A stretch of DNA of 64,000 nucleotides, taken from Pseudomonas putida. GTDB lineage: Bacteria; Pseudomonadota; Gammaproteobacteria; Pseudomonadales; Pseudomonadaceae. A program made the translations under genes and the position numbers. Positions within the stretch are counted from its first letter, which is position 1. Every line of letters starts with the position of its first letter. The stretch spans positions 622,519 to 686,518 of the forward strand of contig NZ_MNAH01000004.1 in the NCBI RefSeq assembly GCF_001976065.1, in the 5' to 3' direction. Below are positions 1 to 64,000 of the stretch, one piece after another. The notes under the pieces are model-generated. The model ran no database searches and was not told the origin of the DNA. It saw only the letters and a program-made list of their open reading frames with translations.

Positions 1-896
1 CGGTGCTCGACCCCCTGGTGCACTGGATCGACAGCCTCGACTACAGCTCCCAGGAGATGGTCATTGGCTTCCACCTGCTCTACAACACCGCGCGTTGCCT
101 GATCCTGCTGCCCAGCGTCGGACCGATGGCCAGGTTCTGCGCGTGGATACTGCCGGAGCGCCCACAAACCAACGGCATGGCCAAGCCCCGCCACCTTGAC
201 CCGACGGCCTTGGTCACGCCAAGCCTGGCGCTGGCCAACGCGGCCCGGGAGACCCTGCGCATCGGCGACTTGATCGACAACATGCTGGAGGCCATGCTCG
301 ACGTACTGCACGGCAAACAAACTGCCGTGACCCAGGAAATGCGTCGGCTGACCGATGATGTCGAGGCGCTCTACAGCGCGATCAAGCTATACCTGGCGCA
401 AATGCCCCGGGAGGACCTCAGTGACCAGGACAGCCGGCGCTGGGCGGAAATCATCGAGCTGGCGATCAACCTCAAACTCGCCAGCGACCTGATCGAACGC
501 ATGCTGCGCAAAGTCCAGCAGCAGAAAACCTCCCAGCGCCGGTCGTTTTCCGAAGTGGGGCTGGAAGAGCTGGCCGGACTGCACAGCCAGTTGATTTCCA
601 ACCTGCGCCTGGGCTTGTCGGTATTTCTCAGTTCCGACAAGGAAAGTGCCCGCCAACTGTTGCGAGAAAAACGTCGTTTTCGCGCACAGGAACGCCGCCT
701 GGCCCACGCGCATGTCAGCCGTTTGCAACGTAAGATCGTGCAGAGTATCGAGACCAGTTCGCTGCACCTGGAGTTGATTGCCGACATGAAACGTTTGAAT
801 TCGCTGTTTTGCAGCAGTGCCTACGCCGTATTGGAAACGTCCGACACCGGCGCACTGGCGGTGGACGATTTGACTGATATCACGCATTCGCCTTGA
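1..896 (+). CDS. Na/Pi-cotransporter family protein, C-terminal part (cut by window start)
   Basis: This is the 3' end of a gene that begins before the window; the frame is open to base 1. What remains is about 297 residues: a last hydrophobic stretch (around residues 18-50, NTARCLILLPSVG) followed by a long, mostly helical PhoU-like region (about 80-280). That is the arrangement of bacterial Na/Pi-cotransporter II (NptA/YjbB-type) proteins, where an inner-membrane phosphate carrier carries a cytoplasmic PhoU-like tail. The membrane core is outside the window, so the family call rests on the tail and the final membrane segment. A REP pair separates it from the next gene, so the two are probably separate transcripts. 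Confidence 0.75.
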   Translation, partial: VLDPLVHWIDSLDYSSQEMVIGFHLLYNTARCLILLPSVGPMARFCAWILPERPQTNGMAKPRHLDPTALVTPSLALANAARETLRIGDLIDNMLEAMLDVLHGKQTAVTQEMRRLTDDVEALYSAIKLYLAQMPREDLSDQDSRRWAEIIELAINLKLASDLIERMLRKVQQQKTSQRRSFSEVGLEELAGLHSQLISNLRLGLSVFLSSDKESARQLLREKRRFRAQERRLAHAHVSRLQRKIVQSIETSSLHLELIADMKRLNSLFCSSAYAVLETSDTGALAVDDLTDITHSP

Positions 897-946
897 ACGT
901 CTGGCAAGGTGATCAGTCAGTAACATTGATTCAGCCTCCAGGCCGT

Positions 947-1018
947 CTTCGCGAGCAAGCCCGCTCCCACAGTTGATTTGAGAACCCTCTGTGGGAGCGA
1001 GCCTGCTCGCGATAGCGG
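947..1018. repeat. REP pair (REPIN), GTGGGAGC type
   Basis: Two head-to-head REP units, 947-972 and 989-1018, form an inverted repeat around a short loop. Each contains the GTGGGAGCGAGCCTGCTCGCGA-like core, in one copy on the opposite strand. The pair sits between two genes on the same strand and could end or stabilise the upstream transcript. Confidence 0.85.
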
Positions 1019-1064
1019 ATTGAAGGACGAAACGGATCTCCGATTGGTTGCCGGGAAGCTCGTT

Positions 1065-2441
1065 ATGCGTTGTCTGTTGTTCGCCTGTCTGTTGCTTGGC
1101 TCACTCCCTTCGTTTGCCCTGGATCGCTTCCAGGTCGAGGGCTACACCCTGCGCAACGGTTTGCAGATGTTGCTCAAGCCCGGCACCGAGCGCGGGCACG
1201 TGGCGATTAGGCTGGTGGTCGGGGTCGGCCTGGATGATTTCGGTTGCGCCGATAAAGAACTGCCGCACCTGCTCGAACACCTGCTGTTCAGCGGCATCGA
1301 CGCCAGCGGCGAAGGCGGCCTGGAGGAGCGCATGCAGGAGTTGGGTGGCGAGTGGAACGCCTTTACCAGCAACGCCGACACCACCTTCGTGATCGAAGCC
1401 CCGGCGAAAAACCAGCGCAAGGTCCTGGATTTGCTGCTGGCGCTGCTGACCCAGACCCATTTCGACGATGACGCCATCAATGCCGCCAAGCAAGTGGTCG
1501 AGCGTGAAGACGGCGGCCACTACACGCACCTGCAACGCTGGCTCGATCGCCAGGACCTGGGCCATACCGCCAGTAATCAACTGGCGGTGGAGCTGGGCCT
1601 AAAATGCCCGGAGCGCGCGGAAGTCGATCACCTGACCCGCGAACAGCTGGAGAACGTGCGCAAGGACTGGTACGCGCCCAATAACATGACGCTGGTCGTC
1701 GTCGGCGACCTCGACCGTTTGCTGCCGGCCTATCTGGACCGCACGTATGGCGAGCTTGCCCCCATCACTCCGACAGAGCACCCGCCCCTGCCACAAATCC
1801 AGGCCAGCGCCGCTCATGAGCGCAACCTGATTCATGGCTTCGTCGGTGGCGGGGCCAAGCTGCACTGGCTGGTGCCGGAACCCGTGCTGGACGATCAGCA
1901 CGATGAAACCTTCGACCTGCTCAAGGACTACCTGGACTGGGCGCTCTATCGCCAGCTGCGCCTGGCGCACGGCCTGTCCTATGGCCCTTATGCCGAGCGC
2001 GAGGTGTTTGGCGGCGTTGGCTTCATGAGCCTGAATGCTGACCTTGAGCGCGACGACGTGGACGAAGCGCTGACAGTGCTGGATGACTTGAAGGCCGGTT
2101 TGCTCAAGGACGGTCTCAATGCCGAGACCTTCAATCGCCTCAAGCAGGCGTCCATCGCCCGCCAGTCCTGGGCGGTGCAAGGCAACAGCGCACTGGCCGA
2201 TTACTACTGGAGTGCCCTGGGCGACTACGAAAACGGGCGTTTCGCCAACCCGGTCAGGGAGTTGCAAGCGGTCACGCTGGCGCAAGCGAACAAGGCCATG
2301 CGCGAACTGCTCCTGCAGCCGGGCTATGTGCGGATCGAAAAACCCCTGGTCAGCTATGACCAATTGATGTGGGCCTTTGCCGGACTGTTCGGGGTTTTGC
2401 TGTTGAGCCTGGCGGTATGGCGTTTTCATCGCAGAAAGTAA
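1065..2441 (+). CDS. M16 family zinc metallopeptidase, membrane anchored
   Basis: A 458-residue M16 (pitrilysin/processing-peptidase-like) peptidase. The inverted zinc motif HLLEH is at residues 68-72 and the third ligand is probably E146 or E148 (VVERE). A signal peptide (MRCLLFACLLLGSLPSFA) exports it, and a single hydrophobic helix at the extreme C terminus (about 433-453, then FHRRK) should anchor it in the inner membrane with the catalytic domain in the periplasm. The reading frame is open further upstream to 978, but that part runs through a REP unit; the ATG at 1065 gives a clean signal peptide. The substrate is unknown. The protein has one M16 repeat pair, shorter than full pitrilysin. 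Confidence 0.85.
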   Translation: MRCLLFACLLLGSLPSFALDRFQVEGYTLRNGLQMLLKPGTERGHVAIRLVVGVGLDDFGCADKELPHLLEHLLFSGIDASGEGGLEERMQELGGEWNAFTSNADTTFVIEAPAKNQRKVLDLLLALLTQTHFDDDAINAAKQVVEREDGGHYTHLQRWLDRQDLGHTASNQLAVELGLKCPERAEVDHLTREQLENVRKDWYAPNNMTLVVVGDLDRLLPAYLDRTYGELAPITPTEHPPLPQIQASAAHERNLIHGFVGGGAKLHWLVPEPVLDDQHDETFDLLKDYLDWALYRQLRLAHGLSYGPYAEREVFGGVGFMSLNADLERDDVDEALTVLDDLKAGLLKDGLNAETFNRLKQASIARQSWAVQGNSALADYYWSALGDYENGRFANPVRELQAVTLAQANKAMRELLLQPGYVRIEKPLVSYDQLMWAFAGLFGVLLLSLAVWRFHRRK

Positions 2442-2493
2442 GCACTTTCATGGATGAGGCGGTAATCTGACAGGGATTTTTCCTACAACTACT

Positions 2494-3534
2494 GTGAACC
2501 GCCGAATGCCGACCCTGCCCCTTTTCGTCCAGCGCATCCTCGAACTGATGAAGCGCTATCCCGGGGTCATTGCGCTCGGTGGTTTCATTTCCGGGATCAG
2601 CAGCTTCATCCTGGTGGATCGCCAGCAGGGTCTGGCGAGCTGGATCACCACCATCATGCTGATCAGCTGGGTATGGCTGATGCTGGAAAACAGCCTGACC
2701 AAGCTGTTCGCCAGAATCTTCAAGCGGGAAATTCCCCAGCCCCTGCTGCGCTATGCGACGCAGATGATCCACCAGGAAAGCCTGTTCTTCGTCCTGCCGT
2801 TCTTTTTCATCACCACGACCTGGAACAGCGGCCAGTTGTTCTTTACCGGGCTGTTGGGTATCGCCGCGCTGATTTCCATCATCGACCCGCTCTACTACAA
2901 ATGGCTGGCGCCCCGGCGCTGGGCATTCCTGGCGCTGCACACCCTGACCCTGTTCGCCGCCCTGCTCACCGCGTTGCCGGTGATCATGCACCTGACCACC
3001 TCGCAGAGTTTCAAGTGGGCACTGGGCATCGCCGTGCTGTTGTCGTTTCCGAGCCTGGCGTCGATCTTTCCGATCCGCACCGTACGCAACGCTTTGGCGA
3101 TCCTGAGTATTACCGTAGGTATCGGCGGTGTCGGCTGGGTGATGCGTTCATGGGTGCCGCCGGCAACCCTGTGGATGACCGACGTGGCCATCAGCACGCA
3201 GATGCAGGATCGCACCCCCGGTGCCAGCCTCGAAGAAGTCAGCGCCGAGCAGATTCGCGGTGGCGGTCTCTATGCCTACACGGCGATCAACGCGCCGCGC
3301 GGCTTGGACGAGCGGATCTATCACGTCTGGCAATTCAACGGCAAAGAGGTCGATCGCATCCCTCTCGATATTCACGGTGGACGCAAGGAAGGCTACCGGG
3401 CCTGGACCCACAAGCAGAATTTCCCGGGCAACCCGGCGGGCAAATGGCAAGTTCGGGTGCTGACCGAAGACGGTCAATTGATCGGCGTATTGCGCTTCAA
3501 GGTGGCGGACAGCACACCGGTCAAAGAAAAGTAA
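2494..3534 (+). CDS. DUF5924/DUF2914 family membrane protein
   Basis: A 346-residue protein starting at GTG. The N-terminal two thirds contain several hydrophobic segments (about 23-42, 50-66, 95-150, 160-215), and the last ~100 residues form a soluble DUF2914-like domain rich in Trp and Arg (HVWQFNGKEV, RAWTHKQNFPG, GKWQVRVLTEDG). DUF2914 domains look like ligand-binding or scaffold modules and are usually exported. No enzymatic motif is visible and the function is unknown. It lies 52 bases downstream of the M16 gene and 54 bases before the lipid-transport operon, so it could be co-transcribed with either. Confidence 0.75.
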   Translation: MNRRMPTLPLFVQRILELMKRYPGVIALGGFISGISSFILVDRQQGLASWITTIMLISWVWLMLENSLTKLFARIFKREIPQPLLRYATQMIHQESLFFVLPFFFITTTWNSGQLFFTGLLGIAALISIIDPLYYKWLAPRRWAFLALHTLTLFAALLTALPVIMHLTTSQSFKWALGIAVLLSFPSLASIFPIRTVRNALAILSITVGIGGVGWVMRSWVPPATLWMTDVAISTQMQDRTPGASLEEVSAEQIRGGGLYAYTAINAPRGLDERIYHVWQFNGKEVDRIPLDIHGGRKEGYRAWTHKQNFPGNPAGKWQVRVLTEDGQLIGVLRFKVADSTPVKEK

Positions 3535-3588
3535 GGCAGTTCGTGCTATTACGTAGCTCTGCGTAACAGCCGAAAAAGCACGGAGCTT

Positions 3589-4737
3589 ATGACCAGCAGC
3601 ACAACGGCCGGCAATGCCCAATTGGACTCCTCGCACTCCCCGCCGCAGATTCGGGTGACGGGAGACTGGACGCTCGCCCATTACGCCGACCTCAAGCACC
3701 TGAGCGAAAAGCTCGAAGGCCAGTACGACGACAGCACCCGCATCGATCTCAACGGCCTTGGCGCCCTGGATACGGCCGGTGCCTCGCTGCTGGTGGAGCT
3801 GCTGGGCTCGGAGCGCCTGGGCCGCTCCGCCGAACATCCCGATTGCACCCTCTCCTCTGCCGATCGCGCGTTGTTGCAAACCGTCTATCAGTCGCTGACG
3901 GATTTCTGCGTGCCGCTCAAGGAGCCGGAAATCAGCGTCGGCATTCAATTGCTGACCCGCATTGGTCGCGCGGTGGACACGGTCTGGCAGGACACCCTGC
4001 AACTGCTGGGGTTCGTCGGCCTGATCCTGGAAACCATCGTCCGTGGTCTGTTGCGTCCCAGCCGCTGGCGCATCACACCGATGGTGGCGCACATCGAACA
4101 GACCGGCCTCGACGCCGCGCCCATCGTTGCCCTGCTGACCTTTCTGGTGGGCGCCGTGGTGGCGTTTCTCGGGGCGACGGTGCTGACCACGTTCGGCGCC
4201 AGCGTGTTCACGGTGGACCTGGTGGCGTTTGCCTTCCTGCGTGAATTCGGCGTGCTGCTGACCGCGATCCTGATGGCCGGGCGCACCGCCAGCGCGTTCA
4301 CCGCGCAGATCGGCTCGATGAAGGCCAACGAGGAAATCGACGCCATCCGCACCCTGGGCCTCGACCCGATCGAATTGCTGGTAGTGCCGCGGGTTTTGGC
4401 CTTGCTGGTCTCGTTGCCGATGTTGACCTTCCTGGCGATGGTCTCGGGGATTGTCGGCGGCGGCGTCGTCTGCGCGGTATCGCTGGATATTTCGCCAGCG
4501 ATGTTCCTGGCGCTGCTGCAGTCGGACATCGGCGTCCAGCACTTTCTGGTGGGGATCGTCAAAGCGCCGATCTTCGCCTTTCTGATTGCCGCGATCGGAT
4601 GCCTGGAAGGCTTCAAGGTCAGCGGCAGCGCCGAGTCCGTCGGCGCCCACACCACCTCGAGCGTGGTGCAATCGATTTTCGTGGTGATCGTGCTCGACGC
4701 CGTGGCCGCACTGTTTTTCATGGAGATGAGCTGGTGA
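3589..4737 (+). CDS. MlaE-family lipid ABC transporter permease with N-terminal STAS domain
   Basis: A 382-residue permease of an MCE-type lipid transporter. Residues ~15-110 form a STAS domain (LNGLGALDTAGASLLVELLG holds the conserved D-[ST]-[AS]-G turn), so the role of MlaB, a separate small protein in the classical Mla system, is fused to the permease. Residues ~130-382 are an MlaE domain with about five membrane helices and the family motif EFGVLLTAILMAGRTASAFTA then GSMKANEEIDAI. The protein acts in the inner membrane with the ATPase and MCE protein encoded next; the stop overlaps the next start by 4 bases, indicating translational coupling. The direction of lipid movement cannot be told from sequence. 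Confidence 0.9.
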   Translation: MTSSTTAGNAQLDSSHSPPQIRVTGDWTLAHYADLKHLSEKLEGQYDDSTRIDLNGLGALDTAGASLLVELLGSERLGRSAEHPDCTLSSADRALLQTVYQSLTDFCVPLKEPEISVGIQLLTRIGRAVDTVWQDTLQLLGFVGLILETIVRGLLRPSRWRITPMVAHIEQTGLDAAPIVALLTFLVGAVVAFLGATVLTTFGASVFTVDLVAFAFLREFGVLLTAILMAGRTASAFTAQIGSMKANEEIDAIRTLGLDPIELLVVPRVLALLVSLPMLTFLAMVSGIVGGGVVCAVSLDISPAMFLALLQSDIGVQHFLVGIVKAPIFAFLIAAIGCLEGFKVSGSAESVGAHTTSSVVQSIFVVIVLDAVAALFFMEMSW

Positions 4738-5537
4738 GTCGTGTACCCCGAGCCCCCGCCGAGGCGGTGATCGAAGTGCGTGGGCTGTGCAATCGTTTTG
4801 GCAGCCAGAGCGTGCACGAGAACCTCGATCTGGATTTGTACAAAGGCGAAATCCTTGCCGTGGTCGGCGGTTCCGGCAGCGGCAAATCGGTACTGCTGCG
4901 CAGCATTGTCGGGTTGCGCCAGCCTAGCGAGGGCATGGTGAAGGTCTTCGGGAAAAACCTGCCGGCCCTGCCCGAGCACGAGCGCTCGCTGATCGAACGG
5001 CGCTTCGGCGTGCTGTTCCAGAAAGGCGCCCTGTTCTCTTCGTTGACCGTGACCGAGAACGTAGCGCTGCCCCTGATCGAACATGCCGGCCTGAGCCGTG
5101 ACGATGCCGAGCATCTGGCGGCAGTAAAACTGGCCCTCGCCGGCCTGCCGCTGTCGGCGGCGGACAAGTACCCCGCGTCTCTGTCCGGCGGCATGATCAA
5201 GCGTGCGGCCCTGGCGCGGGCCCTGGCGCTGGACCCGGACATTCTGTTTCTCGACGAACCCACCGCCGGCCTCGATCCGATTGGTGCCGCCGCCTTCGAT
5301 CAACTGATCCTGACCCTGCGTGATGCCCTGGGCCTGAGCGTTTTCCTGGTGACCCACGACCTCGACACGCTCTACACCATCACCGACCGGGTGGCAGTGC
5401 TGGCGCAGAAGAAAGTGCTGGTGGCCGATGCCATTGATGTGGTCTCGGAAACTGACGACGCGTGGATACACGAATACTTCCATGGCCCTCGCGGCCGCGC
5501 GGCGCTGAGTGCCGCTCAACAGCTCAACGAGGTCTGA
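4734..5537 (+). CDS. MlaF-like ABC transporter ATP-binding protein
   Basis: A 267-residue nucleotide-binding subunit for the adjacent MlaE-type permease. Visible motifs: Walker A GGSGSGKS, Q-loop LFQKGALFSSLTV (typical of MlaF/Ttg2A), signature LSGGMIKRAALARAL, Walker B DILFLDEPTAGLDP and the switch histidine in VTHDL. The frame is open upstream to 4599 inside the permease gene, but the GTG at 4734, overlapping the permease stop, gives the normal N terminus (MSRVPRAPAEAVIEVRGL). The next gene starts one base after its stop. Confidence 0.92.
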   Translation: MSRVPRAPAEAVIEVRGLCNRFGSQSVHENLDLDLYKGEILAVVGGSGSGKSVLLRSIVGLRQPSEGMVKVFGKNLPALPEHERSLIERRFGVLFQKGALFSSLTVTENVALPLIEHAGLSRDDAEHLAAVKLALAGLPLSAADKYPASLSGGMIKRAALARALALDPDILFLDEPTAGLDPIGAAAFDQLILTLRDALGLSVFLVTHDLDTLYTITDRVAVLAQKKVLVADAIDVVSETDDAWIHEYFHGPRGRAALSAAQQLNEV

Positions 5538-5538
5538 C

Positions 5539-6477
5539 ATGGAAACCCGAGCCCATCATGTATTGATCGGCCTGTTCACCGTGATCGTGGTGACCGGCGC
5601 CCTGCTCTTCGGCCTGTGGTTGGCCAAATCCAGCGTCGACACTGAGTTCAAGGATTACGAGGTCGTGTTCAACGAGGCGGTCAGCGGCCTGTCCAAGGGC
5701 AGTTCGGTGCAGTACAGCGGGATCAAGGTCGGTGACGTGGTGTCCCTGCGCCTGGACCCGAAAGACCCGCGCCGGGTGCTGGCGCGGATCCGCCTGGGCG
5801 GCGATACCCCGATCAAGGAAGACACCCAGGCCAAACTGGCGCTGACCGGCGTCACCGGCACCTCGATCATCCAGCTCAGTGGCGGTACGCCACAGAGCCC
5901 GTCGCTCAAAGGCAAGGATGGCAAACTGCCGACTATCGTCGCGTCACCCTCGCCCATCGCCCGCCTGCTCAATGACAGCAACGACCTGATGGCCGGGGTG
6001 AATACGCTGATGCACAACGCCAACCTGATGTTTTCCACGGAAAACATCGAGCGCATCAGCAAGACCCTGGAGCATCTTGAGCAAACCACCGGGGTCATTG
6101 CCGACCAGCGCGGCGATATTCGCCAGGCCATGCAGCAACTGTCCTCGGTCGGCAAGCAGGCCAGCACCATGATGGAACAGACGTCGGCGTTGATGCGTAA
6201 CGCCAACGGCTTGCTCAATGACCAGGGCAAGCAGATGTTCGGCAGCGCCGGACAGGCCATGAAGTCGCTGGAACAGAGCACCGCGACGATCAACCAGCTG
6301 CTGAGCACCAATCAGGAATCACTCAACAACGGCATGCAAGGTCTCAATGGCCTGGCGCCGGCGGTGCGTGAACTGCGGGAAACCCTCACCTCGTTGCGGG
6401 CCATTTCTCAGCGCCTGGAATCCAACCCCAGCGGCTACCTGCTGGGCAGTGACAAGAGCAAGGAATTCACCCCATGA
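5539..6477 (+). CDS. MCE family (MlaD-like) lipid-binding protein
   Basis: A 312-residue periplasmic protein with one N-terminal membrane helix (VLIGLFTVIVVTGALLFGLWLA, residues 8-29) and one MCE domain at about 38-118 (YEVVFNEAVSGLSKGSSVQYSGIKVGDV). The remainder is mainly helical and rich in Asn, Gln and Ser, as in long MCE proteins whose helices build a channel. It should form a hexameric ring on the permease and bind phospholipid or another hydrophobic substrate. Start: the ATG at 5539 directly follows the ATPase stop. The stop overlaps the lipoprotein start by 4 bases. At 312 residues it is about twice the length of classical MlaD. Confidence 0.9.
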   Translation: METRAHHVLIGLFTVIVVTGALLFGLWLAKSSVDTEFKDYEVVFNEAVSGLSKGSSVQYSGIKVGDVVSLRLDPKDPRRVLARIRLGGDTPIKEDTQAKLALTGVTGTSIIQLSGGTPQSPSLKGKDGKLPTIVASPSPIARLLNDSNDLMAGVNTLMHNANLMFSTENIERISKTLEHLEQTTGVIADQRGDIRQAMQQLSSVGKQASTMMEQTSALMRNANGLLNDQGKQMFGSAGQAMKSLEQSTATINQLLSTNQESLNNGMQGLNGLAPAVRELRETLTSLRAISQRLESNPSGYLLGSDKSKEFTP

Positions 6478-7100
6478 AGCTAACCTGCCTCGCCCTCCTC
6501 GCCAGCTTCACCTTGATCAGTTCGTGCTCGATCCTGCCCAAGTCGGAACCCTTCGATCTCTATCGATTGCCATCGGTGCAAAGCAGCGCTTCGGCCAGTC
6601 ACGTCACGCCCCAGCGCTGGTCGTTGCGCCTGAACAAACCCCAGGCCAGCGAAGCGTTGAACAGCCCGAACATTGCCGTCATCCCCCAAGGCGACGTGAT
6701 CAGCAGCTACAAGGGCTCGCGCTGGAGCGACCCGGCGCCGGTATTGCTGCGCAATCGCCTGCTCGATGGTTTCCAGCGCGATGGTCGGGTGACATTGCTG
6801 AGTACCGATGACAGCAACTTCCAGGCGGATATGGAAATGGGCGGCAGTTTGCAGGCATTCCAGACGGAATATCAGGGCAGCAGCACCAGCGTGGTCGTGC
6901 GCCTGGACGCCTTATTGGTGCGCGGTTATGACCAGCGAATCCTCGCCAGCAAACGCTTTGAAGTGCGTCAGCCGTTGAGCGATGTGCAGGTGCCGGCGGT
7001 GGTGGCCGGGTTCGGCCAGGCCAGTGATCAGCTGACGGCGCAGGTGGTGAATTGGGCGGTTGAGCAAGGACAAAAATTAGCGCCGCCCGCGAGACCTTGA
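6474..7100 (+). CDS. PqiC-like ABC-type transport auxiliary lipoprotein
   Basis: A 208-residue lipoprotein. The signal peptide ends in a lipobox-like LISSC, so Cys18 should be acylated; the mature part has the ABC_trans_aux (DUF330/PqiC) pattern, including YRLPS near the start and the arrangement GDVISSYKGSRWSDPAPVLLRNRLLDGF. Such proteins sit in the outer membrane and dock the periplasmic MCE part of the transporter. It is the last gene of the four-gene operon; a REP pair follows. Confidence 0.85.
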   Translation: MKLTCLALLASFTLISSCSILPKSEPFDLYRLPSVQSSASASHVTPQRWSLRLNKPQASEALNSPNIAVIPQGDVISSYKGSRWSDPAPVLLRNRLLDGFQRDGRVTLLSTDDSNFQADMEMGGSLQAFQTEYQGSSTSVVVRLDALLVRGYDQRILASKRFEVRQPLSDVQVPAVVAGFGQASDQLTAQVVNWAVEQGQKLAPPARP

Positions 7101-7120
7101 AGTGCCATACAAATCCAAAT

Positions 7121-7208
7121 GTGGGAGTGGGCTTGCTCGCGAAGGCAGTGTGTCATGCAAAATACAGGTGGCCTGACACTACGCCTTCGCGAGCAAGCCC
7201 GCTCCCAC
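7121..7208. repeat. REP pair (REPIN), GTGGGAGT/C type
   Basis: Units at 7121-7146 (GTGGGAGTGGGCTTGCTCGC) and 7183-7208 (reverse complement, GCGAGCAAGCCCGCTCCCAC) form a long inverted repeat between two convergent genes. It probably also limits read-through from either side. Confidence 0.85.
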
Positions 7209-7220
7209 AGGGGGTTGTGG

Positions 7221-8450
7221 TTATCCGAAGAACCAGTAGCAAACCCCGATCGCCCCCAGCACGCCGGCCAACTCAGCCAACAACGCACACCCCACCGCAT
7301 GCCGCGCGCGCTGGATACCCACCGCGCCGAAGTACACCGCCAGCACATAAAACGTGGTTTCGGTACTGCCTTGAACCGTAGCCGCCACCAGCGCCGGGAA
7401 GCTGTCCACACCAGAGGTTTTCATGGTTTCAATCAGCATGGCGCGGGCGGCACTGCCGGAAAACGGCTTGACCATCGCGGTCGGCAGCGCATCGACGAAG
7501 CGCGTGTCCCAACCAGCCCACTCCACCAGGTGCCGAATGCCGTCCAGGCCGAAATCCAGGGCGCCGGACGCACGCAGCACGCCCACGGCGCAGAGCATCG
7601 CCACCAGGTACGGCAGCAGGTTCTTCGCTACATCGAAGCCCTCCTTGGCGCCTTCGATGAACGCCTCGTAGACCTTTACCTTGCGTAGCGCCCCGATCAG
7701 CAAAAACACCATGATCAGTCCAAATAACGTCAAATTACCGAGGATTGAAGACAATCCCGCCAGCGCAGCGGCGGACATCGTCCCCAGCAGTGCCATGAAA
7801 CCACCGAGGGCAAGGGCGCCGGGAATCAGATATGCCAGCACGACCGGGTCCCAGACGCGCAGGCGCTGCATGAAGGCCACGGACAGGAAGCCGACAATGG
7901 TCGAGCAACTGGTAGCGAGCAGGATGGGCAGGAACACCAGTGTCGGGTCGGGCGCGCCTTGCTGGGCGCGGTACATGAAGATCGTCACCGGCAGCAGGGT
8001 CAGTGAAGAGGCATTGAGCACCAGGAACAGGATCTGCGCGTTACTGGCGATCGTTGCGCTGGGGTTGAGCTCCTGCAGGGCCTTCATGGCCTTGAGGCCG
8101 ATGGGCGTGGCGGCATTGTCCAGGCCCAGGCCGTTGGCGGCGAAGTTCAGGGTAATGAGGCCGATGGCGGGGTGGCCGGCCGGGACTTCCGGCATCAGGC
8201 GCAAAAACAAGGGGCCAAGGGCCTTGGCCAGCCATTCGACGATCCCGGCTTTCTCGGCGATCCGTAGAAAGCCCAGCCACAGGGTGAGCGTGCCGAACAG
8301 CAGGACCATGACCTCCACCGACAACTTGGCCATGGCGAAGATGCTTTCCACCATCGCCGCGAAGATCCCGGCGTTGCCGCCGATCAGCCATTGCGCCAGC
8401 GCCGACACGGCCGCCACGATGAAGAAGCCAAGCCACAGGCCATTAAGCAT
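7221..8450 (-). CDS. SpmA/SpmB-like nucleoside-recognition (Gate) domain membrane protein
   Basis: A 409-residue inner-membrane protein in which SpmA-like (about 1-200) and SpmB-like (about 225-409) halves are fused. Both halves carry the nucleoside-recognition/Gate signature; seen here are LNFAANGLGLDNAATPIGLKAM in the first and ALPTAMVKPFSGSAARAM plus TVQGSTETTFYVLAVYFG in the second. In spore formers SpmA and SpmB are needed for spore core dehydration; in Pseudomonas no such role exists and transport of a small molecule is only a guess. The gene is monocistronic by context, with a REP pair downstream and a strong terminator upstream. Confidence 0.82.
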   Translation of the reverse strand: MLNGLWLGFFIVAAVSALAQWLIGGNAGIFAAMVESIFAMAKLSVEVMVLLFGTLTLWLGFLRIAEKAGIVEWLAKALGPLFLRLMPEVPAGHPAIGLITLNFAANGLGLDNAATPIGLKAMKALQELNPSATIASNAQILFLVLNASSLTLLPVTIFMYRAQQGAPDPTLVFLPILLATSCSTIVGFLSVAFMQRLRVWDPVVLAYLIPGALALGGFMALLGTMSAAALAGLSSILGNLTLFGLIMVFLLIGALRKVKVYEAFIEGAKEGFDVAKNLLPYLVAMLCAVGVLRASGALDFGLDGIRHLVEWAGWDTRFVDALPTAMVKPFSGSAARAMLIETMKTSGVDSFPALVAATVQGSTETTFYVLAVYFGAVGIQRARHAVGCALLAELAGVLGAIGVCYWFFG

Positions 8451-8500
8451 CAGTCAAATCCCCCAAAAGATGCGCGAATGATAGCGGGGTGACCAGAAAC

Positions 8501-8530
8501 GACAAACCCCGGATTTCTCCGGGGTTTGTC
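8501..8530. terminator. Perfect 12-bp hairpin between SpmAB and gltP
   Basis: GACAAACCCCGG, a short loop, and CCGGGGTTTGTC form a perfect stem, symmetric on both strands. It lies upstream of the leftward SpmAB gene and downstream of gltP, so it most likely terminates gltP transcription before it reaches the next gene. There is no long U tract. Confidence 0.65.
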
Positions 8531-8544
8531 TATGCGCTAAACAT

Positions 8545-8630
8545 CTGTAGGAACCGGCTTGCCGGCGAAGGCATCCTCATTGGCGATGCAAGGCTTGAAG
8601 GCCTCTTCGCTGGCAAGCCAGCTCCTGCAG
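8545..8630. repeat. REP pair (REPIN), GTAGGAGCCGGCTTGCCGGCGA type
   Basis: Units at 8545-8572 (CTGTAGGAACCGGCTTGCCG) and 8601-8630 (reverse orientation, GCTGGCAAGCCAGCTCCTGC) are imperfect inverted copies. They lie just downstream of gltP. This is the second REP family in the window, distinct from the GTGGGAGC family. Confidence 0.8.
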
Positions 8631-8638
8631 GTTGTGTG

Positions 8639-9970
8639 TCAGTTGCTGGAGGTTTCGCCAGCCGGCAGCTTTTCCTTGCTGCGCCAGTGCGGCAGGGAGT
8701 TCCAGTAGCGCTGGCCCTTGGCATCGTCGTACATGCCTTCCCAGCGAGCGATGACCAGCACGGCCAGGGCGTTGCCGATGACGTTCAGAGCGGTACGCGC
8801 CATGTCCATCACCCGGTCGACACCGGCGATGAAAGCCAGGCCTTCGAGCGGGATACCGACGCTGCCCAGGGTCGCCAGCAGCACCACGAAGGACACGCCC
8901 GGTACGCCGGCGATGCCTTTGGAGGTGACCATCAGGGTCAGTACCAGCAGCAATTGCTGGCTGATCGACAGGTCGATGCCGTACAGCTGGGCAATGAAGA
9001 TGGCTGCAATGCTCTGGTACAGAGTCGAGCCGTCCAGGTTGAACGAGTAACCGGTTGGCACCACGAAGCTGCAAATGGCTTTTGGCGCGCCATAAGCTTC
9101 CATCTTCTCGATCACACGCGGCAGCACGGTTTCGGAACTGGCGGTGGAGTAGGCCAGTACCAGCTCATCCTTGAAGATGCGCATCAGCTTGATCACCGAG
9201 AAGCCGAACAGGCGAGCAATCAGGCCCAGCACCACGAAGGCGAAGAAGGCGATGGCGAAATAAACCAGGATCACCAGTTTGGCCAGCGGAATCAGCGACG
9301 CGAAGCCGAAGTTGGCGACAGTCACCGCGATCAGGGCGAACACGCCGATTGGCGCGTAGTTCATGATCATGTGGGTGACCTTGAACATGCTTTCCGAAAC
9401 GCCCTGGAACATCTTCACCAGCGGCTCGCGCAGGTCCGCCTGCAGGCTCGACAGGCCGAGACCGAACAGCACGGAGAAGAAGATGATCGGTAGCATTTCG
9501 CCGCGAACCATGGCCGCGAAGATGTTCGACGGGATCAGGTTGAGGATGGTTTCGATGAACGCGTGTTCATGCTGAACCTCGGCCGCGGTGGCCTGGTACT
9601 TGGAAATGTCCACAGTACCCAGGGTGCTCATGTCGATGCCGGCACCTGGATGGAACAGGTTGGCCAGCAGCAGACCGACCACGATGGCGATGGTGGTGAC
9701 GATCTCGAAGTAGACGATGGTCTTGAAGCCGATGCGCCCCAGTTTCTTGGCATCACCCACGCCAGCAATGCCGACGATCAGGGAAGAGATGACGATCGGG
9801 ATCACGATCATCTTGATCAGACGGATAAAGATATCGCCCGCTGGTTGCAGGACGTTGCTGATCCACCAGGCTTTTTCGGCACTGAAATGGTTGAGCAGCG
9901 CACCGATTGCAATCCCCAATACCAGACCGATGAGGATCTGCCAGGCGAGGCTAAGCTTTGCCTTCTTCAT
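8639..9970 (-). CDS. gltP: Dicarboxylate/amino acid:cation symporter (glutamate/aspartate carrier)
   Basis: A 443-residue DAACS-family secondary carrier. Family marks include the serine-rich re-entrant loop (AYSTASSETVLPRVIEKM), the cation-binding GYSFNLDGSTLY segment and TSKGIAGVPG, with about eight membrane helices. It imports acidic amino acids or C4-dicarboxylates with H+ or Na+. The position beside ivy, algB and kinB matches P. aeruginosa gltP, and the sequence is GltP-like rather than DctA-like. The exact substrate is inferred. The start ATG at 9970 is preceded by AAGGG. Confidence 0.88.
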   Translation of the reverse strand: MKKAKLSLAWQILIGLVLGIAIGALLNHFSAEKAWWISNVLQPAGDIFIRLIKMIVIPIVISSLIVGIAGVGDAKKLGRIGFKTIVYFEIVTTIAIVVGLLLANLFHPGAGIDMSTLGTVDISKYQATAAEVQHEHAFIETILNLIPSNIFAAMVRGEMLPIIFFSVLFGLGLSSLQADLREPLVKMFQGVSESMFKVTHMIMNYAPIGVFALIAVTVANFGFASLIPLAKLVILVYFAIAFFAFVVLGLIARLFGFSVIKLMRIFKDELVLAYSTASSETVLPRVIEKMEAYGAPKAICSFVVPTGYSFNLDGSTLYQSIAAIFIAQLYGIDLSISQQLLLVLTLMVTSKGIAGVPGVSFVVLLATLGSVGIPLEGLAFIAGVDRVMDMARTALNVIGNALAVLVIARWEGMYDDAKGQRYWNSLPHWRSKEKLPAGETSSN

Positions 9971-10641
9971 ATCTTTACCCTTACTTCAGTTTGACTCGGG
10001 CAGATGCACGACCGGCTCCGCTTGTGGCGAAAACGACAGAGCACTTGCCCCCGTATAAGGAGCCCCGGAGCGCTTGTTAGTGGCTCTCTGGCAGGCGAAA
10101 AAAGGCGCAACTATTCCGATGCAAGGATGCGGCGTCTAATGCCGTAAACGCCTACCCTATGCCGAATCGGCATGAGGTTTTTTGTGTGAAACGCGCGTCC
10201 CAACCGGTTCGAATGCGACATATTGGCAGGCATAAGTGCCGTGAACCGGCCATCACAGAGCAGGTTGGGTGTTTTTTGATCAGGGGGGAGGGGGACTGAA
10301 AAGAAGGAAAAACCTCTGATGCGCGCCGAGATCCGGGGGGAAAAGAAAGGCGATTTTTCTCGATGTACGGTCACAATTGAAGCGCCGCTAACGAAACCAA
10401 CGGCCTGTTCCAATCAAACGCACTCAGCAGTAAAGCTCTACGCAAGTCCGTCGAGCCGCCTGTGGCCGGCGAACTTGCGTGGCTGGTTCACCCTGACCCG
10501 GCCCTCGCGCAGGCACTCCCTGTACCCGTAGGTCACTCCGCCCCTGAAACAGGCAGAACGTCCCGACCCCTTGGTCATGCGCCTGCCTTCCTCAGGTGGC
10601 GCAGCGGCAAAGAAGCGGTGTGCTTCTTTCGCGTCTGGAAA
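9971..10641. other. 671-bp intergenic region without a convincing gene
   Basis: Short open frames here have poor start context and no recognisable protein. Structural signals: a palindrome ATGCCGAATCGGCAT (10159-10173) just before a T run; an inverted repeat CCGGTTC...GAACCGG (10204-10249) enclosing a second GGCA...TGCC pair; and a purine-rich tract (about 10276-10350, GGGGGGAGGGGG and AAGAAGGAAAAA) flanked by ATCAGGGG/CCTCTGAT. The region must contain the gltP promoter. A small RNA is possible but not shown. Confidence 0.5.
10609..10629 (-). terminator. Hairpin downstream of ivy
   Basis: AAAGAAGC, a five-base loop and GCTTCTTT form a perfect 8-bp stem 13 bases after the ivy stop. The stem itself supplies a U-rich 3' arm, but no separate U tract follows. 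Confidence 0.55.
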
Positions 10642-11106
10642 TCAGTACCACTTTGGATCTTTTTTCAGCTGTTCCATTAACAAGTTCTGCATACCCTGGT
10701 CCGGTTTTCCGAGGAAGCGGTAGTTGGCGTGCCTCGTCGGTGACTTGTCGGCCGGTAAACCTGCCGGTACTTCGAGCAGCATGGCGTAGGCTTCCTTTTT
10801 GTCGAAACTGACGGCGACGATCAAGCGTTCGGTGGTGCAACTGGCCTGGGAATGACACAGCGGTCCCACCAGATACTTGTCGCCATCCTCTTCAACGGCG
10901 TTCATTTGTTCGGCATCGCCAGACAGGTTCATCACCCATTCCGGCAAGCGTTCTTCCTTTTTCACAACGCCTTGCCAGGTTTCGCGATACTGCGGGTCAG
11001 CGTTCAAGAGCTCGTTGACCCGTGCCTGCCCATCATTGGCAGCGGTTGCCATGGCACTACCGCCCAGAAGCAGGGCGGCTGCCAGTGTCTTTAACGAAAC
11101 GCTCAT
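10642..11106 (-). CDS. Ivy family C-type lysozyme inhibitor
   Basis: A 154-residue periplasmic protein with a signal peptide (MSVSLKTLAAALLLGGSAMATA) and the Ivy fold signature. The inhibitory loop is a disulfide-closed CHSQASC (E. coli Ivy has CKPHDC), followed by the family block ERLIVAVSFDKKEAYAML and a C-terminal WY. Ivy proteins block lysozyme and can restrain the cell's own lytic transglycosylases. I chose ATG 11106 because GAGG lies six bases before it; a GTG at 11112 is also possible. It is the second gene of a pair with the DUF1328 gene, which ends 3 bases upstream. Confidence 0.85.
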   Translation of the reverse strand: MSVSLKTLAAALLLGGSAMATAANDGQARVNELLNADPQYRETWQGVVKKEERLPEWVMNLSGDAEQMNAVEEDGDKYLVGPLCHSQASCTTERLIVAVSFDKKEAYAMLLEVPAGLPADKSPTRHANYRFLGKPDQGMQNLLMEQLKKDPKWY

Positions 11107-11108
11107 GT

Positions 11109-11273
11109 TCACCCTCGGCCGCGGCGGCCAAAGAAGAAGGAAGCGATGAACATCACCAGGAACACGACAAAGAGAATCTTGGCGATACCCGTGGCGGTGC
11201 CCGCGATACCACCGAAGCCCAGGACTGCGGCGACAATGGCAATGATCAAGAATGTGATTGCCCAGCTCAACAT
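11109..11273 (-). CDS. DUF1328 (YtjA-like) small membrane protein
   Basis: A 54-residue protein, [20 protein letters not shown] at its start, with two hydrophobic helices and a basic tail (FFFGRRGRG). This is the DUF1328/YtjA family of tiny inner-membrane proteins, common in Pseudomonas and often stress-induced, with no known biochemical function. A clear AAGGAG lies seven bases before ATG 11273. It precedes ivy by a few bases on the same strand, so the two are probably co-transcribed. Confidence 0.88.
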
Positions 11274-11345
11274 GGTGATTCTCCTTACGTTTCTATTTAA
11301 AGGTGCTGCATTCCCGGCGCGACGAGCGCACCAAGTCGAATGTGC

Positions 11346-11633
11346 TTAGAACACCCAACGTTCCTGACGGGGCATCTCATCGGCCGGTTGTGCCTGATCG
11401 ACGTCCATCATTCTCATCGGGGCGTTATCTGCCAAACCGCTGCCTGCCGCGCTGAAGTGGGTTTGGGTCGGATGTTCAAACGATACGCTCGGGGCTTCTG
11501 GCTGCTGGCTCTGTTCCCAAAGAAGAAACTGTTGACCGGCGAACAGGGTGATCAACAGTGCAAGTACCGCAAACAGGCCTTGCTGAACATGCAGTGGCGA
11601 GAGATGCAATTGGGCGGCACGTTGACGATTCAT
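11346..11633 (-). CDS. Hypothetical single-helix membrane protein
   Basis: A 95-residue protein with one hydrophobic segment (about residues 19-38, GLFAVLALLITLFAGQQFLLW) and a polar C-terminal half rich in Gln, Pro and Ser. GGAGGA lies eight bases before ATG 11633. No domain is recognised. It sits 72 bases upstream of the DUF1328 gene on the same strand, so they may be co-expressed. The N-in/C-out topology is inferred from the Arg residues before the helix. Confidence 0.65.
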   Translation of the reverse strand: MNRQRAAQLHLSPLHVQQGLFAVLALLITLFAGQQFLLWEQSQQPEAPSVSFEHPTQTHFSAAGSGLADNAPMRMMDVDQAQPADEMPRQERWVF

Positions 11634-12064
11634 CCTGAAGCTCCTCCCACGCTGGGGATATCGGGTTGAGGGCGTTTGTTGTTGCCCTGCGTTAATCAGG
11701 TTATTGCAGCCTGCATGCCAGCTTTTTTCCTTTAAAAAATCGTTAAAAAACAATTACTTATAGATATGCCGCAAAGGTGACCTGACGCATCCTGCACGAT
11801 GGGCCCTCGTGCGGTCGTGCGTAATGCACGACTGGACGCAAAGACTTCGCAATATTTTTGAATTGAGAAGAGGGCGCAGCTGTCAGAAATGGACGCAAGG
11901 CATCTCTGATGCGGGTTTGCTATGAAAAACGCGCAAACACGGATCTGAAGCGAGGGGACAGGAGATAGCTACCCTGACAGGGCAGGAATGGATCAGAATA
12001 AACCATGCAACTTGCCCGATTTTTCCGTGACTAACCAAGATCATTCATTAAGGAGCGTAGGAAA
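11634..12064. other. 431-bp algB upstream region with two adjacent palindromes
   Basis: The region lies between two divergent genes. It contains an AT-rich tract (11730-11765) and two neighbouring inverted repeats sharing the same element: GCACGA/TCGTGC (11794-11812, enclosing GGGCCC) and GTCGTGC/GCACGAC (11814-11832). An AlgU-like promoter follows. No open frame is convincing. Confidence 0.6.
11860..11887 (+). promoter_or_regulatory. Possible AlgU (sigma-22) promoter of algB
   Basis: GAATTG (11860-11865), 17 bases, TCAGA (11883-11887). The AlgU consensus is GAACTT-N16/17-TCtgA; the -35 here matches four of six. algB is known to depend on AlgU in P. aeruginosa. The predicted transcript would have a leader of about 170 bases. 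Confidence 0.45.
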
Positions 12065-13411
12065 ATGGAATCCGCCACTGAGCACCAAGGCCGCATTCTT
12101 TTGGTGGACGATGAGTCTGCCATCCTGCGAACCTTCCGCTATTGCCTTGAAGATGAAGGCTACAGCGTGGCGACCGCTAACAGCGCCGCGCAGGCGGAAG
12201 CCTTGCTGCAGCGCCAAGTCTTCGACCTGTGCTTTCTGGATTTGCGCCTGGGAGAGGACAACGGCCTGGACGTTCTGGCGCAGATGCGCATCCAGGCGCC
12301 GTGGATGCGCGTAGTGATCGTCACTGCGCATTCGGCCGTGGACACTGCCGTGGATGCGATCCAGGCGGGTGCCGCCGATTATCTGGTCAAGCCATGCAGC
12401 CCCGATCAGTTACGCCTAGCCACGGCCAAGCAGCTGGAAGTACGGCAGTTATCGGCGCGTCTGGAGGCGCTGGAAGGTGAGATACGTAAACCCAAGGACG
12501 GACTGGACTCCCACAGCCCGGCGATGAAAGTCGTGCTCGAGACGGCTCGCCAGGTGGCCGGTACCGATGCCAACATCCTGATCCTCGGGGAGTCCGGAAC
12601 GGGGAAGGGCGAGCTGTCGCAGGCAATTCACGGCTGGAGCAAGCGCGCGAAGAAGTCCTGCATCACTATCAACTGCCCGTCGCTCACTGCCGAGCTTATG
12701 GAAAGCGAACTGTTTGGCCATAGCCGCGGAGCTTTTACCGGTGCCAGTGAAAGTACGTTGGGTCGCGTCAATCAAGCAGATGGCGGTACATTGTTTCTCG
12801 ACGAAATCGGCGATTTTCCCTTGGTTCTGCAACCAAAATTGCTGCGTTTCATTCAAGACAAAGAGTACGAGCGGGTAGGTGATCCCGTCACACGTCGGGC
12901 CGATGTGCGCATTCTCGCGGCCACCAACCAGAACCTCGAAGACATGGTCCGCGACGGCCGTTTCCGCGAGGACCTGCTGTATCGCCTCAACGTGATCACG
13001 TTGCACCTGCCGCCGCTGCGTGAACGCCGTGAAGACATTCTCACCCTCGCCGACCGTTTTTTGGCCCGGTTCGTCAAGGAATACGCCCGTCCGGCTCGGG
13101 GCTTCAGCGACGAGGCCCGTGAAGCGCTGCTCGGTTACCGCTGGCCAGGTAACATTCGCGAACTGCGTAACGTGGTTGAACGGGCAAGTATCATTTGCCC
13201 GCAGGAAAGGGTCGAGATTACCCACCTGGGCATGTCCGAAGCACCCATCAATAACGCCCCGCGTATTGGTGCCCCATTGAGTCTTGATGAGCTGGAAAAA
13301 GCCCATATCGGTGCCGTCCTCGCCACCGCAGGTACCCTGGATCAAGCCGCCAAGACTTTGGGCATCGACGCATCGACACTGTATCGCAAGCGCAAGCAGT
13401 ACAACCTGTGA
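12065..13411 (+). CDS. algB: Sigma-54-type response regulator AlgB
   Basis: A 448-residue NtrC-class regulator. Receiver domain 1-125 with phospho-acceptor Asp59 (CFLDLRL) and Lys109; AAA+ domain about 148-380 with Walker A GESGTGKG (175-182), the sigma-54 contact loop GAFTGA (222-227) and Walker B GGTLFLDEIGD; C-terminal helix-turn-helix (LDQAAKTLGIDASTLYRKRKQY). In P. aeruginosa AlgB activates alginate genes and controls virulence and quorum-sensing outputs; KinB, encoded next, acts mainly as its phosphatase. AAGGAGCGTAGGAAA precedes the ATG. The gene pair and length match the Pseudomonas orthologue closely. Confidence 0.95.
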   Translation: MESATEHQGRILLVDDESAILRTFRYCLEDEGYSVATANSAAQAEALLQRQVFDLCFLDLRLGEDNGLDVLAQMRIQAPWMRVVIVTAHSAVDTAVDAIQAGAADYLVKPCSPDQLRLATAKQLEVRQLSARLEALEGEIRKPKDGLDSHSPAMKVVLETARQVAGTDANILILGESGTGKGELSQAIHGWSKRAKKSCITINCPSLTAELMESELFGHSRGAFTGASESTLGRVNQADGGTLFLDEIGDFPLVLQPKLLRFIQDKEYERVGDPVTRRADVRILAATNQNLEDMVRDGRFREDLLYRLNVITLHLPPLRERREDILTLADRFLARFVKEYARPARGFSDEAREALLGYRWPGNIRELRNVVERASIICPQERVEITHLGMSEAPINNAPRIGAPLSLDELEKAHIGAVLATAGTLDQAAKTLGIDASTLYRKRKQYNL

Positions 13412-13421
13412 GTCTGCGGCG

Positions 13422-15212
13422 ATGAAACTGCCGATGAAGTTGCAGACTCGTCTTTTCCTCAGCATTTCCGCGCTGATCACCGTCGCACTGCTTGGTCTGC
13501 TGCTCGGGCTGGTCAGTGTGCTGCAGATGGCCGGGAGCCAGGAAGCGCTGGTGCGCAATAACTTTGTCACCCTGGATCTGGGACTCAAGTTGCGTCAGAC
13601 GCTGGGCGACCAGTTGATCATCATGCTCAGCGAAAAGAACGATCGCGCCGCCTTCGAAGCATCCAGACAGCATTACCTTGAATTGTTGGAGGAGGGCATT
13701 GCGCTGGAGCCGTCGGACGAAAGCCTCGGACACGGTTTCAAAAAGGCCAGGGCCGACTATCTGAGCTTCATTCGTGCGTATGAGGATTCCGCTGACCCAA
13801 CGCGCGTGCTCAGCGGCAACGATGAGCTGACCGAAAAATTCAATTTACTGCGCAATGGTCTGATCACCGACCACAAGCGGGCGTTGGAAGGCATCAGCAC
13901 CATCGAACGCGAGGCCCGTGAGCGTGCGCTGCTGATCGCCGGGCTGCTTGGCCTGGTCGGGCTGGCGGTACTGATCATCGGCTTCGTGACCGCGCACGCC
14001 ATCGCTCGGCGCTTCGGCGAGCCTATCGAGGCGCTGGCGCAGGCAGCGGACCATATCGGCCAGGGTAATTTCGACGTCACGCTGCCGGTGTCGTCGGCCG
14101 TGGAACTGAATCAGCTGACCCGGCGCTTCGGGATCATGGCTGAAGCGCTACGCCAGCATCAGGCCACCAACGTAGATGAGTTGCTGGCGGGACAGCAGCG
14201 TTTGCAGGCGGTGCTCGATGGCATCGACGACGGATTGCTGATGATCGACCGCCAGGGGCACCTGGAGCACCTCAACCCGGTTGCTCAGCGTCAGTTGGGT
14301 TGGGACACCGATCGACTCGGGCGAGGCCTGGGGGAGGCGCTGGAGCACCCCGAACTCGATGAACAACTGCAGCTGGTTCTGCGTGGCGGCACACTGGAGC
14401 GGGTGCCGGATGACCTGAATATCGAGGTTGATGGTGAAACGCGGTTGCTGACATATAGCCTCACGCCGGTCATTCATACCCAAGGGCAGATTCTCGGCGC
14501 GGTGATGGTGCTGCACGATGTGACTGAACAGCGTGCTTTCGAGCGGGTGCGCAGCGAGTTCGTCTTGCGTGCCTCCCACGAACTGCGCACCCCCGTGACC
14601 GGCATGCACATGGCCTTCGGCCTGTTCCGCGAGCGCGCGCATTTTCCGCAGGAATCCCGTGAAGCCGACCTGCTGGATACCGTCAATGAAGAAATGCAGC
14701 GGCTGATGCAACTGATCAACGACTTGCTGAATTTCTCTCGCTACCAGAACGGCTTGCAGAAGCTCACCCTTACGCCGTGTTCCATCGATGATTTGCTGGA
14801 GCAAGCGCGGATTCGCTTTACCGACGGCGCGCAAGAGAAGGGCGTCGAGCTGTTGGTCGAAGTCCAGGGCCCCTTGCCACACTTGCAAGCCGATCAGCCG
14901 CAACTGGACCGGGTGCTCGACAACCTGATCGATAATGCACTGCGCCACACGGCCGCCGGCGGGCTGATTCGCTTGCAAGCCAGGCGGCATGGGGACCGGG
15001 TCATCATCAGCGTCGAAGATAACGGTGAAGGCATTGCCTATGGGCAGCAGGGGCGGATCTTCGAGCCCTTTGTCCAGGTCGGCCGCAAGAAAGGCGGGGC
15101 CGGGCTCGGTCTGGCGTTGTGCAAGGAAATCGTGCAACTGCACGGTGGCCGGATGGGCGTGTACTCGCGGCCGGGGCAGGGAACTCAGTTCTATATGACG
15201 TTGGCTGTGTAG
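13422..15212 (+). CDS. kinB: Sensor histidine kinase KinB
   Basis: A 596-residue membrane sensor starting 10 bases after algB. Order: membrane helix (about 12-34), periplasmic helical sensor domain, second helix (about 168-190), HAMP, PAS domain (LQAVLDGIDDGLLMIDRQGHLEHLNP), histidine box ASHELRTPVTG, and catalytic ATPase domain with N box NLIDNALRHT, G1 VEDNGEGI and G2 GGAGLGLALC. KinB phosphorylates and dephosphorylates AlgB; its phosphatase activity restrains alginate production in P. aeruginosa. The alternative ATG at 13434 would remove only four residues. It converges with the EAL gene, leaving 6 bases between stops. Confidence 0.94.
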   Translation: MKLPMKLQTRLFLSISALITVALLGLLLGLVSVLQMAGSQEALVRNNFVTLDLGLKLRQTLGDQLIIMLSEKNDRAAFEASRQHYLELLEEGIALEPSDESLGHGFKKARADYLSFIRAYEDSADPTRVLSGNDELTEKFNLLRNGLITDHKRALEGISTIEREARERALLIAGLLGLVGLAVLIIGFVTAHAIARRFGEPIEALAQAADHIGQGNFDVTLPVSSAVELNQLTRRFGIMAEALRQHQATNVDELLAGQQRLQAVLDGIDDGLLMIDRQGHLEHLNPVAQRQLGWDTDRLGRGLGEALEHPELDEQLQLVLRGGTLERVPDDLNIEVDGETRLLTYSLTPVIHTQGQILGAVMVLHDVTEQRAFERVRSEFVLRASHELRTPVTGMHMAFGLFRERAHFPQESREADLLDTVNEEMQRLMQLINDLLNFSRYQNGLQKLTLTPCSIDDLLEQARIRFTDGAQEKGVELLVEVQGPLPHLQADQPQLDRVLDNLIDNALRHTAAGGLIRLQARRHGDRVIISVEDNGEGIAYGQQGRIFEPFVQVGRKKGGAGLGLALCKEIVQLHGGRMGVYSRPGQGTQFYMTLAV

Positions 15213-15218
15213 GCGCTT

Positions 15219-16832
15219 TTACGCCTCGTCATCCAGGCGTCGACCGGCGATCCGGCGACCGCGGGTAATCAGCTCGATAAACTGCACCGCACTCAGTGCA
15301 TGAGCGAACAGCCAGCCCTGGCCGAACTTCACCCCCTCACTGCTCAGGAGTGCCGCCTGGGCTTCATGCTCGATACCCTCGGCAATCACCTTCAAATGCA
15401 GTGACTGGGCCATGTGGATGATATGCGGGGCGACGCCGCTGCTCGCCGCGTCATGGCCCAGGGCATCGATGAACGCCTTGTCGATCTTCAGGCAATCCAC
15501 CGGCAGGGTTTGCAGGTAGGCGAGGCTGCAATAACCAGTGCCGAAGTCATCGATCAGTACCTGATGCCCGACATCCCGCAAGGCTTGCAGGTTTTCCCGG
15601 GCCACCACCACGTCGATCAATCCGCGTTCAGTGACTTCGAAGGCGATCTGCTTGGCCGCGACCCGGTGCAGGGTCAACAGCCGAGCCATCACTTGGCCGA
15701 TCCGCGGGACCATGACGTCGCAGGCGGCCAGGTTGACCGAGATGTAAAGTTGCGGATTGGCCCGCAGCAGTTGCCCCAGCTGCTCGAGCAGGCGTTGCAG
15801 GACAAAGTCGGTCATCTGGCGGATCTGCCCGGTGTTCTCGGCCATCGGGATGAACAGGTCGGGACTGGTCAGGGTGCCATCCGGCCGGCGCCAGCGCAGT
15901 AAGGCTTCAGCCCCGACACAGTTGCGGCTGTCGAGGTCGAAGATCGGTTGATACAGCACTTGCAACTCACCTCGACGGATGGCGCCGGTCAGTTCGGCAT
16001 CCAGTGACTGGCGCTGACGCACCAGCAGAAACACCAGGAAACCTACGCACACTGCCAACAACACACAGGCGGGCAGCAGCCACCACCACACGGGCGGTAT
16101 ATGGGTGCCACTGCGCGGGCTGATCAGCACCAACTGGTATACCGGGTTATCGGTGGGCATGCGATAGATCAGGCTGGTCTGGGTGACTTGCAGTGCATCG
16201 CGGGTTTTCGGGGGCCAATCTCCAGTCGGGGGCCAGGCTTGTGCGACACCCAGTACCGGAATTGCGCGGGTGCCATGGTCGAGTACTACAAGCAGGCTGC
16301 TACCCGGCGACAGGTCGACCATGTCGGTCAAATGGCCGCGGGAGGTCGCCACCCGAAAGTTGCCGCGACCGAGCATCAGCGCGGCACGGTTTTCATCGGG
16401 CTCGGTGGTGGTGTTCAACCAGTAACTGTAGGTGGGGCCCTTGATGTCCGGGGGGCGTATCAGGGACAAGCCTCCCTGGCGCGGGCGGTTGGAGCAGATT
16501 CGCGAGTCGTCCATGTAGGCGGCTTCATAGACGAAGCGATAATTGAAGCTGACCTGCTGCAGAGTCGCGATCATGTCGTCGTCGCAGCTACGCAGTGGTT
16601 GGGCTTCCAGGTCATCGAGGCTTTCGCGCAACTGCCCGAACAATTGCTCCAGCCGGGCGAGAAAACGTTCGCCCTGGGCGTTCATTTCCCAGCTTTCGTT
16701 TTGCTCAACCTGGTGGATGGCCACGAGGTAGCTGCCGGCCATCATCAATGCAGCGCTCAAGACAGCAGCCAGCATCGCCAGGAACCAAGGGCGATAGAAC
16801 CAACTTCCGAGTGTCTCTCGAGCAGCAGTCAT
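15219..16832 (-). CDS. CSS-motif EAL-domain cyclic-di-GMP phosphodiesterase
   Basis: A 537-residue protein. Two membrane helices (about 17-38 and 246-270) enclose a periplasmic domain with the cysteine pair of the CSS family (LRSCDDDM and SRICSNRP). The cytoplasmic EAL domain (about 285-520) has the catalytic set EALLRW, SVNLA, FEVTERG, DDFGTGYCSL, KIDKAFI and IAEGIE, so it should hydrolyse c-di-GMP to pGpG. In E. coli, CSS phosphodiesterases are inhibited when DsbA/DsbB oxidise the cysteines; dsbA itself lies 4 kb away here. There is no GGDEF domain. The gene is on the same strand as ampDh2, 75 bases downstream of which it would be if read from the right. Confidence 0.92.
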   Translation of the reverse strand: MTAARETLGSWFYRPWFLAMLAAVLSAALMMAGSYLVAIHQVEQNESWEMNAQGERFLARLEQLFGQLRESLDDLEAQPLRSCDDDMIATLQQVSFNYRFVYEAAYMDDSRICSNRPRQGGLSLIRPPDIKGPTYSYWLNTTTEPDENRAALMLGRGNFRVATSRGHLTDMVDLSPGSSLLVVLDHGTRAIPVLGVAQAWPPTGDWPPKTRDALQVTQTSLIYRMPTDNPVYQLVLISPRSGTHIPPVWWWLLPACVLLAVCVGFLVFLLVRQRQSLDAELTGAIRRGELQVLYQPIFDLDSRNCVGAEALLRWRRPDGTLTSPDLFIPMAENTGQIRQMTDFVLQRLLEQLGQLLRANPQLYISVNLAACDVMVPRIGQVMARLLTLHRVAAKQIAFEVTERGLIDVVVARENLQALRDVGHQVLIDDFGTGYCSLAYLQTLPVDCLKIDKAFIDALGHDAASSGVAPHIIHMAQSLHLKVIAEGIEHEAQAALLSSEGVKFGQGWLFAHALSAVQFIELITRGRRIAGRRLDDEA

Positions 16833-16907
16833 TATGGAATATCCGAAGAATTACCAATGAGTTATAGCTGCTGTTTGAGAAACGTGCTGACCGTCGGGCG
16901 ATCGTCA

Positions 16908-17687
16908 TTATTTTGTCTGATTTAAAACCTGAAGCATCGCAGCCGTTTGTGCGTCCGGCGTGCCGTCATAGCGCGCCGGTCGGAAATGCATCTGGAAAGC
17001 CGCCAGTACATGGCGGGTTGCGACGTCCAGTTCGCCGGTTTGCGGCGTGTCATAACCGAAGCGTGCCAGTTGCGTCTGGTACCAGCTGATGCTCGGCAGC
17101 TGCGTTTCAAACCGGGTTTGCTGGCGGGCTACGGCTTGCTCGTTCGGCCATATTCCGATCCCTTGCTCAGCCAGGCGCTTCCAGGGAAACAGGGGGCCGG
17201 GATCGAGTTTGCGCAAGGGGGCGATGTCGCTATGGCCGACAATGTTACGAGGGTTGATTGCGTAGCGCTGGCTGATGTCCTTGAGCAGGACGATCAGGGA
17301 TTGGACCTGCGCTTCGGTGTAGGGGTACCACAGGCGCCCGGTCGGGGTGTCCTTGAAGCCCGGATTGACGATTTCGATGCCGATAGAGCTTGAGTTCATC
17401 CAGGTGCGGCCTTGCCATTGGCTTTCCCCGGCGTGCCAGGAACGCAGGTTTTCATCCATCAGCTTGTAGATGGTCGCGCTCTTGTTGTCGCCGATCAGGT
17501 AATGACTGCTGACTTCACCATGGGTGAGCAGTTGAAGCGAGCGCTCCAGCGAAGCCGAGGTGTAGTGCAGCACGACGAATTGAATGCGACTGTCGTGATT
17601 GGCGGAAGCATGGCTGGTGTCGTAGCGGGGACCGCTGGCGCAGCCGGCCAAGAGGATCAGCGACACGATGAGAGCAAGATATTTCAT
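16908..17687 (-). CDS. ampDh2: N-acetylmuramoyl-L-alanine amidase, AmpDh2-like lipoprotein
   Basis: A 259-residue exported amidase. The signal peptide ends in lipobox LLAGC, giving an outer-membrane lipoprotein. The amidase_2 domain (about 33-185) has the zinc ligands expected of AmpD: H41 in VVLHYTS and the later HSDI and D162-type residue in KLDPGPLFPW. A C-terminal peptidoglycan-binding helical domain follows (about 200-255, ARFGYDTPQTGELDVATRHVLAAFQ). It cleaves the amide between MurNAc and the stem peptide in the periplasm, contributing to wall turnover and control of AmpC induction. The position matches P. aeruginosa ampDh2, two genes from kinB. Confidence 0.9.
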   Translation of the reverse strand: MKYLALIVSLILLAGCASGPRYDTSHASANHDSRIQFVVLHYTSASLERSLQLLTHGEVSSHYLIGDNKSATIYKLMDENLRSWHAGESQWQGRTWMNSSSIGIEIVNPGFKDTPTGRLWYPYTEAQVQSLIVLLKDISQRYAINPRNIVGHSDIAPLRKLDPGPLFPWKRLAEQGIGIWPNEQAVARQQTRFETQLPSISWYQTQLARFGYDTPQTGELDVATRHVLAAFQMHFRPARYDGTPDAQTAAMLQVLNQTK

Positions 17688-17789
17688 GGGGAAGCCAACA
17701 CGCTAAAGACAGTAATGCAACAGTGTAACGTACTGGCTTGTGCGTGTTGGCCCATCGCAACGATTTGAACAAAATGGAGCGACCAGCCC

Positions 17790-19724
17790 TCAGCCCATCT
17801 CAACCCGGTTGCGCCCAGCATTTTTGGCGCGGTAGAGCGCCTGATCGGCTCTTTTCAGCACCAGATCGCTGTGCTCGCCAGGTTTGAACGCAGCCAGACC
17901 CATGGAGAGGGTGACGGTGACCGGTTCACCCCTGAAGTGAAAAGGGCAGGCTTCGATCGAGGCACGCAGGGTTTCCAGGAGTTTCAGGCCGCTCGCCGGG
18001 GCCGTGGACGGCATCAGCAGGACAAACTCTTCGCCGCCAAAGCGCGCAATGAAATCCGTTCCGCGCAGGCGTTTGCGCAGCACGCTGGCAATGATTTTGA
18101 GTACTTTGTCACCCGCCAGGTGCCCGTAATTGTCATTGATGCGCTTGAAGTGATCGAGATCGAGCATGGCCAGCATCAGCGTATTGCCGTGCTGCTGCCA
18201 CTGGCCGATTTCATGTTCCAGGCGTTCGCTCCAGGCCGCGCGGTTGGGCAGGCCGGTCAGCGGGTCGATCAAGGCTTTCTGGCGCTGCTCTTCGAGATGC
18301 TCGCGAAAGCCCTGGGCTTCCTGTTCCATGTGGGCAACCCGTTCGGCCAGGCTCTGCAGGCGGGCTGCCACCTCCTGTTCACGCTCATCGCGCTGCTGAC
18401 GGTGCTGGTCCATGGTGCCGAGCAAGCCTTCCAGATGATTTTCCAGGATGTGCTTGAGGTCATCCAGGTCGGCTGCTTCCTGCACGCTGCTCTGCAAGCC
18501 GTCGACCTGTTCACGAATCTGCGTGTCCATCGCATGGGCGGCAGTTCGGCTGTCGGCATGACCGGCGCTGGCGGCCTGCAGGTTGCTCTGGAACGATTCC
18601 AGGCGTTCGTTGAGCCGCTGCAGATAGGCTTCGAATTCGTGTTGGCCACTGTCAGAGATTGCCAGCATCAAAGTCGCCAGATCGTCGAGGATCGGCAGCA
18701 ATTCGTACCAGTTCAAACCGTTTTTCAGTCGTTCCCGCATGGATTCGGCTTGCGGGCGATGACGCTCGGGCAGCGTCAGGTCATCGAGCAGGCCTAACAA
18801 GGTCTCTTCGATGTGTTTGGCCACCGAGCTGTATGACGGTTCGGGCGAGTCGGGCAGGGCGTAGAGTATGTCCTGCTCGGGCTGCTGTGGATCGACGGCT
18901 GCCAGGGCCTTGGCCATGGGCGAGGGCAGCGGCAGGGTGTCGAGCAACAGCGCCGGGTTCAATTCGTCGGGATTGAGTGCCTGTTCAGCCTGGGCCATGG
19001 GTGTGACGACAGGCTGGACGGTCAGTTGTGGCGGCTCAAGGATTGGCGTAACAGCAACTGGTTGGGTTGCAGCCGGTATCTGCGGGGTTGCGTGCGGCGC
19101 GCTGTCAGCGATGACTGACGGGCTCGCGACCACAGGCGCCAAAACGGTTTCGCCCGTGTGCGCGAAAAGTGCTTGTTCTGCAGGGGAGGCTTCGTCGACT
19201 TCACGTTGCCCGAACAGCCGCTGCAGCAGTCCTGGGCGCTCGGGTTCCGCCGGGCTCTCCAGCTGGCTCAGGGCCTTGCCCTGCAGCCCGCTCAGTTCGC
19301 CGAGCAGCAACGGGATCTCACGCGCTTGGCTGACGCGGCTGTCCAGTTGTTTGGCGAAGTGCTTGAGGGGGCGACTCACTTCCCGGGGCAGCGGCAACGT
19401 CTGCAACTGCGTGACCAGGGCGGTGAGGGCGGCGCTGGTCTGGTTGATCCGGGTTTCCCGACGCTGTTCGGAGTCGAGTACGGCTTTTTCCAGGCGTGGC
19501 AGCAGGGCGGCGAGACCGGCGTCCATGTCGTCGGTGCGCACGACGTCGCGCATCTCCTTCATGCATTGGTCAACGACTCGATCGGTGCCCTCTGCTGCCA
19601 GCGTGCTGCGTACCAGGCCCCGGCGCAGCAGGTCGAGCCGGGCGTCCCAGCGACGTTCGAGCTTTTCCTGTTGTTCGATGCTTTGCAGGTACTTCTCTTT
19701 CCAGCGCTGTGCTTCGTCGCTCAT
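17790..19724 (-). CDS. GGDEF-domain diguanylate cyclase (DgcH-like)
   Basis: A 644-residue soluble protein. The first ~450 residues are helical with coiled-coil stretches (DEREQEVAARLQSLAERVAHMEQEAQGFREHLEEQR ahead of the catalytic domain is abridged here to its linker role) and a Pro/Val/Gln-rich low-complexity stretch at about 185-240. The C-terminal GGDEF domain (about 480-644) has the active site GGEEF and an inhibitory I-site RGTD exactly five residues before it, so it should make c-di-GMP and be subject to product inhibition. The start abuts the stop of the upstream EEP gene (TGAATGAG), indicating coupling. The P. aeruginosa counterpart at this position is DgcH. Confidence 0.9.
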   Translation of the reverse strand: MSDEAQRWKEKYLQSIEQQEKLERRWDARLDLLRRGLVRSTLAAEGTDRVVDQCMKEMRDVVRTDDMDAGLAALLPRLEKAVLDSEQRRETRINQTSAALTALVTQLQTLPLPREVSRPLKHFAKQLDSRVSQAREIPLLLGELSGLQGKALSQLESPAEPERPGLLQRLFGQREVDEASPAEQALFAHTGETVLAPVVASPSVIADSAPHATPQIPAATQPVAVTPILEPPQLTVQPVVTPMAQAEQALNPDELNPALLLDTLPLPSPMAKALAAVDPQQPEQDILYALPDSPEPSYSSVAKHIEETLLGLLDDLTLPERHRPQAESMRERLKNGLNWYELLPILDDLATLMLAISDSGQHEFEAYLQRLNERLESFQSNLQAASAGHADSRTAAHAMDTQIREQVDGLQSSVQEAADLDDLKHILENHLEGLLGTMDQHRQQRDEREQEVAARLQSLAERVAHMEQEAQGFREHLEEQRQKALIDPLTGLPNRAAWSERLEHEIGQWQQHGNTLMLAMLDLDHFKRINDNYGHLAGDKVLKIIASVLRKRLRGTDFIARFGGEEFVLLMPSTAPASGLKLLETLRASIEACPFHFRGEPVTVTLSMGLAAFKPGEHSDLVLKRADQALYRAKNAGRNRVEMG

Positions 19725-20600
19725 TCATGGGATCCGCGGGGGGGCAGGACTCAACGCGGGCAATGCATCGGCCGTGAGCGAACCCGGCAGACGAATTTCT
19801 ACCGCGACCGGCAGGTGATCGGAAATGGGTTGTGCCAGCACCTCGACCTTTTCCAGGGTCAGGCTCGGGCTCAGCAGAATATGGTCCAGGCAGCGCTGCG
19901 GGCGCCAGCTGGGGAATGTCGCATCCAGTTGCGGGGCCAGCAGGCCTAGGTCGCGCAATGGGGAGTTTTGCAACAGGTCACTGGCATGGGTGTTCATGTC
20001 ACCCATCAATACCTGGTGCTTGTAGCCACCGATCAGCTCGCGGATGTACGCCAGTTGCAGGCTGCGGGCACGAGCACCGAGTGCCAGGTGCATCATGACC
20101 ACCACCAGCGCTTCCGGGCCTTCACCGAAACGTACCAGTATCGCCCCGCGACCTTTCGGTCCTGGCAACGGATGGTCCTCGATTGCCCACGGCCGCAGGC
20201 GGCTGAGCACGCCGTTGCTGTGCTGGCCCAGGCGACCGAGGTTGCGATTGAGTTGTTGGTACCAGTAAGGGAAGGCGCCGAGCTGGGCCAGGTGTTCGAC
20301 TTGATTGACGTAGCCTGAGCGCAGGCTGCCGCCATCGGCTTCCTGCAGGGCGACCAGATCGAAATCGCCCAGCAGATTGCCGATCTTTTGCAGATTGTCG
20401 GCACGCCCGGTGTGCGGCAACAGGTGTTGCCAGCCCCGGGTCAGGTAATGCCGATACCGCTCGGTGCTGATGCCGACCTGGATATTGAAGCTGAGCAAGC
20501 GCAGACGGCTGTCTGCGGGCAGGCCCGTCGACTCCAGATGATGCTCGTTGACCCGCGGATCATGCAGGCCAACGACACGTTCGGTTCCCCAGCGGCGCAT
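19725..20600 (-). CDS. Endonuclease/exonuclease/phosphatase family protein
   Basis: A 291-residue EEP-fold hydrolase. Visible marks: LRLLSFNIQVG near the N terminus (metal-binding Asn), LVALQEADGG (metal-binding Glu), VVMMHLALG, LMGDMNTHAS (catalytic D-x-N) and ISDHLPVAVEI (catalytic DH). No signal peptide. Substrate is unknown; family members cut DNA, phosphodiesters or phosphoinositides. It starts 14 bases after the dsbA stop and abuts the cyclase gene, so dsbA, this gene and the cyclase may form one transcript. Confidence 0.85.
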   Translation of the reverse strand: MRRWGTERVVGLHDPRVNEHHLESTGLPADSRLRLLSFNIQVGISTERYRHYLTRGWQHLLPHTGRADNLQKIGNLLGDFDLVALQEADGGSLRSGYVNQVEHLAQLGAFPYWYQQLNRNLGRLGQHSNGVLSRLRPWAIEDHPLPGPKGRGAILVRFGEGPEALVVVMMHLALGARARSLQLAYIRELIGGYKHQVLMGDMNTHASDLLQNSPLRDLGLLAPQLDATFPSWRPQRCLDHILLSPSLTLEKVEVLAQPISDHLPVAVEIRLPGSLTADALPALSPAPPRIP

Positions 20601-20614
20601 GGCAGGCGCCTCGC

Positions 20615-21256
20615 TTAGTTGGCGGCAGCCTTGTTAGCCGCTCGCTCTTGGTCGACCAGTTTATCGGCCAATTGCAGGGCTTGTTCGGCACCGCCGGCGG
20701 AGCCCACGTCAAAACGATATTTGCCGTTGACGATCATGGTGGGTACGCCGGTGATTTCATATTTCTTCGCAAGTTCTTTGGCTTTGTTGATCTGGCCCTT
20801 GATGGCGAAAGAGTCAAAGGTAGCCAGGAACTTGTCCTTGTCGACGCCCTGGGTGGCGAGGAAGTCGGCCATGTCGTTCTTGTCGGTCAGTTTCTTGTGT
20901 TCTTTCTGGATGGCTTCGAACACTGCAGCGTGGACCTTGTGCTCGACGCCCATGGCTTCAAGGGTCAGGAACATCTGACCGTGAGCGTCCCACGGGCCAC
21001 CAAACATGGCAGGAATACGCACGAAATTAACGTCGGATGGCAGCTTTTCAACCCATGGGTTGATCACCGGTTCAAAGGCGTAGCAGTGCGGGCAACCGTA
21101 CCAGAACAGCTCCACCACTTCGATCTTGCCAGGCACGGCGACCGGCACCGGATTGCTCAGCTCGACATAAGGTGCAGCGGGGGCTTCAGCGGCTTGGGCA
21201 GTCATGCCGAACAGGCTGGCAGCGGCAAAAACGGCGCTGATGATCAGATTACGCAT
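20615..21256 (-). CDS. dsbA: Periplasmic thiol:disulfide oxidoreductase DsbA
   Basis: A 213-residue exported protein with signal peptide (MRNLIISAVFAAASLFGMTAQA), the active-site motif CPHC (VELFWYGCPHCYAF, residues ~55-58) and the cis-proline loop TGVPT. It introduces disulfide bonds in exported proteins and is re-oxidised by DsbB. GGAG lies seven bases before the ATG. A possible AlgU-type promoter lies 44-71 bases upstream; DsbA is reported to rise in mucoid P. aeruginosa. It lies downstream of the cytochrome pair but is separated from it by a terminator. Confidence 0.95.
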   Translation of the reverse strand: MRNLIISAVFAAASLFGMTAQAAEAPAAPYVELSNPVPVAVPGKIEVVELFWYGCPHCYAFEPVINPWVEKLPSDVNFVRIPAMFGGPWDAHGQMFLTLEAMGVEHKVHAAVFEAIQKEHKKLTDKNDMADFLATQGVDKDKFLATFDSFAIKGQINKAKELAKKYEITGVPTMIVNGKYRFDVGSAGGAEQALQLADKLVDQERAANKAAAN

Positions 21257-21299
21257 GCTTTACTCCTGGACAAATTTTATCGCCTCGCGGGACCTGGAT

Positions 21300-21327
21300 T
21301 AAGACAGGTCATGGCGGGCCCGAGTTC
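21300..21327 (-). promoter_or_regulatory. Possible AlgU promoter of dsbA
   Basis: On the minus strand, GAACTC (21327-21322), 17 bases, TCTTA (21304-21300). This matches GAACTT-N17-TCTGA at nine of eleven positions, with the same spacer as the osmC and ErsA sites in this window. Confidence 0.5.
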
Positions 21328-21348
21328 TGTAGTGTAACGGCAGCGGCC

Positions 21349-21378
21349 ACAAAAAAGGGCGGCCAAGGCCACCCTTTT
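21349..21378 (-). terminator. Rho-independent terminator after cc4
   Basis: Minus-strand hairpin GGGTGGCC / GGCCGCCC with a two-base loop closed by TT, followed by TTTTTT. It ends the transcript of the two cytochrome genes and insulates dsbA. Confidence 0.8.
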
Positions 21379-21456
21379 CATACTTGCTGTGACGGATTAA
21401 TGGAGCGTTAACGTTGCAGGAGATGCAGACCCCGATCAACGCCCGATTTGCCGGTC

Positions 21457-22086
21457 TTAGTGCAGGCCCTGGATGTAGCTGGACACTGCGGCAATGTCTT
21501 CGTCGCTCAGCTTCTTGGCAATGCTTTGCATCGGTTTGGTATCGCCGTCATTGGTACGGCCGCCTTCTTCCTTGCGGAAATCGGTCAGTTGCTTGCCGAT
21601 GTATTGAGCATGTTGGCCGCCCAGGTGCGGGAAGCCTGCTGCTGCGTTACCCGCGCCGTTTGGCGAGTGGCAACCGGTGCAGGCTGGCAGGCCCTTGGCC
21701 AGGTCGCCACCGCGGAACAGTGCTTCACCGCGAGCCACGACTTTCGGGTCGGCGGCGCCGACACTGCCCTTTTGGCTGGCGAAGTAGGCGGCGATGTCCG
21801 CCAGATCCTGGTCGCTCAGGTTGGTCAGCAGGCCAGTCATTTCCAGAACGGTGCGCTTGCCCGACTTGATGTCGTGCAATTGCTTGGTCAGGTAGCGTTC
21901 ACCCTGGCCGGCCAGTTTTGGAAAGTTAGGCGCCATGCTGTTGCCATCCGGGCCATGACAGGCACCACATACGGCGGCTTTTGCCTGGCCTGCGGCGGCG
22001 TCACCAGGTTTGACTGGCTCACCTGCAGCATGGGCAATGCCGGAGATCCCCACGGTCAACAGCAGACTCACGATCAATTTGTTCAT
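21457..22086 (-). CDS. Diheme cytochrome c4
   Basis: A 209-residue periplasmic diheme cytochrome. After the signal peptide (MNKLIVSLLLTVGISGIAHA) come two similar halves, each with a heme c site: CGACH (about residue 41) and CTGCH (about 138). Axial methionines are likely in SMAPNFP and the second-half KPMQSIA segment. Cytochrome c4 passes electrons from the bc1 complex to terminal oxidases, including the cbb3 and aa3 types. It follows a c5-type cytochrome gene by 43 bases on the same strand, as in P. aeruginosa. Confidence 0.92.
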   Translation of the reverse strand: MNKLIVSLLLTVGISGIAHAAGEPVKPGDAAAGQAKAAVCGACHGPDGNSMAPNFPKLAGQGERYLTKQLHDIKSGKRTVLEMTGLLTNLSDQDLADIAAYFASQKGSVGAADPKVVARGEALFRGGDLAKGLPACTGCHSPNGAGNAAAGFPHLGGQHAQYIGKQLTDFRKEEGGRTNDGDTKPMQSIAKKLSDEDIAAVSSYIQGLH

Positions 22087-22129
22087 CAGCTAATCCAACT
22101 ACGGCTAAGGGTTAAGTTATGGACCGGGT

Positions 22130-22420
22130 TTACTCGCTCATCCACTGGATGATGGCTTGGTAATCCTCGGCACTGCAGTCCATGCACAAACCACGCGGCG
22201 GCATCGCCTTGAAACCCTGGGTCACGTGTTGCACCAGCGTCTCCATACCTTTCGCCAACCTCGGCGTCCAAGCTTCCTGATCGCCCTTGCGGGGCGCCAT
22301 GGGTAGTTGGCCGGAATGACAGGCACCACAAACACGGTTGTACACTGCTTCCGGATCCTGTGTAGCCTGAGCGCTGTAAAGCGGTATCAAGACTCCGGCA
22401 GCTAGCAGCCATTTCGTCAT
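22130..22420 (-). CDS. Small c5-type cytochrome c
   Basis: A 96-residue exported monoheme cytochrome. The heme site is CGACH (about residue 31), the axial Met is probably in AMPPRG, and a second cysteine pair (GLCMDC) near the C terminus is typical of cytochrome c5, where it forms a disulfide. The signal peptide is MTKWLLAAGVLIPLYSAQA. It is the first gene of the cytochrome pair and is divergent from engB; the 191-bp gap between them must hold both promoters. The formation of its disulfide would need DsbA, encoded nearby. Confidence 0.88.
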   Translation of the reverse strand: MTKWLLAAGVLIPLYSAQATQDPEAVYNRVCGACHSGQLPMAPRKGDQEAWTPRLAKGMETLVQHVTQGFKAMPPRGLCMDCSAEDYQAIIQWMSE

Positions 22421-22611
22421 AAAACGACCTTTTCAGGGTTGAGAGCGATCTGCGTTCTAATGCGCAATCAAGGTCTGTCGCTCTCGCGAACTTCATCCTG
22501 CGTCGGGACAAAGCGCACACAAAATCTGCGGCATTATATACTGGCGTCACTGAAACGGAAGCGACACTGCTTGCCGCACCCATTCCTGGCGCCGCCCACA
22601 TCGGAAATCCC

Positions 22612-23256
22612 ATGCAACTCAAGAATCCCATCCTCGGTCTGTGCCAACAGTCCACCTTCATGCTCAGCGCCGCCAAAGTCGACCAATGTCCGGATGACGA
22701 GGGCTTTGAAGTCGCCTTCGCCGGTCGTTCCAACGCCGGCAAGTCCAGCGCCCTGAACACCCTGACGCACGCCAGCCTGGCGCGCACCTCGAAAACGCCG
22801 GGGCGCACGCAACTCTTGAACTTCTTCAAGCTAGACGATGAACGCCGTCTGGTCGACCTGCCGGGCTACGGTTATGCAAAAGTACCGATCCCGCTCAAGC
22901 AACACTGGCAGCGTCACCTCGAGGCCTACCTGGGTGGTCGCGAGAGTTTGAAGGGTTTGATCCTGATGATGGACATCCGTCACCCGATGACCGACTTCGA
23001 CCTGCTGATGCTCGATTGGGCGGTCGCCGCCGGCATGCCGATGCACATCCTGCTGACCAAGGCAGACAAGCTGACCTACGGCGCGGCCAAGAACACGCTG
23101 CTCAAGGTGCAGTCGGAAATCCGCAAGGGTTGGGGCGATGCCGTGACGATCCAATTGTTTTCGGCGCCCAAACGCATGGGCCTGGAAGACGCCTACACTG
23201 TATTGGCAGGCTGGATGGAACTGGCGGACAAGGGCGCCGAAGAAGTTACCGGATAA
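22612..23256 (+). CDS. engB: Ribosome-biogenesis GTPase EngB (YsxC/YihA)
   Basis: A 214-residue small GTPase of the TrmE-Era-EngA-EngB class. G1 is [10 protein letters not shown]2 lies in KTPGRTQ, G3 is DLPGYG, G4 is TKADK. EngB is essential in most bacteria and acts in assembly of the large ribosomal subunit. The order engB, small RNA, polA is conserved from Pseudomonas to enteric bacteria, where the RNA is Spot 42. Confidence 0.95.
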
Positions 23257-23327
23257 GTGTGTAAAAAATCGTCTGAGGTGCGGTCAAGCCAGCGCGGCAT
23301 GACCGCAGCAGGCGGTTTTCTACAGGC

Positions 23328-23372
23328 AAAAAAAACCCCGGACTTCTATGGGGAGGGGGAAGTTCCGGGGTT
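23328..23372 (-). terminator. Intrinsic terminator of the ErsA-type RNA
   Basis: Minus-strand stem AACCCCGGA...TCCGGGGTT, extended inward by a further short helix with a one-base bulge, and followed by eight T residues (positions 23335-23328). The strong U tract is only on the minus strand, which fixes the direction of the RNA. Confidence 0.88.
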
Positions 23373-23460
23373 CAAGTTCTAGACCGCTAGGGCGGGGTCC
23401 AGATATCTGCCAACACTTAACACAACATAGGAGCATCGAAGGGCTTCACCAGCCATTCAG
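23329..23460 (-). ncRNA. ersA: ErsA-type small RNA (Spot 42 position, engB-polA intergenic)
   Basis: Predicted RNA of about 132 bases on the minus strand. Support: an AlgU-like promoter just upstream (GAACTA-N17-TCAGA), a classic Hfq-type terminator with eight U residues at the end, no open frame, and the conserved place between engB and polA where P. aeruginosa encodes ErsA and enterics encode Spot 42. The distance from the predicted start to the U tract equals the reported ErsA length. ErsA base-pairs with mRNAs such as algC and oprD, linking envelope stress to exopolysaccharide and biofilm. The identity is inferred from position, size and signals, not from a sequence comparison. Confidence 0.8.
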
Positions 23461-23464
23461 TAAA

Positions 23465-23492
23465 TCTGAGTGGCTGGAAGCGCAATTAGTTC
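23465..23492 (-). promoter_or_regulatory. AlgU (sigma-22) promoter of the ErsA-type RNA
   Basis: Minus strand GAACTA (23492-23487), 17 bases, TCAGA (23469-23465). It differs from the AlgU consensus at one position in each box. Transcription is expected to begin near 23460. Confidence 0.7.
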
Positions 23493-23592
23493 AATTTTAT
23501 TTCGCGAGCTTTGGAATAATCCCAAGCACCTTTCGGACTAAACAGTCTTTGCGCGGTCTGCCGCGGCATCATGCCGCAGCAGAATTCGCGGC

Positions 23593-26400
23593 TTAGTGAG
23601 CTTCATCCCAGTTGTTGCCCACCCCGACCTCGACCAGCAACGGCACATCCAGTTTCGCCGCGCCGCTCATGTGCAGGCGGATTTCTTCGCTGACCTGTTC
23701 CACCAGATCCTCACGCACCTCAAGCACCAGTTCATCGTGCACTTGCAGGATGACTTTGGCGTCGAGGCCGGAAGCGCTCAGCCAGTTATCCACCGCGACC
23801 ATGGCTTTCTTGATGATGTCGGCCGCCGTGCCTTGCATCGGCGCGTTGATCGCCGTGCGTTCGGCTGCGGCACGCTCTTGCGGCTTGTTGGAATTGATCT
23901 CCGGCAGGTACAGCCGCCGCCCGAAGAACGTTTCCACGTAGCCTTGATCTGCGGCCTGGGCGCGGGTGCGGTCCATGTACTCACGAACGCCGGGGTAACG
24001 GGCGAAGTAGGTATCGATATAGGCCTTGGCCGTCTTGGTATCGACGCCGATGTCCTTGCCGAGCTTTTGCGCACCCATGCCGTAGATCAGGCCGAAGTTG
24101 ATCGCCTTGGCGCTGCGGCGCTGGTCGGAGGTGACGTCAGTGAGTTCGACCTTGAATACTTCGGCGGCGGTTGCGGTGTGCACGTCCAGGTTGTGGCGGA
24201 AGGCATTCATCAGGCCTTCATCCCGGGACAGGTGCGCCATGATCCGCAGTTCGATCTGCGAATAGTCGGCGGCCAGCAGCTTGTATCCGGCCGGGGCGAC
24301 GAAGGCTTGGCGGATGCGCCGCCCTTCAGCCGTGCGCACCGGGATGTTCTGCAGGTTCGGATCGCTGGAGGACAGGCGCCCGGTGGAGGCAACTGCCTGG
24401 TGGTACGAGGTGTGGATTCGTCCGGTTCGCGGGTTGATCTGTTCCGGCAGACGGTCGGTATAGGTGCTTTTGAGCTTGCTCATGGAACGGTATTCCATGA
24501 GCACTTTAGGCAGTCGGTAGTCGTCCTCGGCCAGTTTGGCCAGCACCTCTTCGGCGGTGGAAGGCTGGCCCTTGGCGGTCTTCTTCAGTACGGGCAGGCC
24601 GAGTTTCTCGTAGAGGATGACGCCGAGTTGCTTGGGCGAACCCAGGTTGAATTCCTCACCGGCAATCTCGAAGGCTTCGCGCTCCAGCGCCACCATCTTT
24701 TCCCCCAGTTCGATGCTCTGCACACCCAGCAGGGCAGCATCCACGAACGCGCCCTGGCGTTCGATACGTGCGAGCACCGGTACCAGGGGCATTTCGATGT
24801 CGGTCAGAACGCTGGCCAGGCTCGGAATGGCGTTGAGTTTCTCGAACAGCGCCTGATGCAGGCGCAGGGTGATATCGGCGTCCTCGGCGGCGTAAGGCCC
24901 GGCCTGTTCAAGGGCAATCTGATCGAACGTCAGCTGCTTCACGCCTTTTCCGGCGATGTCCTGGAAACTCACGGTGGTGTGATCCAGGTACTTCAACGCC
25001 AGGCTATCCATGTCATGGCGGGTGGCCGTGGAGTTGAGCACATAGGATTCGAGCATGGTGTCGAAGGCAATGCCACGCACGGTGATGCCGTTGGCCTGAT
25101 CGCCTCCGATGGCGCAGTTGGCCAGGATGTTCATGTCAAACTTGGCATGCTGGCCGATCTTGAGTTTGTCCGGGTCTTCCAGGATCGGCTTGAGAGCGCG
25201 CAAGACGGTATCGCGATCCAGTTGCTGCGGCACGCCGATGTAGGAGTGTGTCAGCGGGATGTAGGCCGCTTCGTTGGCTTGCACCGCGAAAGACAGGCCG
25301 ACCAATTGAGCCTGTTGCGCATCGATGCCGGTGGTTTCAGTGTCGAAGGCGAACAGTTTGGCGTCGTTGAGTTTTCCCAGCCAGGCATCGAACCGTGCCT
25401 GGTCGAGAATGGTTTCGTATTGGGCTTGGGTCGTTACTGCTGGCGCTTCGGCCTCGGCGGCACTGAACAGATCGACTGCCGGCTCAGGCTCGGGGGCAGC
25501 GCCGCTCAGTTCAAGGCGCTTGGCGTCCCGATCAAGATCGTTCAGCCAGCTCTTGAACTCAAGCAAGGTATAGAGCTCGTAGAGTTTGGCTGGATCTTGC
25601 TCACCCATCCGCAGGTCATCGAGACCGATGTCCAACGGTACATCCACCTTGATGGTCGCCAGTTGATAGGAGAGGAATGCCATCTCCTTGTGCTCTTCGA
25701 GCTTGGCCGGCAGGGTCTTGGCGCCGCGGATCGGCAGGGTCGGGACGATATCGAGCTGCGCGTAGAGTTCCGTCAGGCCGCCATTTACGCCCACCAGCAG
25801 GCCGGAAGCGGTCTTTGGTCCTATGCCCGGAACGCCCGGAATGTTATCGGACGAATCGCCCATGAGTGCCAGATAGTCGATGATCTGCTCGGGAGCGACG
25901 CCGAATTTCTCCTTCACGCCCTCTACGTCCATGCTGCTACCGGTCATGGTATTGACCAAGGTAATGTGGCCATCGACCAGTTGCGCCATGTCCTTGTCGC
26001 CGGTGGAGATGATCACTGGGCGATCGGCGGCCGCGCTGCTGCGGGCCAGCGTGCCGATCACGTCATCGGCCTCGACGCCTTCGACGCACAACAGCGGGAA
26101 GCCCAGGGCGATCACGCTTTGATGCAGGGGCTCGATCTGCACGCGCATATCGTCGGGCATGCTCGGACGGTTAGCCTTGTATTCGGCGTACATGTCATCG
26201 CGAAATGTCCCACCCTTGGCGTCGAACACCACGGCGAAGGGGCTGTCCGGGTACTGCTTGCGCAGACTCTTGAGCATGTTCAACACGCCCTTTACGGCGC
26301 CGGTCGGCAGGCCTTTGGACGTGGTCAGTGGTGGCAGCGCGTGAAAGGCGCGGTACAGGTAAGAAGAACCGTCCACCAGGACGAGGGGGGCTTGGCTCAT
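23593..26400 (-). CDS. polA: DNA polymerase I
   Basis: A 935-residue family A polymerase. N-terminal 5'-3' flap exonuclease (about 1-290; VDGSSYLYRAFHALP, DAKGGTFRDDMYAEYKANR, GDSSDNIPGVPGIGPKTA), 3'-5' proofreading domain (about 330-515; FAFDTETTG keeps the metal-binding Asp and Glu) and polymerase domain with motif A DYSQIELR, motif B RRSAKAINFGLIYG and motif C QVHDELV. It fills gaps in repair and removes Okazaki primers. The frame is open to a TTG at 26412, but ATG 26400 gives the normal MSQAPLVLVDG start. It is followed by the ErsA-type RNA and is divergent from the DUF2782 gene. Confidence 0.97.
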   Translation of the reverse strand: MSQAPLVLVDGSSYLYRAFHALPPLTTSKGLPTGAVKGVLNMLKSLRKQYPDSPFAVVFDAKGGTFRDDMYAEYKANRPSMPDDMRVQIEPLHQSVIALGFPLLCVEGVEADDVIGTLARSSAAADRPVIISTGDKDMAQLVDGHITLVNTMTGSSMDVEGVKEKFGVAPEQIIDYLALMGDSSDNIPGVPGIGPKTASGLLVGVNGGLTELYAQLDIVPTLPIRGAKTLPAKLEEHKEMAFLSYQLATIKVDVPLDIGLDDLRMGEQDPAKLYELYTLLEFKSWLNDLDRDAKRLELSGAAPEPEPAVDLFSAAEAEAPAVTTQAQYETILDQARFDAWLGKLNDAKLFAFDTETTGIDAQQAQLVGLSFAVQANEAAYIPLTHSYIGVPQQLDRDTVLRALKPILEDPDKLKIGQHAKFDMNILANCAIGGDQANGITVRGIAFDTMLESYVLNSTATRHDMDSLALKYLDHTTVSFQDIAGKGVKQLTFDQIALEQAGPYAAEDADITLRLHQALFEKLNAIPSLASVLTDIEMPLVPVLARIERQGAFVDAALLGVQSIELGEKMVALEREAFEIAGEEFNLGSPKQLGVILYEKLGLPVLKKTAKGQPSTAEEVLAKLAEDDYRLPKVLMEYRSMSKLKSTYTDRLPEQINPRTGRIHTSYHQAVASTGRLSSSDPNLQNIPVRTAEGRRIRQAFVAPAGYKLLAADYSQIELRIMAHLSRDEGLMNAFRHNLDVHTATAAEVFKVELTDVTSDQRRSAKAINFGLIYGMGAQKLGKDIGVDTKTAKAYIDTYFARYPGVREYMDRTRAQAADQGYVETFFGRRLYLPEINSNKPQERAAAERTAINAPMQGTAADIIKKAMVAVDNWLSASGLDAKVILQVHDELVLEVREDLVEQVSEEIRLHMSGAAKLDVPLLVEVGVGNNWDEAH

Positions 26401-26474
26401 GAGCAGGATCAACCTTTTCGGCGGGTCCGGCGCTAGAATAGCGGGACCGTTGACGACAAAGGGACAAGGTTATC

Positions 26475-26765
26475 ATGCGCACACTAAATCGCCTGTTGCT
26501 GGCTGGCTTGTTTGCAATCACACCGTTGGCCGTCATGGCGGCGGACGATGCGCCCACGCCCGAGCCGGAAGTTACGATCCGCACGGAAGGTGACAAAGTC
26601 ATCCAGGAATACCGCCAAAACGGCTTCCTGTATGCGATCAAGGTCACGCCTAAGGGCGCGCCGCCGTATTTTCTGGTGCGCGCAGACGGGACCGATGCAA
26701 ACTTCATCCGCTCGGATCAGCCGGATATGCTGATACCGTCGTGGAAGATCTTCGAATGGAAGTAG
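26475..26765 (+). CDS. DUF2782 small exported protein
   Basis: A 96-residue protein with a cleavable signal peptide (MRTLNRLLLAGLFAITPLAVMAADD). The mature part, VTIRTEGDKVIQEYRQNG then YAIKVTPKGAPPYFLV and a terminal WKIFEWK, is the DUF2782 family pattern. Function is unknown; it is periplasmic by prediction. The gene is conserved between polA and thrB in Pseudomonas and lies 59 bases before thrB. Confidence 0.88.
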   Translation: MRTLNRLLLAGLFAITPLAVMAADDAPTPEPEVTIRTEGDKVIQEYRQNGFLYAIKVTPKGAPPYFLVRADGTDANFIRSDQPDMLIPSWKIFEWK

Positions 26766-26824
26766 TTTCTTAATTTCAACCGGCGTTGGCTCAAGAGCAG
26801 CGCCTCGTACTGGCAGTTTTAACC

Positions 26825-27775
26825 ATGTCTGTGTTTACCCCCCTGGCTCGGCCTGAGCTGGAAGCTTTTCTCGCCCCTTATGGCCTCGGCCGCCTGCTTG
26901 ATTTCCAGGGGATTGCCGCCGGTAGCGAAAACACCAATTTCTTTATCAGCCTGGAGCAGGGCGAATTTGTCCTGACCCTGATCGAGCGTGGCCCGGTGCA
27001 GGAGATGCCGTTCTTCATCGAATTGCTCGACGTGCTGCACCAGGCCGACCTGCCAGTGCCTTACGCCCTGCGTACCACCGACGGCGTGGCCCTGCGCGAA
27101 CTGGCCGGCAAGCCTGCGCTGTTGCAACCGCGCCTGGCTGGCAAGCACATCAAGCAGGCCAACGCGCAGCATTGCGCCCAGGTGGGCGAGTTGCTGGCTC
27201 ACCTGCACCTGGCAACCCAAGCCAATATGATCAAGCGCAAGACCGATCGTGGCCTGGACTGGATGCTGGAAGAAGGCACGCAGTTTCTCTCGCACCTGAA
27301 ACCCCAGCAGAAAGATCTGTTGCAGCGGGCACTGGAAGAAATCACCGAGCAGAAAGAAAAAATCCTCGCGTTGCCACGCGCCAACATCCACGCTGACCTG
27401 TTCCGCGATAACGCGATGTTCGAGGGCACGCACCTGACCGGGCTGATCGATTTCTATAACGCCTGTTCGGGGCCGATGCTCTACGACGTGGCGATTGCCT
27501 TGAACGACTGGTGCTCCGACGATGACGGCCTGATCGACGGGGCACGGGCTCGGGCGTTGCTCGGTGCTTATGCGGCGCTACGTCCTTTCACCGCGACCGA
27601 AGCCGAGCTGTGGCCGACCATGCTGCGGGTGGCGTGCGTGCGCTTCTGGTTGTCACGCTTGATCGCGGCAGAGTCGTTTGCCGGGCAGGACGTGTTGATT
27701 CACGATCCGATGGAGTTCGAGTTGCGGTTGGCGCAGCGGCAGAAGGTCAGCACGCCGTTGCCTTTCGCCCTCTAA
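26825..27775 (+). CDS. thrB: Homoserine kinase ThrB (APH-fold type)
   Basis: A 316-residue kinase of the aminoglycoside-phosphotransferase fold, the ThrB type found in Pseudomonas rather than the GHMP enzyme of enterics. Marks: GSENTNFFI nucleotide loop, catalytic loop RANIHADLFRDNAMF (Asp and Asn) and metal site LTGLIDFYNA. It phosphorylates L-homoserine in threonine synthesis. The open frame extends to 26786, but ATG 26825 gives the usual MSVFTPL start. A REP pair follows two bases after the stop. Confidence 0.93.
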   Translation: MSVFTPLARPELEAFLAPYGLGRLLDFQGIAAGSENTNFFISLEQGEFVLTLIERGPVQEMPFFIELLDVLHQADLPVPYALRTTDGVALRELAGKPALLQPRLAGKHIKQANAQHCAQVGELLAHLHLATQANMIKRKTDRGLDWMLEEGTQFLSHLKPQQKDLLQRALEEITEQKEKILALPRANIHADLFRDNAMFEGTHLTGLIDFYNACSGPMLYDVAIALNDWCSDDDGLIDGARARALLGAYAALRPFTATEAELWPTMLRVACVRFWLSRLIAAESFAGQDVLIHDPMEFELRLAQRQKVSTPLPFAL

Positions 27776-27777
27776 AA

Positions 27778-27874
27778 GCTTCGCGGGCAAGCCCGCTCCC
27801 ACAGGTGGCCGGTGTGAATACAGATTTTGTGTTCACCAAGGACCCCTGTGGGAGCGAGCCTGCTCGCGAATAGG
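27778..27874. repeat. REP pair (REPIN), GTGGGAGC type
   Basis: Units at 27778-27804 (GCTTCGCGGGCAAGCCCGCT) and 27846-27874 (GTGGGAGCGAGCCTGCTCGC) in inverted orientation, between the convergent thrB and znuA stops. Confidence 0.85.
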
Positions 27875-27891
27875 GCGACGCAATGTTTGAA

Positions 27892-28812
27892 TTACAACGA
27901 CTCCAGGCATCCCGCCAAATCATTGCCCAATTTTTCCAATACCTGCTCATACCCCTGGGCAGTCGCCGGCGTATACCCGCCTAGCGCATCCAGCTCCGCC
28001 AGTTTCACCGGCAGGCCCGCCACCAGGGTTTCCGCCAGGCGTGGACGCAGCGGCGGTTCGCTGAATACGCAGGTCTTGCCGACTTCCTGCAACCGCGCGC
28101 GCATCGCTGCGACGTGCTGGGCGCCGGGTTGCACTTCAGCCGCGACGCTGAACACCCCGGCGTGCTTGAGGCCGTAGGCGTCTTCGAAGTAGTCGAAGGC
28201 TTCGTGGAACACGAAGTAAGGTTTGCCTTCAACACCCGCCAGACGTTTCTTCAAGCGAGCATCCAACGCATCCAGGCGCTCATCAAAGGCCTTGAGGTTA
28301 CGCTGGTAGTGCGCCGCGTTGGCGGAATCGGCTGCGCCCAGATCCGCAGCCATTTTCGCCGCGATTACCCTGGCGTTCGCCGGCGATAGCCACAAATGCG
28401 CATCCAGAGTGCCTGGGCGATGATCGTGGTCATGTTCGTCGGCTTCTTCAGCGTGGGAATGGTTGTCTTCGGCGAAATGTCGCAATTTCAGGCCAGGCAG
28501 GTCCTGCACGGCAACGCTTGGCAATGTACGACCGTTGAGCACCCGCGGCATGAAACCTTCCATGTCCGGCCCGATCCAGTACAGCAGATCCACCGATTGC
28601 ACCTTCCGTACGTCGGAAGGGCGCAGGGCATAGTTATGCGGCGAGGCGCCGGGTGGCAGCAAGACCTCCGGAATCGCCACGCCGTCCTGCACGGCAGTAG
28701 CGATCAGCTGTAGCGGCTTGATGCTGGTGAGGACCCTGACTTCGGCTTGCGCCGATCCGATCAGTAGAAAACTTGCGATAAATGCGACAAAGATAGAAAA
28801 AAGTCGGGACAC
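27892..28812 (-). CDS. znuA: Zinc ABC transporter, periplasmic zinc-binding protein ZnuA
   Basis: A 306-residue solute-binding protein of the cluster A-I metal class. After the signal peptide (MSRLFSIFVAFIASFLLIGSAQA) come the metal-site histidines in GASPHNYALRPSD, AHLWLSP and VFHEAFDYFEDAYG. A His/Asp/Glu-rich loop (about residues 114-132, DNHSHAEEADEHDHDHR) is the typical ZnuA zinc-gathering loop. It delivers Zn2+ to ZnuB. GTG 28812, with GAGTGG five bases upstream, is preferred over GTG 28821. It is divergent from zur, sharing a Zur-box-like site. Confidence 0.92.
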   Translation of the reverse strand: MSRLFSIFVAFIASFLLIGSAQAEVRVLTSIKPLQLIATAVQDGVAIPEVLLPPGASPHNYALRPSDVRKVQSVDLLYWIGPDMEGFMPRVLNGRTLPSVAVQDLPGLKLRHFAEDNHSHAEEADEHDHDHRPGTLDAHLWLSPANARVIAAKMAADLGAADSANAAHYQRNLKAFDERLDALDARLKKRLAGVEGKPYFVFHEAFDYFEDAYGLKHAGVFSVAAEVQPGAQHVAAMRARLQEVGKTCVFSEPPLRPRLAETLVAGLPVKLAELDALGGYTPATAQGYEQVLEKLGNDLAGCLESL

Positions 28813-28839
28813 GATAACCACTCGAGGAGGCGAGAACGG

Positions 28840-28852
28840 GTAATATAATAAC
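28840..28852. promoter_or_regulatory. Zur-box-like operator between znuA and zur
   Basis: GTAATATAATAAC is an imperfect, AT-rich palindrome with GT...AC ends, resembling the core of proteobacterial Zur boxes. It lies in the 66-bp divergent gap, so zinc-loaded Zur could repress both znuA and the zur-znuCB operon. Confidence 0.6.
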
Positions 28853-28878
28853 GTCTCTCACAAAATTCGTCGCCGCTC

Positions 28879-29361
28879 ATGCCTAAAACACCGATTGCAA
28901 GTCGCCCCCACGACCACTCTCATTGCGTTCACAGCGCTTTGTCTGAGGCCGATGCCTTGTGCGCACGCCAGGGCTTGCGCCTGACTGCGTTGCGTCGGCG
29001 GGTGCTGGAACTGGTGTGGCAAAGCCATAAACCGCTGGGGGCGTACGACATTCTCGCGGTACTCAGTGAGCAGGACGGTCGCCGGGCTGCGCCGCCAACG
29101 GTCTACCGCGCGCTGGACTTCCTGCTGGAAAACGGCCTGGTGCACCGTATCTCCTCGCTCAACGCCTTCATCGGCTGTAATCACCCGGCGCACGCGCACC
29201 AGGGGCAGTTCCTGATCTGCCGTGAATGCCACGCTGCCATCGAACTCGAACAGAAGTCCATCAGCGACGCGATCATCGCCAGCGCCAAGGACGTCGGGTT
29301 TGTCGTCGAAGGTCAGACCGTTGAAGTGATCGGTCTCTGTTCAGGCTGCCAGGGGGCTTGA
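28879..29361 (+). CDS. zur: Zinc uptake regulator Zur (Fur family)
   Basis: A 160-residue Fur-family repressor. Winged helix about 25-95 ([48 protein letters not shown]), then dimerisation domain with structural zinc cysteines C-x2-C (CREC) and CSGC at the end, and regulatory residues in HPAHAHQGQ. The His-rich N-terminal tail ([10 protein letters not shown]) is usual for Pseudomonas Zur (Np20). With Zn2+ it represses the zinc importer. The stop overlaps the znuC start by one base. Confidence 0.93.
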
Positions 29362-30146
29362 TGAGCAACGCGCTGATCCGTCTCGAGCAGGTTGCCGTCA
29401 CGTTTGCCGGGCAACCGGTGCTGGATAACATCGAGTTGAGCGTCGAGCCGGGGCAGATCGTGACCTTGATCGGCCCTAATGGCGCCGGCAAGACCACCCT
29501 GGTGCGCGCCGTGCTCGGCCTGTTGAAACCCGACAGCGGCAGCGTCTGGCGCAAACCGAAACTGCGGGTGGGCTATATGCCGCAAAAGCTGCATGTCGAT
29601 CCGACCCTGCCGCTCTCGGTGCTGCGTTTCTTGCGCCTGGTGCCAGGTGTGGACCGTGCAATGGCCTTGGCCGCGCTCAAGGAAGTCGGCGCCGAGCAGG
29701 TGATCGATAGCCCCGTGCAAAGTGTTTCCGGCGGAGAAATGCAACGCGTTCTGCTGGCCCGGGCCCTGTTGCGCGAGCCGGAATTACTGGTGCTCGACGA
29801 ACCGGTACAAGGGGTCGACGTGGCGGGTCAGGCCGAACTCTATAGCCTGATCACCCGCCTGCGAGACCGTCACGGCTGCGGCGTGTTGATGGTCTCCCAC
29901 GATCTGCACCTGGTGATGAGCACTACCGACCAAGTGGTTTGCCTGAATCGCCATGTCTGCTGCTCCGGCCACCCCGAGCAGGTCAGCGGTGATCCGGCAT
30001 TCGTCGAGCTATTCGGAAAAAACGCCCAAAGCCTGGCGATTTATCACCACCATCACGACCACGCCCACGATTTGCACGGCTCGGTGGTCAAGGCGCCCAC
30101 CTCGGGCCATAACCATGTTCACGGAGATAGCTGCAAGCATGGCTGA
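29361..30146 (+). CDS. znuC: Zinc ABC transporter ATPase ZnuC
   Basis: A 261-residue ATP-binding subunit: Walker [10 protein letters not shown], signature [15 protein letters not shown], Walker [14 protein letters not shown], switch VSHDL. The C-terminal tail is His-rich ([14 protein letters not shown] and [12 protein letters not shown]), common in ZnuC and likely to bind zinc. It couples ATP hydrolysis to zinc import through ZnuB. ATG 29361 overlaps the zur stop (TGATG); its own 3' end overlaps znuB by 8 bases. Confidence 0.94.
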
Positions 30147-30927
30147 TTTTCTGCTCTACGCCCTGCTTGCAGGTCTGGCCCTGGCGGTTGTAGCGGGCCC
30201 CCTGGGCTCCTTCGTGGTCTGGCGGCGCATGGCCTATTTCGGCGACACCCTGTCCCACGCGGCATTGCTCGGCGTGGCGCTGGGTTTTCTGCTGGATGTC
30301 AGCCCGACAGTTGCGGTCACGGTCGGCTGTTTACTGTTGGCGGTGTTGCTGGTGACCTTGCAACAGCGCCAGCCGCTGGCCTCCGACACGCTTTTGGGAA
30401 TTCTCGCACCCAGCACCCTCTCTTTAGGCTTGGTGGTACTAAGCTTCATGCACGAAGTGCGGATCGACCTGATGGCCTATCTGTTCGGCGACTTACTGGC
30501 GATCAGTCCGACCGATCTGGCCTGGATCCTCGGGGGTAGCGCAGCGGTGCTGGCATTGCTGGTGACGTTGTGGCGGCCATTGCTGGCAATCACCGTGCAC
30601 GAGGAGCTGGCGAGGGTCGAAGGACTGCCGGTGGCGGGTTTGCGCCTGGCACTGATGCTGTTGATCGCCGTGGTCATTGCGGTGGCGATGAAAATCGTCG
30701 GTGTGTTGCTGATCACCTCGTTGTTGATCATTCCGGCGGCTGCGGCACAACGTCACGCCCGCTCACCGGAGCAGATGGCACTGGGTGCGAGCCTGCTTGG
30801 CATACTCGCCGTGTGTGGCGGATTATCGCTTTCCTGGTTCAAGGACACCCCGGCGGGCCCGTCGATTGTAGTGGCGGCGGCCGCGCTGTTTCTGCTGAGT
30901 TTTGTTCTGCCCCGTCGAGGGGTGTAG
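30139..30927 (+). CDS. znuB: Zinc ABC transporter permease ZnuB
   Basis: A 262-residue ABC-3 family permease with about seven or eight membrane helices. It shows the family features [22 protein letters not shown] near the N terminus and [18 protein letters not shown] near the C terminus. The frame is open well upstream within znuC, but ATG 30139 gives the proper start, overlapping znuC by 8 bases. It completes the ZnuABC high-affinity zinc importer. Confidence 0.94.
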
Positions 30928-30964
30928 ACTTGCTCGTTTTTTGCGCAAATAGAGAGTCGCAGGA

Positions 30965-31678
30965 ATGAAGTCGTTCGCCTCCCGTTATCTGCTCCTTGTC
31001 GCATTTTCTTTGCTGCTGGGCGCTTGCCAAAGCACGCCACCAGCCCCCGAGGCCCCGGATGCGCGGGCCACGGCCATTGCGCAGCTGGAACAAAGCCTGG
31101 CCAGCAGCGAACTGGCCACGGCCGAGGGTCAATTGGCGGCGTTGCAGGCCGAGTCGCCCAACGACCAATCCCTTGAGCAATACCAGCGTCAGCTCGCCGA
31201 AGCCTATCTGTTGCGTAGCCAGATCGTGCTGCAAAAAGGTGATGTGAACGCCGCCGCCACCGCGCTGAGCCGTGCCCGCGTGCTGATGCCCAAGGCGCCA
31301 GCACTGACCGGTGGGGTCAATGGTGCCATCGCCGAGGCCCGCAAGGCTGAACTGGAAAAAGCCGAAGCGGCCCTCAAGGCTGCCGAAGCCCAACCAAAAG
31401 CCAAGGTCATCGACCTGACCGCTGAAAGCACCACGGTTGCGTTGAATATCAACGATATGGCCAAGCTACGTCGTCAACTGGACGCCATCGCCGCCGATGT
31501 GGTGAACTTTCAGTGTGATGTGAGCATTCAGGCGCCGCGTACCGACGATTACCCATGGCTGGCCAATTTGCTAACCAAGCGGGTGAAGAAGCTCGATCCG
31601 CAGTTTGAGCTGAATCTGGAGCGGCAGATTATTCGCAGCGTTCCGGCGCAGATGGTTTTGAGCCCGCGCAAGTCTTGA
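30965..31678 (+). CDS. PA5502-like lipoprotein with TPR-like repeats
   Basis: A 237-residue lipoprotein: signal peptide with lipobox LLGAC (Cys21). The mature N-terminal part is helical and Ala/Glu-rich (about 30-150), resembling TPR or coiled-coil repeats (AEAYLLRSQIVLQKGDVNAAATALSRARVLMPKAP is characteristic). No enzymatic motif is seen. The gene follows znuB by 37 bases on the same strand, as in P. aeruginosa, and may be read through from the zur operon; whether it takes part in zinc homeostasis is unknown. Confidence 0.75.
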   Translation: MKSFASRYLLLVAFSLLLGACQSTPPAPEAPDARATAIAQLEQSLASSELATAEGQLAALQAESPNDQSLEQYQRQLAEAYLLRSQIVLQKGDVNAAATALSRARVLMPKAPALTGGVNGAIAEARKAELEKAEAALKAAEAQPKAKVIDLTAESTTVALNINDMAKLRRQLDAIAADVVNFQCDVSIQAPRTDDYPWLANLLTKRVKKLDPQFELNLERQIIRSVPAQMVLSPRKS

Positions 31679-31680
31679 GA

Positions 31681-31718
31681 AAAAGATCGCAGCCCTGTAG
31701 GCGCTGCGATCTTTTGCT
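31681..31718. terminator. Bidirectional terminator between the lipoprotein gene and katE
   Basis: AAAAGATCGCAGC...GCTGCGATCTTTT forms a strong stem with A and T tracts on each side, so it works in both directions between convergent genes. Confidence 0.85.
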
Positions 31719-31720
31719 TT

Positions 31721-33859
31721 TCAGGCCGGAATCGCCTTGGCCTTAGGCTCCCTGTCCCAAACCCGATGCTGCCCGATTGCCGCAAAGAACGGCTTGGCCA
31801 ATTGGCCGTTCGCTCCCACGATCAAACCCGCATCAACTTCCAGCTTCAACACATCCAGCAGCTGCTTCGCCTCGCCATGCAGCGCGATCGCTTTCAAATG
31901 TTTGTAAGCTTCGAGCAGGTAGTGCAACGCCACGCCGTCGCCGCTCAGCGCCTTGATCGAGGCAGCACCCCCCGGAACGAACACCGCATCGAACGCAATG
32001 GACGGCATGCCCTCCATCGACGCATCCACGGGTAGCATCTTGCCGGCAGCGGTCGTGACCGGCGCCGAGGTGGGGCCAAGCAGTTTGGCGTGCGCACCCT
32101 CAGCTTCCAGGGCCTTTTTCATCGCATCGATCGCATTGCCATCGACGCCGTTAGCCGCAAGAATCGCCACTTTTCGGGTCTTGATATCCCCCGGCAGCAA
32201 GTTGGCCTGGCTCAGGGCTGGGGAACGATCCAGAGATATCTTCGGTACGTCGACCGTACCGGCTTTGGGTGCTGGCAGGCCAAGGTTTTGCGCCACGCGC
32301 TTGGCCAGCTCCAGATCGATGTTGGCCAGAATCTCGTTCACCTCGCGCGCGCGGATATGCTCCCGTTCGACCTTGCCCAGCTCAAAGCTGTAGGCGGAAA
32401 TGATGTGCTCCTGCTCGTGCTTGCTCATGCTGTGGAAAAACAGCCGGGCCTGGGAAAAGTGGTCGCCAAATGACTCGCTGCGCTGACGGATCTTGTTGGC
32501 GTCGATGCGCTCCTGATAACTTTCGAACCCGCCGTCCTGGGCGGCGGCGGGCGTCTCTTTCGGCCAGCCGCCGTCGATCGAGTTCGGTTCGTAGGACGCG
32601 CGCCCCTTGTCGATGGTGGTGCGATGCAACGCATCACGCTGGCCGTTGTGGAACGGTGCTACCGGACGATTGATCGGGATTTCGTGAAAGTTCGGCCCAC
32701 CGAGTCGGCTGATCTGCGTGTCGGTGTAGGAAAACAGCCGACCTTGCAGCAACGGATCGTTGGAGAAGTCGATCCCGGGCACGATATGCCCCGGGCAGAA
32801 AGCCACCTGCTCGGTTTCAGCGAAGAAGTTGTCCGGGTTGCGGTTGAGCGTCATTTTCCCCAGCGGCGTAATGGGTACGAGCTCTTCTGGAATCAGCTTG
32901 GTGGGGTCGAGGATGTCGAAATCGAAAGCGTGTTCGTTTTCTTCCTCGATGACCTGTACGCCGAGTTCCCATTCCGGGTAGTCGCCCATCTCGATGGCTT
33001 CCCAGAGATCGCGGCGATGATAGTCGGTGTCCTTGCCTGCCAGTTTCTGCGCTTCATCCCACACCAGCGAGCAGGTCCCGGCGGCAGGGCGCCAGTGAAA
33101 TTTGACGAAGCGCGACTTTCCTTCGGCGTTGATCAGGCGGAAGGTATGCACGCCGAAGCCTTGCATGCTGCGCAGGCTTTTCGGGATGGCCCGGTCGGAC
33201 ATCGCCCAGATCACCATGTGGGCTGATTCGGGTTGCAGCGAAACAAAGTCCCAGAACGTATCGTGGGCCGAGCCGCCCGTAGGGATTTCGTTGTGAGGCT
33301 CGGGTTTTACCGCGTGGACAAAGTCGGGAAACTTGATGGCGTCCTGGATGAAAAACACCGGCATGTTGTTGCCCACCAGATCGAAGTTGCCTTCATCGGT
33401 GAAAAACTTCACGGCGAAGCCTCGTACGTCCCGCACGGTATCGCCCGACCCACGGGGCCCCTGCACTGTGGAAAAACGCACGAATACCGGGGTTTTTTTC
33501 GCAGGATCCTGCAGAAAACCGGCCTTGGTCAGCACGGAGTGGTTCTCGTAGGACTGGAAGAAGCCATGAGCGCCGGTACCGCGGGCATGCACGATGCGCT
33601 CGGGGATACGCTCATGGTCAAAGTGCGTGATCTTTTCACGCATGATGAAATCTTCCAGCAGCGACGGCCCACGGGCACCGGCTTTCAGCGTGTTTTGATT
33701 GTCTGCAACCTTCACGCCTTGATTGGTACGCAAGGCCTGGCCTGTGGCGTCGGAGCGGAATTTTTCCAGGCTATCGAGTTTGGTGTTGGTGTTGCTGCGG
33801 TCCAGGGTATCGGTCCCGGCCAGTGCGCTCTTGGGGGCGGCAGGCTTCTTGGTACTCAT
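31721..33859 (-). CDS. katE: Large-subunit catalase HPII (KatE)
   Basis: A 712-residue monofunctional heme catalase. N-terminal extension, then the catalase core with catalytic His in [13 protein letters not shown], Asn in [13 protein letters not shown] and proximal heme Tyr in [14 protein letters not shown]. The last ~150 residues form a class I glutamine amidotransferase/DJ-1-like domain ([21 protein letters not shown]) found only in large-subunit catalases. It destroys H2O2 in the cytoplasm, usually in stationary phase. Placement between the zinc and methionine transport genes differs from P. aeruginosa, where katE is elsewhere as I recall. Confidence 0.94.
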
Positions 33860-34069
33860 CGGGCGTGTCTCCTCGGGTTTTTTTTCGAGTGGCCCTATTA
33901 GTGACTGATGGTGTTTTGCGGCGTTCCTTTTATCTGACCTTTGATCGCGTTATTGCCAAATGACTGGTCGAATGCGAAATAAATGCTAAGAACTGCTATA
34001 CGGACAGGCTAAAATGCGCGCCCGGCTAACCGCTGATCCTTTTCCAACGCGCCCCACAAGGTTCGCTAC

Positions 34070-35077
34070 GTGATCGAGTTTCAAAACGTCCATAAAACCT
34101 ACCGCGTTGCCGGTAAGGATATCCCCGCCCTGCATCCGACCAGCCTGACGATAGAGAACGGTCAGGTCTTCGGTCTGATCGGCCATTCCGGTGCGGGAAA
34201 AAGTACCCTGCTACGTCTGATCAATCGCCTGGAAAACTCCAGCGGCGGCAAGATCATCGTTGATGGCGAAGAGGTCACGGCGCTCGACGCCAACGGCTTG
34301 CGCCGTTTCCGTCAGCAGGTCGGGATGATTTTCCAGCACTTCAACTTGCTGGCATCCAAGACCGTGGCCGACAACGTTGCCCTGCCACTGACGCTGGCGG
34401 GTGAGATGTCCCGCCCCGAGATCAACCAGCGTGTCGCCGAGTTGCTGGCCCGGGTCGGTTTGTCCGACCACGCCAACAAGTACCCGGCGCAGTTGTCCGG
34501 CGGCCAGAAGCAACGCGTCGGCATTGCCCGCGCCCTGGCAACCAAGCCGAAAATTCTCCTGTGCGATGAAGCCACCAGCGCCCTCGACCCGCAAACCACG
34601 GCGTCGGTCCTGCAATTGCTGGCCGAGATCAACCGTGAGCTGAAGTTGACCATCGTGCTGATTACCCATGAAATGGACGTGATTCGCCGGGTCTGCGACC
34701 AGGTCGGAGTCATGGACGCTGGCGTGATCGTCGAGCAAGGCACGGTGGCCGAGGTGTTTCTGCATCCTAAACACCCGACGACCAAGCGCTTCGTGCAAGA
34801 AGACGAGCAAATCGACGAAAGCGAACAACGTGACGACTTCGCTCATGTGCCTGGCCGCATTGTGCGCCTGACCTTCCAGGGTGAAGCGACCTACGCGCCC
34901 CTTCTGGGTACCGTCGCTCGGGAAACCGGTGTGGACTACAGCATCCTGGCCGGTCGTATCGACCGCATCAAGGACATCCCTTACGGGCAACTGACCCTGG
35001 CCGTGACCGGCGGTGACATGGAAGCGGCCTTCGCCCGCTTCACCGCGGCCGACGTCCACATGGAGGTGCTGCGCTAA
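34070..35077 (+). CDS. metN: Methionine ABC transporter ATPase MetN
   Basis: A 335-residue ATP-binding protein: Walker [10 protein letters not shown], signature [15 protein letters not shown], Walker [14 protein letters not shown], switch ITHEM. The C-terminal ~100 residues form the NIL (ACT-like) domain that binds methionine and inhibits transport ([18 protein letters not shown]). Translation starts at GTG 34070. The stop overlaps the metI start by one base (TAATG). It powers D/L-methionine uptake with MetI and MetQ. Confidence 0.94.
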
Positions 35078-35751
35078 TGGAAGCCCTGACAAGTTTCTTC
35101 GCCAATATCGACTGGTTTGAAATCTGGCTGGCCACCGGCGACACCCTGCTGATGCTCGGTGGTTCGCTGTTGTTCACCGTGCTGCTGGGCCTGCCGCTGG
35201 GGGTGCTGTTGTTCCTCTGCAGCCCCCGTCAGTTGCTGGAAGCCAAAGGCGTCTATGCGATGTTGTCCCTGGTGGTGAACATCCTGCGTTCGCTGCCGTT
35301 CATCATTCTGCTGATCGTGATGATCCCGTTCACGGTGTTGATCACGGGTACCTCCCTCGGCGTCGCCGGTGCAATCCCACCGCTGGTAGTGGGCGCTACG
35401 CCGTTTTTTGCGCGCCTGGTGGAAACCGCGTTGCGTGAAGTGGATCGCGGCATCATCGAAGCGACCCAGGCCATGGGCGCGACGACGCGGCAGATCATCA
35501 CCAATGCCTTGCTGCCTGAAGCCCGTCCCGGCATCTTCGCGGCAATTACGGTCACAGCCATTACACTGGTTTCCTACACGGCCATGGCCGGTGTGGTCGG
35601 TGCTGGTGGCTTGGGTGACTTGGCGATCCGGTTCGGTTACCAGCGCTTCCAGACTGACGTGATGGTGGTCACGGTGGTGCTGCTGCTGGTGCTGGTGCAG
35701 GTCCTGCAAACCGTCGGCGACAAGCTGGTTGTGCATTTTTCCCGGAAATAA
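35077..35751 (+). CDS. metI: Methionine ABC transporter permease MetI
   Basis: A 224-residue permease with about five membrane helices and the BPD_transp_1 EAA loop (EVDRGIIEATQAMGATTRQIITNALLPEARPGI). It forms the dimeric pore of the MetNIQ importer. ATG 35077 overlaps the metN stop; metQ follows 89 bases later. It is close to the classical MetI length (217). Confidence 0.94.
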   Translation: MEALTSFFANIDWFEIWLATGDTLLMLGGSLLFTVLLGLPLGVLLFLCSPRQLLEAKGVYAMLSLVVNILRSLPFIILLIVMIPFTVLITGTSLGVAGAIPPLVVGATPFFARLVETALREVDRGIIEATQAMGATTRQIITNALLPEARPGIFAAITVTAITLVSYTAMAGVVGAGGLGDLAIRFGYQRFQTDVMVVTVVLLLVLVQVLQTVGDKLVVHFSRK

Positions 35752-35840
35752 ACAGTTCTCGTAAATGACAAATGAGCCGGTCATTCGCTGGCAGGCGCCA
35801 AACGGGCGCCGCAAGCGGGTACCCACATGGAGTTAGCTGA

Positions 35841-36614
35841 ATGAAAAAACTACTCGTCGCGTTCGCTGCCGTTGCAGCCTTTTCCGCCCACGCTGCCGAC
35901 ACCCTGACTGTCGCGGCGACCCCGGTTCCACATGCGGAAATCCTTGAATTCGTTAAACCGGCACTGGCCAAGCAAGGCGTCGACCTCAAGGTCAAGGTCT
36001 TCACCGATTACATCCAGCCGAACGTGCAGGTCGCGGAAAAACGCCTGGACGCCAACTTCTTCCAGCACCAGCCGTATCTGGATGAGTTCAACAAGGCCAA
36101 GGGCACCCACCTGGTGTCGGTAGCCGGCGTTCATCTTGAGCCACTGGGTGTTTACTCCAGCAAGTACAAGTCCCTGAAAGAGCTGCCAAGCACCGCCACC
36201 GTGGTGATCCCCAACGATGCCACCAACGGCGGCCGTGCGCTGCTGCTGTTGGCCAAGGCCGATATGATCAAGCTGCAGGATTCAAACAACATCCTGTCGA
36301 CGGTCAAGGACATTACCGAGAACCCGCAGAACCTGAAGTTCCGTGAGCTGGAAGCCGCGACCATCCCGCGTGTACTGACCCAGGTTGACCTCGCGCTGAT
36401 CAACACCAACTATGCGTTGGAAGCCAAGCTCGATCCTTCCAAGGACGCGCTGTTCATCGAAGGCAGCGACTCGCCTTACGTGAACATCCTGGTTGCCCGC
36501 CCGGACGACAAGGACAGCGAAGCGATGAAGAAGCTGGTAGCTGCCCTGCACAGCCCGGAAGTGAAGGCCTTCATTCTCGAGAAGTACAAAGGCGCGGTCG
36601 TGCCGGCGTTCTGA
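35841..36614 (+). CDS. metQ: Methionine ABC transporter substrate-binding protein MetQ
   Basis: A 257-residue NlpA/MetQ-family binding protein. The signal peptide (MKKLLVAFAAVAAFSAHA) has no lipobox cysteine, so the mature protein is a soluble periplasmic form rather than a lipoprotein. Family blocks: TPVPHAEILEFVKP, VFTDYIQPNVQVAEKRLDANFFQH, VVIPNDATNGGRALLLL. GGAG precedes the ATG. It is the last gene of metNIQ; a strong terminator follows. Other NlpA-family ligands are possible, but the operon supports methionine. Confidence 0.92.
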   Translation: MKKLLVAFAAVAAFSAHAADTLTVAATPVPHAEILEFVKPALAKQGVDLKVKVFTDYIQPNVQVAEKRLDANFFQHQPYLDEFNKAKGTHLVSVAGVHLEPLGVYSSKYKSLKELPSTATVVIPNDATNGGRALLLLAKADMIKLQDSNNILSTVKDITENPQNLKFRELEAATIPRVLTQVDLALINTNYALEAKLDPSKDALFIEGSDSPYVNILVARPDDKDSEAMKKLVAALHSPEVKAFILEKYKGAVVPAF

Positions 36615-36630
36615 TTGGCTGAACGCAACG

Positions 36631-36663
36631 AAAAAGGGGCGCATTGAATGCGCCCCTTTTTTT
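36631..36663 (+). terminator. Rho-independent terminator after metQ
   Basis: AAAAAGGGGCGCA, a four-base loop and TGCGCCCCTTTTTTT: a GC-rich stem with seven or more U residues, 16 bases after the stop. Confidence 0.92.
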
Positions 36664-36680
36664 CGCCTGAAATACGGAGC

Positions 36681-36751
36681 CCTGTAGGAGCCGGCTTGCC
36701 GGCGAGGGCAATCTCGCGGGCCCCTTCGCCGGCAAGCCGGGCTCCTACAGG
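36681..36751. repeat. REP pair (REPIN), GTAGGAGCCGGC type
   Basis: Units at 36681-36708 (TGTAGGAGCCGGCTTGCCGG) and 36721-36751 (reverse, CCGGCAAGCCGGGCTCCTAC), almost perfect inverted copies, between convergent metQ and sco. Confidence 0.88.
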
Positions 36752-36764
36752 TTTTGTGATGTGT

Positions 36765-37400
36765 TCACTGACGCTTGAGCATCACCGGCAACTGCGCCAC
36801 CAGCTTCACATTGTTCAACGGCGCCCGGATAAACCCGCGCTGCGTCCCGTCCGGCCCGATGACCGCCAGGTTGCCACTGTGGTCGACGGTGTAATTCGGC
36901 TTGCTGGTATCGGCCGGAATGAATGGAATGCTCACGGCGTTGGCCACTTTCTGCAGGTCTTCGATAGAGGTCGGCGTCAGGCCGACGAACTGTGGATCGA
37001 AGTAACCCAGGTACTGCTTGAGCTGTTTCGGCGTATCGCGGTTGGGATCGACGCTGACCAGCACGATCTGCAACTTGTCCACCGCTTCGGGCGGCAGTTC
37101 ACTCTTGATCTGGCGCAGTTGGGCGAGGGTGGTCGGGCAGATGTCCGGGCAGAAGGTGTAGCCGAAGAACAGCAGCGACCATTTGCCTTTGAGTTCATTG
37201 ATCGCCACCGGCTTGCCGTCCTGGTCGGTCATCGTCACGCTCGGCAGGTTGCGGCTTTGCGGCAGCAGGATGATCCCGGCGTCGATCAGTGCCGTCGGGT
37301 CGCCCTGGCTTTTGCCGGACAGCACTTTGTTGATGGTCAGGCCCAGGACCAGCGCGATCAGGGCGACAAGGATGAAGACGGTTTTCTGGGTTCGAGTCAT
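36765..37400 (-). CDS. SCO1/SenC family copper chaperone for cytochrome oxidase
   Basis: A 211-residue membrane-anchored thioredoxin-fold protein. One N-terminal helix (about 8-28) leads to a periplasmic domain with copper-binding C-x3-C ([10 protein letters not shown]) and a downstream copper-ligand His in [13 protein letters not shown]. Sco proteins load the CuA centre of oxidase subunit II. It is the last gene of the assembly operon, overlapping cyoE by 4 bases. The conserved Cys pair and His are all present. Confidence 0.9.
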
Positions 37401-38296
37401 AGGTTCAACAATAAGTAGTGGTCAACGAGCAGGGCGATGAACAACAGGAACAAGTAGTAAATAGAGTACTTGAAGGTGTTGATCGCCGCGTGCGGCCGAG
37501 TGCCACGGTACAGCACCACGGCCCATTGCAGGAACCTGGCGCCAAGACCGAGGGCGCAGACCAGGTAAAGCAGGCCGCTCATGTGAATCACATAGGGCAT
37601 CAGGCTGACGGCCAGCAGCGCGAAGGTATAGAGCAGGATGTGAATCTTGGTGTAGTGCTCGCCATGGGTCACCGGCAGCATCGGGATATCGGCCTTGGCA
37701 TATTCCTCCTTGCGATGGATGGCCAGCGCCCAGAAGTGCGGTGGGGTCCAGGCGAAGATGATCAGTACCAGCAGCAGCGGTTCGGCGGTGACGTGGCCAG
37801 TGGCGGCGGTCCAGCCGAGCAGGGGGGGCGCGGCCCCGGCCAGGCCACCGATGACGATGTTCTGCGGCGTGGCTCGTTTGAGAAAACCGGTGTAGACCAC
37901 CGCGTAGCCGAGCAGGGAGGCCAGTGTCAGCCACGCGGTCAGTGGATTGGTGAAGGCCAGCAACAAGGCCTGGCCCAGCAACGCCAGCATCAAGGCAAAC
38001 GTCAGCGCGGCGGCCGGTGATACCCGGCCTTCGGCGAGCGGCCGCTTGTGGGTGCGCGCCATGACTGCATCGATGCGCCGGTCCACCACATGGTTGACGG
38101 CTGCGGCCCCGCCAGCGCATAGCGCGATCCCCAGATTGCCGAACACCAGCACGGTCCATGGCACCCCGGCGCGGGTCGCGAGGAACATTCCCGCCAGCGA
38201 GGTGATGAGCATCAGCACCACCACCTTGGGTTTGGTCAGCTCCAGGTAGTCACGCCAGATCGCCTGGCCGTGACGCGCGCCGATCAGAATCGCCAT
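37397..38296 (-). CDS. cyoE: Protoheme IX farnesyltransferase (heme O synthase)
   Basis: A 299-residue UbiA-superfamily enzyme with about nine membrane helices. Aspartate-rich site 1 is [20 protein letters not shown], and the second conserved site is [30 protein letters not shown]. It farnesylates heme B to heme O, which CtaA then converts to heme A for the aa3 oxidase. It overlaps ctaA by 13 bases at its start and sco by 4 at its end, so the genes are translationally coupled. The name ctaB is also used. Confidence 0.94.
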
Positions 38297-39357
38297 GGCA
38301 TCTCTCCTTTTATTGTTATGGGCCCGGCTGAATGTTTACGCGGGCTGAAGCGCCAGCGAGTCGGCTGCTTGACCCGAACCAGGCTGGTCCGGGCGTGGTA
38401 ATTGACCAGCACCAGCGTCAGCAGCAACGCAGCGCCACCCGCGTTGTGGGCGACAGCCACCGGCAGCGGCAGATGAAACAGCACGTTGCTGATGCCCAGG
38501 GTGATTTGCGCGGCAAGGGCGATCAGCACCAAGCCTGCCAGGCGCGTCATGCCGACGACCTTCAGTTGCCAGGCAAGGCCGAGCAACACCAGGGTCACCA
38601 GCAGCGCGCCGATGCGATGGGTCAGGTGAATCGCGGTGCGGGCATCGCTGTCGAGCTGCCCGCCGAGATAGTTCGGACCGATATGTTGGGTCAGGTGAAA
38701 ACCGTTGGCGAAGTCGGCGGGCGGCAGCCATTGACCGTGGCAGGTCGGGAAGTCGATACAGGCCACAGCGGCGTAGTTGGAACTCACCCAGCCGCCGAGG
38801 GCAATTTGCCCGATCACCAGCAACAATCCGGCAGTCGCCCAGTACTGCAGGCGTCGCGGTACCGTGAGTGCGGGTAATACGCCGGACAGGCGCAAGGTCA
38901 GCAGAAACAGCAGGCTCAAGGTCGCAAAGCCGCCCAGCAGATGCCCGGTGACCACTTGTGGCCAGAGCTTGAGTGTCACCGTCCACATGCCGAACGCCGC
39001 CTGGGCGAACACCACTGTCAGCAGGAACAACGGCAGCTTCACCGGTTGCCCTGGATGCCGGCGATGGACCCAGGCCCGACCGGCCAACACCGAGATCAGC
39101 AGCCCCAGTGTGCCGGCGAAGTAGCGGTGGATCATTTCGTTCCAGCCTTTATGGGCTTCGACAGGCGTGTCCGGAAAATGCAATTCGGCATGGGCCAGTT
39201 GCGCCTCGCTTTTCGGAACGCTGATAAAGCCGTAGCAGCCGGGCCAGTCCGGGCAGCCCAGGCCTGCGTGGGTCAGGCGGGTGTAGGCGCCGAGCAGCAC
39301 CACAATCAGTGCCAGCAAGGTGGCAAACAGCGCGAGGCGAAATCCAGGCTTGGCCAT
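38284..39357 (-). CDS. ctaA: Heme A synthase (COX15/CtaA family)
   Basis: A 357-residue eight-helix membrane protein. Heme-ligand histidines are visible in [49 protein letters not shown] and [11 protein letters not shown] conserved cysteine pair is in the [13 protein letters not shown] loop. It oxidises heme O to heme A, needed by the aa3 oxidase encoded upstream. It lies 10 bases downstream of the 197-residue hypothetical gene and overlaps cyoE. Confidence 0.93.
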
Positions 39358-39367
39358 GACGATGCCC

Positions 39368-39961
39368 TTATCCGATGTTCGACAGTTTCAACAGGTGACG
39401 CAGGTCGTTCAGCAAGTCTTTGCCCTTCACCGACGGGTCATAGCGCAATACCAGGTTGCCGTGGGGGTCGATGATCCACAGTTGCGGTGCGGTCTTGTCG
39501 CCATGGGTCTTGGTGAAGGTGGAGAGGTCCAGCGGGTAGCGTTGCAACTGCGGGTATTCGCGGGTCAGCTTGGCGTCATAATCGCTGCTCAGCGGTTGTG
39601 TCACGGCAATGGCATGGCTGGCTCGCCCGGCATCGCGACCCAGGCCGATCTGCACCTGCCGCGCCAGATACACCAGTTGCTGACAGTCCACGGCACACGC
39701 CTTGGGCGCGGTCACCAGCAGCTGCCAGCGTTGCTCGTCAGCCTGCACGCCCAGGTCGGCGCGGGTCTGGCCGTTGCCGATCAGCTCACCGTGATAACTG
39801 CGGCCTTCCGGCACCCAGAATTGCAGTTTGTACATGCCGGTGGCGAGGATCATCGGACCGATCACCCCGAGCAGAATCAGCAGCAGTTGCAGGCGACCCT
39901 TGCGCCGACTCGCCGGCGTTTTGGCCTCAGACATGCTGGGTGGATTCATGGCCGCTCCCAT
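39368..39961 (-). CDS. Membrane-anchored thioredoxin-like protein of the oxidase assembly operon
   Basis: A 197-residue protein with one helix near the N terminus (GRLQLLLILLGVIGPMILATGM) and a periplasmic part. The C-terminal half resembles a degenerate thioredoxin/Sco-like fold (PQLWIIDPHGNLVLRYDPSVKGKDLLNDLRHLL); the C-x3-C copper motif of true Sco proteins is absent, though a single CAVDC is present. Its place between SURF1 and ctaA suggests a part in oxidase assembly. I chose ATG 39961 because AAGGAG lies seven bases before it; the gene then overlaps SURF1 by 35 bases. ATG 39949 or 39934 are alternatives. Confidence 0.75.
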   Translation of the reverse strand: MGAAMNPPSMSEAKTPASRRKGRLQLLLILLGVIGPMILATGMYKLQFWVPEGRSYHGELIGNGQTRADLGVQADEQRWQLLVTAPKACAVDCQQLVYLARQVQIGLGRDAGRASHAIAVTQPLSSDYDAKLTREYPQLQRYPLDLSTFTKTHGDKTAPQLWIIDPHGNLVLRYDPSVKGKDLLNDLRHLLKLSNIG

Positions 39962-40667
39962 GGTGTTTCTCCTTTGCGTTGTGCCAGCCGAGGTAGAGGT
40001 ATAGACCGAACAGGGCGATCGACATGGCGAACCACTGCACGGCATAAGCGATGTGTTTTTCCGGCCCCATGGCCACCACCGGCCAATCGGCCTGATAGGT
40101 AGAGGGACCCGTTTCGGCGCGTATTTCGTAAGCAAAGCCATCGCGCTCGAGGGCTGTCCAGAGCCTGGCTGGCTCAACCGCGGTCACCAGTTGGGGCCAG
40201 ACCGTAGTGCTCGGGTCGGCGTGCAACTGGAAGGTGGCGCCGGGGGGAACGTAGACCCAGGCGTCGAGACTCAGGGCCTGGGCGGGGGTGTCGAATTGCG
40301 GCGGGGTACGCCGGTCCGGCCATGGCAGCCAGCCACGATTGACCAGCAGCCACAGCCCGGTGGCCTGATCCTGAAAGGGTTGCAACAATTCGACGCCGAC
40401 CTTGCCATCGCGCTGGCGGTTGTCCAGCAACAGGCTGTGGCCGGCGTCGAACCGACCGTGCAGGTGAACCCGGCGGAAGGCCGGATCTGGTGTGTGTAGC
40501 AGCTCGGCGCTGGCCATCGGTTCTGCGGCCCGGCGCTCGGAGTAGCTTTGCAGCAGCGCGCTTTTCTCCGCGCCTCGGCTCAATTGCCAAAACCCGAGCG
40601 ACACCAGCAGCGGCAACAGTAGCGCAACCACCAATGTCGGAATGATGCCCGGCCGAAAGCGCTTCAT
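39927..40667 (-). CDS. SURF1 family oxidase assembly protein
   Basis: A 246-residue protein with two membrane helices, near the N terminus (about 8-28, IIPTLVVALLLPLLVSLGFWQL) and C terminus (about 208-228, YAVQWFAMSIALFGLYLYLG), flanking a periplasmic domain. SURF1 marks are LGFWQLSRGAEK, LLVNRGWLP and the terminal HIAYAVQWF. SURF1 proteins help insert heme A into subunit I. ATG 40667 starts the SURF1 pattern; longer readings run back into the divergent gene. The short region 40668-40737 must carry its promoter. Confidence 0.9.
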   Translation of the reverse strand: MKRFRPGIIPTLVVALLLPLLVSLGFWQLSRGAEKSALLQSYSERRAAEPMASAELLHTPDPAFRRVHLHGRFDAGHSLLLDNRQRDGKVGVELLQPFQDQATGLWLLVNRGWLPWPDRRTPPQFDTPAQALSLDAWVYVPPGATFQLHADPSTTVWPQLVTAVEPARLWTALERDGFAYEIRAETGPSTYQADWPVVAMGPEKHIAYAVQWFAMSIALFGLYLYLGWHNAKEKHHGSGHESTQHV

Positions 40668-40737
40668 GGCTTCGCCAGAAAGTCGGTCGTCGCGATAGCT
40701 ATACTCAAGTGCATCGCTTGTCCCCCGGAGTCCCACC

Positions 40738-40941
40738 ATGCTCAAAGCAGCTATCGTCCTGATGCTGATTGCCACGGTTGTCAGCCTGTTCAGCGGCCTG
40801 TTCTTTCTGGTCAAGGACGACAGCAGCTCGAACCGCCTCGTCATTGCCTTGAGTGTTCGTGTCGCGCTGGCCGCCATCACCGTCGGCTTGATTGCCTGGG
40901 GCTTTTTCAGCGGTCAGCTGGTTTCCCATGCCCCCTGGTAG
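40738..40941 (+). CDS. DUF2909/twin transmembrane protein in the oxidase cluster
   Basis: A 67-residue protein with two membrane helices (about 2-24 and 38-60) and a short charged loop with DDSSSNR between them. CGGAG lies six bases before ATG. It is the only gene of the oxidase cluster on the plus strand: divergent from SURF1 and convergent with coxC, three bases separating the stops. The family often accompanies aa3 oxidase genes, suggesting an accessory or assembly role, but none is proven. Confidence 0.8.
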   Translation: MLKAAIVLMLIATVVSLFSGLFFLVKDDSSSNRLVIALSVRVALAAITVGLIAWGFFSGQLVSHAPW

Positions 40942-40944
40942 GGG

Positions 40945-41832
40945 TTAGAGCACATAGACGAAAACGAACAACCCGATCCACACCACATCCACGAAGTGCC
41001 AGTACCAGCTAGCGGCCTCGAAGCCGAACTGGTGCTCATTGTCGAAGTGTCCACGCATGATCCGCATCAACATCACGAACAGGATGATGGTGCCGATCGT
41101 CACGTGGGCGCCGTGGAACCCGGTGAGCATGAAGAATGTGGCGCCGTAGATGCCTGAACCCAGGGTCAGGCCCAGTTCTTGGTACGCGTGCATGTACTCT
41201 TCGGCCTGAAACCCGAGGAATGCACAGCCCAACAGCACGGTGATCGCCAACCAGATTTTCAGCGCGCCGCGATGACCCTTTTTCAAGGCATGGTGGGCGA
41301 TTGTCACGGTCACGCTGGAACTCACCAGCAACACGGTATTGAGCAGCGGCAGGCCCCAGGGGCTGATGACTTCCTTGGGCGGCGGAAAGAGTTTGGAATC
41401 CGGGTTGTTGAGCAGCGGCCAGGTGAACTGGAAGTTTGGCCACAACATATGGGCGATGCCTTTGGCGCCTTCACCGCCCAGTGCCGGGCCGGAAACGTGG
41501 CGTACGTAAAACAGTGCGCCGAAGAAGGCGATGAAGAACATTACTTCCGAGAAGATGAACCAGCTCATGCCCCAGCGGAACGAGCGGTCCATCTGCGCGC
41601 TGTACAAGCCGCCGCGGCTTTCCTTGATCACCGTGCCGAACCAGCCGAACAACATATAGGCCAGCAGCAGGCTGCCAATGAAAAAGATCAACGGGCCATG
41701 GGATTCCGGCCGCGCAGCCTTCAGGTCATTGAACCAGGTGGCCAGGCCTAATACGGTGACGAACATCCCGACCGTGGCGATGATCGGCCATTTGCTCTGG
41801 GCGGGAACGTAATAGTGTTCATGAGTTGCCAT
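40945..41832 (-). CDS. coxC: Cytochrome c oxidase subunit III
   Basis: A 295-residue seven-helix subunit. Family blocks seen: YYVPAQSKWPIIA, EVMFFIAFFGALFYVRH, LLNTVLLVSSSVTVTIAHHAL, FFMLTGFHGAHVTIGT and ASWYWHFVDVVWIGLFVFVYVL. Subunit III stabilises the proton-pumping core. ATG 41832 has AAGGAG nine bases upstream; the open frame upstream to 41862 is not used. It follows ctaG by 26 bases. Confidence 0.95.
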   Translation of the reverse strand: MATHEHYYVPAQSKWPIIATVGMFVTVLGLATWFNDLKAARPESHGPLIFFIGSLLLAYMLFGWFGTVIKESRGGLYSAQMDRSFRWGMSWFIFSEVMFFIAFFGALFYVRHVSGPALGGEGAKGIAHMLWPNFQFTWPLLNNPDSKLFPPPKEVISPWGLPLLNTVLLVSSSVTVTIAHHALKKGHRGALKIWLAITVLLGCAFLGFQAEEYMHAYQELGLTLGSGIYGATFFMLTGFHGAHVTIGTIILFVMLMRIMRGHFDNEHQFGFEAASWYWHFVDVVWIGLFVFVYVL

Positions 41833-41858
41833 TTTATTGTTCTCCTTATCGGGCACGC

Positions 41859-42410
41859 TCAACCGCCAGTATTTACTGCGACCGGTGGATGTCGGGCGGT
41901 GATATCGAACAGCGTGTAGGACAGCGTCAAATGCTTCACATCCTTGGGCATGTCACGGTCAACGATGAAACGTACCGGCATCTCGATCTGTTGACCGGGC
42001 TGCAGCACTTGCTGGGTAAAGCAGAAACATTCGGTCTTGTGGAAGTACGCCGCCGCCGCGCTGGGCGCGATGCTCGGCACTGCCTGGGCGCTCATCGGGC
42101 GATCGGTGGGGTTGTGCGCGATGAAGATCATCTCGTTTACAGCCCCGGGATTGGCTGTCAATTCATCCTGCTTGGGATAGAAATCCCAGGACATGTCGGC
42201 GGAGTTAGTCGACAGAAACTGCACGCGTACTTGCCGCGAAGTGTCGACCGTTTGCGAGCCCTCGTATTGGCCTGCGGTCTTGCCATTGATGCCGAACGCC
42301 TGGCACATCACGTCGTAGATCGGCACCAGGGCAAAGCCGAAGACAAACATCGCCACCACCACCAGCAGCAGGCGCGTGACCAGCTTTTTCATCGAAATCG
42401 AATCAGCCAT
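41859..42410 (-). CDS. ctaG: Cytochrome c oxidase assembly protein CtaG (Cox11)
   Basis: A 183-residue single-helix protein (about 11-31) with a periplasmic immunoglobulin-like domain. The copper-binding cysteines lie in FHKTECFCFTQQVL (C-x-C), with another conserved cysteine just after the helix (YDVMCQAFGINGKT). It delivers copper to the CuB site of subunit I. ATG 42410 (MADSISMKK) is preferred to the TTG at 42419. It sits between coxA and coxC, the usual alpha/gammaproteobacterial order. Confidence 0.93.
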   Translation of the reverse strand: MADSISMKKLVTRLLLVVVAMFVFGFALVPIYDVMCQAFGINGKTAGQYEGSQTVDTSRQVRVQFLSTNSADMSWDFYPKQDELTANPGAVNEMIFIAHNPTDRPMSAQAVPSIAPSAAAAYFHKTECFCFTQQVLQPGQQIEMPVRFIVDRDMPKDVKHLTLSYTLFDITARHPPVAVNTGG

Positions 42411-42434
42411 GGCTTCCAACCTCTACGCATATCC

Positions 42435-42515
42435 CTGTAGGAGCTGGCTTGCCAGCGAAAGCGGTGTGTCTGACACACCAAGTCGCGACATTCGCCAGCA
42501 AGCCGGCTCCTACAA
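42435..42515. repeat. REP pair (REPIN), GTAGGAGC type, inside the cox cluster
   Basis: Units at about 42435-42461 (GTAGGAGCTGGCTTGCCAGC) and 42490-42515 (reverse, CGCCAGCAAGCCGGCTCCTA) lie in the coxA-ctaG gap within a single-direction gene series. They may lower downstream transcription or stabilise coxBA mRNA. Confidence 0.85.
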
Positions 42516-42524
42516 GAGGCGTGT

Positions 42525-44114
42525 TCATTTCACTTCCGGCGGCGTGGTGAAGGTGTGATACGGCGCCGGTGACGGAATGCTCCACTCCAGGCCCTCGGCC
42601 CCATCCCACGGTTTGGCCGGTGCTGGCTCCCCGCCACGAATGGTCTTGATCACAATGAACAGGAAGAAAATCTGCGTGGCGCCGAACATGAACGCACCGA
42701 TCGACGACACCATATTGAAATCGGCGAACTGCAGGTTGTAGTCCGGGATCCGCCGCGGCATGCCCGCCAGCCCCACGAAGTGCATCGGGAAGAACGCCAT
42801 GTTCATGCCGATGAACGACAGCCAGAAATGCAGCTTGCCGAGGGTTTCGTCGTACATGTGGCCGGTCCATTTCGGCATCCAGTAGTAAGCCGAGGCGAAG
42901 ATCCCGAAGATGGCGCCGGGCACCAGTACATAGTGGAAGTGCGCGACCACGAAGTAGGTGTCCTGATACTGGAAATCCGCCGGGGCGATGGCCAGCATCA
43001 ATCCGGAAAAACCGCCGATGGAGAACAGGATCACGAACGCCACGGCAAACAGCATGGGCGTCTCGAAGGTCAGCGAGCCTTGCCACATGGTACTGGCCCA
43101 GTTGAACACCTTGACCCCGGTGGGCACCGCGATGAGCAACGTGGCGTACATGAAGAACAGCTCGCCCACCAGTGGAATGCCGACCACGAACATGTGGTGC
43201 GCCCAGACGATGAACGACAGGAACGCGATGCTCGCCGTGGCGTAGACCATCGAGGTGTAGCCGAACAGCGGCTTGCGCGAGAAGGTCGGGATGATCGAGC
43301 TGACGGCCCCGAAGGCCGGCAGGATCATGATGTACACCTCGGGGTGGCCGAAGAACCAGAACACATGCTGGAACAGCACTGGGTCACCGCCACCGGCGGC
43401 ACTGAAGAAGCTGGTGCCGAAGTGGATGTCCATCAGCATCATCGTCACGCAACCGGCCAGTACCGGCATCACCGCGATCAGCAGGAACGCGGTGATCAAC
43501 CAGGTCCAGACGAACAATGGCATTTTCATCAGCGTCATGCCGGGGGCGCGCAGATTGAGAATGGTGGCAATCACGTTGATCGCACCCATGATCGAACTGA
43601 TCCCCATCAAGTGGATGGCGAAGATGAAGAACGTCACGCTTTCCGGCGCGTAGGTCGTCGACAGGGGCGCGTAGAACGTCCAGCCAAAGTTGGGTCCGCC
43701 TCCCGGGGTGAACAGGGTCGAAACCAACAGGATGAACGCGGCCGGCAATAGCCAGAAGCTGAAGTTGTTCATCCGCGGCAGCGCCATGTCGGGTGCGCCG
43801 ATCATCAGCGGCACCATCCAGTTGGCAAGGCCGACAAAGGCCGGCATCACCGCACCGAAGACCATCACCAGGCCGTGCATGGTGGTCATCTGGTTGAAGA
43901 ATTCCGGCTGGACGATCTGCAACCCTGGCTGGAACAGTTCGGCGCGAATCACCATCGCGAACGAGCCGCCGAGCAGGAACATGGAAAACGCAAACCACAG
44001 GTACAGCGTACCGATGTCCTTGTGGTTGGTGGTCAGCACCCAACGCATGAGGCCTTTGGCGGGGCCGTGGGCATGGTCGGTGGCGTGACCGTGGTCATCG
44101 ATAACGGCGCTCAT
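42525..44114 (-). CDS. coxA: Cytochrome c oxidase subunit I (aa3 type)
   Basis: A 529-residue, twelve-helix catalytic subunit. It keeps the low-spin heme a and CuB ligands (MHGLVMVFGAVMP, HVFWFFGHPEVYIMILP with the cross-linked His-Tyr pair, WAHHMFVVG, VAHFHYVLV) and the D-pathway residues in GAPDMALPRMNN and the Glu of GHPE, so it is an A1-type proton-pumping heme-copper oxidase. It reduces O2 with electrons from cytochrome c. It follows coxB by 82 bases; its His-rich N terminus (DDHGHATDHAHGP) is common in this family. Confidence 0.96.
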   Translation of the reverse strand: MSAVIDDHGHATDHAHGPAKGLMRWVLTTNHKDIGTLYLWFAFSMFLLGGSFAMVIRAELFQPGLQIVQPEFFNQMTTMHGLVMVFGAVMPAFVGLANWMVPLMIGAPDMALPRMNNFSFWLLPAAFILLVSTLFTPGGGPNFGWTFYAPLSTTYAPESVTFFIFAIHLMGISSIMGAINVIATILNLRAPGMTLMKMPLFVWTWLITAFLLIAVMPVLAGCVTMMLMDIHFGTSFFSAAGGGDPVLFQHVFWFFGHPEVYIMILPAFGAVSSIIPTFSRKPLFGYTSMVYATASIAFLSFIVWAHHMFVVGIPLVGELFFMYATLLIAVPTGVKVFNWASTMWQGSLTFETPMLFAVAFVILFSIGGFSGLMLAIAPADFQYQDTYFVVAHFHYVLVPGAIFGIFASAYYWMPKWTGHMYDETLGKLHFWLSFIGMNMAFFPMHFVGLAGMPRRIPDYNLQFADFNMVSSIGAFMFGATQIFFLFIVIKTIRGGEPAPAKPWDGAEGLEWSIPSPAPYHTFTTPPEVK

Positions 44115-44196
44115 GGCCTGTCTCCTGCAAACAGATGGGCTGGGCAGGCCGGGGCGCGATGCCCCGACCGGTTCCTTGGATGAGCAATAGACCGGG

Positions 44197-45324
44197 TCAT
44201 TTGCTTTCCGCCTGTTTCAGTTCCAGCACTTCTTTGGGGGTGACCATGTCGCCCTTGTTGTTGCCCCAGGCGTTACGTTCAAAGGTCACGACCGCTGCGA
44301 TATCGACTTCCGACAGTTGCTTGCCGAACGCCGCCATGGCGGTGCCAGGCTTGCCATGGAAGACAATGCTCAGGTGGCCTTCTTTCGGTCCGGTAGCGAT
44401 TTTCGAGCCTTTGAGCGCCGGGAACATCGGCGGCAAACCTTGGCCTTCGGCCTGGTGACAGGCTACGCACGAGGTGTGATAAATCTTGTCGCCGCGCTCT
44501 ATGAGCTCGTCGAGGGTCCATTCCTTGCTGGTCAGCTCCTTGAGTTGCGCGGCTTCGGCCTTGCGTTCGCCTAGCCATTTTTCGTAGTCGGCCTTTTCCT
44601 TGACCTCAACCACGATCGGCATGAAGCCGTGGTCCTTGCCGCACAGCTCGGCGCATTGGCCACGGTAAATGCCGGGCTTGTCGATGCGGGTCCAGGCTTC
44701 GTTGACGAACCCCGGGATCGCATCGCGCTTGACCGCGAAGGCCGGCACCCACCAGGAGTGGATCACGTCGGCGGAAGTCACCAGGAAGCGCACTTTGGCG
44801 CCGATTGGAAGCACCAGGGGCTTGTCGACCTCAAGCAGGTAGTGCTCGCTCTTGGCTTCCTTGTTGTGGATCTGATCGGCGGGAGTGGCCAGGTTGCTGA
44901 AGAACTCGACGTCCTGGCCCAGGTACTTGTAGTGCCATTTCCACTGATAGCCGGTGACCTGGATATCGATTTCCGGCTCACTGGCGTCGTACATCTTGAT
45001 CAGGGTGGCGGTCGCCGGAATCGCCATGGCCACCAGAATCAGGAAGGGCACGATCGTCCAGAGGATCTCGACGGTGGTGCTTTCATGAAATTTTGCCGCT
45101 ACCTGCCCGGTAGAACGCCGGTGCAGGATCATCGACCAGAACATGGCGCCAAAGACGATGAGGCCGATCACTACACAGATCCAGAAAATGGTCATGTGCA
45201 GGTCAAACACAGCGTGACTGATTTCAGTCGCTCCAGGCGCCATATTCACAGTCCAGGCAGCTTGTGCCTGACTGAAAATCGACCACAACAGGAGGCCCAT
45301 CCAGACATGTGGATGTCGCATCAT
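44197..45324 (-). CDS. coxB: Cytochrome c oxidase subunit II with fused cytochrome c domain
   Basis: A 375-residue subunit: signal sequence, two membrane helices (about 37-60 and 84-105), then a cupredoxin domain with the CuA site (H in SADVIHSWWVP and C-x-E-x-C-x3-H-x2-M in CAELCGKDHGFM). The C-terminal ~100 residues add a heme c site CVACH with Met in LPPMFPALKG, as in caa3 oxidases, so electrons can enter through this fused cytochrome. It is the first gene of the oxidase cluster; a sigma-S-like -10 lies about 140 bases upstream. P. aeruginosa coxB has similar length. Confidence 0.95.
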   Translation of the reverse strand: MMRHPHVWMGLLLWSIFSQAQAAWTVNMAPGATEISHAVFDLHMTIFWICVVIGLIVFGAMFWSMILHRRSTGQVAAKFHESTTVEILWTIVPFLILVAMAIPATATLIKMYDASEPEIDIQVTGYQWKWHYKYLGQDVEFFSNLATPADQIHNKEAKSEHYLLEVDKPLVLPIGAKVRFLVTSADVIHSWWVPAFAVKRDAIPGFVNEAWTRIDKPGIYRGQCAELCGKDHGFMPIVVEVKEKADYEKWLGERKAEAAQLKELTSKEWTLDELIERGDKIYHTSCVACHQAEGQGLPPMFPALKGSKIATGPKEGHLSIVFHGKPGTAMAAFGKQLSEVDIAAVVTFERNAWGNNKGDMVTPKEVLELKQAESK

Positions 45325-45694
45325 TGCGGGTTCCCCTTATCGTTCTTGTTATCCCGCCGGCTTTCACCTGCGGCAAGGGAGCGGCTGCATCAGACTACGA
45401 ACTTGAATCGCCGGGCCTTGCTGCAGTTGCAGTCGGGCGTCATCAGCTAACTCCATTCCAACCCGAGTATAGACAGCGACTCCCACCTCGCAATGTGCTG
45501 GCGTAAATGAACTGAAACAGCATTAACTTGCGTTGCAGGGCACGAATGGAGAAGGATGCAGACGAGTGGTGGCCAATGGATATAACCATGCCGTCTCAAG
45601 GATGAAATAATTATGACAAATGCGTCTTAGCATTTTTCGTATGCCAGCTAAGTTATGTCTTCCCTATTTCATTGCCTTGTTTCCTGGAGTTTTC
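45325..45694. other. 370-bp divergent intergenic region between coxB and the PA0104-like gene
   Basis: No gene is seen. It must hold the coxB promoter (candidate at 45466-45493) and the promoter of the plus-strand gene. The last ~100 bases before that gene are AT-rich (AATAATTATGACAAATGCG). Confidence 0.6.
45466..45493 (-). promoter_or_regulatory. Possible sigma-S promoter of coxB
   Basis: Minus strand CTATACT (45472-45466) is the preferred sigma-S -10, with C at -13; TTGCGA (45493-45488) lies 16 bases from the TATACT hexamer. aa3 oxidase genes depend on RpoS in P. aeruginosa. Leader length would be about 136 bases. Confidence 0.5.
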
Positions 45695-46345
45695 ATGAAC
45701 ACCGCCGCATTGCGCGAGCAGATCCAAAAAGCCCAACAACACGAAGCCGAGACTGGCTTGCTGACGCGTCAGCTGGCAACCAAGCTGCCTCATTTACACC
45801 CGGCGATCCAATTGCCGGAAGCGGACGCCAATGGCGTGCTGACGCGTTTTGTCGCCGCCTACATTGAAGAAGTGCCGGACCTGCTGGATGCAGCCAATGA
45901 AGTCGCCAGGGAAGCGGGTATCGAATCGCAGGTCAAACCGGTACTGAAGATTGCCGAACAGTACTTCCTCCAGCCGCCAGCGATCATGGCCGGGCATGTC
46001 GGGCTCGACAGCTTGCTGGACGAAGCCTATCTGGCGCACCGGTTTGTCGAAGAGGTCAACGACCTGTACATCAAGCATCTTGGCCAGCCACTGATCCCCT
46101 TGGACATGACTGTTGCCAACCTGATTGCTCATCAATTGATCGGTGAGGAATTTGCCAATCAGCTCGATGAAGCGGTGCATCACACCATCGACGAGATGCT
46201 CAACGACGAAAGTTTTGCGCTGGAATCGGTAGAAGCCTACCGTGAGAAACTCAGCAGCCCGGATACCGGTGCTGCATGGAAGCGCTGGCCTTGCATGTCC
46301 CGACGCCTGGGCGTGGGCCTGGAGCTGGATCAAACCGTCGCCTGA
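45695..46345 (+). CDS. PA0104-like hypothetical protein
   Basis: A 216-residue soluble, helical and acidic protein with no signal peptide or membrane segment. I do not recognise a catalytic motif. Conserved-looking blocks are FVAAYIEEVPDLLDAANEVAREAG, GHVGLDSLLDEAYLAHRFVEEVND and TVANLIAHQLIGEEFANQLD. CCTGGAG lies before ATG 45695; the frame upstream to 45620 has no start signal. It is divergent from coxB, a position shared with P. aeruginosa. Function unknown. Confidence 0.75.
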   Translation: MNTAALREQIQKAQQHEAETGLLTRQLATKLPHLHPAIQLPEADANGVLTRFVAAYIEEVPDLLDAANEVAREAGIESQVKPVLKIAEQYFLQPPAIMAGHVGLDSLLDEAYLAHRFVEEVNDLYIKHLGQPLIPLDMTVANLIAHQLIGEEFANQLDEAVHHTIDEMLNDESFALESVEAYREKLSSPDTGAAWKRWPCMSRRLGVGLELDQTVA

Positions 46346-46353
46346 CTCCATCC

Positions 46354-46443
46354 CTGGAGGAGCCGGCTTGCTGGCGATCCAGACGACGCGGTCTGCCTCA
46401 CACACCGCGTCGCCTGGATCGCCAGCAAGCCGGCTCCTACAAG
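46354..46443. repeat. REP pair (REPIN) with extended perfect inverted repeat
   Basis: The outer arms 46359-46380 and 46416-46437 (beginning GGAGCCGGCTTGCTGGCGAT) are perfect 22-bp inverted copies, and an inner pair GACGCGGT/ACCGCGTC extends the stem. It lies between convergent genes, 8 bases after one stop and 2 bases before the other, and should act as a bidirectional terminator. Confidence 0.9.
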
Positions 46444-46445
46444 GT

Positions 46446-47972
46446 CTAGGTGGTGGAGCCTACGCCGGTGTTGGTCCACACCCGGCCCTCCAACCTGCGT
46501 TTCAACCCCCGTGCCTCAATCAGCAGTCTTGACCCTTTGGCCGCATTCGCCCGACCCCATTCTTCCAGCAACTCCAGGCAAGCGTGATCGATGTAGCTCA
46601 AGTTATTTAGCGGCACATGCACCGTCACACCCGCTGGAATGCTGCCCAGTACCTGCGTCAACGCCGGCACCTTGAGAAAGGTCGCCGCACCCACCAGACG
46701 CAATTCCATTTCCCCATCCTGCGGCAGATCGATCAGGCTGATCTTCAAGCGCGAGGCTTTCCACGCCAGTTTGGCCAAGGTCAGGCCAAAGCCGATCAGC
46801 ACACCAGTCAGCAGGTCAGTGAAAATGATCGCCAGAGCCGTCGCGGCGTACGTGAACATCGGCATCCGCCCATAGCGACCCAAACCGCGAAAAGCCTTGA
46901 GATCGACCAGTTTGAAACCCGTGTAGACCAACACACCGGCCAGGCTCGCTACCGGAATGCTCTGCAGCACGCTCGATAGCAACATCACGAAGGCCAACAG
47001 CCACAATCCGTGGAAAATCGTCGAGTAGCGGGTGGTGGCACCGGCCTGGACGTTGGCCGAGCTACGGACTATCACCCCGGTCATCGGCAGCGCACCGAGC
47101 AATCCACAAAGCATGTTGCCGACGCCTTGGGCAGACAGTTCGCGATCGAAGTCCGATCGTTGACCGCTGTGCATGCGGTCGACTGCGGCGGCGGACAGCA
47201 AGGTTTCGGCGCTGGCGATGAAGGCTACCGCGAAGGCAGCGATCAGCAGCGTGGGGTCAGCCAGGTTCAGCAAGTCCGCAGGTTTCAGCCAGTCGATGGC
47301 CTCGGCCAGGTTGGCCGGCACTTCCACTCGTTTGACTTGCAGCGCCAAGGCCAGGCTGATGACGGTGGCCATCCCTACGCCGAGCAGCGCGCCGGGCACG
47401 AAGCGCAGGGAATGAGGGCGCAGCTTTTCCCACAGCCACATAACTGCGATCGTTCCCAGCCCGAGCAAACCGGCCTGCCAGCCAAAGGATGGCAACGCCT
47501 GAGCCACTGCGGCCGGGAAAGCTGCCAGGTTATCCAGCCCCGAGGGTTTGGGCGTGGCGTCCAGCATCACGTGTATTTGTGACAAAACGATCAATACCCC
47601 GATCCCGGCGAGCATGCCGTAGACAACGGCGGGTGCGGTCACGCGAAACCAGCAGCCCAGTTTCAACCGACCGGCGACCAGTTGTAGAAAACCTGCCAAC
47701 AGCAAGATCGGCCCGAGCATGGCCACGCCATGTTGGCGTACCAGTTCGAACACCAACACCGCCAGGCCTGCTGCCGGTCCGCTGACTTGCAGCGGCGACC
47801 CGGCCAGCCAACCGACCACCAGTCCGCCGATGATCCCGGTAATCAGGCCTTTGGCGGGTGGCAGTCCCGAAGCGATGGCGATGCCCATGCACAGGGGCAG
47901 GGCGACCAGAAACACGACCACCGAAGCCAACAGCTCCCGTGGCAGCACAGTTTTGAGTTGCGCAGCACGCAT
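46446..47972 (-). CDS. SulP family anion transporter with STAS domain
   Basis: A 508-residue transporter. About 12-14 membrane helices (residues ~15-400) carry SulP features (LVALPLCMGIAIASGLPPAKGLITGIIGG, and ALPMTGVIVRSSANVQAGATTRYSTIFHG), followed by a C-terminal STAS domain (about 415-505, HVPLNNLSYIDHACLELLEEW). Labelled a sulfate transporter by homology, but the gene upstream encodes a carbonic anhydrase, which favours bicarbonate as cargo. ATG 47972 has GGGAG six bases upstream; the frame is open further to 48044. It lies 90 bases downstream of the anhydrase gene, on the same strand. Confidence 0.88.
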   Translation of the reverse strand: MRAAQLKTVLPRELLASVVVFLVALPLCMGIAIASGLPPAKGLITGIIGGLVVGWLAGSPLQVSGPAAGLAVLVFELVRQHGVAMLGPILLLAGFLQLVAGRLKLGCWFRVTAPAVVYGMLAGIGVLIVLSQIHVMLDATPKPSGLDNLAAFPAAVAQALPSFGWQAGLLGLGTIAVMWLWEKLRPHSLRFVPGALLGVGMATVISLALALQVKRVEVPANLAEAIDWLKPADLLNLADPTLLIAAFAVAFIASAETLLSAAAVDRMHSGQRSDFDRELSAQGVGNMLCGLLGALPMTGVIVRSSANVQAGATTRYSTIFHGLWLLAFVMLLSSVLQSIPVASLAGVLVYTGFKLVDLKAFRGLGRYGRMPMFTYAATALAIIFTDLLTGVLIGFGLTLAKLAWKASRLKISLIDLPQDGEMELRLVGAATFLKVPALTQVLGSIPAGVTVHVPLNNLSYIDHACLELLEEWGRANAAKGSRLLIEARGLKRRLEGRVWTNTGVGSTT

Positions 47973-48062
47973 GATGATTCTCCCGAAGTTTTCTTCAGGC
48001 ATGGCGAAGCCAGGCTGCCTGATTGGCAGCCTCGACTGAACCACACGGGTATTTAGGAGGAT

Positions 48063-48794
48063 TTAGAAGCGCGCTTTGGGCGTCGCGACCGGAATAGGCA
48101 GGCTGCCATTAAGCGGCAGGAAACAACCCTTGTCGGCGTCGTAGGCTTTTATTTCGCTGGTTTCGATGTTGTAGACCCAACCGTGGATAAACAACTGACC
48201 ATTGGCCATGCGCGAGGCCACCGAGGGGTGAGTGCGCAAATGCTGCAATTGGGCGATCACATTTTCCTCGGTGAGGATGTGCATGCTTTCGTTTTCATCA
48301 GCGCAATTGCAGTTTTCCTGGACCATGGTCTTGGCCACTTCAGCATGCCGCAGCCAGGCTTTGACCGTAGGCATTTTTTCCAGGCTCTGCGGGTTGAGTA
48401 CCGCGCGCATCGCCCCGCAATCGGAGTGCCCGCAAATGATGATGTGATGCACGCCCAGGGCCAGCACGGCGTACTCGATGGCCGTGGAAACGCCGCCGTT
48501 CATTTGCCCGTAAGGTGGCACAACGTTACCGACGTTGCGGGTCACGAAGAGATCGCCGGGGGCGCTGTGGGTGATCAGTTCGGGAACGATGCGCGAGTCG
48601 GCGCAGGCGATGAACATGGCTCGCGGGCGCTGGGCCGTAGCGAGTTTCTTGAAGAGTTCTTCCTGTTGCGGAAAGATCTCATGATGAAAATGCAAAAAGC
48701 CGTCAACGATATGCTGCAGCGCTGCATCGGCGGTTTCCGCCTCGGGTTGGGCAGAAGCCGACGCAGCCAACGGCTGTTTATCCTTGTCACTCAT
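48063..48794 (-). CDS. Beta-class carbonic anhydrase
   Basis: A 243-residue enzyme of the beta (Can/CynT) class. Zinc ligands are Cys in FIACADSRI (with the Asp-Arg dyad) and H/C in IIICGHSDCGAM. An N-terminal ~30-residue extension is low-complexity (Ala/Gln/Glu). It interconverts CO2 and bicarbonate in the cytoplasm. It is followed by the SulP transporter, with which it probably forms an operon. A second, gamma-class homologue lies at 53082. Confidence 0.93.
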   Translation of the reverse strand: MSDKDKQPLAASASAQPEAETADAALQHIVDGFLHFHHEIFPQQEELFKKLATAQRPRAMFIACADSRIVPELITHSAPGDLFVTRNVGNVVPPYGQMNGGVSTAIEYAVLALGVHHIIICGHSDCGAMRAVLNPQSLEKMPTVKAWLRHAEVAKTMVQENCNCADENESMHILTEENVIAQLQHLRTHPSVASRMANGQLFIHGWVYNIETSEIKAYDADKGCFLPLNGSLPIPVATPKARF

Positions 48795-49036
48795 GATTCA
48801 TCCTCTTTGGCGGAGTCAGGGATAATCCCGTTTTGTCCGGTATGAAGCCAGTGGCTGTTTAAAAAACATCCAGGTCGTGAAACTCGACCCGTCAGTCACT
48901 CGATGAACAAGGTATCCTTCGAATCTTAACTCAAACTGAATAAACCGCTCTAGAACCTGTGTTCCAGGTCACAAAAAACGTGACTGGCCTGGCGCTTTAG
49001 CGCTTTGCCCAGTACTCAACCATAGGCCAATTGTCC

Positions 49037-50095
49037 TCAAATTAACGACATTTGGCGACCCGGCGGACAAAAGGCGTCGCAGTCCAGGTTGAATCCCTCC
49101 CGGTGGTTGAGCCCCAGGCGCTTGATGGCTTTGGCAAAACGTTGTGCCAGCAAATCAGCAAATGGACCTTCACCGCGCATGCGCGCGCCGAAACGACTGT
49201 CGTACAACTCTCCGCCACGGGTCTGGCGAATAAGGCTAAGGACATGCGCCGCACGTTGCGGGTAGTGGGCCGCCAGCCATTCCTCGAACAGGGGCGCGAC
49301 TTCCAGGGGCAGGCGCAACATCATGTAGGCGGCGCTTTGTGCCCCGGCAGCATGGGCTTGCGTGAGCAGGTTTTCGATTTCGCTGTCGTTGATCATCGGA
49401 ATCATGGGAGAACAAAGCACGCCCACCGGGACCCCCGCTTCTCGCAACACCTTGATCGCCCGCAGCCGGGCCTTGGGGGCTGCAGCGCGGGGTTCAAGAA
49501 TACGCTTGAGCTCGTCGTCCAGCGTGGTGAGGCTGATCATCACTGCCACCAGCCTTTGTCGGGCCAGTTCGGCCAGCAGGTCCAGATCGCGCAGGATCAA
49601 TGAACCTTTGGTCACGATCGTCACCGGATGACGGTAGCGCAGCAGCACTTCGAGGGTTTGGCGGGTGATCTTGTATTCACGCTCAATGGGCTGGTAAGGA
49701 TCGGTATTGGACCCCAGGTTGATGGGTGCACATTGATAGCCACGCCTGGAGAGTTGTTCCTCCAGTATGTCCGCCGCATTGGTCTTGGCGATCAGCTTTG
49801 TCTCGAAATCCAGGCCTGGCGACATGTCCCAGTAGGCGTGGCTGGGCCGCGCATAGCAATAGATGCAACCGTGCTCGCAGCCGCGATAAGGATTGATCGA
49901 CCGATCGAAGGGCAGGTCGGGGGAGGTATTGCGCGTGATGATGGTTTTCGCGGTCTCGATGGACACCTCGGTGCCTTGGGTCATCGGCGCTTCCTGAAAC
50001 CAGCCGTCGTCCTCGGCCACCGAGCGATGGGGGGCGAAGCGATTGTGCGGATTGGTCGCGGTGCCGCGACCGCGAGGGGGCAATGGCGTGTTCAT
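49037..50095 (-). CDS. PA0069-family radical SAM protein, SOS-controlled candidate
   Basis: A 352-residue radical SAM protein. The 4Fe-4S motif C-x3-C-x2-C is in RGCEHGCIYCYARPSH (about residues 73-80), and the family blocks DFETKLIAKTNA, LGSNTDPYQPIE and VTKGSLILRDLDLL match the SplB/Rv2578c-like group related to spore photoproduct lyase. The reaction and substrate are unknown; a repair or recycling role after DNA damage is an inference. A LexA box lies 16-31 bases upstream of ATG, and PA0069 belongs to the LexA regulon in P. aeruginosa, which supports SOS control. Confidence 0.88.
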   Translation of the reverse strand: MNTPLPPRGRGTATNPHNRFAPHRSVAEDDGWFQEAPMTQGTEVSIETAKTIITRNTSPDLPFDRSINPYRGCEHGCIYCYARPSHAYWDMSPGLDFETKLIAKTNAADILEEQLSRRGYQCAPINLGSNTDPYQPIEREYKITRQTLEVLLRYRHPVTIVTKGSLILRDLDLLAELARQRLVAVMISLTTLDDELKRILEPRAAAPKARLRAIKVLREAGVPVGVLCSPMIPMINDSEIENLLTQAHAAGAQSAAYMMLRLPLEVAPLFEEWLAAHYPQRAAHVLSLIRQTRGGELYDSRFGARMRGEGPFADLLAQRFAKAIKRLGLNHREGFNLDCDAFCPPGRQMSLI

Positions 50096-50110
50096 GGGAT
50101 AGCTCGAGTA

Positions 50111-50126
50111 CTGTATTTATATACAG
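50111..50126. promoter_or_regulatory. LexA (SOS) box upstream of the radical SAM gene
   Basis: CTGTATTTATATACAG is a near-perfect gammaproteobacterial LexA box (CTG-N10-CAG; consensus CTGTATATATATACAG). It is 16 bases from the start of the minus-strand radical SAM gene and 164 bases from the plus-strand EF-hand-like gene, so it clearly can control the first. Confidence 0.9.
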
Positions 50127-50289
50127 TACACGGCAGAGGTTCGAGTGACCAGTGCCGTTTGGCAGCTCTTCGACCTGTACTCATAGTCACTGAACGATAC
50201 ATTTCGCGTCTGGTCGATTCGCTCCCCAGGCCGGTATTGTTGCGGTCGCTCCACGCATTGACCTGAGTATTAATTAAAAGGATTTAATT

Positions 50290-50595
50290 ATGTCGATTCT
50301 TAATCGTCGCGGTATTTTTTTGCAGAAACTGGGTCCTACTGTCGTCAATCCCAATGAAGTGCTTGTTTCGATGCAGTTCGCATTGAAAGAAGAGGGTTGG
50401 GATGCTGGAAATTCCGTGGAAACCACGGCTTTGCTGGACTCCACCACCCTCATCGCATCTTCAAATGATGGAGGGCGATCATTCAAGATCCGTAATTTCA
50501 ATAAAGATATCGATGGTGACGGCGATATTGACGCCGAAGACATGGTGAAGCTGCTGGCGCTGGCCAAGGCCTATGTCAGCATTGCCGCGCCTTGA
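50290..50595 (+). CDS. Small EF-hand/dockerin-like hypothetical protein
   Basis: A 101-residue protein with no signal peptide. Residues 73-84, DIDGDGDIDAED, fit a calcium-binding EF loop (Asp at 1, 3, 5, Gly 6, Ile 8, Asp 12) and continue with a helix MVKLLALAKAY, as in a dockerin half. The first 70 residues have no recognised motif. AAGGATTT precedes the ATG within an AT-rich leader (ATTAATTAAAAGG). It lies between a LexA-controlled gene and yheV and I do not recall it in P. aeruginosa, so it may be an accessory gene. Calcium binding is inferred from the loop only. Confidence 0.65.
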   Translation: MSILNRRGIFLQKLGPTVVNPNEVLVSMQFALKEEGWDAGNSVETTALLDSTTLIASSNDGGRSFKIRNFNKDIDGDGDIDAEDMVKLLALAKAYVSIAAP

Positions 50596-50613
50596 CTGAA
50601 ACTTGATCAGTAA

Positions 50614-50644
50614 CACCTCTCACAGCGTTGCGCCATGAGAGGTG
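50614..50644. terminator. Inverted repeat between convergent genes
   Basis: CACCTCTCA and TGAGAGGTG form a perfect 9-bp stem with a 13-base loop, between the EF-hand-like gene and the YheV-like gene. No U tract follows on either strand, so it is only a possible terminator. Confidence 0.45.
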
Positions 50645-50655
50645 CCGCTTACTGC

Positions 50656-50939
50656 TCAGTGCTGCTCGTCAGGTTTTTTCTTCAGTTTCGGATTCGGAAA
50701 AAACTGCACGGCCTGAACCTTGGTGTCCGCAGGCTTGAGTGCGGAAGTGTTGACCCGGGTGCCGAGTTCCTTGGGTACGGACAGACCTTGTTCGTTGAGC
50801 GTATCGGAATAACCGCAGGCAACGCACTCGCGATGCGGTACATCGTCTTCACTCCACATCATCAATTTGTCCGGCTCGCTGCAGGCCGGGCAAACCGCGC
50901 CGGCGATAAAGCGTCGTTTGGTAATCACAGGACCCTCAC

Positions 50940-50943
<4 letters not shown>
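50656..50943 (-). CDS. YheV family putative zinc-ribbon protein
   Basis: A 95-residue protein. CPAC and CVAC (about residues 19-22 and 40-43) form a four-cysteine zinc ribbon; the rest is charged and ends in a Lys-rich tail. Matches the YheV family, which in enterics also lies beside prlC. Function is unknown. ATG 50943 overlaps the prlC stop by 4 bases (ATGA), so the two are translationally coupled. Confidence 0.88.
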
Positions 50944-52991
<2,048 letters not shown>

Positions 52992-53081
52992 GGTTGGCAC
53001 CTTGGCTGGGAAGAAACATGCAGCCATCTTAATTACAATCGACGCTCACCGCAGCTATCAGCAACAGAGAGAAACCCTATC

Positions 53082-53627
53082 GTGAACCTTCGCAAGTATC
53101 AGAATCACACGCCAATGCTCGGCAAGGGCGCTTTTGTCGATGGCTCGGCGGTAGTGATCGGCGATGTCGAGATCGGCGAAGACAGCTCGGTCTGGCCGTT
53201 GACGGTGATTCGCGGTGACATGCACCGCATCCGCATCGGTGCGCGCACCAGCGTGCAGGATGGCTGCGTGCTGCACATCACCCATGCCGGGCCGTTCAAC
53301 CCCGACGGTTTCCCGTTGCTGATTGGCGACGACGTTACGATCGCCCACAAAGTCATGCTGCATGGCTGCACCGTGGGCAACCGGGTATTGATCGGCATGG
53401 GCAGTATCGTCATGGACGGTGCAGTGGTCGCCGACGACGTCATTATTGGTGCCGGTAGCCTGGTACCTCCGGGTAAGCGCCTGGAAAGCGGTTTCCTGTA
53501 TGTGGGCAGCCCGGTGAAACAGATCCGACCGCTGACCGATAAGGAGCGGGCCTTTTTCACCTACAGCGCGGCGAACTACGTGAAGCTCAAGGACCTGCAT
53601 CTGGCCGAAGGCTACGACCGACTCTGA
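53082..53627 (+). CDS. Gamma-class carbonic anhydrase-like (YrdA) protein
   Basis: A 181-residue left-handed beta-helix protein with hexapeptide repeats (VIGDVEIGEDSSVWPLTVIRGDMHRIRIG, TSVQDGCVLHI). The metal-site histidines are in HITHAG, TIAHKVMLHGC. The family includes gamma carbonic anhydrases and YrdA-type proteins, many of which are inactive in tests. Start GTG 53082. It lies 28 bases before the HAD gene and is divergent from prlC. Anhydrase activity is possible, not proven. Confidence 0.88.
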   Translation: MNLRKYQNHTPMLGKGAFVDGSAVVIGDVEIGEDSSVWPLTVIRGDMHRIRIGARTSVQDGCVLHITHAGPFNPDGFPLLIGDDVTIAHKVMLHGCTVGNRVLIGMGSIVMDGAVVADDVIIGAGSLVPPGKRLESGFLYVGSPVKQIRPLTDKERAFFTYSAANYVKLKDLHLAEGYDRL

Positions 53628-53655
53628 ATCACCTCGCTCTTGCCCAGGAATATTC

Positions 53656-54306
53656 ATGCATTACCAAACCGTTCTGTTCGACCTTGATGGCACCCTGACC
53701 GACCCGCGCGAAGGCATTACCCGTTCGATTCAGTTTGCCCTGGGCAAGCTGGGGATCGATGAGCCCGACCTGACCAAACTCGAGCACTTCATCGGCCCGC
53801 CCTTGTTGCAGGCCTTCATGCAGTTCTATGACTTCGACGAGGCCAAGGCCTGGGCGGCGGTGAACTTCTACCGAGAACGCTTCAAGGTCACCGGACTGTA
53901 CGAAAACCGCGTATTCGACGGTGTCACACCATTGTTGGAAATGCTCGGCGGACAAGGGCGACAGTTGTACATTGCAACCTCCAAACCCTGGGTTTTCGCC
54001 CGGGAAATCGCCCGGCATTTCGACTTCGCCAAGCATTTCAAAGTGATTTACGGCAGCGAGCTGGACGGCACCCGGACCAACAAAATAGAGCTGATCGCCC
54101 ACCTGGTGGCTGAGGAGGGCCTGGATCCGGCCCATACCCTGATGATCGGCGACCGCAAGCACGACCTGATTGGCGCGCGCAGCAATGGCCTGGATGCGGC
54201 AGCTGTGGGTTACGGGTTTGGCAGTCGGGAAGAGTTGAGTGCCGAAGCACCGACCTATCACTTTGAAACGCTGGATGAGATGCATCAGGCGTTTTTGCAG
54301 CGTTGA
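53656..54306 (+). CDS. HAD family phosphatase (phosphoglycolate phosphatase-like)
   Basis: A 216-residue HAD hydrolase with a helical cap. Motif I is FDLDGTLTD, motif II Thr is in YIATSKP, motif III Lys is in DGTRTNKIELI, motif IV is MIGDRKHDLIGA. This is the Gph/PpaX-like subgroup; the natural substrate, perhaps phosphoglycolate, cannot be told. CCAGGAA precedes the ATG. It follows the gamma anhydrase gene, probably in one operon, and a REP pair comes after. Confidence 0.88.
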   Translation: MHYQTVLFDLDGTLTDPREGITRSIQFALGKLGIDEPDLTKLEHFIGPPLLQAFMQFYDFDEAKAWAAVNFYRERFKVTGLYENRVFDGVTPLLEMLGGQGRQLYIATSKPWVFAREIARHFDFAKHFKVIYGSELDGTRTNKIELIAHLVAEEGLDPAHTLMIGDRKHDLIGARSNGLDAAAVGYGFGSREELSAEAPTYHFETLDEMHQAFLQR

Positions 54307-54312
54307 TCAGAA

Positions 54313-54386
54313 CGCCTTCGCGAGCTCGCTCACACAGTAGATGTGTGAAATTCACATCCGCTGTGGGAGCGAGCCTGCTCGTGAAG
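54313..54386. repeat. REP pair (REPIN), degenerate GTGGGAGC type
   Basis: Units at 54313-54337 (CTTCGCGAGCTCGCTCACAC, partly degraded) and 54361-54386 (GTGGGAGCGAGCCTGCTCGT). Between convergent HAD and aminopeptidase genes. Confidence 0.75.
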
Positions 54387-54409
54387 AGGGCCTCACCACC
54401 GCCGAAGAT

Positions 54410-55486
54410 TCATGATCCAGCCAAATTCTTCAGCGCCGCCTTGCGCTCATCAACCGGCAACGCCCCCAACTTCTCGACCTGCGTATAAAACCTCAGCCAA
54501 TCCCCACCCTCCTGCTTGAACAGCGCCGCAAATGCCGGCACCCACTGGTCGTACAGGCCAAACGGCAGTAACCGGGCATTGTTCATCGGCGCGTTGATCC
54601 ACGCGTCGTAACGTTTGTCCCCGGCCCATCGACTATCACGCAGCTGGCGGTATTCGCCGCGCAGGCGCTCGAATTCCGCCGCTTTACGCTGGCGCATTTG
54701 CTCAGGGGGCAGCGGCAGGCTGTACAGTTCTTCCAGCCGGGTGCGCGTATCCAGGACCAGCTGGATGAACTGATCCCGTTGTTGCGACAGCAAGGTGCTG
54801 TCCGGCGGCAGGCTGCGAAACGCCCGCCATTGGCGGGTGCCTTCCTGCTCGACGAAGGTGGCGAATGACTCGTTGAACTCGGTGTCGTCCTTCACGTAAA
54901 CGCGCTGATGAGCGAGCTCATGAAAGATCAGCGTGGCCAGGCGTTCATCGCCCCAGCCCATCATGGAATTCATGATCGGATCGTTGAACCAGCCCAAGGT
55001 CGAATAGGCCTCTACGCCACCGATGGACACGTCCATGCCTTGCAAGCGTTGCAGCGCCGCTTCACCGCGGGCCGCACCCTGACTGTAATAGCCGCGATAG
55101 GCCACGCAACCCGCAATGGGGAAGCAATGGTTTTGTGGCTCCAGGGAAAATTCCGGTGTGACAAACACGTTCCAGACTACATACGGACGGCCAATGTCAG
55201 CATACAGACGGTAACTCTGGTTATCCGGCAGGTGCAGTTGCTCGCTGGCGAAGGTCCGGGCCCTTTGTGATTGGGTCAGGTGCGCACGCAGTTTCTCATC
55301 GCGCTGTGGATCGGCAATCACCCGGACCACAGGCTCCCGAGCCCGCAGCAACTGCAGCTGACCGCTGGCCAGCTGACTGTAGTAGCTGATGCTGGAACAA
55401 CCGTTGAGTAACAAAAACAACATACCCGGAAACAAAATGCGCAAAACGCGATCAAGTAACCGATGGCTTCGACGCGGCCTGATCAA
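54410..55486 (-). CDS. Putative zinc aminopeptidase lipoprotein (COG4324)
   Basis: A 358-residue exported protein: Arg-rich N terminus, hydrophobic helix and lipobox LLNGC (about Cys29), so a lipoprotein. HELAH in ATLIFHELAHQRVYV, with a following Glu (NESFATFVEQEG), is a zinc-peptidase motif of the predicted aminopeptidase family. Substrate and location (outer membrane or periplasm) are inferred. The alternative start at the internal Met before LFLLLNGC would shorten the N terminus. It is divergent from the first tandem lipoprotein gene. Confidence 0.82.
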   Translation of the reverse strand: MIRPRRSHRLLDRVLRILFPGMLFLLLNGCSSISYYSQLASGQLQLLRAREPVVRVIADPQRDEKLRAHLTQSQRARTFASEQLHLPDNQSYRLYADIGRPYVVWNVFVTPEFSLEPQNHCFPIAGCVAYRGYYSQGAARGEAALQRLQGMDVSIGGVEAYSTLGWFNDPIMNSMMGWGDERLATLIFHELAHQRVYVKDDTEFNESFATFVEQEGTRQWRAFRSLPPDSTLLSQQRDQFIQLVLDTRTRLEELYSLPLPPEQMRQRKAAEFERLRGEYRQLRDSRWAGDKRYDAWINAPMNNARLLPFGLYDQWVPAFAALFKQEGGDWLRFYTQVEKLGALPVDERKAALKNLAGS

Positions 55487-55545
55487 AATAAAAAATCCCT
55501 GGAGAGTCTGCTCGCAAGACTATCCCGCTTGACTGGAGCTCCGCT

Positions 55546-55968
55546 ATGCGCAAGTTGATGCTGACGGGAGGCCTGCTGACGCTGGCCGGGTGTGCTGGAT
55601 TCGGATTACCTCACCATGATCCGACGCAAGCATGGATCGATCTGGAATCGCATCAGGAGGACACGGCCCTGCTGGCGCTGGAGGTGGACAATAAGGCGGC
55701 CGCCGACAAGCGCTATTTCGAAGTTCAGCCCGGCAGCCATGAGCTGACTGTGCGCTACCAGTTCCCGGTGCAGCCCACCAATATCGGTCCCGATGCCCAA
55801 CCACTTTGGCGTGATTGCCAGATGAACGTGAAATTCAACGATTTCAACGCGGGCGAGCGCTATCAACTGCAAGCGGGGAATATCGGCTTCCGGCCATGGG
55901 CCAAGCTTTACGATCAACAGCGAAAAGTGATTGGCCAGGGAACACCGGCCGGCTGCCAACGGACCTGA
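55546..55968 (+). CDS. PA0062-like small lipoprotein, first of a tandem pair
   Basis: A 140-residue lipoprotein with lipobox LAGC (Cys16). The mature part has a beta-rich pattern, including PGSHELTVRYQFPV and AGERYQLQAGNIGFRPWAKLYD, resembling the paralogue that follows. The function is unknown. The pair is conserved near PA0061 in Pseudomonas. Gene start at ATG 55546 has GGAG before it. The stop is 40 bases before the next start. Confidence 0.8.
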   Translation: MRKLMLTGGLLTLAGCAGFGLPHHDPTQAWIDLESHQEDTALLALEVDNKAAADKRYFEVQPGSHELTVRYQFPVQPTNIGPDAQPLWRDCQMNVKFNDFNAGERYQLQAGNIGFRPWAKLYDQQRKVIGQGTPAGCQRT

Positions 55969-55980
55969 TCGACGCTATTC

Positions 55981-56006
55981 TGAATATCCTGACATTGGGA
56001 TATTCA
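55981..56006. promoter_or_regulatory. Perfect hairpin immediately before the second lipoprotein start
   Basis: TGAATATCC, eight bases, GGATATTCA is a perfect 9-bp inverted repeat ending two bases before the ATG at 56009. The only candidate ribosome-binding stretch (TTGGGA) lies in its loop and arm. It could be an operator or an RNA hairpin that limits translation. Confidence 0.55.
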
Positions 56007-56008
56007 TC

Positions 56009-56428
56009 ATGCGCAGGTTGATGCTGTTTCTCACTGCAAGTGCAGTCGCCGGCTGTTCGACGCCGATGCCGGCGGCCAATCCGCACATGGCGTGGGTCGA
56101 CTTCTCTACGCCATTCCCCAACGATAAATTGCTGATGGCCGAGCGATTGGATAACCAACGCTTGCGTGACGGGCGTTTTTTCCAAGTCACCCCTGGTCGC
56201 CACGAGCTGACCGTGCGCTTCGATTTTGAAGTGCCAGGTGGAGGCTCGGACATGTTAAACGGTTCCACGGAGCGGCTTTGCTACATGATCATCAAATACG
56301 ATCATTTCGAAGCCGGTCAGCGTTATTTGCTACAAGCCCGCTCCATGGCGTTCACCCCTGAAGCACGCCTATATAACGCAAAACGCGAGATCGTCGCCGA
56401 AGAGAGTCAGATCAACTGTGTACCTTAA
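56009..56428 (+). CDS. PA0062-like small lipoprotein, second of a tandem pair
   Basis: A 139-residue lipoprotein, paralogue of the preceding one: lipobox VAGC (Cys16), then MAWVDFSTPFPNDKLLMAERLD, PGRHELTVRFDFEVPGGG and AGQRYLLQARSMAFTPEARLYNA align with the first copy. Each has one further cysteine pair (LCYMIIKYD, INCVP) likely to form a disulfide. The frame extends upstream to 55931 but ATG 56009 gives the lipoprotein signal. Convergent with DUF1161, 6 bases apart. Function unknown. Confidence 0.8.
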   Translation: MRRLMLFLTASAVAGCSTPMPAANPHMAWVDFSTPFPNDKLLMAERLDNQRLRDGRFFQVTPGRHELTVRFDFEVPGGGSDMLNGSTERLCYMIIKYDHFEAGQRYLLQARSMAFTPEARLYNAKREIVAEESQINCVP

Positions 56429-56434
56429 GACCGG

Positions 56435-56668
56435 TCAGCGGTCATTTTTCTGATAGATGATTTTCTTTGTGCCGCCATCGCACGAGCCGACGACCATGTT
56501 CTGATCGTGCACTTCATCATTCGTAACGATTTCCAGAGTGTAGGACGTTACCCCTCGGGCCTGGATCTTTGCTTCGATTTCGGCCTTGAGTTCTTCACAG
56601 GGCTTTGGTGCCGCCAGGACCGAAGTGGCGAGGCCGCAACAGATAACCGCCAAGGCAAAACGTTTCAT
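56435..56668 (-). CDS. DUF1161 periplasmic protein, copy 1
   Basis: A 77-residue exported protein: signal peptide MKRFALAVICCGLATSVLA, then CEELKAEIEAKIQARGVTSYTLEIV and a C-terminal CDGGTKKIIY. The two cysteines are conserved in DUF1161 and likely form a disulfide. ATG 56668 starts the pattern. Function unknown. A second copy lies at 58548. Downstream of osmC on the same strand but behind a terminator. Confidence 0.85.
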   Translation of the reverse strand: MKRFALAVICCGLATSVLAAPKPCEELKAEIEAKIQARGVTSYTLEIVTNDEVHDQNMVVGSCDGGTKKIIYQKNDR

Positions 56669-56763
56669 GGTTGAAGCTCCTTGAGGCAGCGCGCACAGGT
56701 CATGCGTTTTTGCTGCTGTCATTTATTCGACAGCAGTTTTACCGGGCAAATCGGCCATAACGC

Positions 56764-56796
56764 AAAAAAAGATCGCCAACTTCGGACGATCTTTTA
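56764..56796 (-). terminator. Terminator after osmC
   Basis: Minus-strand AAAGATCG...CGATCTTT stem followed by seven T residues (56770-56764). It ends osmC and insulates the DUF1161 gene. Confidence 0.88.
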
Positions 56797-56812
56797 TTGC
56801 TCTACTCCGGAT

Positions 56813-57244
56813 TCAATTGACCAAAGTCGCATCCAGGCTGATTTTCGCATTCAGCACTTTGGAGACCGGGCAGCCCTCTTTGGCCTTGTTGCTCAGCTCA
56901 TCAAACTGTGCCTGGCTGGCGCCGGGGATTTTTGCCTTGAGAATCAACTTCACCGCCGTGATCGCAAAACCACCCTCTACCTGATCCAGGGTCACTTCGG
57001 CGTTGGTATCGATGCTGTCGGCCTTTAGGCCCGCCTCGCCGAGAATCATGGAAAACGCCATCGAGAAACAGCCCGCGTGGGCTGCGCCGATCAGCTCTTC
57101 CGGGTTGGTGCCCTTGCCGCCTTCAAAGCGGGCCTTGAAGCCGTACGGCGCCTCCCTGAGTACACCGGTTTCGGTGGAAATCGAGCCGATGCCGGTTTTC
57201 AGATCACCTTCCCAGTGGGCCGATGCTTTCTTTGTGATAGCCAT
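56813..57244 (-). CDS. osmC: OsmC family peroxiredoxin
   Basis: A 143-residue OsmC/Ohr-superfamily protein. The two redox cysteines are in AHAGCFSM and GCPVSKVL. It reduces organic hydroperoxides. Sequence (HWEGDLKTGIGSISTETGVL) fits OsmC rather than Ohr. GAGGAGACAGGC precedes the ATG, and a strong AlgU-like promoter (GAACTT-N17-TCAGA) lies 61-88 bases upstream. Its location matches P. aeruginosa osmC. Confidence 0.93.
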   Translation of the reverse strand: MAITKKASAHWEGDLKTGIGSISTETGVLREAPYGFKARFEGGKGTNPEELIGAAHAGCFSMAFSMILGEAGLKADSIDTNAEVTLDQVEGGFAITAVKLILKAKIPGASQAQFDELSNKAKEGCPVSKVLNAKISLDATLVN

Positions 57245-57304
57245 GCCTGTCTCCTCAAGATCCGGCGCGAAGCGTCACGCCGTTGTGGTTTCGCTCGCTA
57301 GGGT

Positions 57305-57332
57305 TCTGAGGATAGACCGGGCAGCAAAGTTC
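57305..57332 (-). promoter_or_regulatory. AlgU (sigma-22) promoter of osmC
   Basis: Minus strand GAACTT (57332-57327), 17 bases, TCAGA (57309-57305). The -35 is a perfect match and the -10 differs at one base. The leader would be about 55 bases. Confidence 0.75.
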
Positions 57333-57484
57333 AGCGCATCTGATCGCTGCGCCATTTTGTCAGTAAATTTCACCGTGCTATTGAAACTCGGGTATATGCC
57401 CTCATTGCATGAAACACGCTTATGGATTCGGCAGGTTTTCGTTTGCAACAAGAAACCTGCGCCCTCAATTGGAGAAGCAGGTTT

Positions 57485-58486
57485 ATGAAACGACTGTCCG
57501 ATATCAAGTTTTCGACCCTCGACCTGGTGCCCGTGCGGGAAAACGGCAGCGCGGCCCAGTCGTTGCGCAACTCGCTGGACCTGGCGCAACACGTCGAGAA
57601 ATTCGGCTATAACCGCTTTTGGGTGGCCGAACACCACAACATGGATGGCATCGCCAGTTCCGCGACCTCCGTGCTGCTCGGCTATCTGGCCGGCGGTACA
57701 TCGACCATTCGAGTCGGTTCCGGCGGGATCATGCTGCCCAACCATGCGCCGCTGGTGATCGCCGAACAATTTGGCACGCTTGAAAGCCTGTATCCGGGGC
57801 GCATCGACCTGGGGCTTGGCCGAGCGCCCGGTTCCGACCAGATGACGGCCCGTGCACTGCGCCGCGAGCGCTCCGGCAGCGCCGATGATTTCCCCGAAGA
57901 TGTGGCCGAACTGATGCGTTATCTCGGCCCGCGCACGCCGGACCAGCGAATCATCGCGATGCCGGGCACCGGTACCAATGTCCCGATCTGGCTGCTGGGC
58001 TCAAGCCTGTTCAGCGCGCAGTTGGCAGGCGAACGCGGTTTGCCCTACGCCTTCGCGTCGCACTTCGCTCCGCGCTTCATGCATGAGGCGATTCGTGTCT
58101 ACCGCAATCATTTCAAGCCGTCGGCCGTGCTGGACAAGCCTTACGTGATGCTCGGCGTGCCGCTGGTAGCCGCCGACACGGACGAACAGGCGGACTATCT
58201 GGCGACCTCGGTCTTCCAGCGCATTCTCGCCCTGATGCGTGGCCAGAGCCTGGTACAACGTCCGCCAGTGAAAACCATGGAGGGGTTGTGGCTGCCTCAT
58301 GAGAAAGAAGCCGTCAGTGATTTCCTCGGGCTGGCGATGATCGGCAGCCCGCAAAAAATCCGCGCCCGGCTGGAAGTGCTGATCGAGCAAACCCAGGCCG
58401 ACGAGCTGATTTTCACCTGCGACCTGTACGAACACGCGGATCGTCTGCATTCCTATGAGCTGCTGGCGCAGGTCATGAAGGGCTGA
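57485..58486 (+). CDS. LLM class flavin-dependent oxidoreductase
   Basis: A 334-residue bacterial-luciferase-like monooxygenase. Family blocks: [65 protein letters not shown]. This is the MsnO8/YhbW-like single-component subfamily, which likely uses FMNH2 and O2; the substrate is unknown. ATG 57485 begins the usual [14 protein letters not shown] start. It is divergent from osmC. A strong terminator follows. Confidence 0.9.
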
Positions 58487-58499
58487 TCAGGCTAACCGC

Positions 58500-58529
58500 A
58501 AAAAGCCGATGCGATGGCATCGGCTTTTT
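58500..58529. terminator. Bidirectional terminator between the LLM and DUF1161 genes
   Basis: AAAAAGCCGATGC, a four-base loop, GCATCGGCTTTTTG: perfect stem with A and T tracts, between convergent genes. Confidence 0.9.
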
Positions 58530-58547
58530 GTTTGCAATCGGTTGGGG

Positions 58548-58772
58548 CTAACGTTTGTAGACTATTTCCTTGCTGCCCTTCTCGCAGGTACCGACGATTT
58601 TTCCGCCAGACGCATTGCCTTTATCGACAATCTCCAGCGAATAACCGGAAACGCCCTTGGCATCGAGCTTTGCTGCGATCTCGGCTTTCAATTCCTCGCA
58701 ATTTTTGCCGTTATCAGCAAAGGCAGTACCCGCCAGGCTCAACAAGCCTACCGCCAAAATAAACTTCTTCAT
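58548..58772 (-). CDS. DUF1161 periplasmic protein, copy 2
   Basis: A 74-residue exported protein: signal peptide MKKFILAVGLLSLAGTAFA, then CEELKAEIAAKLDAKGVSGYSLEIV and CEKGSKEIVYKR. Closely similar to the copy at 56435 (shared C-E-E-L-K-A-E-I, G-V-[TS]-[SG]-Y-[TS]-L-E-I-V). ATG 58772 chosen over ATG 58781 to start at the signal peptide. Function unknown. Confidence 0.85.
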   Translation of the reverse strand: MKKFILAVGLLSLAGTAFADNGKNCEELKAEIAAKLDAKGVSGYSLEIVDKGNASGGKIVGTCEKGSKEIVYKR

Positions 58773-58893
58773 CGGTCGCATTCTCTGGTCGGATCAAAAA
58801 AAGGCATCCAGCCATTGGCCGGAAACGCATCTAGCGCATTGCCATTCCCTATGGCACTCGGCCAGCGCGCAAGTTCAGAAGACTAGACCAACC

Positions 58894-59109
58894 TCAGCTA
58901 CTGGCAATCCGGAAGCCGACCTTGAGCGTCACCTGGAAGTGCGCAGCCTTGCCGTCCTTGATATGGCCGCGGGTTTCGGTCACTTCAAACCATTCCATGT
59001 ACTTGAGACTCTTGTTGGCTTCGGCCAGGGCGTTGTTGATCGCGTCTTCGATACTGCTGGTGGATGAGCCGACGAGTTCGACTTTCTTATAGGTGTGATG
59101 GTCAGTCAT
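58894..59109 (-). CDS. Dodecin family flavin-binding protein
   Basis: A 71-residue protein with the dodecin pattern HHTYKKVELVGSSTSSIEDAINNALAEA and the flavin-stacking Trp in YMEWFEVTETRGHI. Dodecins form hollow dodecamers that store riboflavin, FMN or related cofactors. GGAGAACGCC precedes the ATG. It is divergent from the DUF883 gene. The position among stress-type proteins agrees with its usual induction under stress. Confidence 0.92.
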   Translation of the reverse strand: MTDHHTYKKVELVGSSTSSIEDAINNALAEANKSLKYMEWFEVTETRGHIKDGKAAHFQVTLKVGFRIASS

Positions 59110-59266
59110 GGCGTTCTCCTTAGGGTGTGAATTACAGCCTAGCAGTGATTTTCTGTCTTACTTCCTTCGGTCGGTGCGACATGGACCTTCACATTTACTG
59201 CACTTTCTCGAGTCCCTGAAGTCCCAACCAACACACGCCACTCATCAACAATGCAGGAGAGCCACC

Positions 59267-59593
59267 ATGGCCAACAGCTCGTTACGTAAAGCCTCATTGC
59301 AAAGCATGGAAGCGGAGATCGAGAGTCTGCTCAAATCCTTGGAAAGCCTGAAGGACGACGCCTCGGACGAGTCGCGTAAAACCCTCAAGGTGCTTAAAGG
59401 CAATGCCGAGAACGCCTTGAGGCATTCGCGTCATCTGCTCACCGATGCCTATGAAGAGGTCAAGGTGAAAACCCGTGAAACCGGTATTGCCACTCGGGAC
59501 TACGCGCAGGAGCACCCCTGGACGACAGCCGGGGTTGCCGTCGGTGCTCTGGGTCTGCTGGCGGCCTACCTGCTGTTTAAACGCGGGGAATGA
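59267..59593 (+). CDS. DUF883/ElaB-YqjD family ribosome-associated membrane protein
   Basis: A 108-residue protein: helical charged N-terminal two thirds and one C-terminal membrane helix ([20 protein letters not shown]). The block [17 protein letters not shown] is the signature of the ElaB/YgaM/YqjD family, tail-anchored proteins that bind stationary-phase ribosomes. AGGAGAGCCACC precedes ATG 59267. Its last 28 bases overlap the 3' end of trpI on the other strand. Confidence 0.9.
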
Positions 59594-60483
59594 TCGGTCT
59601 GGCGCAGCTCATTCTTGAGCCATTGCGCCAGTTGCCTGGCGCGCCCATCCGCGGCGCGCTTGGGTAACCACAGGGCCAGGTGAGCGGGGGTTTCGCAAAA
59701 TCCCCAAGGGGCGACCAGCCGACCCGCCTTCAAGTCCTCCGCCACCAACGGCTCGGGGGCAATCGCCACGCCCAGCCCGGCCACGGCGGCTTCCAGCAAG
59801 TAATACAAATGCTCGAAACCCTGACCGTATTTCAACGCCTTGGCGTCGAGGCCGCTTTGCTGCGCCCAACTGGGCCAGGCTTGCGGACGCGAAGTGGTGT
59901 GTAGCAACGACTCATTGAGCAGTGCGGTGGCCGGAGCCGTTTGCAGACGCTCATAACCGACGAACCGTGGGCTCATGACCGGGCCGATCCGTTCGCTGGC
60001 CAATTCGAATACTTGCATATCCGCGGGCCAAGGCGGTTCGGCAAACACCAACAGGGCGTCCAGGCCCGGGCGACGGGGATCCAGGTCGCCTTCGCCAGCG
60101 GACAGGTGCAGGCGCAGGTCGGGCAGGTCAGCGTTGAGCCGTCCAAGGCGCGGAATGAACCAGCGCGCCAGCAGGCTTCCCGAGCAGCCAAGGACGAATG
60201 GCGCATCGGCGGTGCTTTGCGTGAGCTCAGCGCACACGGTGCGCAAGCGCTCGAACGCTTCGGCGCTGGCATCACGCAAGCGCATGCCGGCATCTGTGAG
60301 TTTCAGGCCGCGCCCGTCCTTGATGAACAGACTCACACCGAGGTGTTCTTCGAGCACTTTCAGCTGCCGGCTGACCGCACCATGGGTGACGTGCAGCTGT
60401 TCGGCAGCCTGACTGACGCTGTTTAGCCGGGCCGTGGCTTCGAAGGCGCGCAAGGCGTTCAGCGGTGGGAGGTCATGGCTCAT
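59566..60483 (-). CDS. trpI: LysR-type activator of trpBA, TrpI
   Basis: A 305-residue LysR regulator: N-terminal helix-turn-helix (about 8-66, [39 protein letters not shown]) and effector domain (about 95-290). In Pseudomonas TrpI binds indoleglycerol phosphate and activates trpBA, repressing its own gene. It is divergent from trpBA with a dyad site between, 7 bases from its own ATG. Its end overlaps the DUF883 gene antisense. Confidence 0.93.
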
Positions 60484-60489
60484 GTGATC

Positions 60490-60506
60490 TGTGAGTTTTC
60501 CTGACA
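60490..60506. promoter_or_regulatory. TrpI binding site
   Basis: TGTGAG-N5-CTGACA, an imperfect dyad in the trpI-trpB gap, similar to the TrpI site I sequence known for P. aeruginosa. It overlaps the trpI start region, consistent with autorepression. Confidence 0.75.
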
Positions 60507-60557
60507 GGTTGTAGCGATCTTATCGGTTTTCAGCTCAGGGCGTCAGGGGTAGAGTGA

Positions 60558-61816
<1,259 letters not shown>

Positions 61817-61817
<1 letters not shown>

Positions 61818-62629
61818 TGAGCCGCCTGCAAACGCGTTTTGCCGAACTCAAGGAACAGAATCGCGCCGCCCTGGTGACCTTCGTCACCGCTGGCGACCCG
61901 GGCTATGACACCTCGCTGGCGATCCTCAAGGGCCTGCCAGCCGCAGGCGCCGACGTGATCGAGCTGGGCATGCCCTTCACCGATCCGATGGCTGACGGCC
62001 CGGCGATCCAGCTGGCCAACATCCGTGCCCTGGGCGCCAAGCAGAACCTGGCGAAAACCCTGGAAATGGTGCGTGAGTTCCGCAAGGACAACAACGAAAC
62101 GCCGCTGGTGCTGATGGGGTACTTCAACCCGATCCATAAATACGGCGTGCCGCGGTTCATTGCCGAAGCGAAAGAGGCCGGCGTCGACGGCCTGATCGTT
62201 GTCGACATGCCGCCCGAGCATAACGGCGAACTGTGCGACCCGGCCCAGGCCGCGGGCATCGATTTCATCCGCCTGACCACACCGACCACTGATGATGTGC
62301 GTCTGCCGACCGTGCTCAATGGCAGCTCCGGGTTTGTCTACTACGTATCGGTGGCCGGTGTGACCGGTGCCGGTGCGGCAACCCTGGAGCACGTCGAAGA
62401 AGCGGTTGCGCGTCTGCGTCGCCATACCGACCTGCCGATCAGCATCGGCTTCGGCATTCGTACGCCTGAGCAAGCGGCGAACATCGCGCGTCTGGCTGAT
62501 GGCGTGGTAGTGGGTTCGGCATTGATCGATCAGATCGCCAATGCCACGACACCGGACCAAGCGGTCGATGGCGTGCTGAGCTTGTGCTCGGCGTTGGCCG
62601 ATGGTGTGCGTAAGGCCCGTGTCAGCTGA
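61817..62629 (+). CDS. trpA: Tryptophan synthase alpha chain
   Basis: A 270-residue TIM barrel. The catalytic Glu and Asp are in [17 protein letters not shown], and the phosphate site is in [12 protein letters not shown]. It cleaves indoleglycerol phosphate to indole, passed to TrpB. ATG 61817 overlaps the trpB stop (TGATG). It is followed by a terminator. Confidence 0.97.
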
Positions 62630-62691
62630 AGATAAAGTTCCTGATACAGAGGAATTAGAGCCTCGCGACACAGACTAACCAGCAAGACCGA

Positions 62692-62724
62692 GGGCTTCAG
62701 GACTACGTTCTGAAGCCCTTTTTT
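62692..62724 (+). terminator. Rho-independent terminator after trpBA
   Basis: GGGCTTCAG...CTGAAGCCC stem followed by TTTTTT, 62 bases after the trpA stop. It overlaps the end of the convergent DUF4105 gene. Confidence 0.9.
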
Positions 62725-64000
62725 ACGGCAACTGCAAACCACCCGACGCTTTGTGCAACTTGCGCAGGTGTTCGCCAATCTGCTTCACATTGGCTTCGTT
62801 GGCCGCCATTTCTGCTGCACGGTCTGGATCGAGCAGCGCCCTGACTTCCTTGTCCAGGTCCCCGGTCAACACCTGAAGCTGTTTCTGCCGCAGGCTGGTT
62901 TCCGATTCCAGGCGTTGCCATTCAGCAGGTTGCGGCAGGCCATAGCCGCCGCTGCCGAGCAATTCCGCCGGACGACTGAGGAAACCGCTGTTGTCGAGAA
63001 TCTGCCTCAAGGTCGCGTTGGCTTTGTCCATTCCGCCGTTTTTCAGCTCGCGGGCCCCCAGGTAACGTTGTTTCACCTCGTCTTGGGCCAGAAGCAACTG
63101 CTGGCGATAACTGGCCTGTTCGAGCAAGAGCAAGGCTGCGCTGGTGCGCAAATCTGCCTGATCGAACCATTGCCGGCGCTCTGCTGCACTCAGGGACAGC
63201 CAGTCTTCAACCTTTTCCTGTTTGATCGGCAGGCGCTTTCGCAATACTTCGAACATCGCTTGGTAGCGATCGCGGAAAGAGTCAAAGCGGTAACCCAGGC
63301 GAAGTGCTTCACGCGGGTCGTCCAGCACGCTGGTATCCGCCAGCCCGCGGCCCTTCAACACTTCCAGCAGCCCATTGGGCATGATGTTGTCCAGAGCCAC
63401 CAGTTTTGCGTTGTTGGTGCCGCCACGCAGTAACTTCAGCTCTTCTACAGCGCAGTTGTTCGACAGGAAGAAGTAGTTGCCGTCATAACTCCAGTGCATC
63501 TCGGCGGCACGTTCCACCACGTTTTCAATCTCGTCTCGAGACAGGTTCAGCGGCACGGAGGCAAGGCTGCGCAGCTCGGTCTTGGTGTATTCGTCGATCA
63601 CCTGGGCCAGGGGCAGCACGAACAGGCGTGACGGGTATTTACCCACCAGGCCATCCCAGCTCGATAGCTGTACGTCGCCCACGAACGCGCGGTAGGACAG
63701 TACCAGGTGCTGGTCCAGGTCGAGGCGGCAATCTGGCCCGCGGGGCCGGCCCGGTGCGCAAATCACCAGACGCAACATGCTGTGGCCCCAACGGCTCACC
63801 CAGTTCTGGTTGGCCTCTGCCAAGAGATAGTCGACGGCGTAGACCCGCTCCGGATCAACCTGGCCCAGGGGCGTCTTGGCGAAGTCATTGCCCGCGTTGA
63901 GGAATGCGAAAGTCTTGGCGCACTCGCTTTTGGCGGCGGGTGCCCAGCCGAAGTGCTCCTTGTAGTAGCGGTACAGCGCAGGGCGACGACAGGCGTAGCT
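62723..64000 (-). CDS. DUF4105/Lnb N-terminal domain protein (cut by window end)
   Basis: At least 425 residues; the frame is open to base 64000, so the N terminus and any signal peptide lie outside. The first visible part (DPERVYAVDYLLAEANQNWVSRWGHSMLRLVI) and RLFVLPLAQVIDEY, LSRDEIENVV, YFFLSNNCAVEELKLL are typical of DUF4105 (Lnb N-terminal periplasmic domain), which resembles papain-like NlpC/P60 folds: the His in WGHSMLR and Cys in NNCAVE could be a catalytic pair. The last ~200 residues are helical. Activity is unproven. Confidence 0.82.
   Translation of the reverse strand, partial: SYACRRPALYRYYKEHFGWAPAAKSECAKTFAFLNAGNDFAKTPLGQVDPERVYAVDYLLAEANQNWVSRWGHSMLRLVICAPGRPRGPDCRLDLDQHLVLSYRAFVGDVQLSSWDGLVGKYPSRLFVLPLAQVIDEYTKTELRSLASVPLNLSRDEIENVVERAAEMHWSYDGNYFFLSNNCAVEELKLLRGGTNNAKLVALDNIMPNGLLEVLKGRGLADTSVLDDPREALRLGYRFDSFRDRYQAMFEVLRKRLPIKQEKVEDWLSLSAAERRQWFDQADLRTSAALLLLEQASYRQQLLLAQDEVKQRYLGARELKNGGMDKANATLRQILDNSGFLSRPAELLGSGGYGLPQPAEWQRLESETSLRQKQLQVLTGDLDKEVRALLDPDRAAEMAANEANVKQIGEHLRKLHKASGGLQLP

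Follow-up and report, generated by a model that had tools for sequence, protein, structure and literature searches.

An ErsA small RNA gene in the engB-polA gap of a Pseudomonas putida genome and ErsA-like genes in other families of its order

The window, a stretch of 64,000 nucleotides of Pseudomonas putida DNA, almost certainly encodes ErsA, a regulatory RNA that acts by base pairing and is about 132 nt long, on the minus strand of the gap between engB and polA. This copy is already-known biology, a known kind of gene in its usual place, and the only part that goes beyond the ordinary is the extension of ErsA-like genes to other families, with tandem pairs among them. A preliminary description of the sequence had proposed an ErsA-type small RNA here and had suggested a search with an ErsA covariance model. 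We found that the Rfam model (RF01719, Pseudomon-1/ErsA) matches over its full length, on the proposed strand and at the proposed place, with 128.7 bits compared to a gathering score of 50 (E = 8.4e-26 in the whole 64 kb). It is the single match at E <= 0.001 in the genome. The window RNA has one base deleted and two inserted relative to the model, whose start lies 24 nt inside the gene, with stem-loop 1 preceding model position 1 (Table 1).

The RNA agrees with ErsA in sequence, structure and length, in its gene neighbours, and in having an AlgU-type promoter motif and a terminator. In excerpts from the literature on P. aeruginosa, ErsA is described as an RNA of 132 nt that is encoded in the polA-engB gap and depends on sigma-22 (PMC5819304, PMC8575079, PMC7565897); the promoter type, length, neighbours and terminator found here agree with these descriptions. 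The preliminary description thus holds in each of its main points. What is gained for the window is a firm ErsA annotation including strand, ends, promoter motif and terminator.

Table 1. Features of the ErsA locus in the window
Feature	Position	Strand	Basis
ErsA small RNA gene	23328..23460	-	Rfam RF01719, 128.7 bits; alignments A1, A2
Stretch matched by Rfam Pseudomon-1/ErsA model, model positions 1-116 of 116	23320..23436	-	
-35 element GAACTA of predicted AlgU (sigma-22/sigma-E type) promoter	23487..23492	-	sequence; conserved in relatives
-10 element TCAGA, 17 nt from -35 element	23465..23469	-	sequence; conserved in relatives
Stem-loop 1, RNA nt 2-24	23437..23459	-	fold; 3 of 8 pairs changed on both sides
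Unpaired pairing region (published 'domain II'), about RNA nt 25-57, starting AUGCUCC	23404..23436	-	Rfam structure line; published numbering
AUGCUCC, exact complement of GGAGCAU in the algC leader of the same genome	23430..23436	-	pairing prediction
Most conserved core GUGUUAAGUGUUGGCA, RNA nt 38-53	23408..23423	-	alignments, core searches
Stem-loop 2, RNA nt 58-83	23378..23403	-	fold; 4 of 8 pairs changed on both sides
Stem-loop 3 and eight-U tail, intrinsic terminator	23328..23372	-	sequence, fold, covariation
engB (yihA), convergent neighbour	22612..23256	+	query for relatives' loci
polA, upstream neighbour on the ErsA strand	23593..26412	-	tblastn query on relatives' loci

The gap between engB and polA, in which the RNA had been placed, is real. 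The gene lies on the polA strand, and engB and polA adjoin ErsA in relatives too. We inferred the 5' end, at about 23460, from the promoter and the published length of 132 nt; the 3' end falls within the U-run at 23328. The span of 132 bases given previously is obtained from 23460 to 23329, and counting to the final T of the run gives 133, with the ends accurate to about one base. Directly past engB, we observed an inverted repeat (TGCGGTCA...TGACCGCA, window 23279-23307, plus strand), which is possibly part of an engB terminator.

To compare the window to other genomes, 80 engB loci were fetched from public records. The nearest named relatives include P. umsongensis and P. izuensis rather than P. 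aeruginosa, and no record titled P. aeruginosa was present among the 80 loci. As stand-ins for ErsA of P. aeruginosa PAO1 we used the Rfam model and two loci, L083 and L084 (P. sp. 21 and P. delhiensis). The core of these two reads GUGUUUAG, whereas the window reads GUGUUAAG. One further record (L061), labelled Pantoea sp. Cy-639, contains a Pseudomonas-type engB (86% identical) together with ErsA, and its label is probably wrong.

The consensus of AlgU (sigma-22) promoters is GAACTT-N16/17-TCTGA. The predicted promoter upstream of ErsA, GAACTA-N17-TCAGA, fits this consensus, in line with the AlgU-like promoter that had been noted from the sequence. A recognisable ErsA core was found in 56 of the 80 engB loci. 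When these are taken together with the window, the motif GAAC[TC][TAC]-N16/17-TC[AT]GA occurs upstream in 55 of 57 loci and ends 28-30 nt before the GCUCC of the core, compared to 10 occurrences in 11,400 shuffled upstream regions. Both misses (L075 and L087) have TCACA at the expected -10 position. The 24 loci without a core in that search were L065, L078, L079, L081, L085, L091, L093 and L095-L111; an ErsA-like match in L065 was recovered later by a sequence model. A simple promoter scan of positions 22500-24300 listed no sigma-70 promoter.

Spot 42 (spf, RF00021) has the polA-engB gap, a similar size, stem-loops and a terminator in common with ErsA, and spf of E. coli K-12 occupies the same gap in the same orientation, between polA and yihA/engB. 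Furthermore, an excerpt of a review states that ErsA was first identified as a functional orthologue of Spot 42 (PMC8395346). Nevertheless, the RNA in the gap is very unlikely to be Spot 42 or to be homologous to it in sequence. With the Spot 42 model RF00021, positions 23200-23700 gave no match at E <= 10 and the whole window gave none at the gathering score, and RF01719 has no match in the E. coli polA-yihA gap at E <= 5. The best local alignment between ErsA and Spot 42 covers the terminators and is no better than alignments of shuffled sequences (a fraction of 0.267 of 1000 was as good). As neither model matches the gap of the other and the alignment is at shuffle level, we rejected sequence homology. 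Spot 42 is controlled by CRP and carries an annotated peptide, SpfP, whereas the promoter predicted for the window RNA is AlgU-type. The preliminary description had referred to the position of ErsA and Spot 42: the shared position is real, whereas we found no sequence relation and homology is not supported. ErsA resembles the enteric sigma-E-dependent small RNAs MicA and RybB in that an envelope-stress sigma factor drives a base-pairing RNA; MicA and RybB differ from ErsA in their sequences, loci and targets.

The structure of ErsA was analysed in the window and in two alignments. Folding of the window RNA gave z = -3.09, and none of 200 shuffles was equally stable. Alignment A2, which consists of 32 sequences of the Pseudomonas family picked for diversity, contains three helices with 24 pairs; 94.2% of the cells are paired and 11 pairs are changed on both sides. 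None of 500 shuffles reached the pairing percentage, the number of double-changed pairs or cells, or the covariation score, and 12 of 500 reached the count of further pair types, one of the five covariation measures; these shuffles ignore relatedness and are thus a lenient control. Slid controls dropped to 21-57% paired. In the wide alignment A1 (47 sequences including other families), each of the 11 predicted terminator pairs is changed in a compensatory way in one or more sequences. RNAalifold recovered only the terminator on A1 and not stems 1 and 2; the likely cause is that, in the sequences from outside the family, these two stem-loops are out of register. The support for the predicted stems 1 and 2 is the family alignment A2.

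The terminator is formed by an eight-T run (23335-23328, minus strand) after a G+C-rich stem, which agrees with the strong eight-U terminator described previously on this strand. A simple terminator scan missed it because its loop is longer than the 8-base limit of the scan, and the terminator call rests on the covariance model, the predicted fold and covariation. Downstream of polA, which shares the strand of ErsA, one would expect a hairpin followed by a U-run, and the hairpins might simply terminate polA and engB without belonging to an RNA of their own. We give this reading almost no credence, as conservation also covers stem-loops 1 and 2, the unpaired core and the upstream promoter motif. 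The core, which falls within the published pairing region, is among the best conserved parts and a terminator does not explain this.

An equally negligible chance remains for a small protein gene, read either from an 82-aa frame on the plus strand or from a short frame starting at the AUG at 23436, although both frames are open in the window. The region had been described as having no reading frame, which is not literally true: an ATG frame of 82 aa (23348-23596, plus strand) overlaps ErsA in antisense. In 11 near relatives this frame is either cut short or missing: nine share the start site but reach a stop after 13-64 codons, and the other two lack an ATG there. With start and length this unsteady, it is not a conserved gene. 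We also rejected a peptide from the AUG at 23436, as the minus-strand frame reads through the terminator and reaches its stop only past the U-run.

How ErsA would act in this genome can be outlined from P. aeruginosa, the species that the cited ErsA literature concerns (PMC5819304, PMC8575079, PMC7565897). Envelope stress would free the sigma factor AlgU, AlgU would transcribe ErsA, and ErsA, with Hfq for some targets, would pair with mRNAs via its unpaired region (nt 25-57). According to excerpts from the literature, ErsA represses algC and oprD and activates amrZ and anr, its pairing region is the 34-nt unpaired domain II, the nucleotides predicted to pair with amrZ are 41-52 and 26-56, and the effect on amrZ is Hfq-independent (PMC7565897, PMC8575079, PMC8395346, PMC5819304). 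For anr, the excerpts give a predicted pairing of nt 31-54 with anr +28 to +49 and an Hfq-dependent effect (PMC8575079).

We located three of these targets in the genome of the window: algC by Pfam PF02878 and the gene order coaBC-dut-algC, amrZ by PF03869, and a presumed anr among the matches to PF13545. Pairing with the algC leader is predicted over -37 to -7; within it, AUGCUCC and GGAGCAU form seven perfect pairs at the ribosome-binding site. Because of this exact complementarity, ErsA would block AlgC translation, damping the supply of exopolysaccharide precursors while AlgU is active. When target accessibility is counted, algC ranks second of 61 start regions for predicted pairing. Its pairing reaches a modest p = 0.036 compared to single-base shuffles of the pairing region. 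The signal is weakly conserved: of 19 Pseudomonas loci, five show predicted pairing at p <= 0.05 and six have the exact site GGAGCAT at algC, and among seven more distant rows one shows pairing at p <= 0.05. For anr, the best predicted site (RNA nt 28-53 with anr +24 to +51) lies near the published P. aeruginosa site; by rank, neither anr (26 of 61 start regions) nor amrZ (53 of 61) is supported. Among the targets tested here, algC thus appears the likeliest. The algC step is plausible but unproven, and we put its operation in this species at about an even chance. The identity of the RNA as ErsA is independent of its targets, which stay putative.

Within the Pseudomonas family, RF01719 matches 392 of 398 sampled genomes at E <= 0.001 (the genome of the window included), 381 of them over the cut-off. 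Matches were found in all 19 genera of the sample and in none of 14 control genomes. Two of the six genomes without a match had weak matches in a laxer search, in which the control genome Caulobacter also matched, below the cut-off. Extra matches of 30-37 bits, likewise below the cut-off, were detected in six genomes (G273, G353, G373, G001, G019 and G007; G353 has a third match of 23 bits), and the loci of extra matches (L121-L127) contain no polA or engB homologue. We rejected these as second ErsA copies, as they are below the cut-off and, on visual inspection, those in L121-L126 resemble hairpin RNAs of another kind or terminators. Near 1501-1600, L121-L126 combine weak matches with GCUCC-like and terminator-like parts, perhaps representing a different small RNA.

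Beyond this family, the sequences suggest that ErsA probably predates the Pseudomonas family: the same core (ACUCCU...UGUGUUNAGUGUUG) and an AlgU-type motif occur in a few other families of the order, in most cases adjacent to polA or engB, at scores below the Rfam cut-off. A comparative-genomics paper that reports the motif gives its range, in the excerpt available, as 'Pseudomonadales' (PMC2864571). In our sample of the order, the Rfam model matches 23 of 293 genomes; the 13 over the cut-off all belong to the Pseudomonas family and the other 10 reach about 33-46 bits. We also used a sequence-only model built from 47 sequences, to which nine genomes from outside the family contributed. It matches 29 of the 293 genomes, including 16 of the 280 outside the family, and seven of these 16 are not in the model. 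The 16 genomes belong to families f8 (8), f34 (5), f2 (2) and f13 (1, a weak match with E = 3.7e-4). One genome with a weak Rfam match (G503) is absent from the matches of the sequence-only model. No match to this model was found in the other 264 of the 280 genomes, and with such a patchy range loss or transfer has to be considered, which slightly lowered our confidence in an origin before the family.

Of 17 stretches fetched from outside the family, 14 contain a homologue of polA, engB or both; L140 and L141 (both f2) and L272 do not. In 12 of the 17 (L140-L147 and L268-L271), the core UGUGUUNAGUGUUG preceded by CUCC occurs together with a terminator and, upstream, with GAACTT and an element of the GTC or CTC type. 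This count stems from a promoter-filtered search; L140-L143 and L145-L147 were also found without the filter. Among the remaining stretches, L148 has one extra base in its core, L266 and L267 are model matches only, and L149 and L272 have no core match in the promoter-filtered search. The ErsA-like genes of f2 (L140 1814-1945; L141 1685-1816, minus strand) have no polA or engB on their stretch, where L140 stops at the contig end, and the gene may sit elsewhere in these genomes. The exact 16-base core occurs in 17 of the 293 genomes of the order, with zero occurrences of a reversed control pattern among the rows listed. A 17-base form of the core occurs in 2 of 274 genomes of a class sample, both from the Pseudomonas family.

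In five f8 genomes (G555, G576, G596, G615 and G653) we detected two ErsA-like copies about 190-210 bases apart, each with a promoter motif and a terminator. These tandem pairs lie on polA-bearing stretches (L143, L145, L268, L269 and L271). In L271 (G653), the second copy has diverged and was detected by the pattern alone. In L145, promoter and 5' half are nearly identical between the copies, which suggests a recent duplication or gene conversion.

In the copies from outside the family, conservation is higher in the core than in stems 1 and 2. This would suggest that the targets are an ancient, common set and not the virulence genes of Pseudomonas. If true, the pairing core and AlgU-type motif in other families would suggest an older, general role in envelope stress, and the copies from outside the family would provide an evolutionary filter for real ErsA targets. 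One of the outside lineages may be Hahella, which is a guess of ours and not a result. Hahella is unmentioned in the best 8 of 45 literature matches for ErsA and small RNAs, and copies from outside the family may still have been published.

Lastly, the 16-base core also occurs in 35 stretches of viral contigs (L170-L204), apparently by chance, and a number of these lie within one recurring coding-like motif. We rejected a phage-borne ErsA, as by eye no viral stretch among those listed contains the rest of ErsA. Elsewhere in the window, Rfam RF02999 (ivy-DE RNA) matches positions 10486-10577 on the minus strand, with 92.4 bits compared to a cut-off of 41.4.
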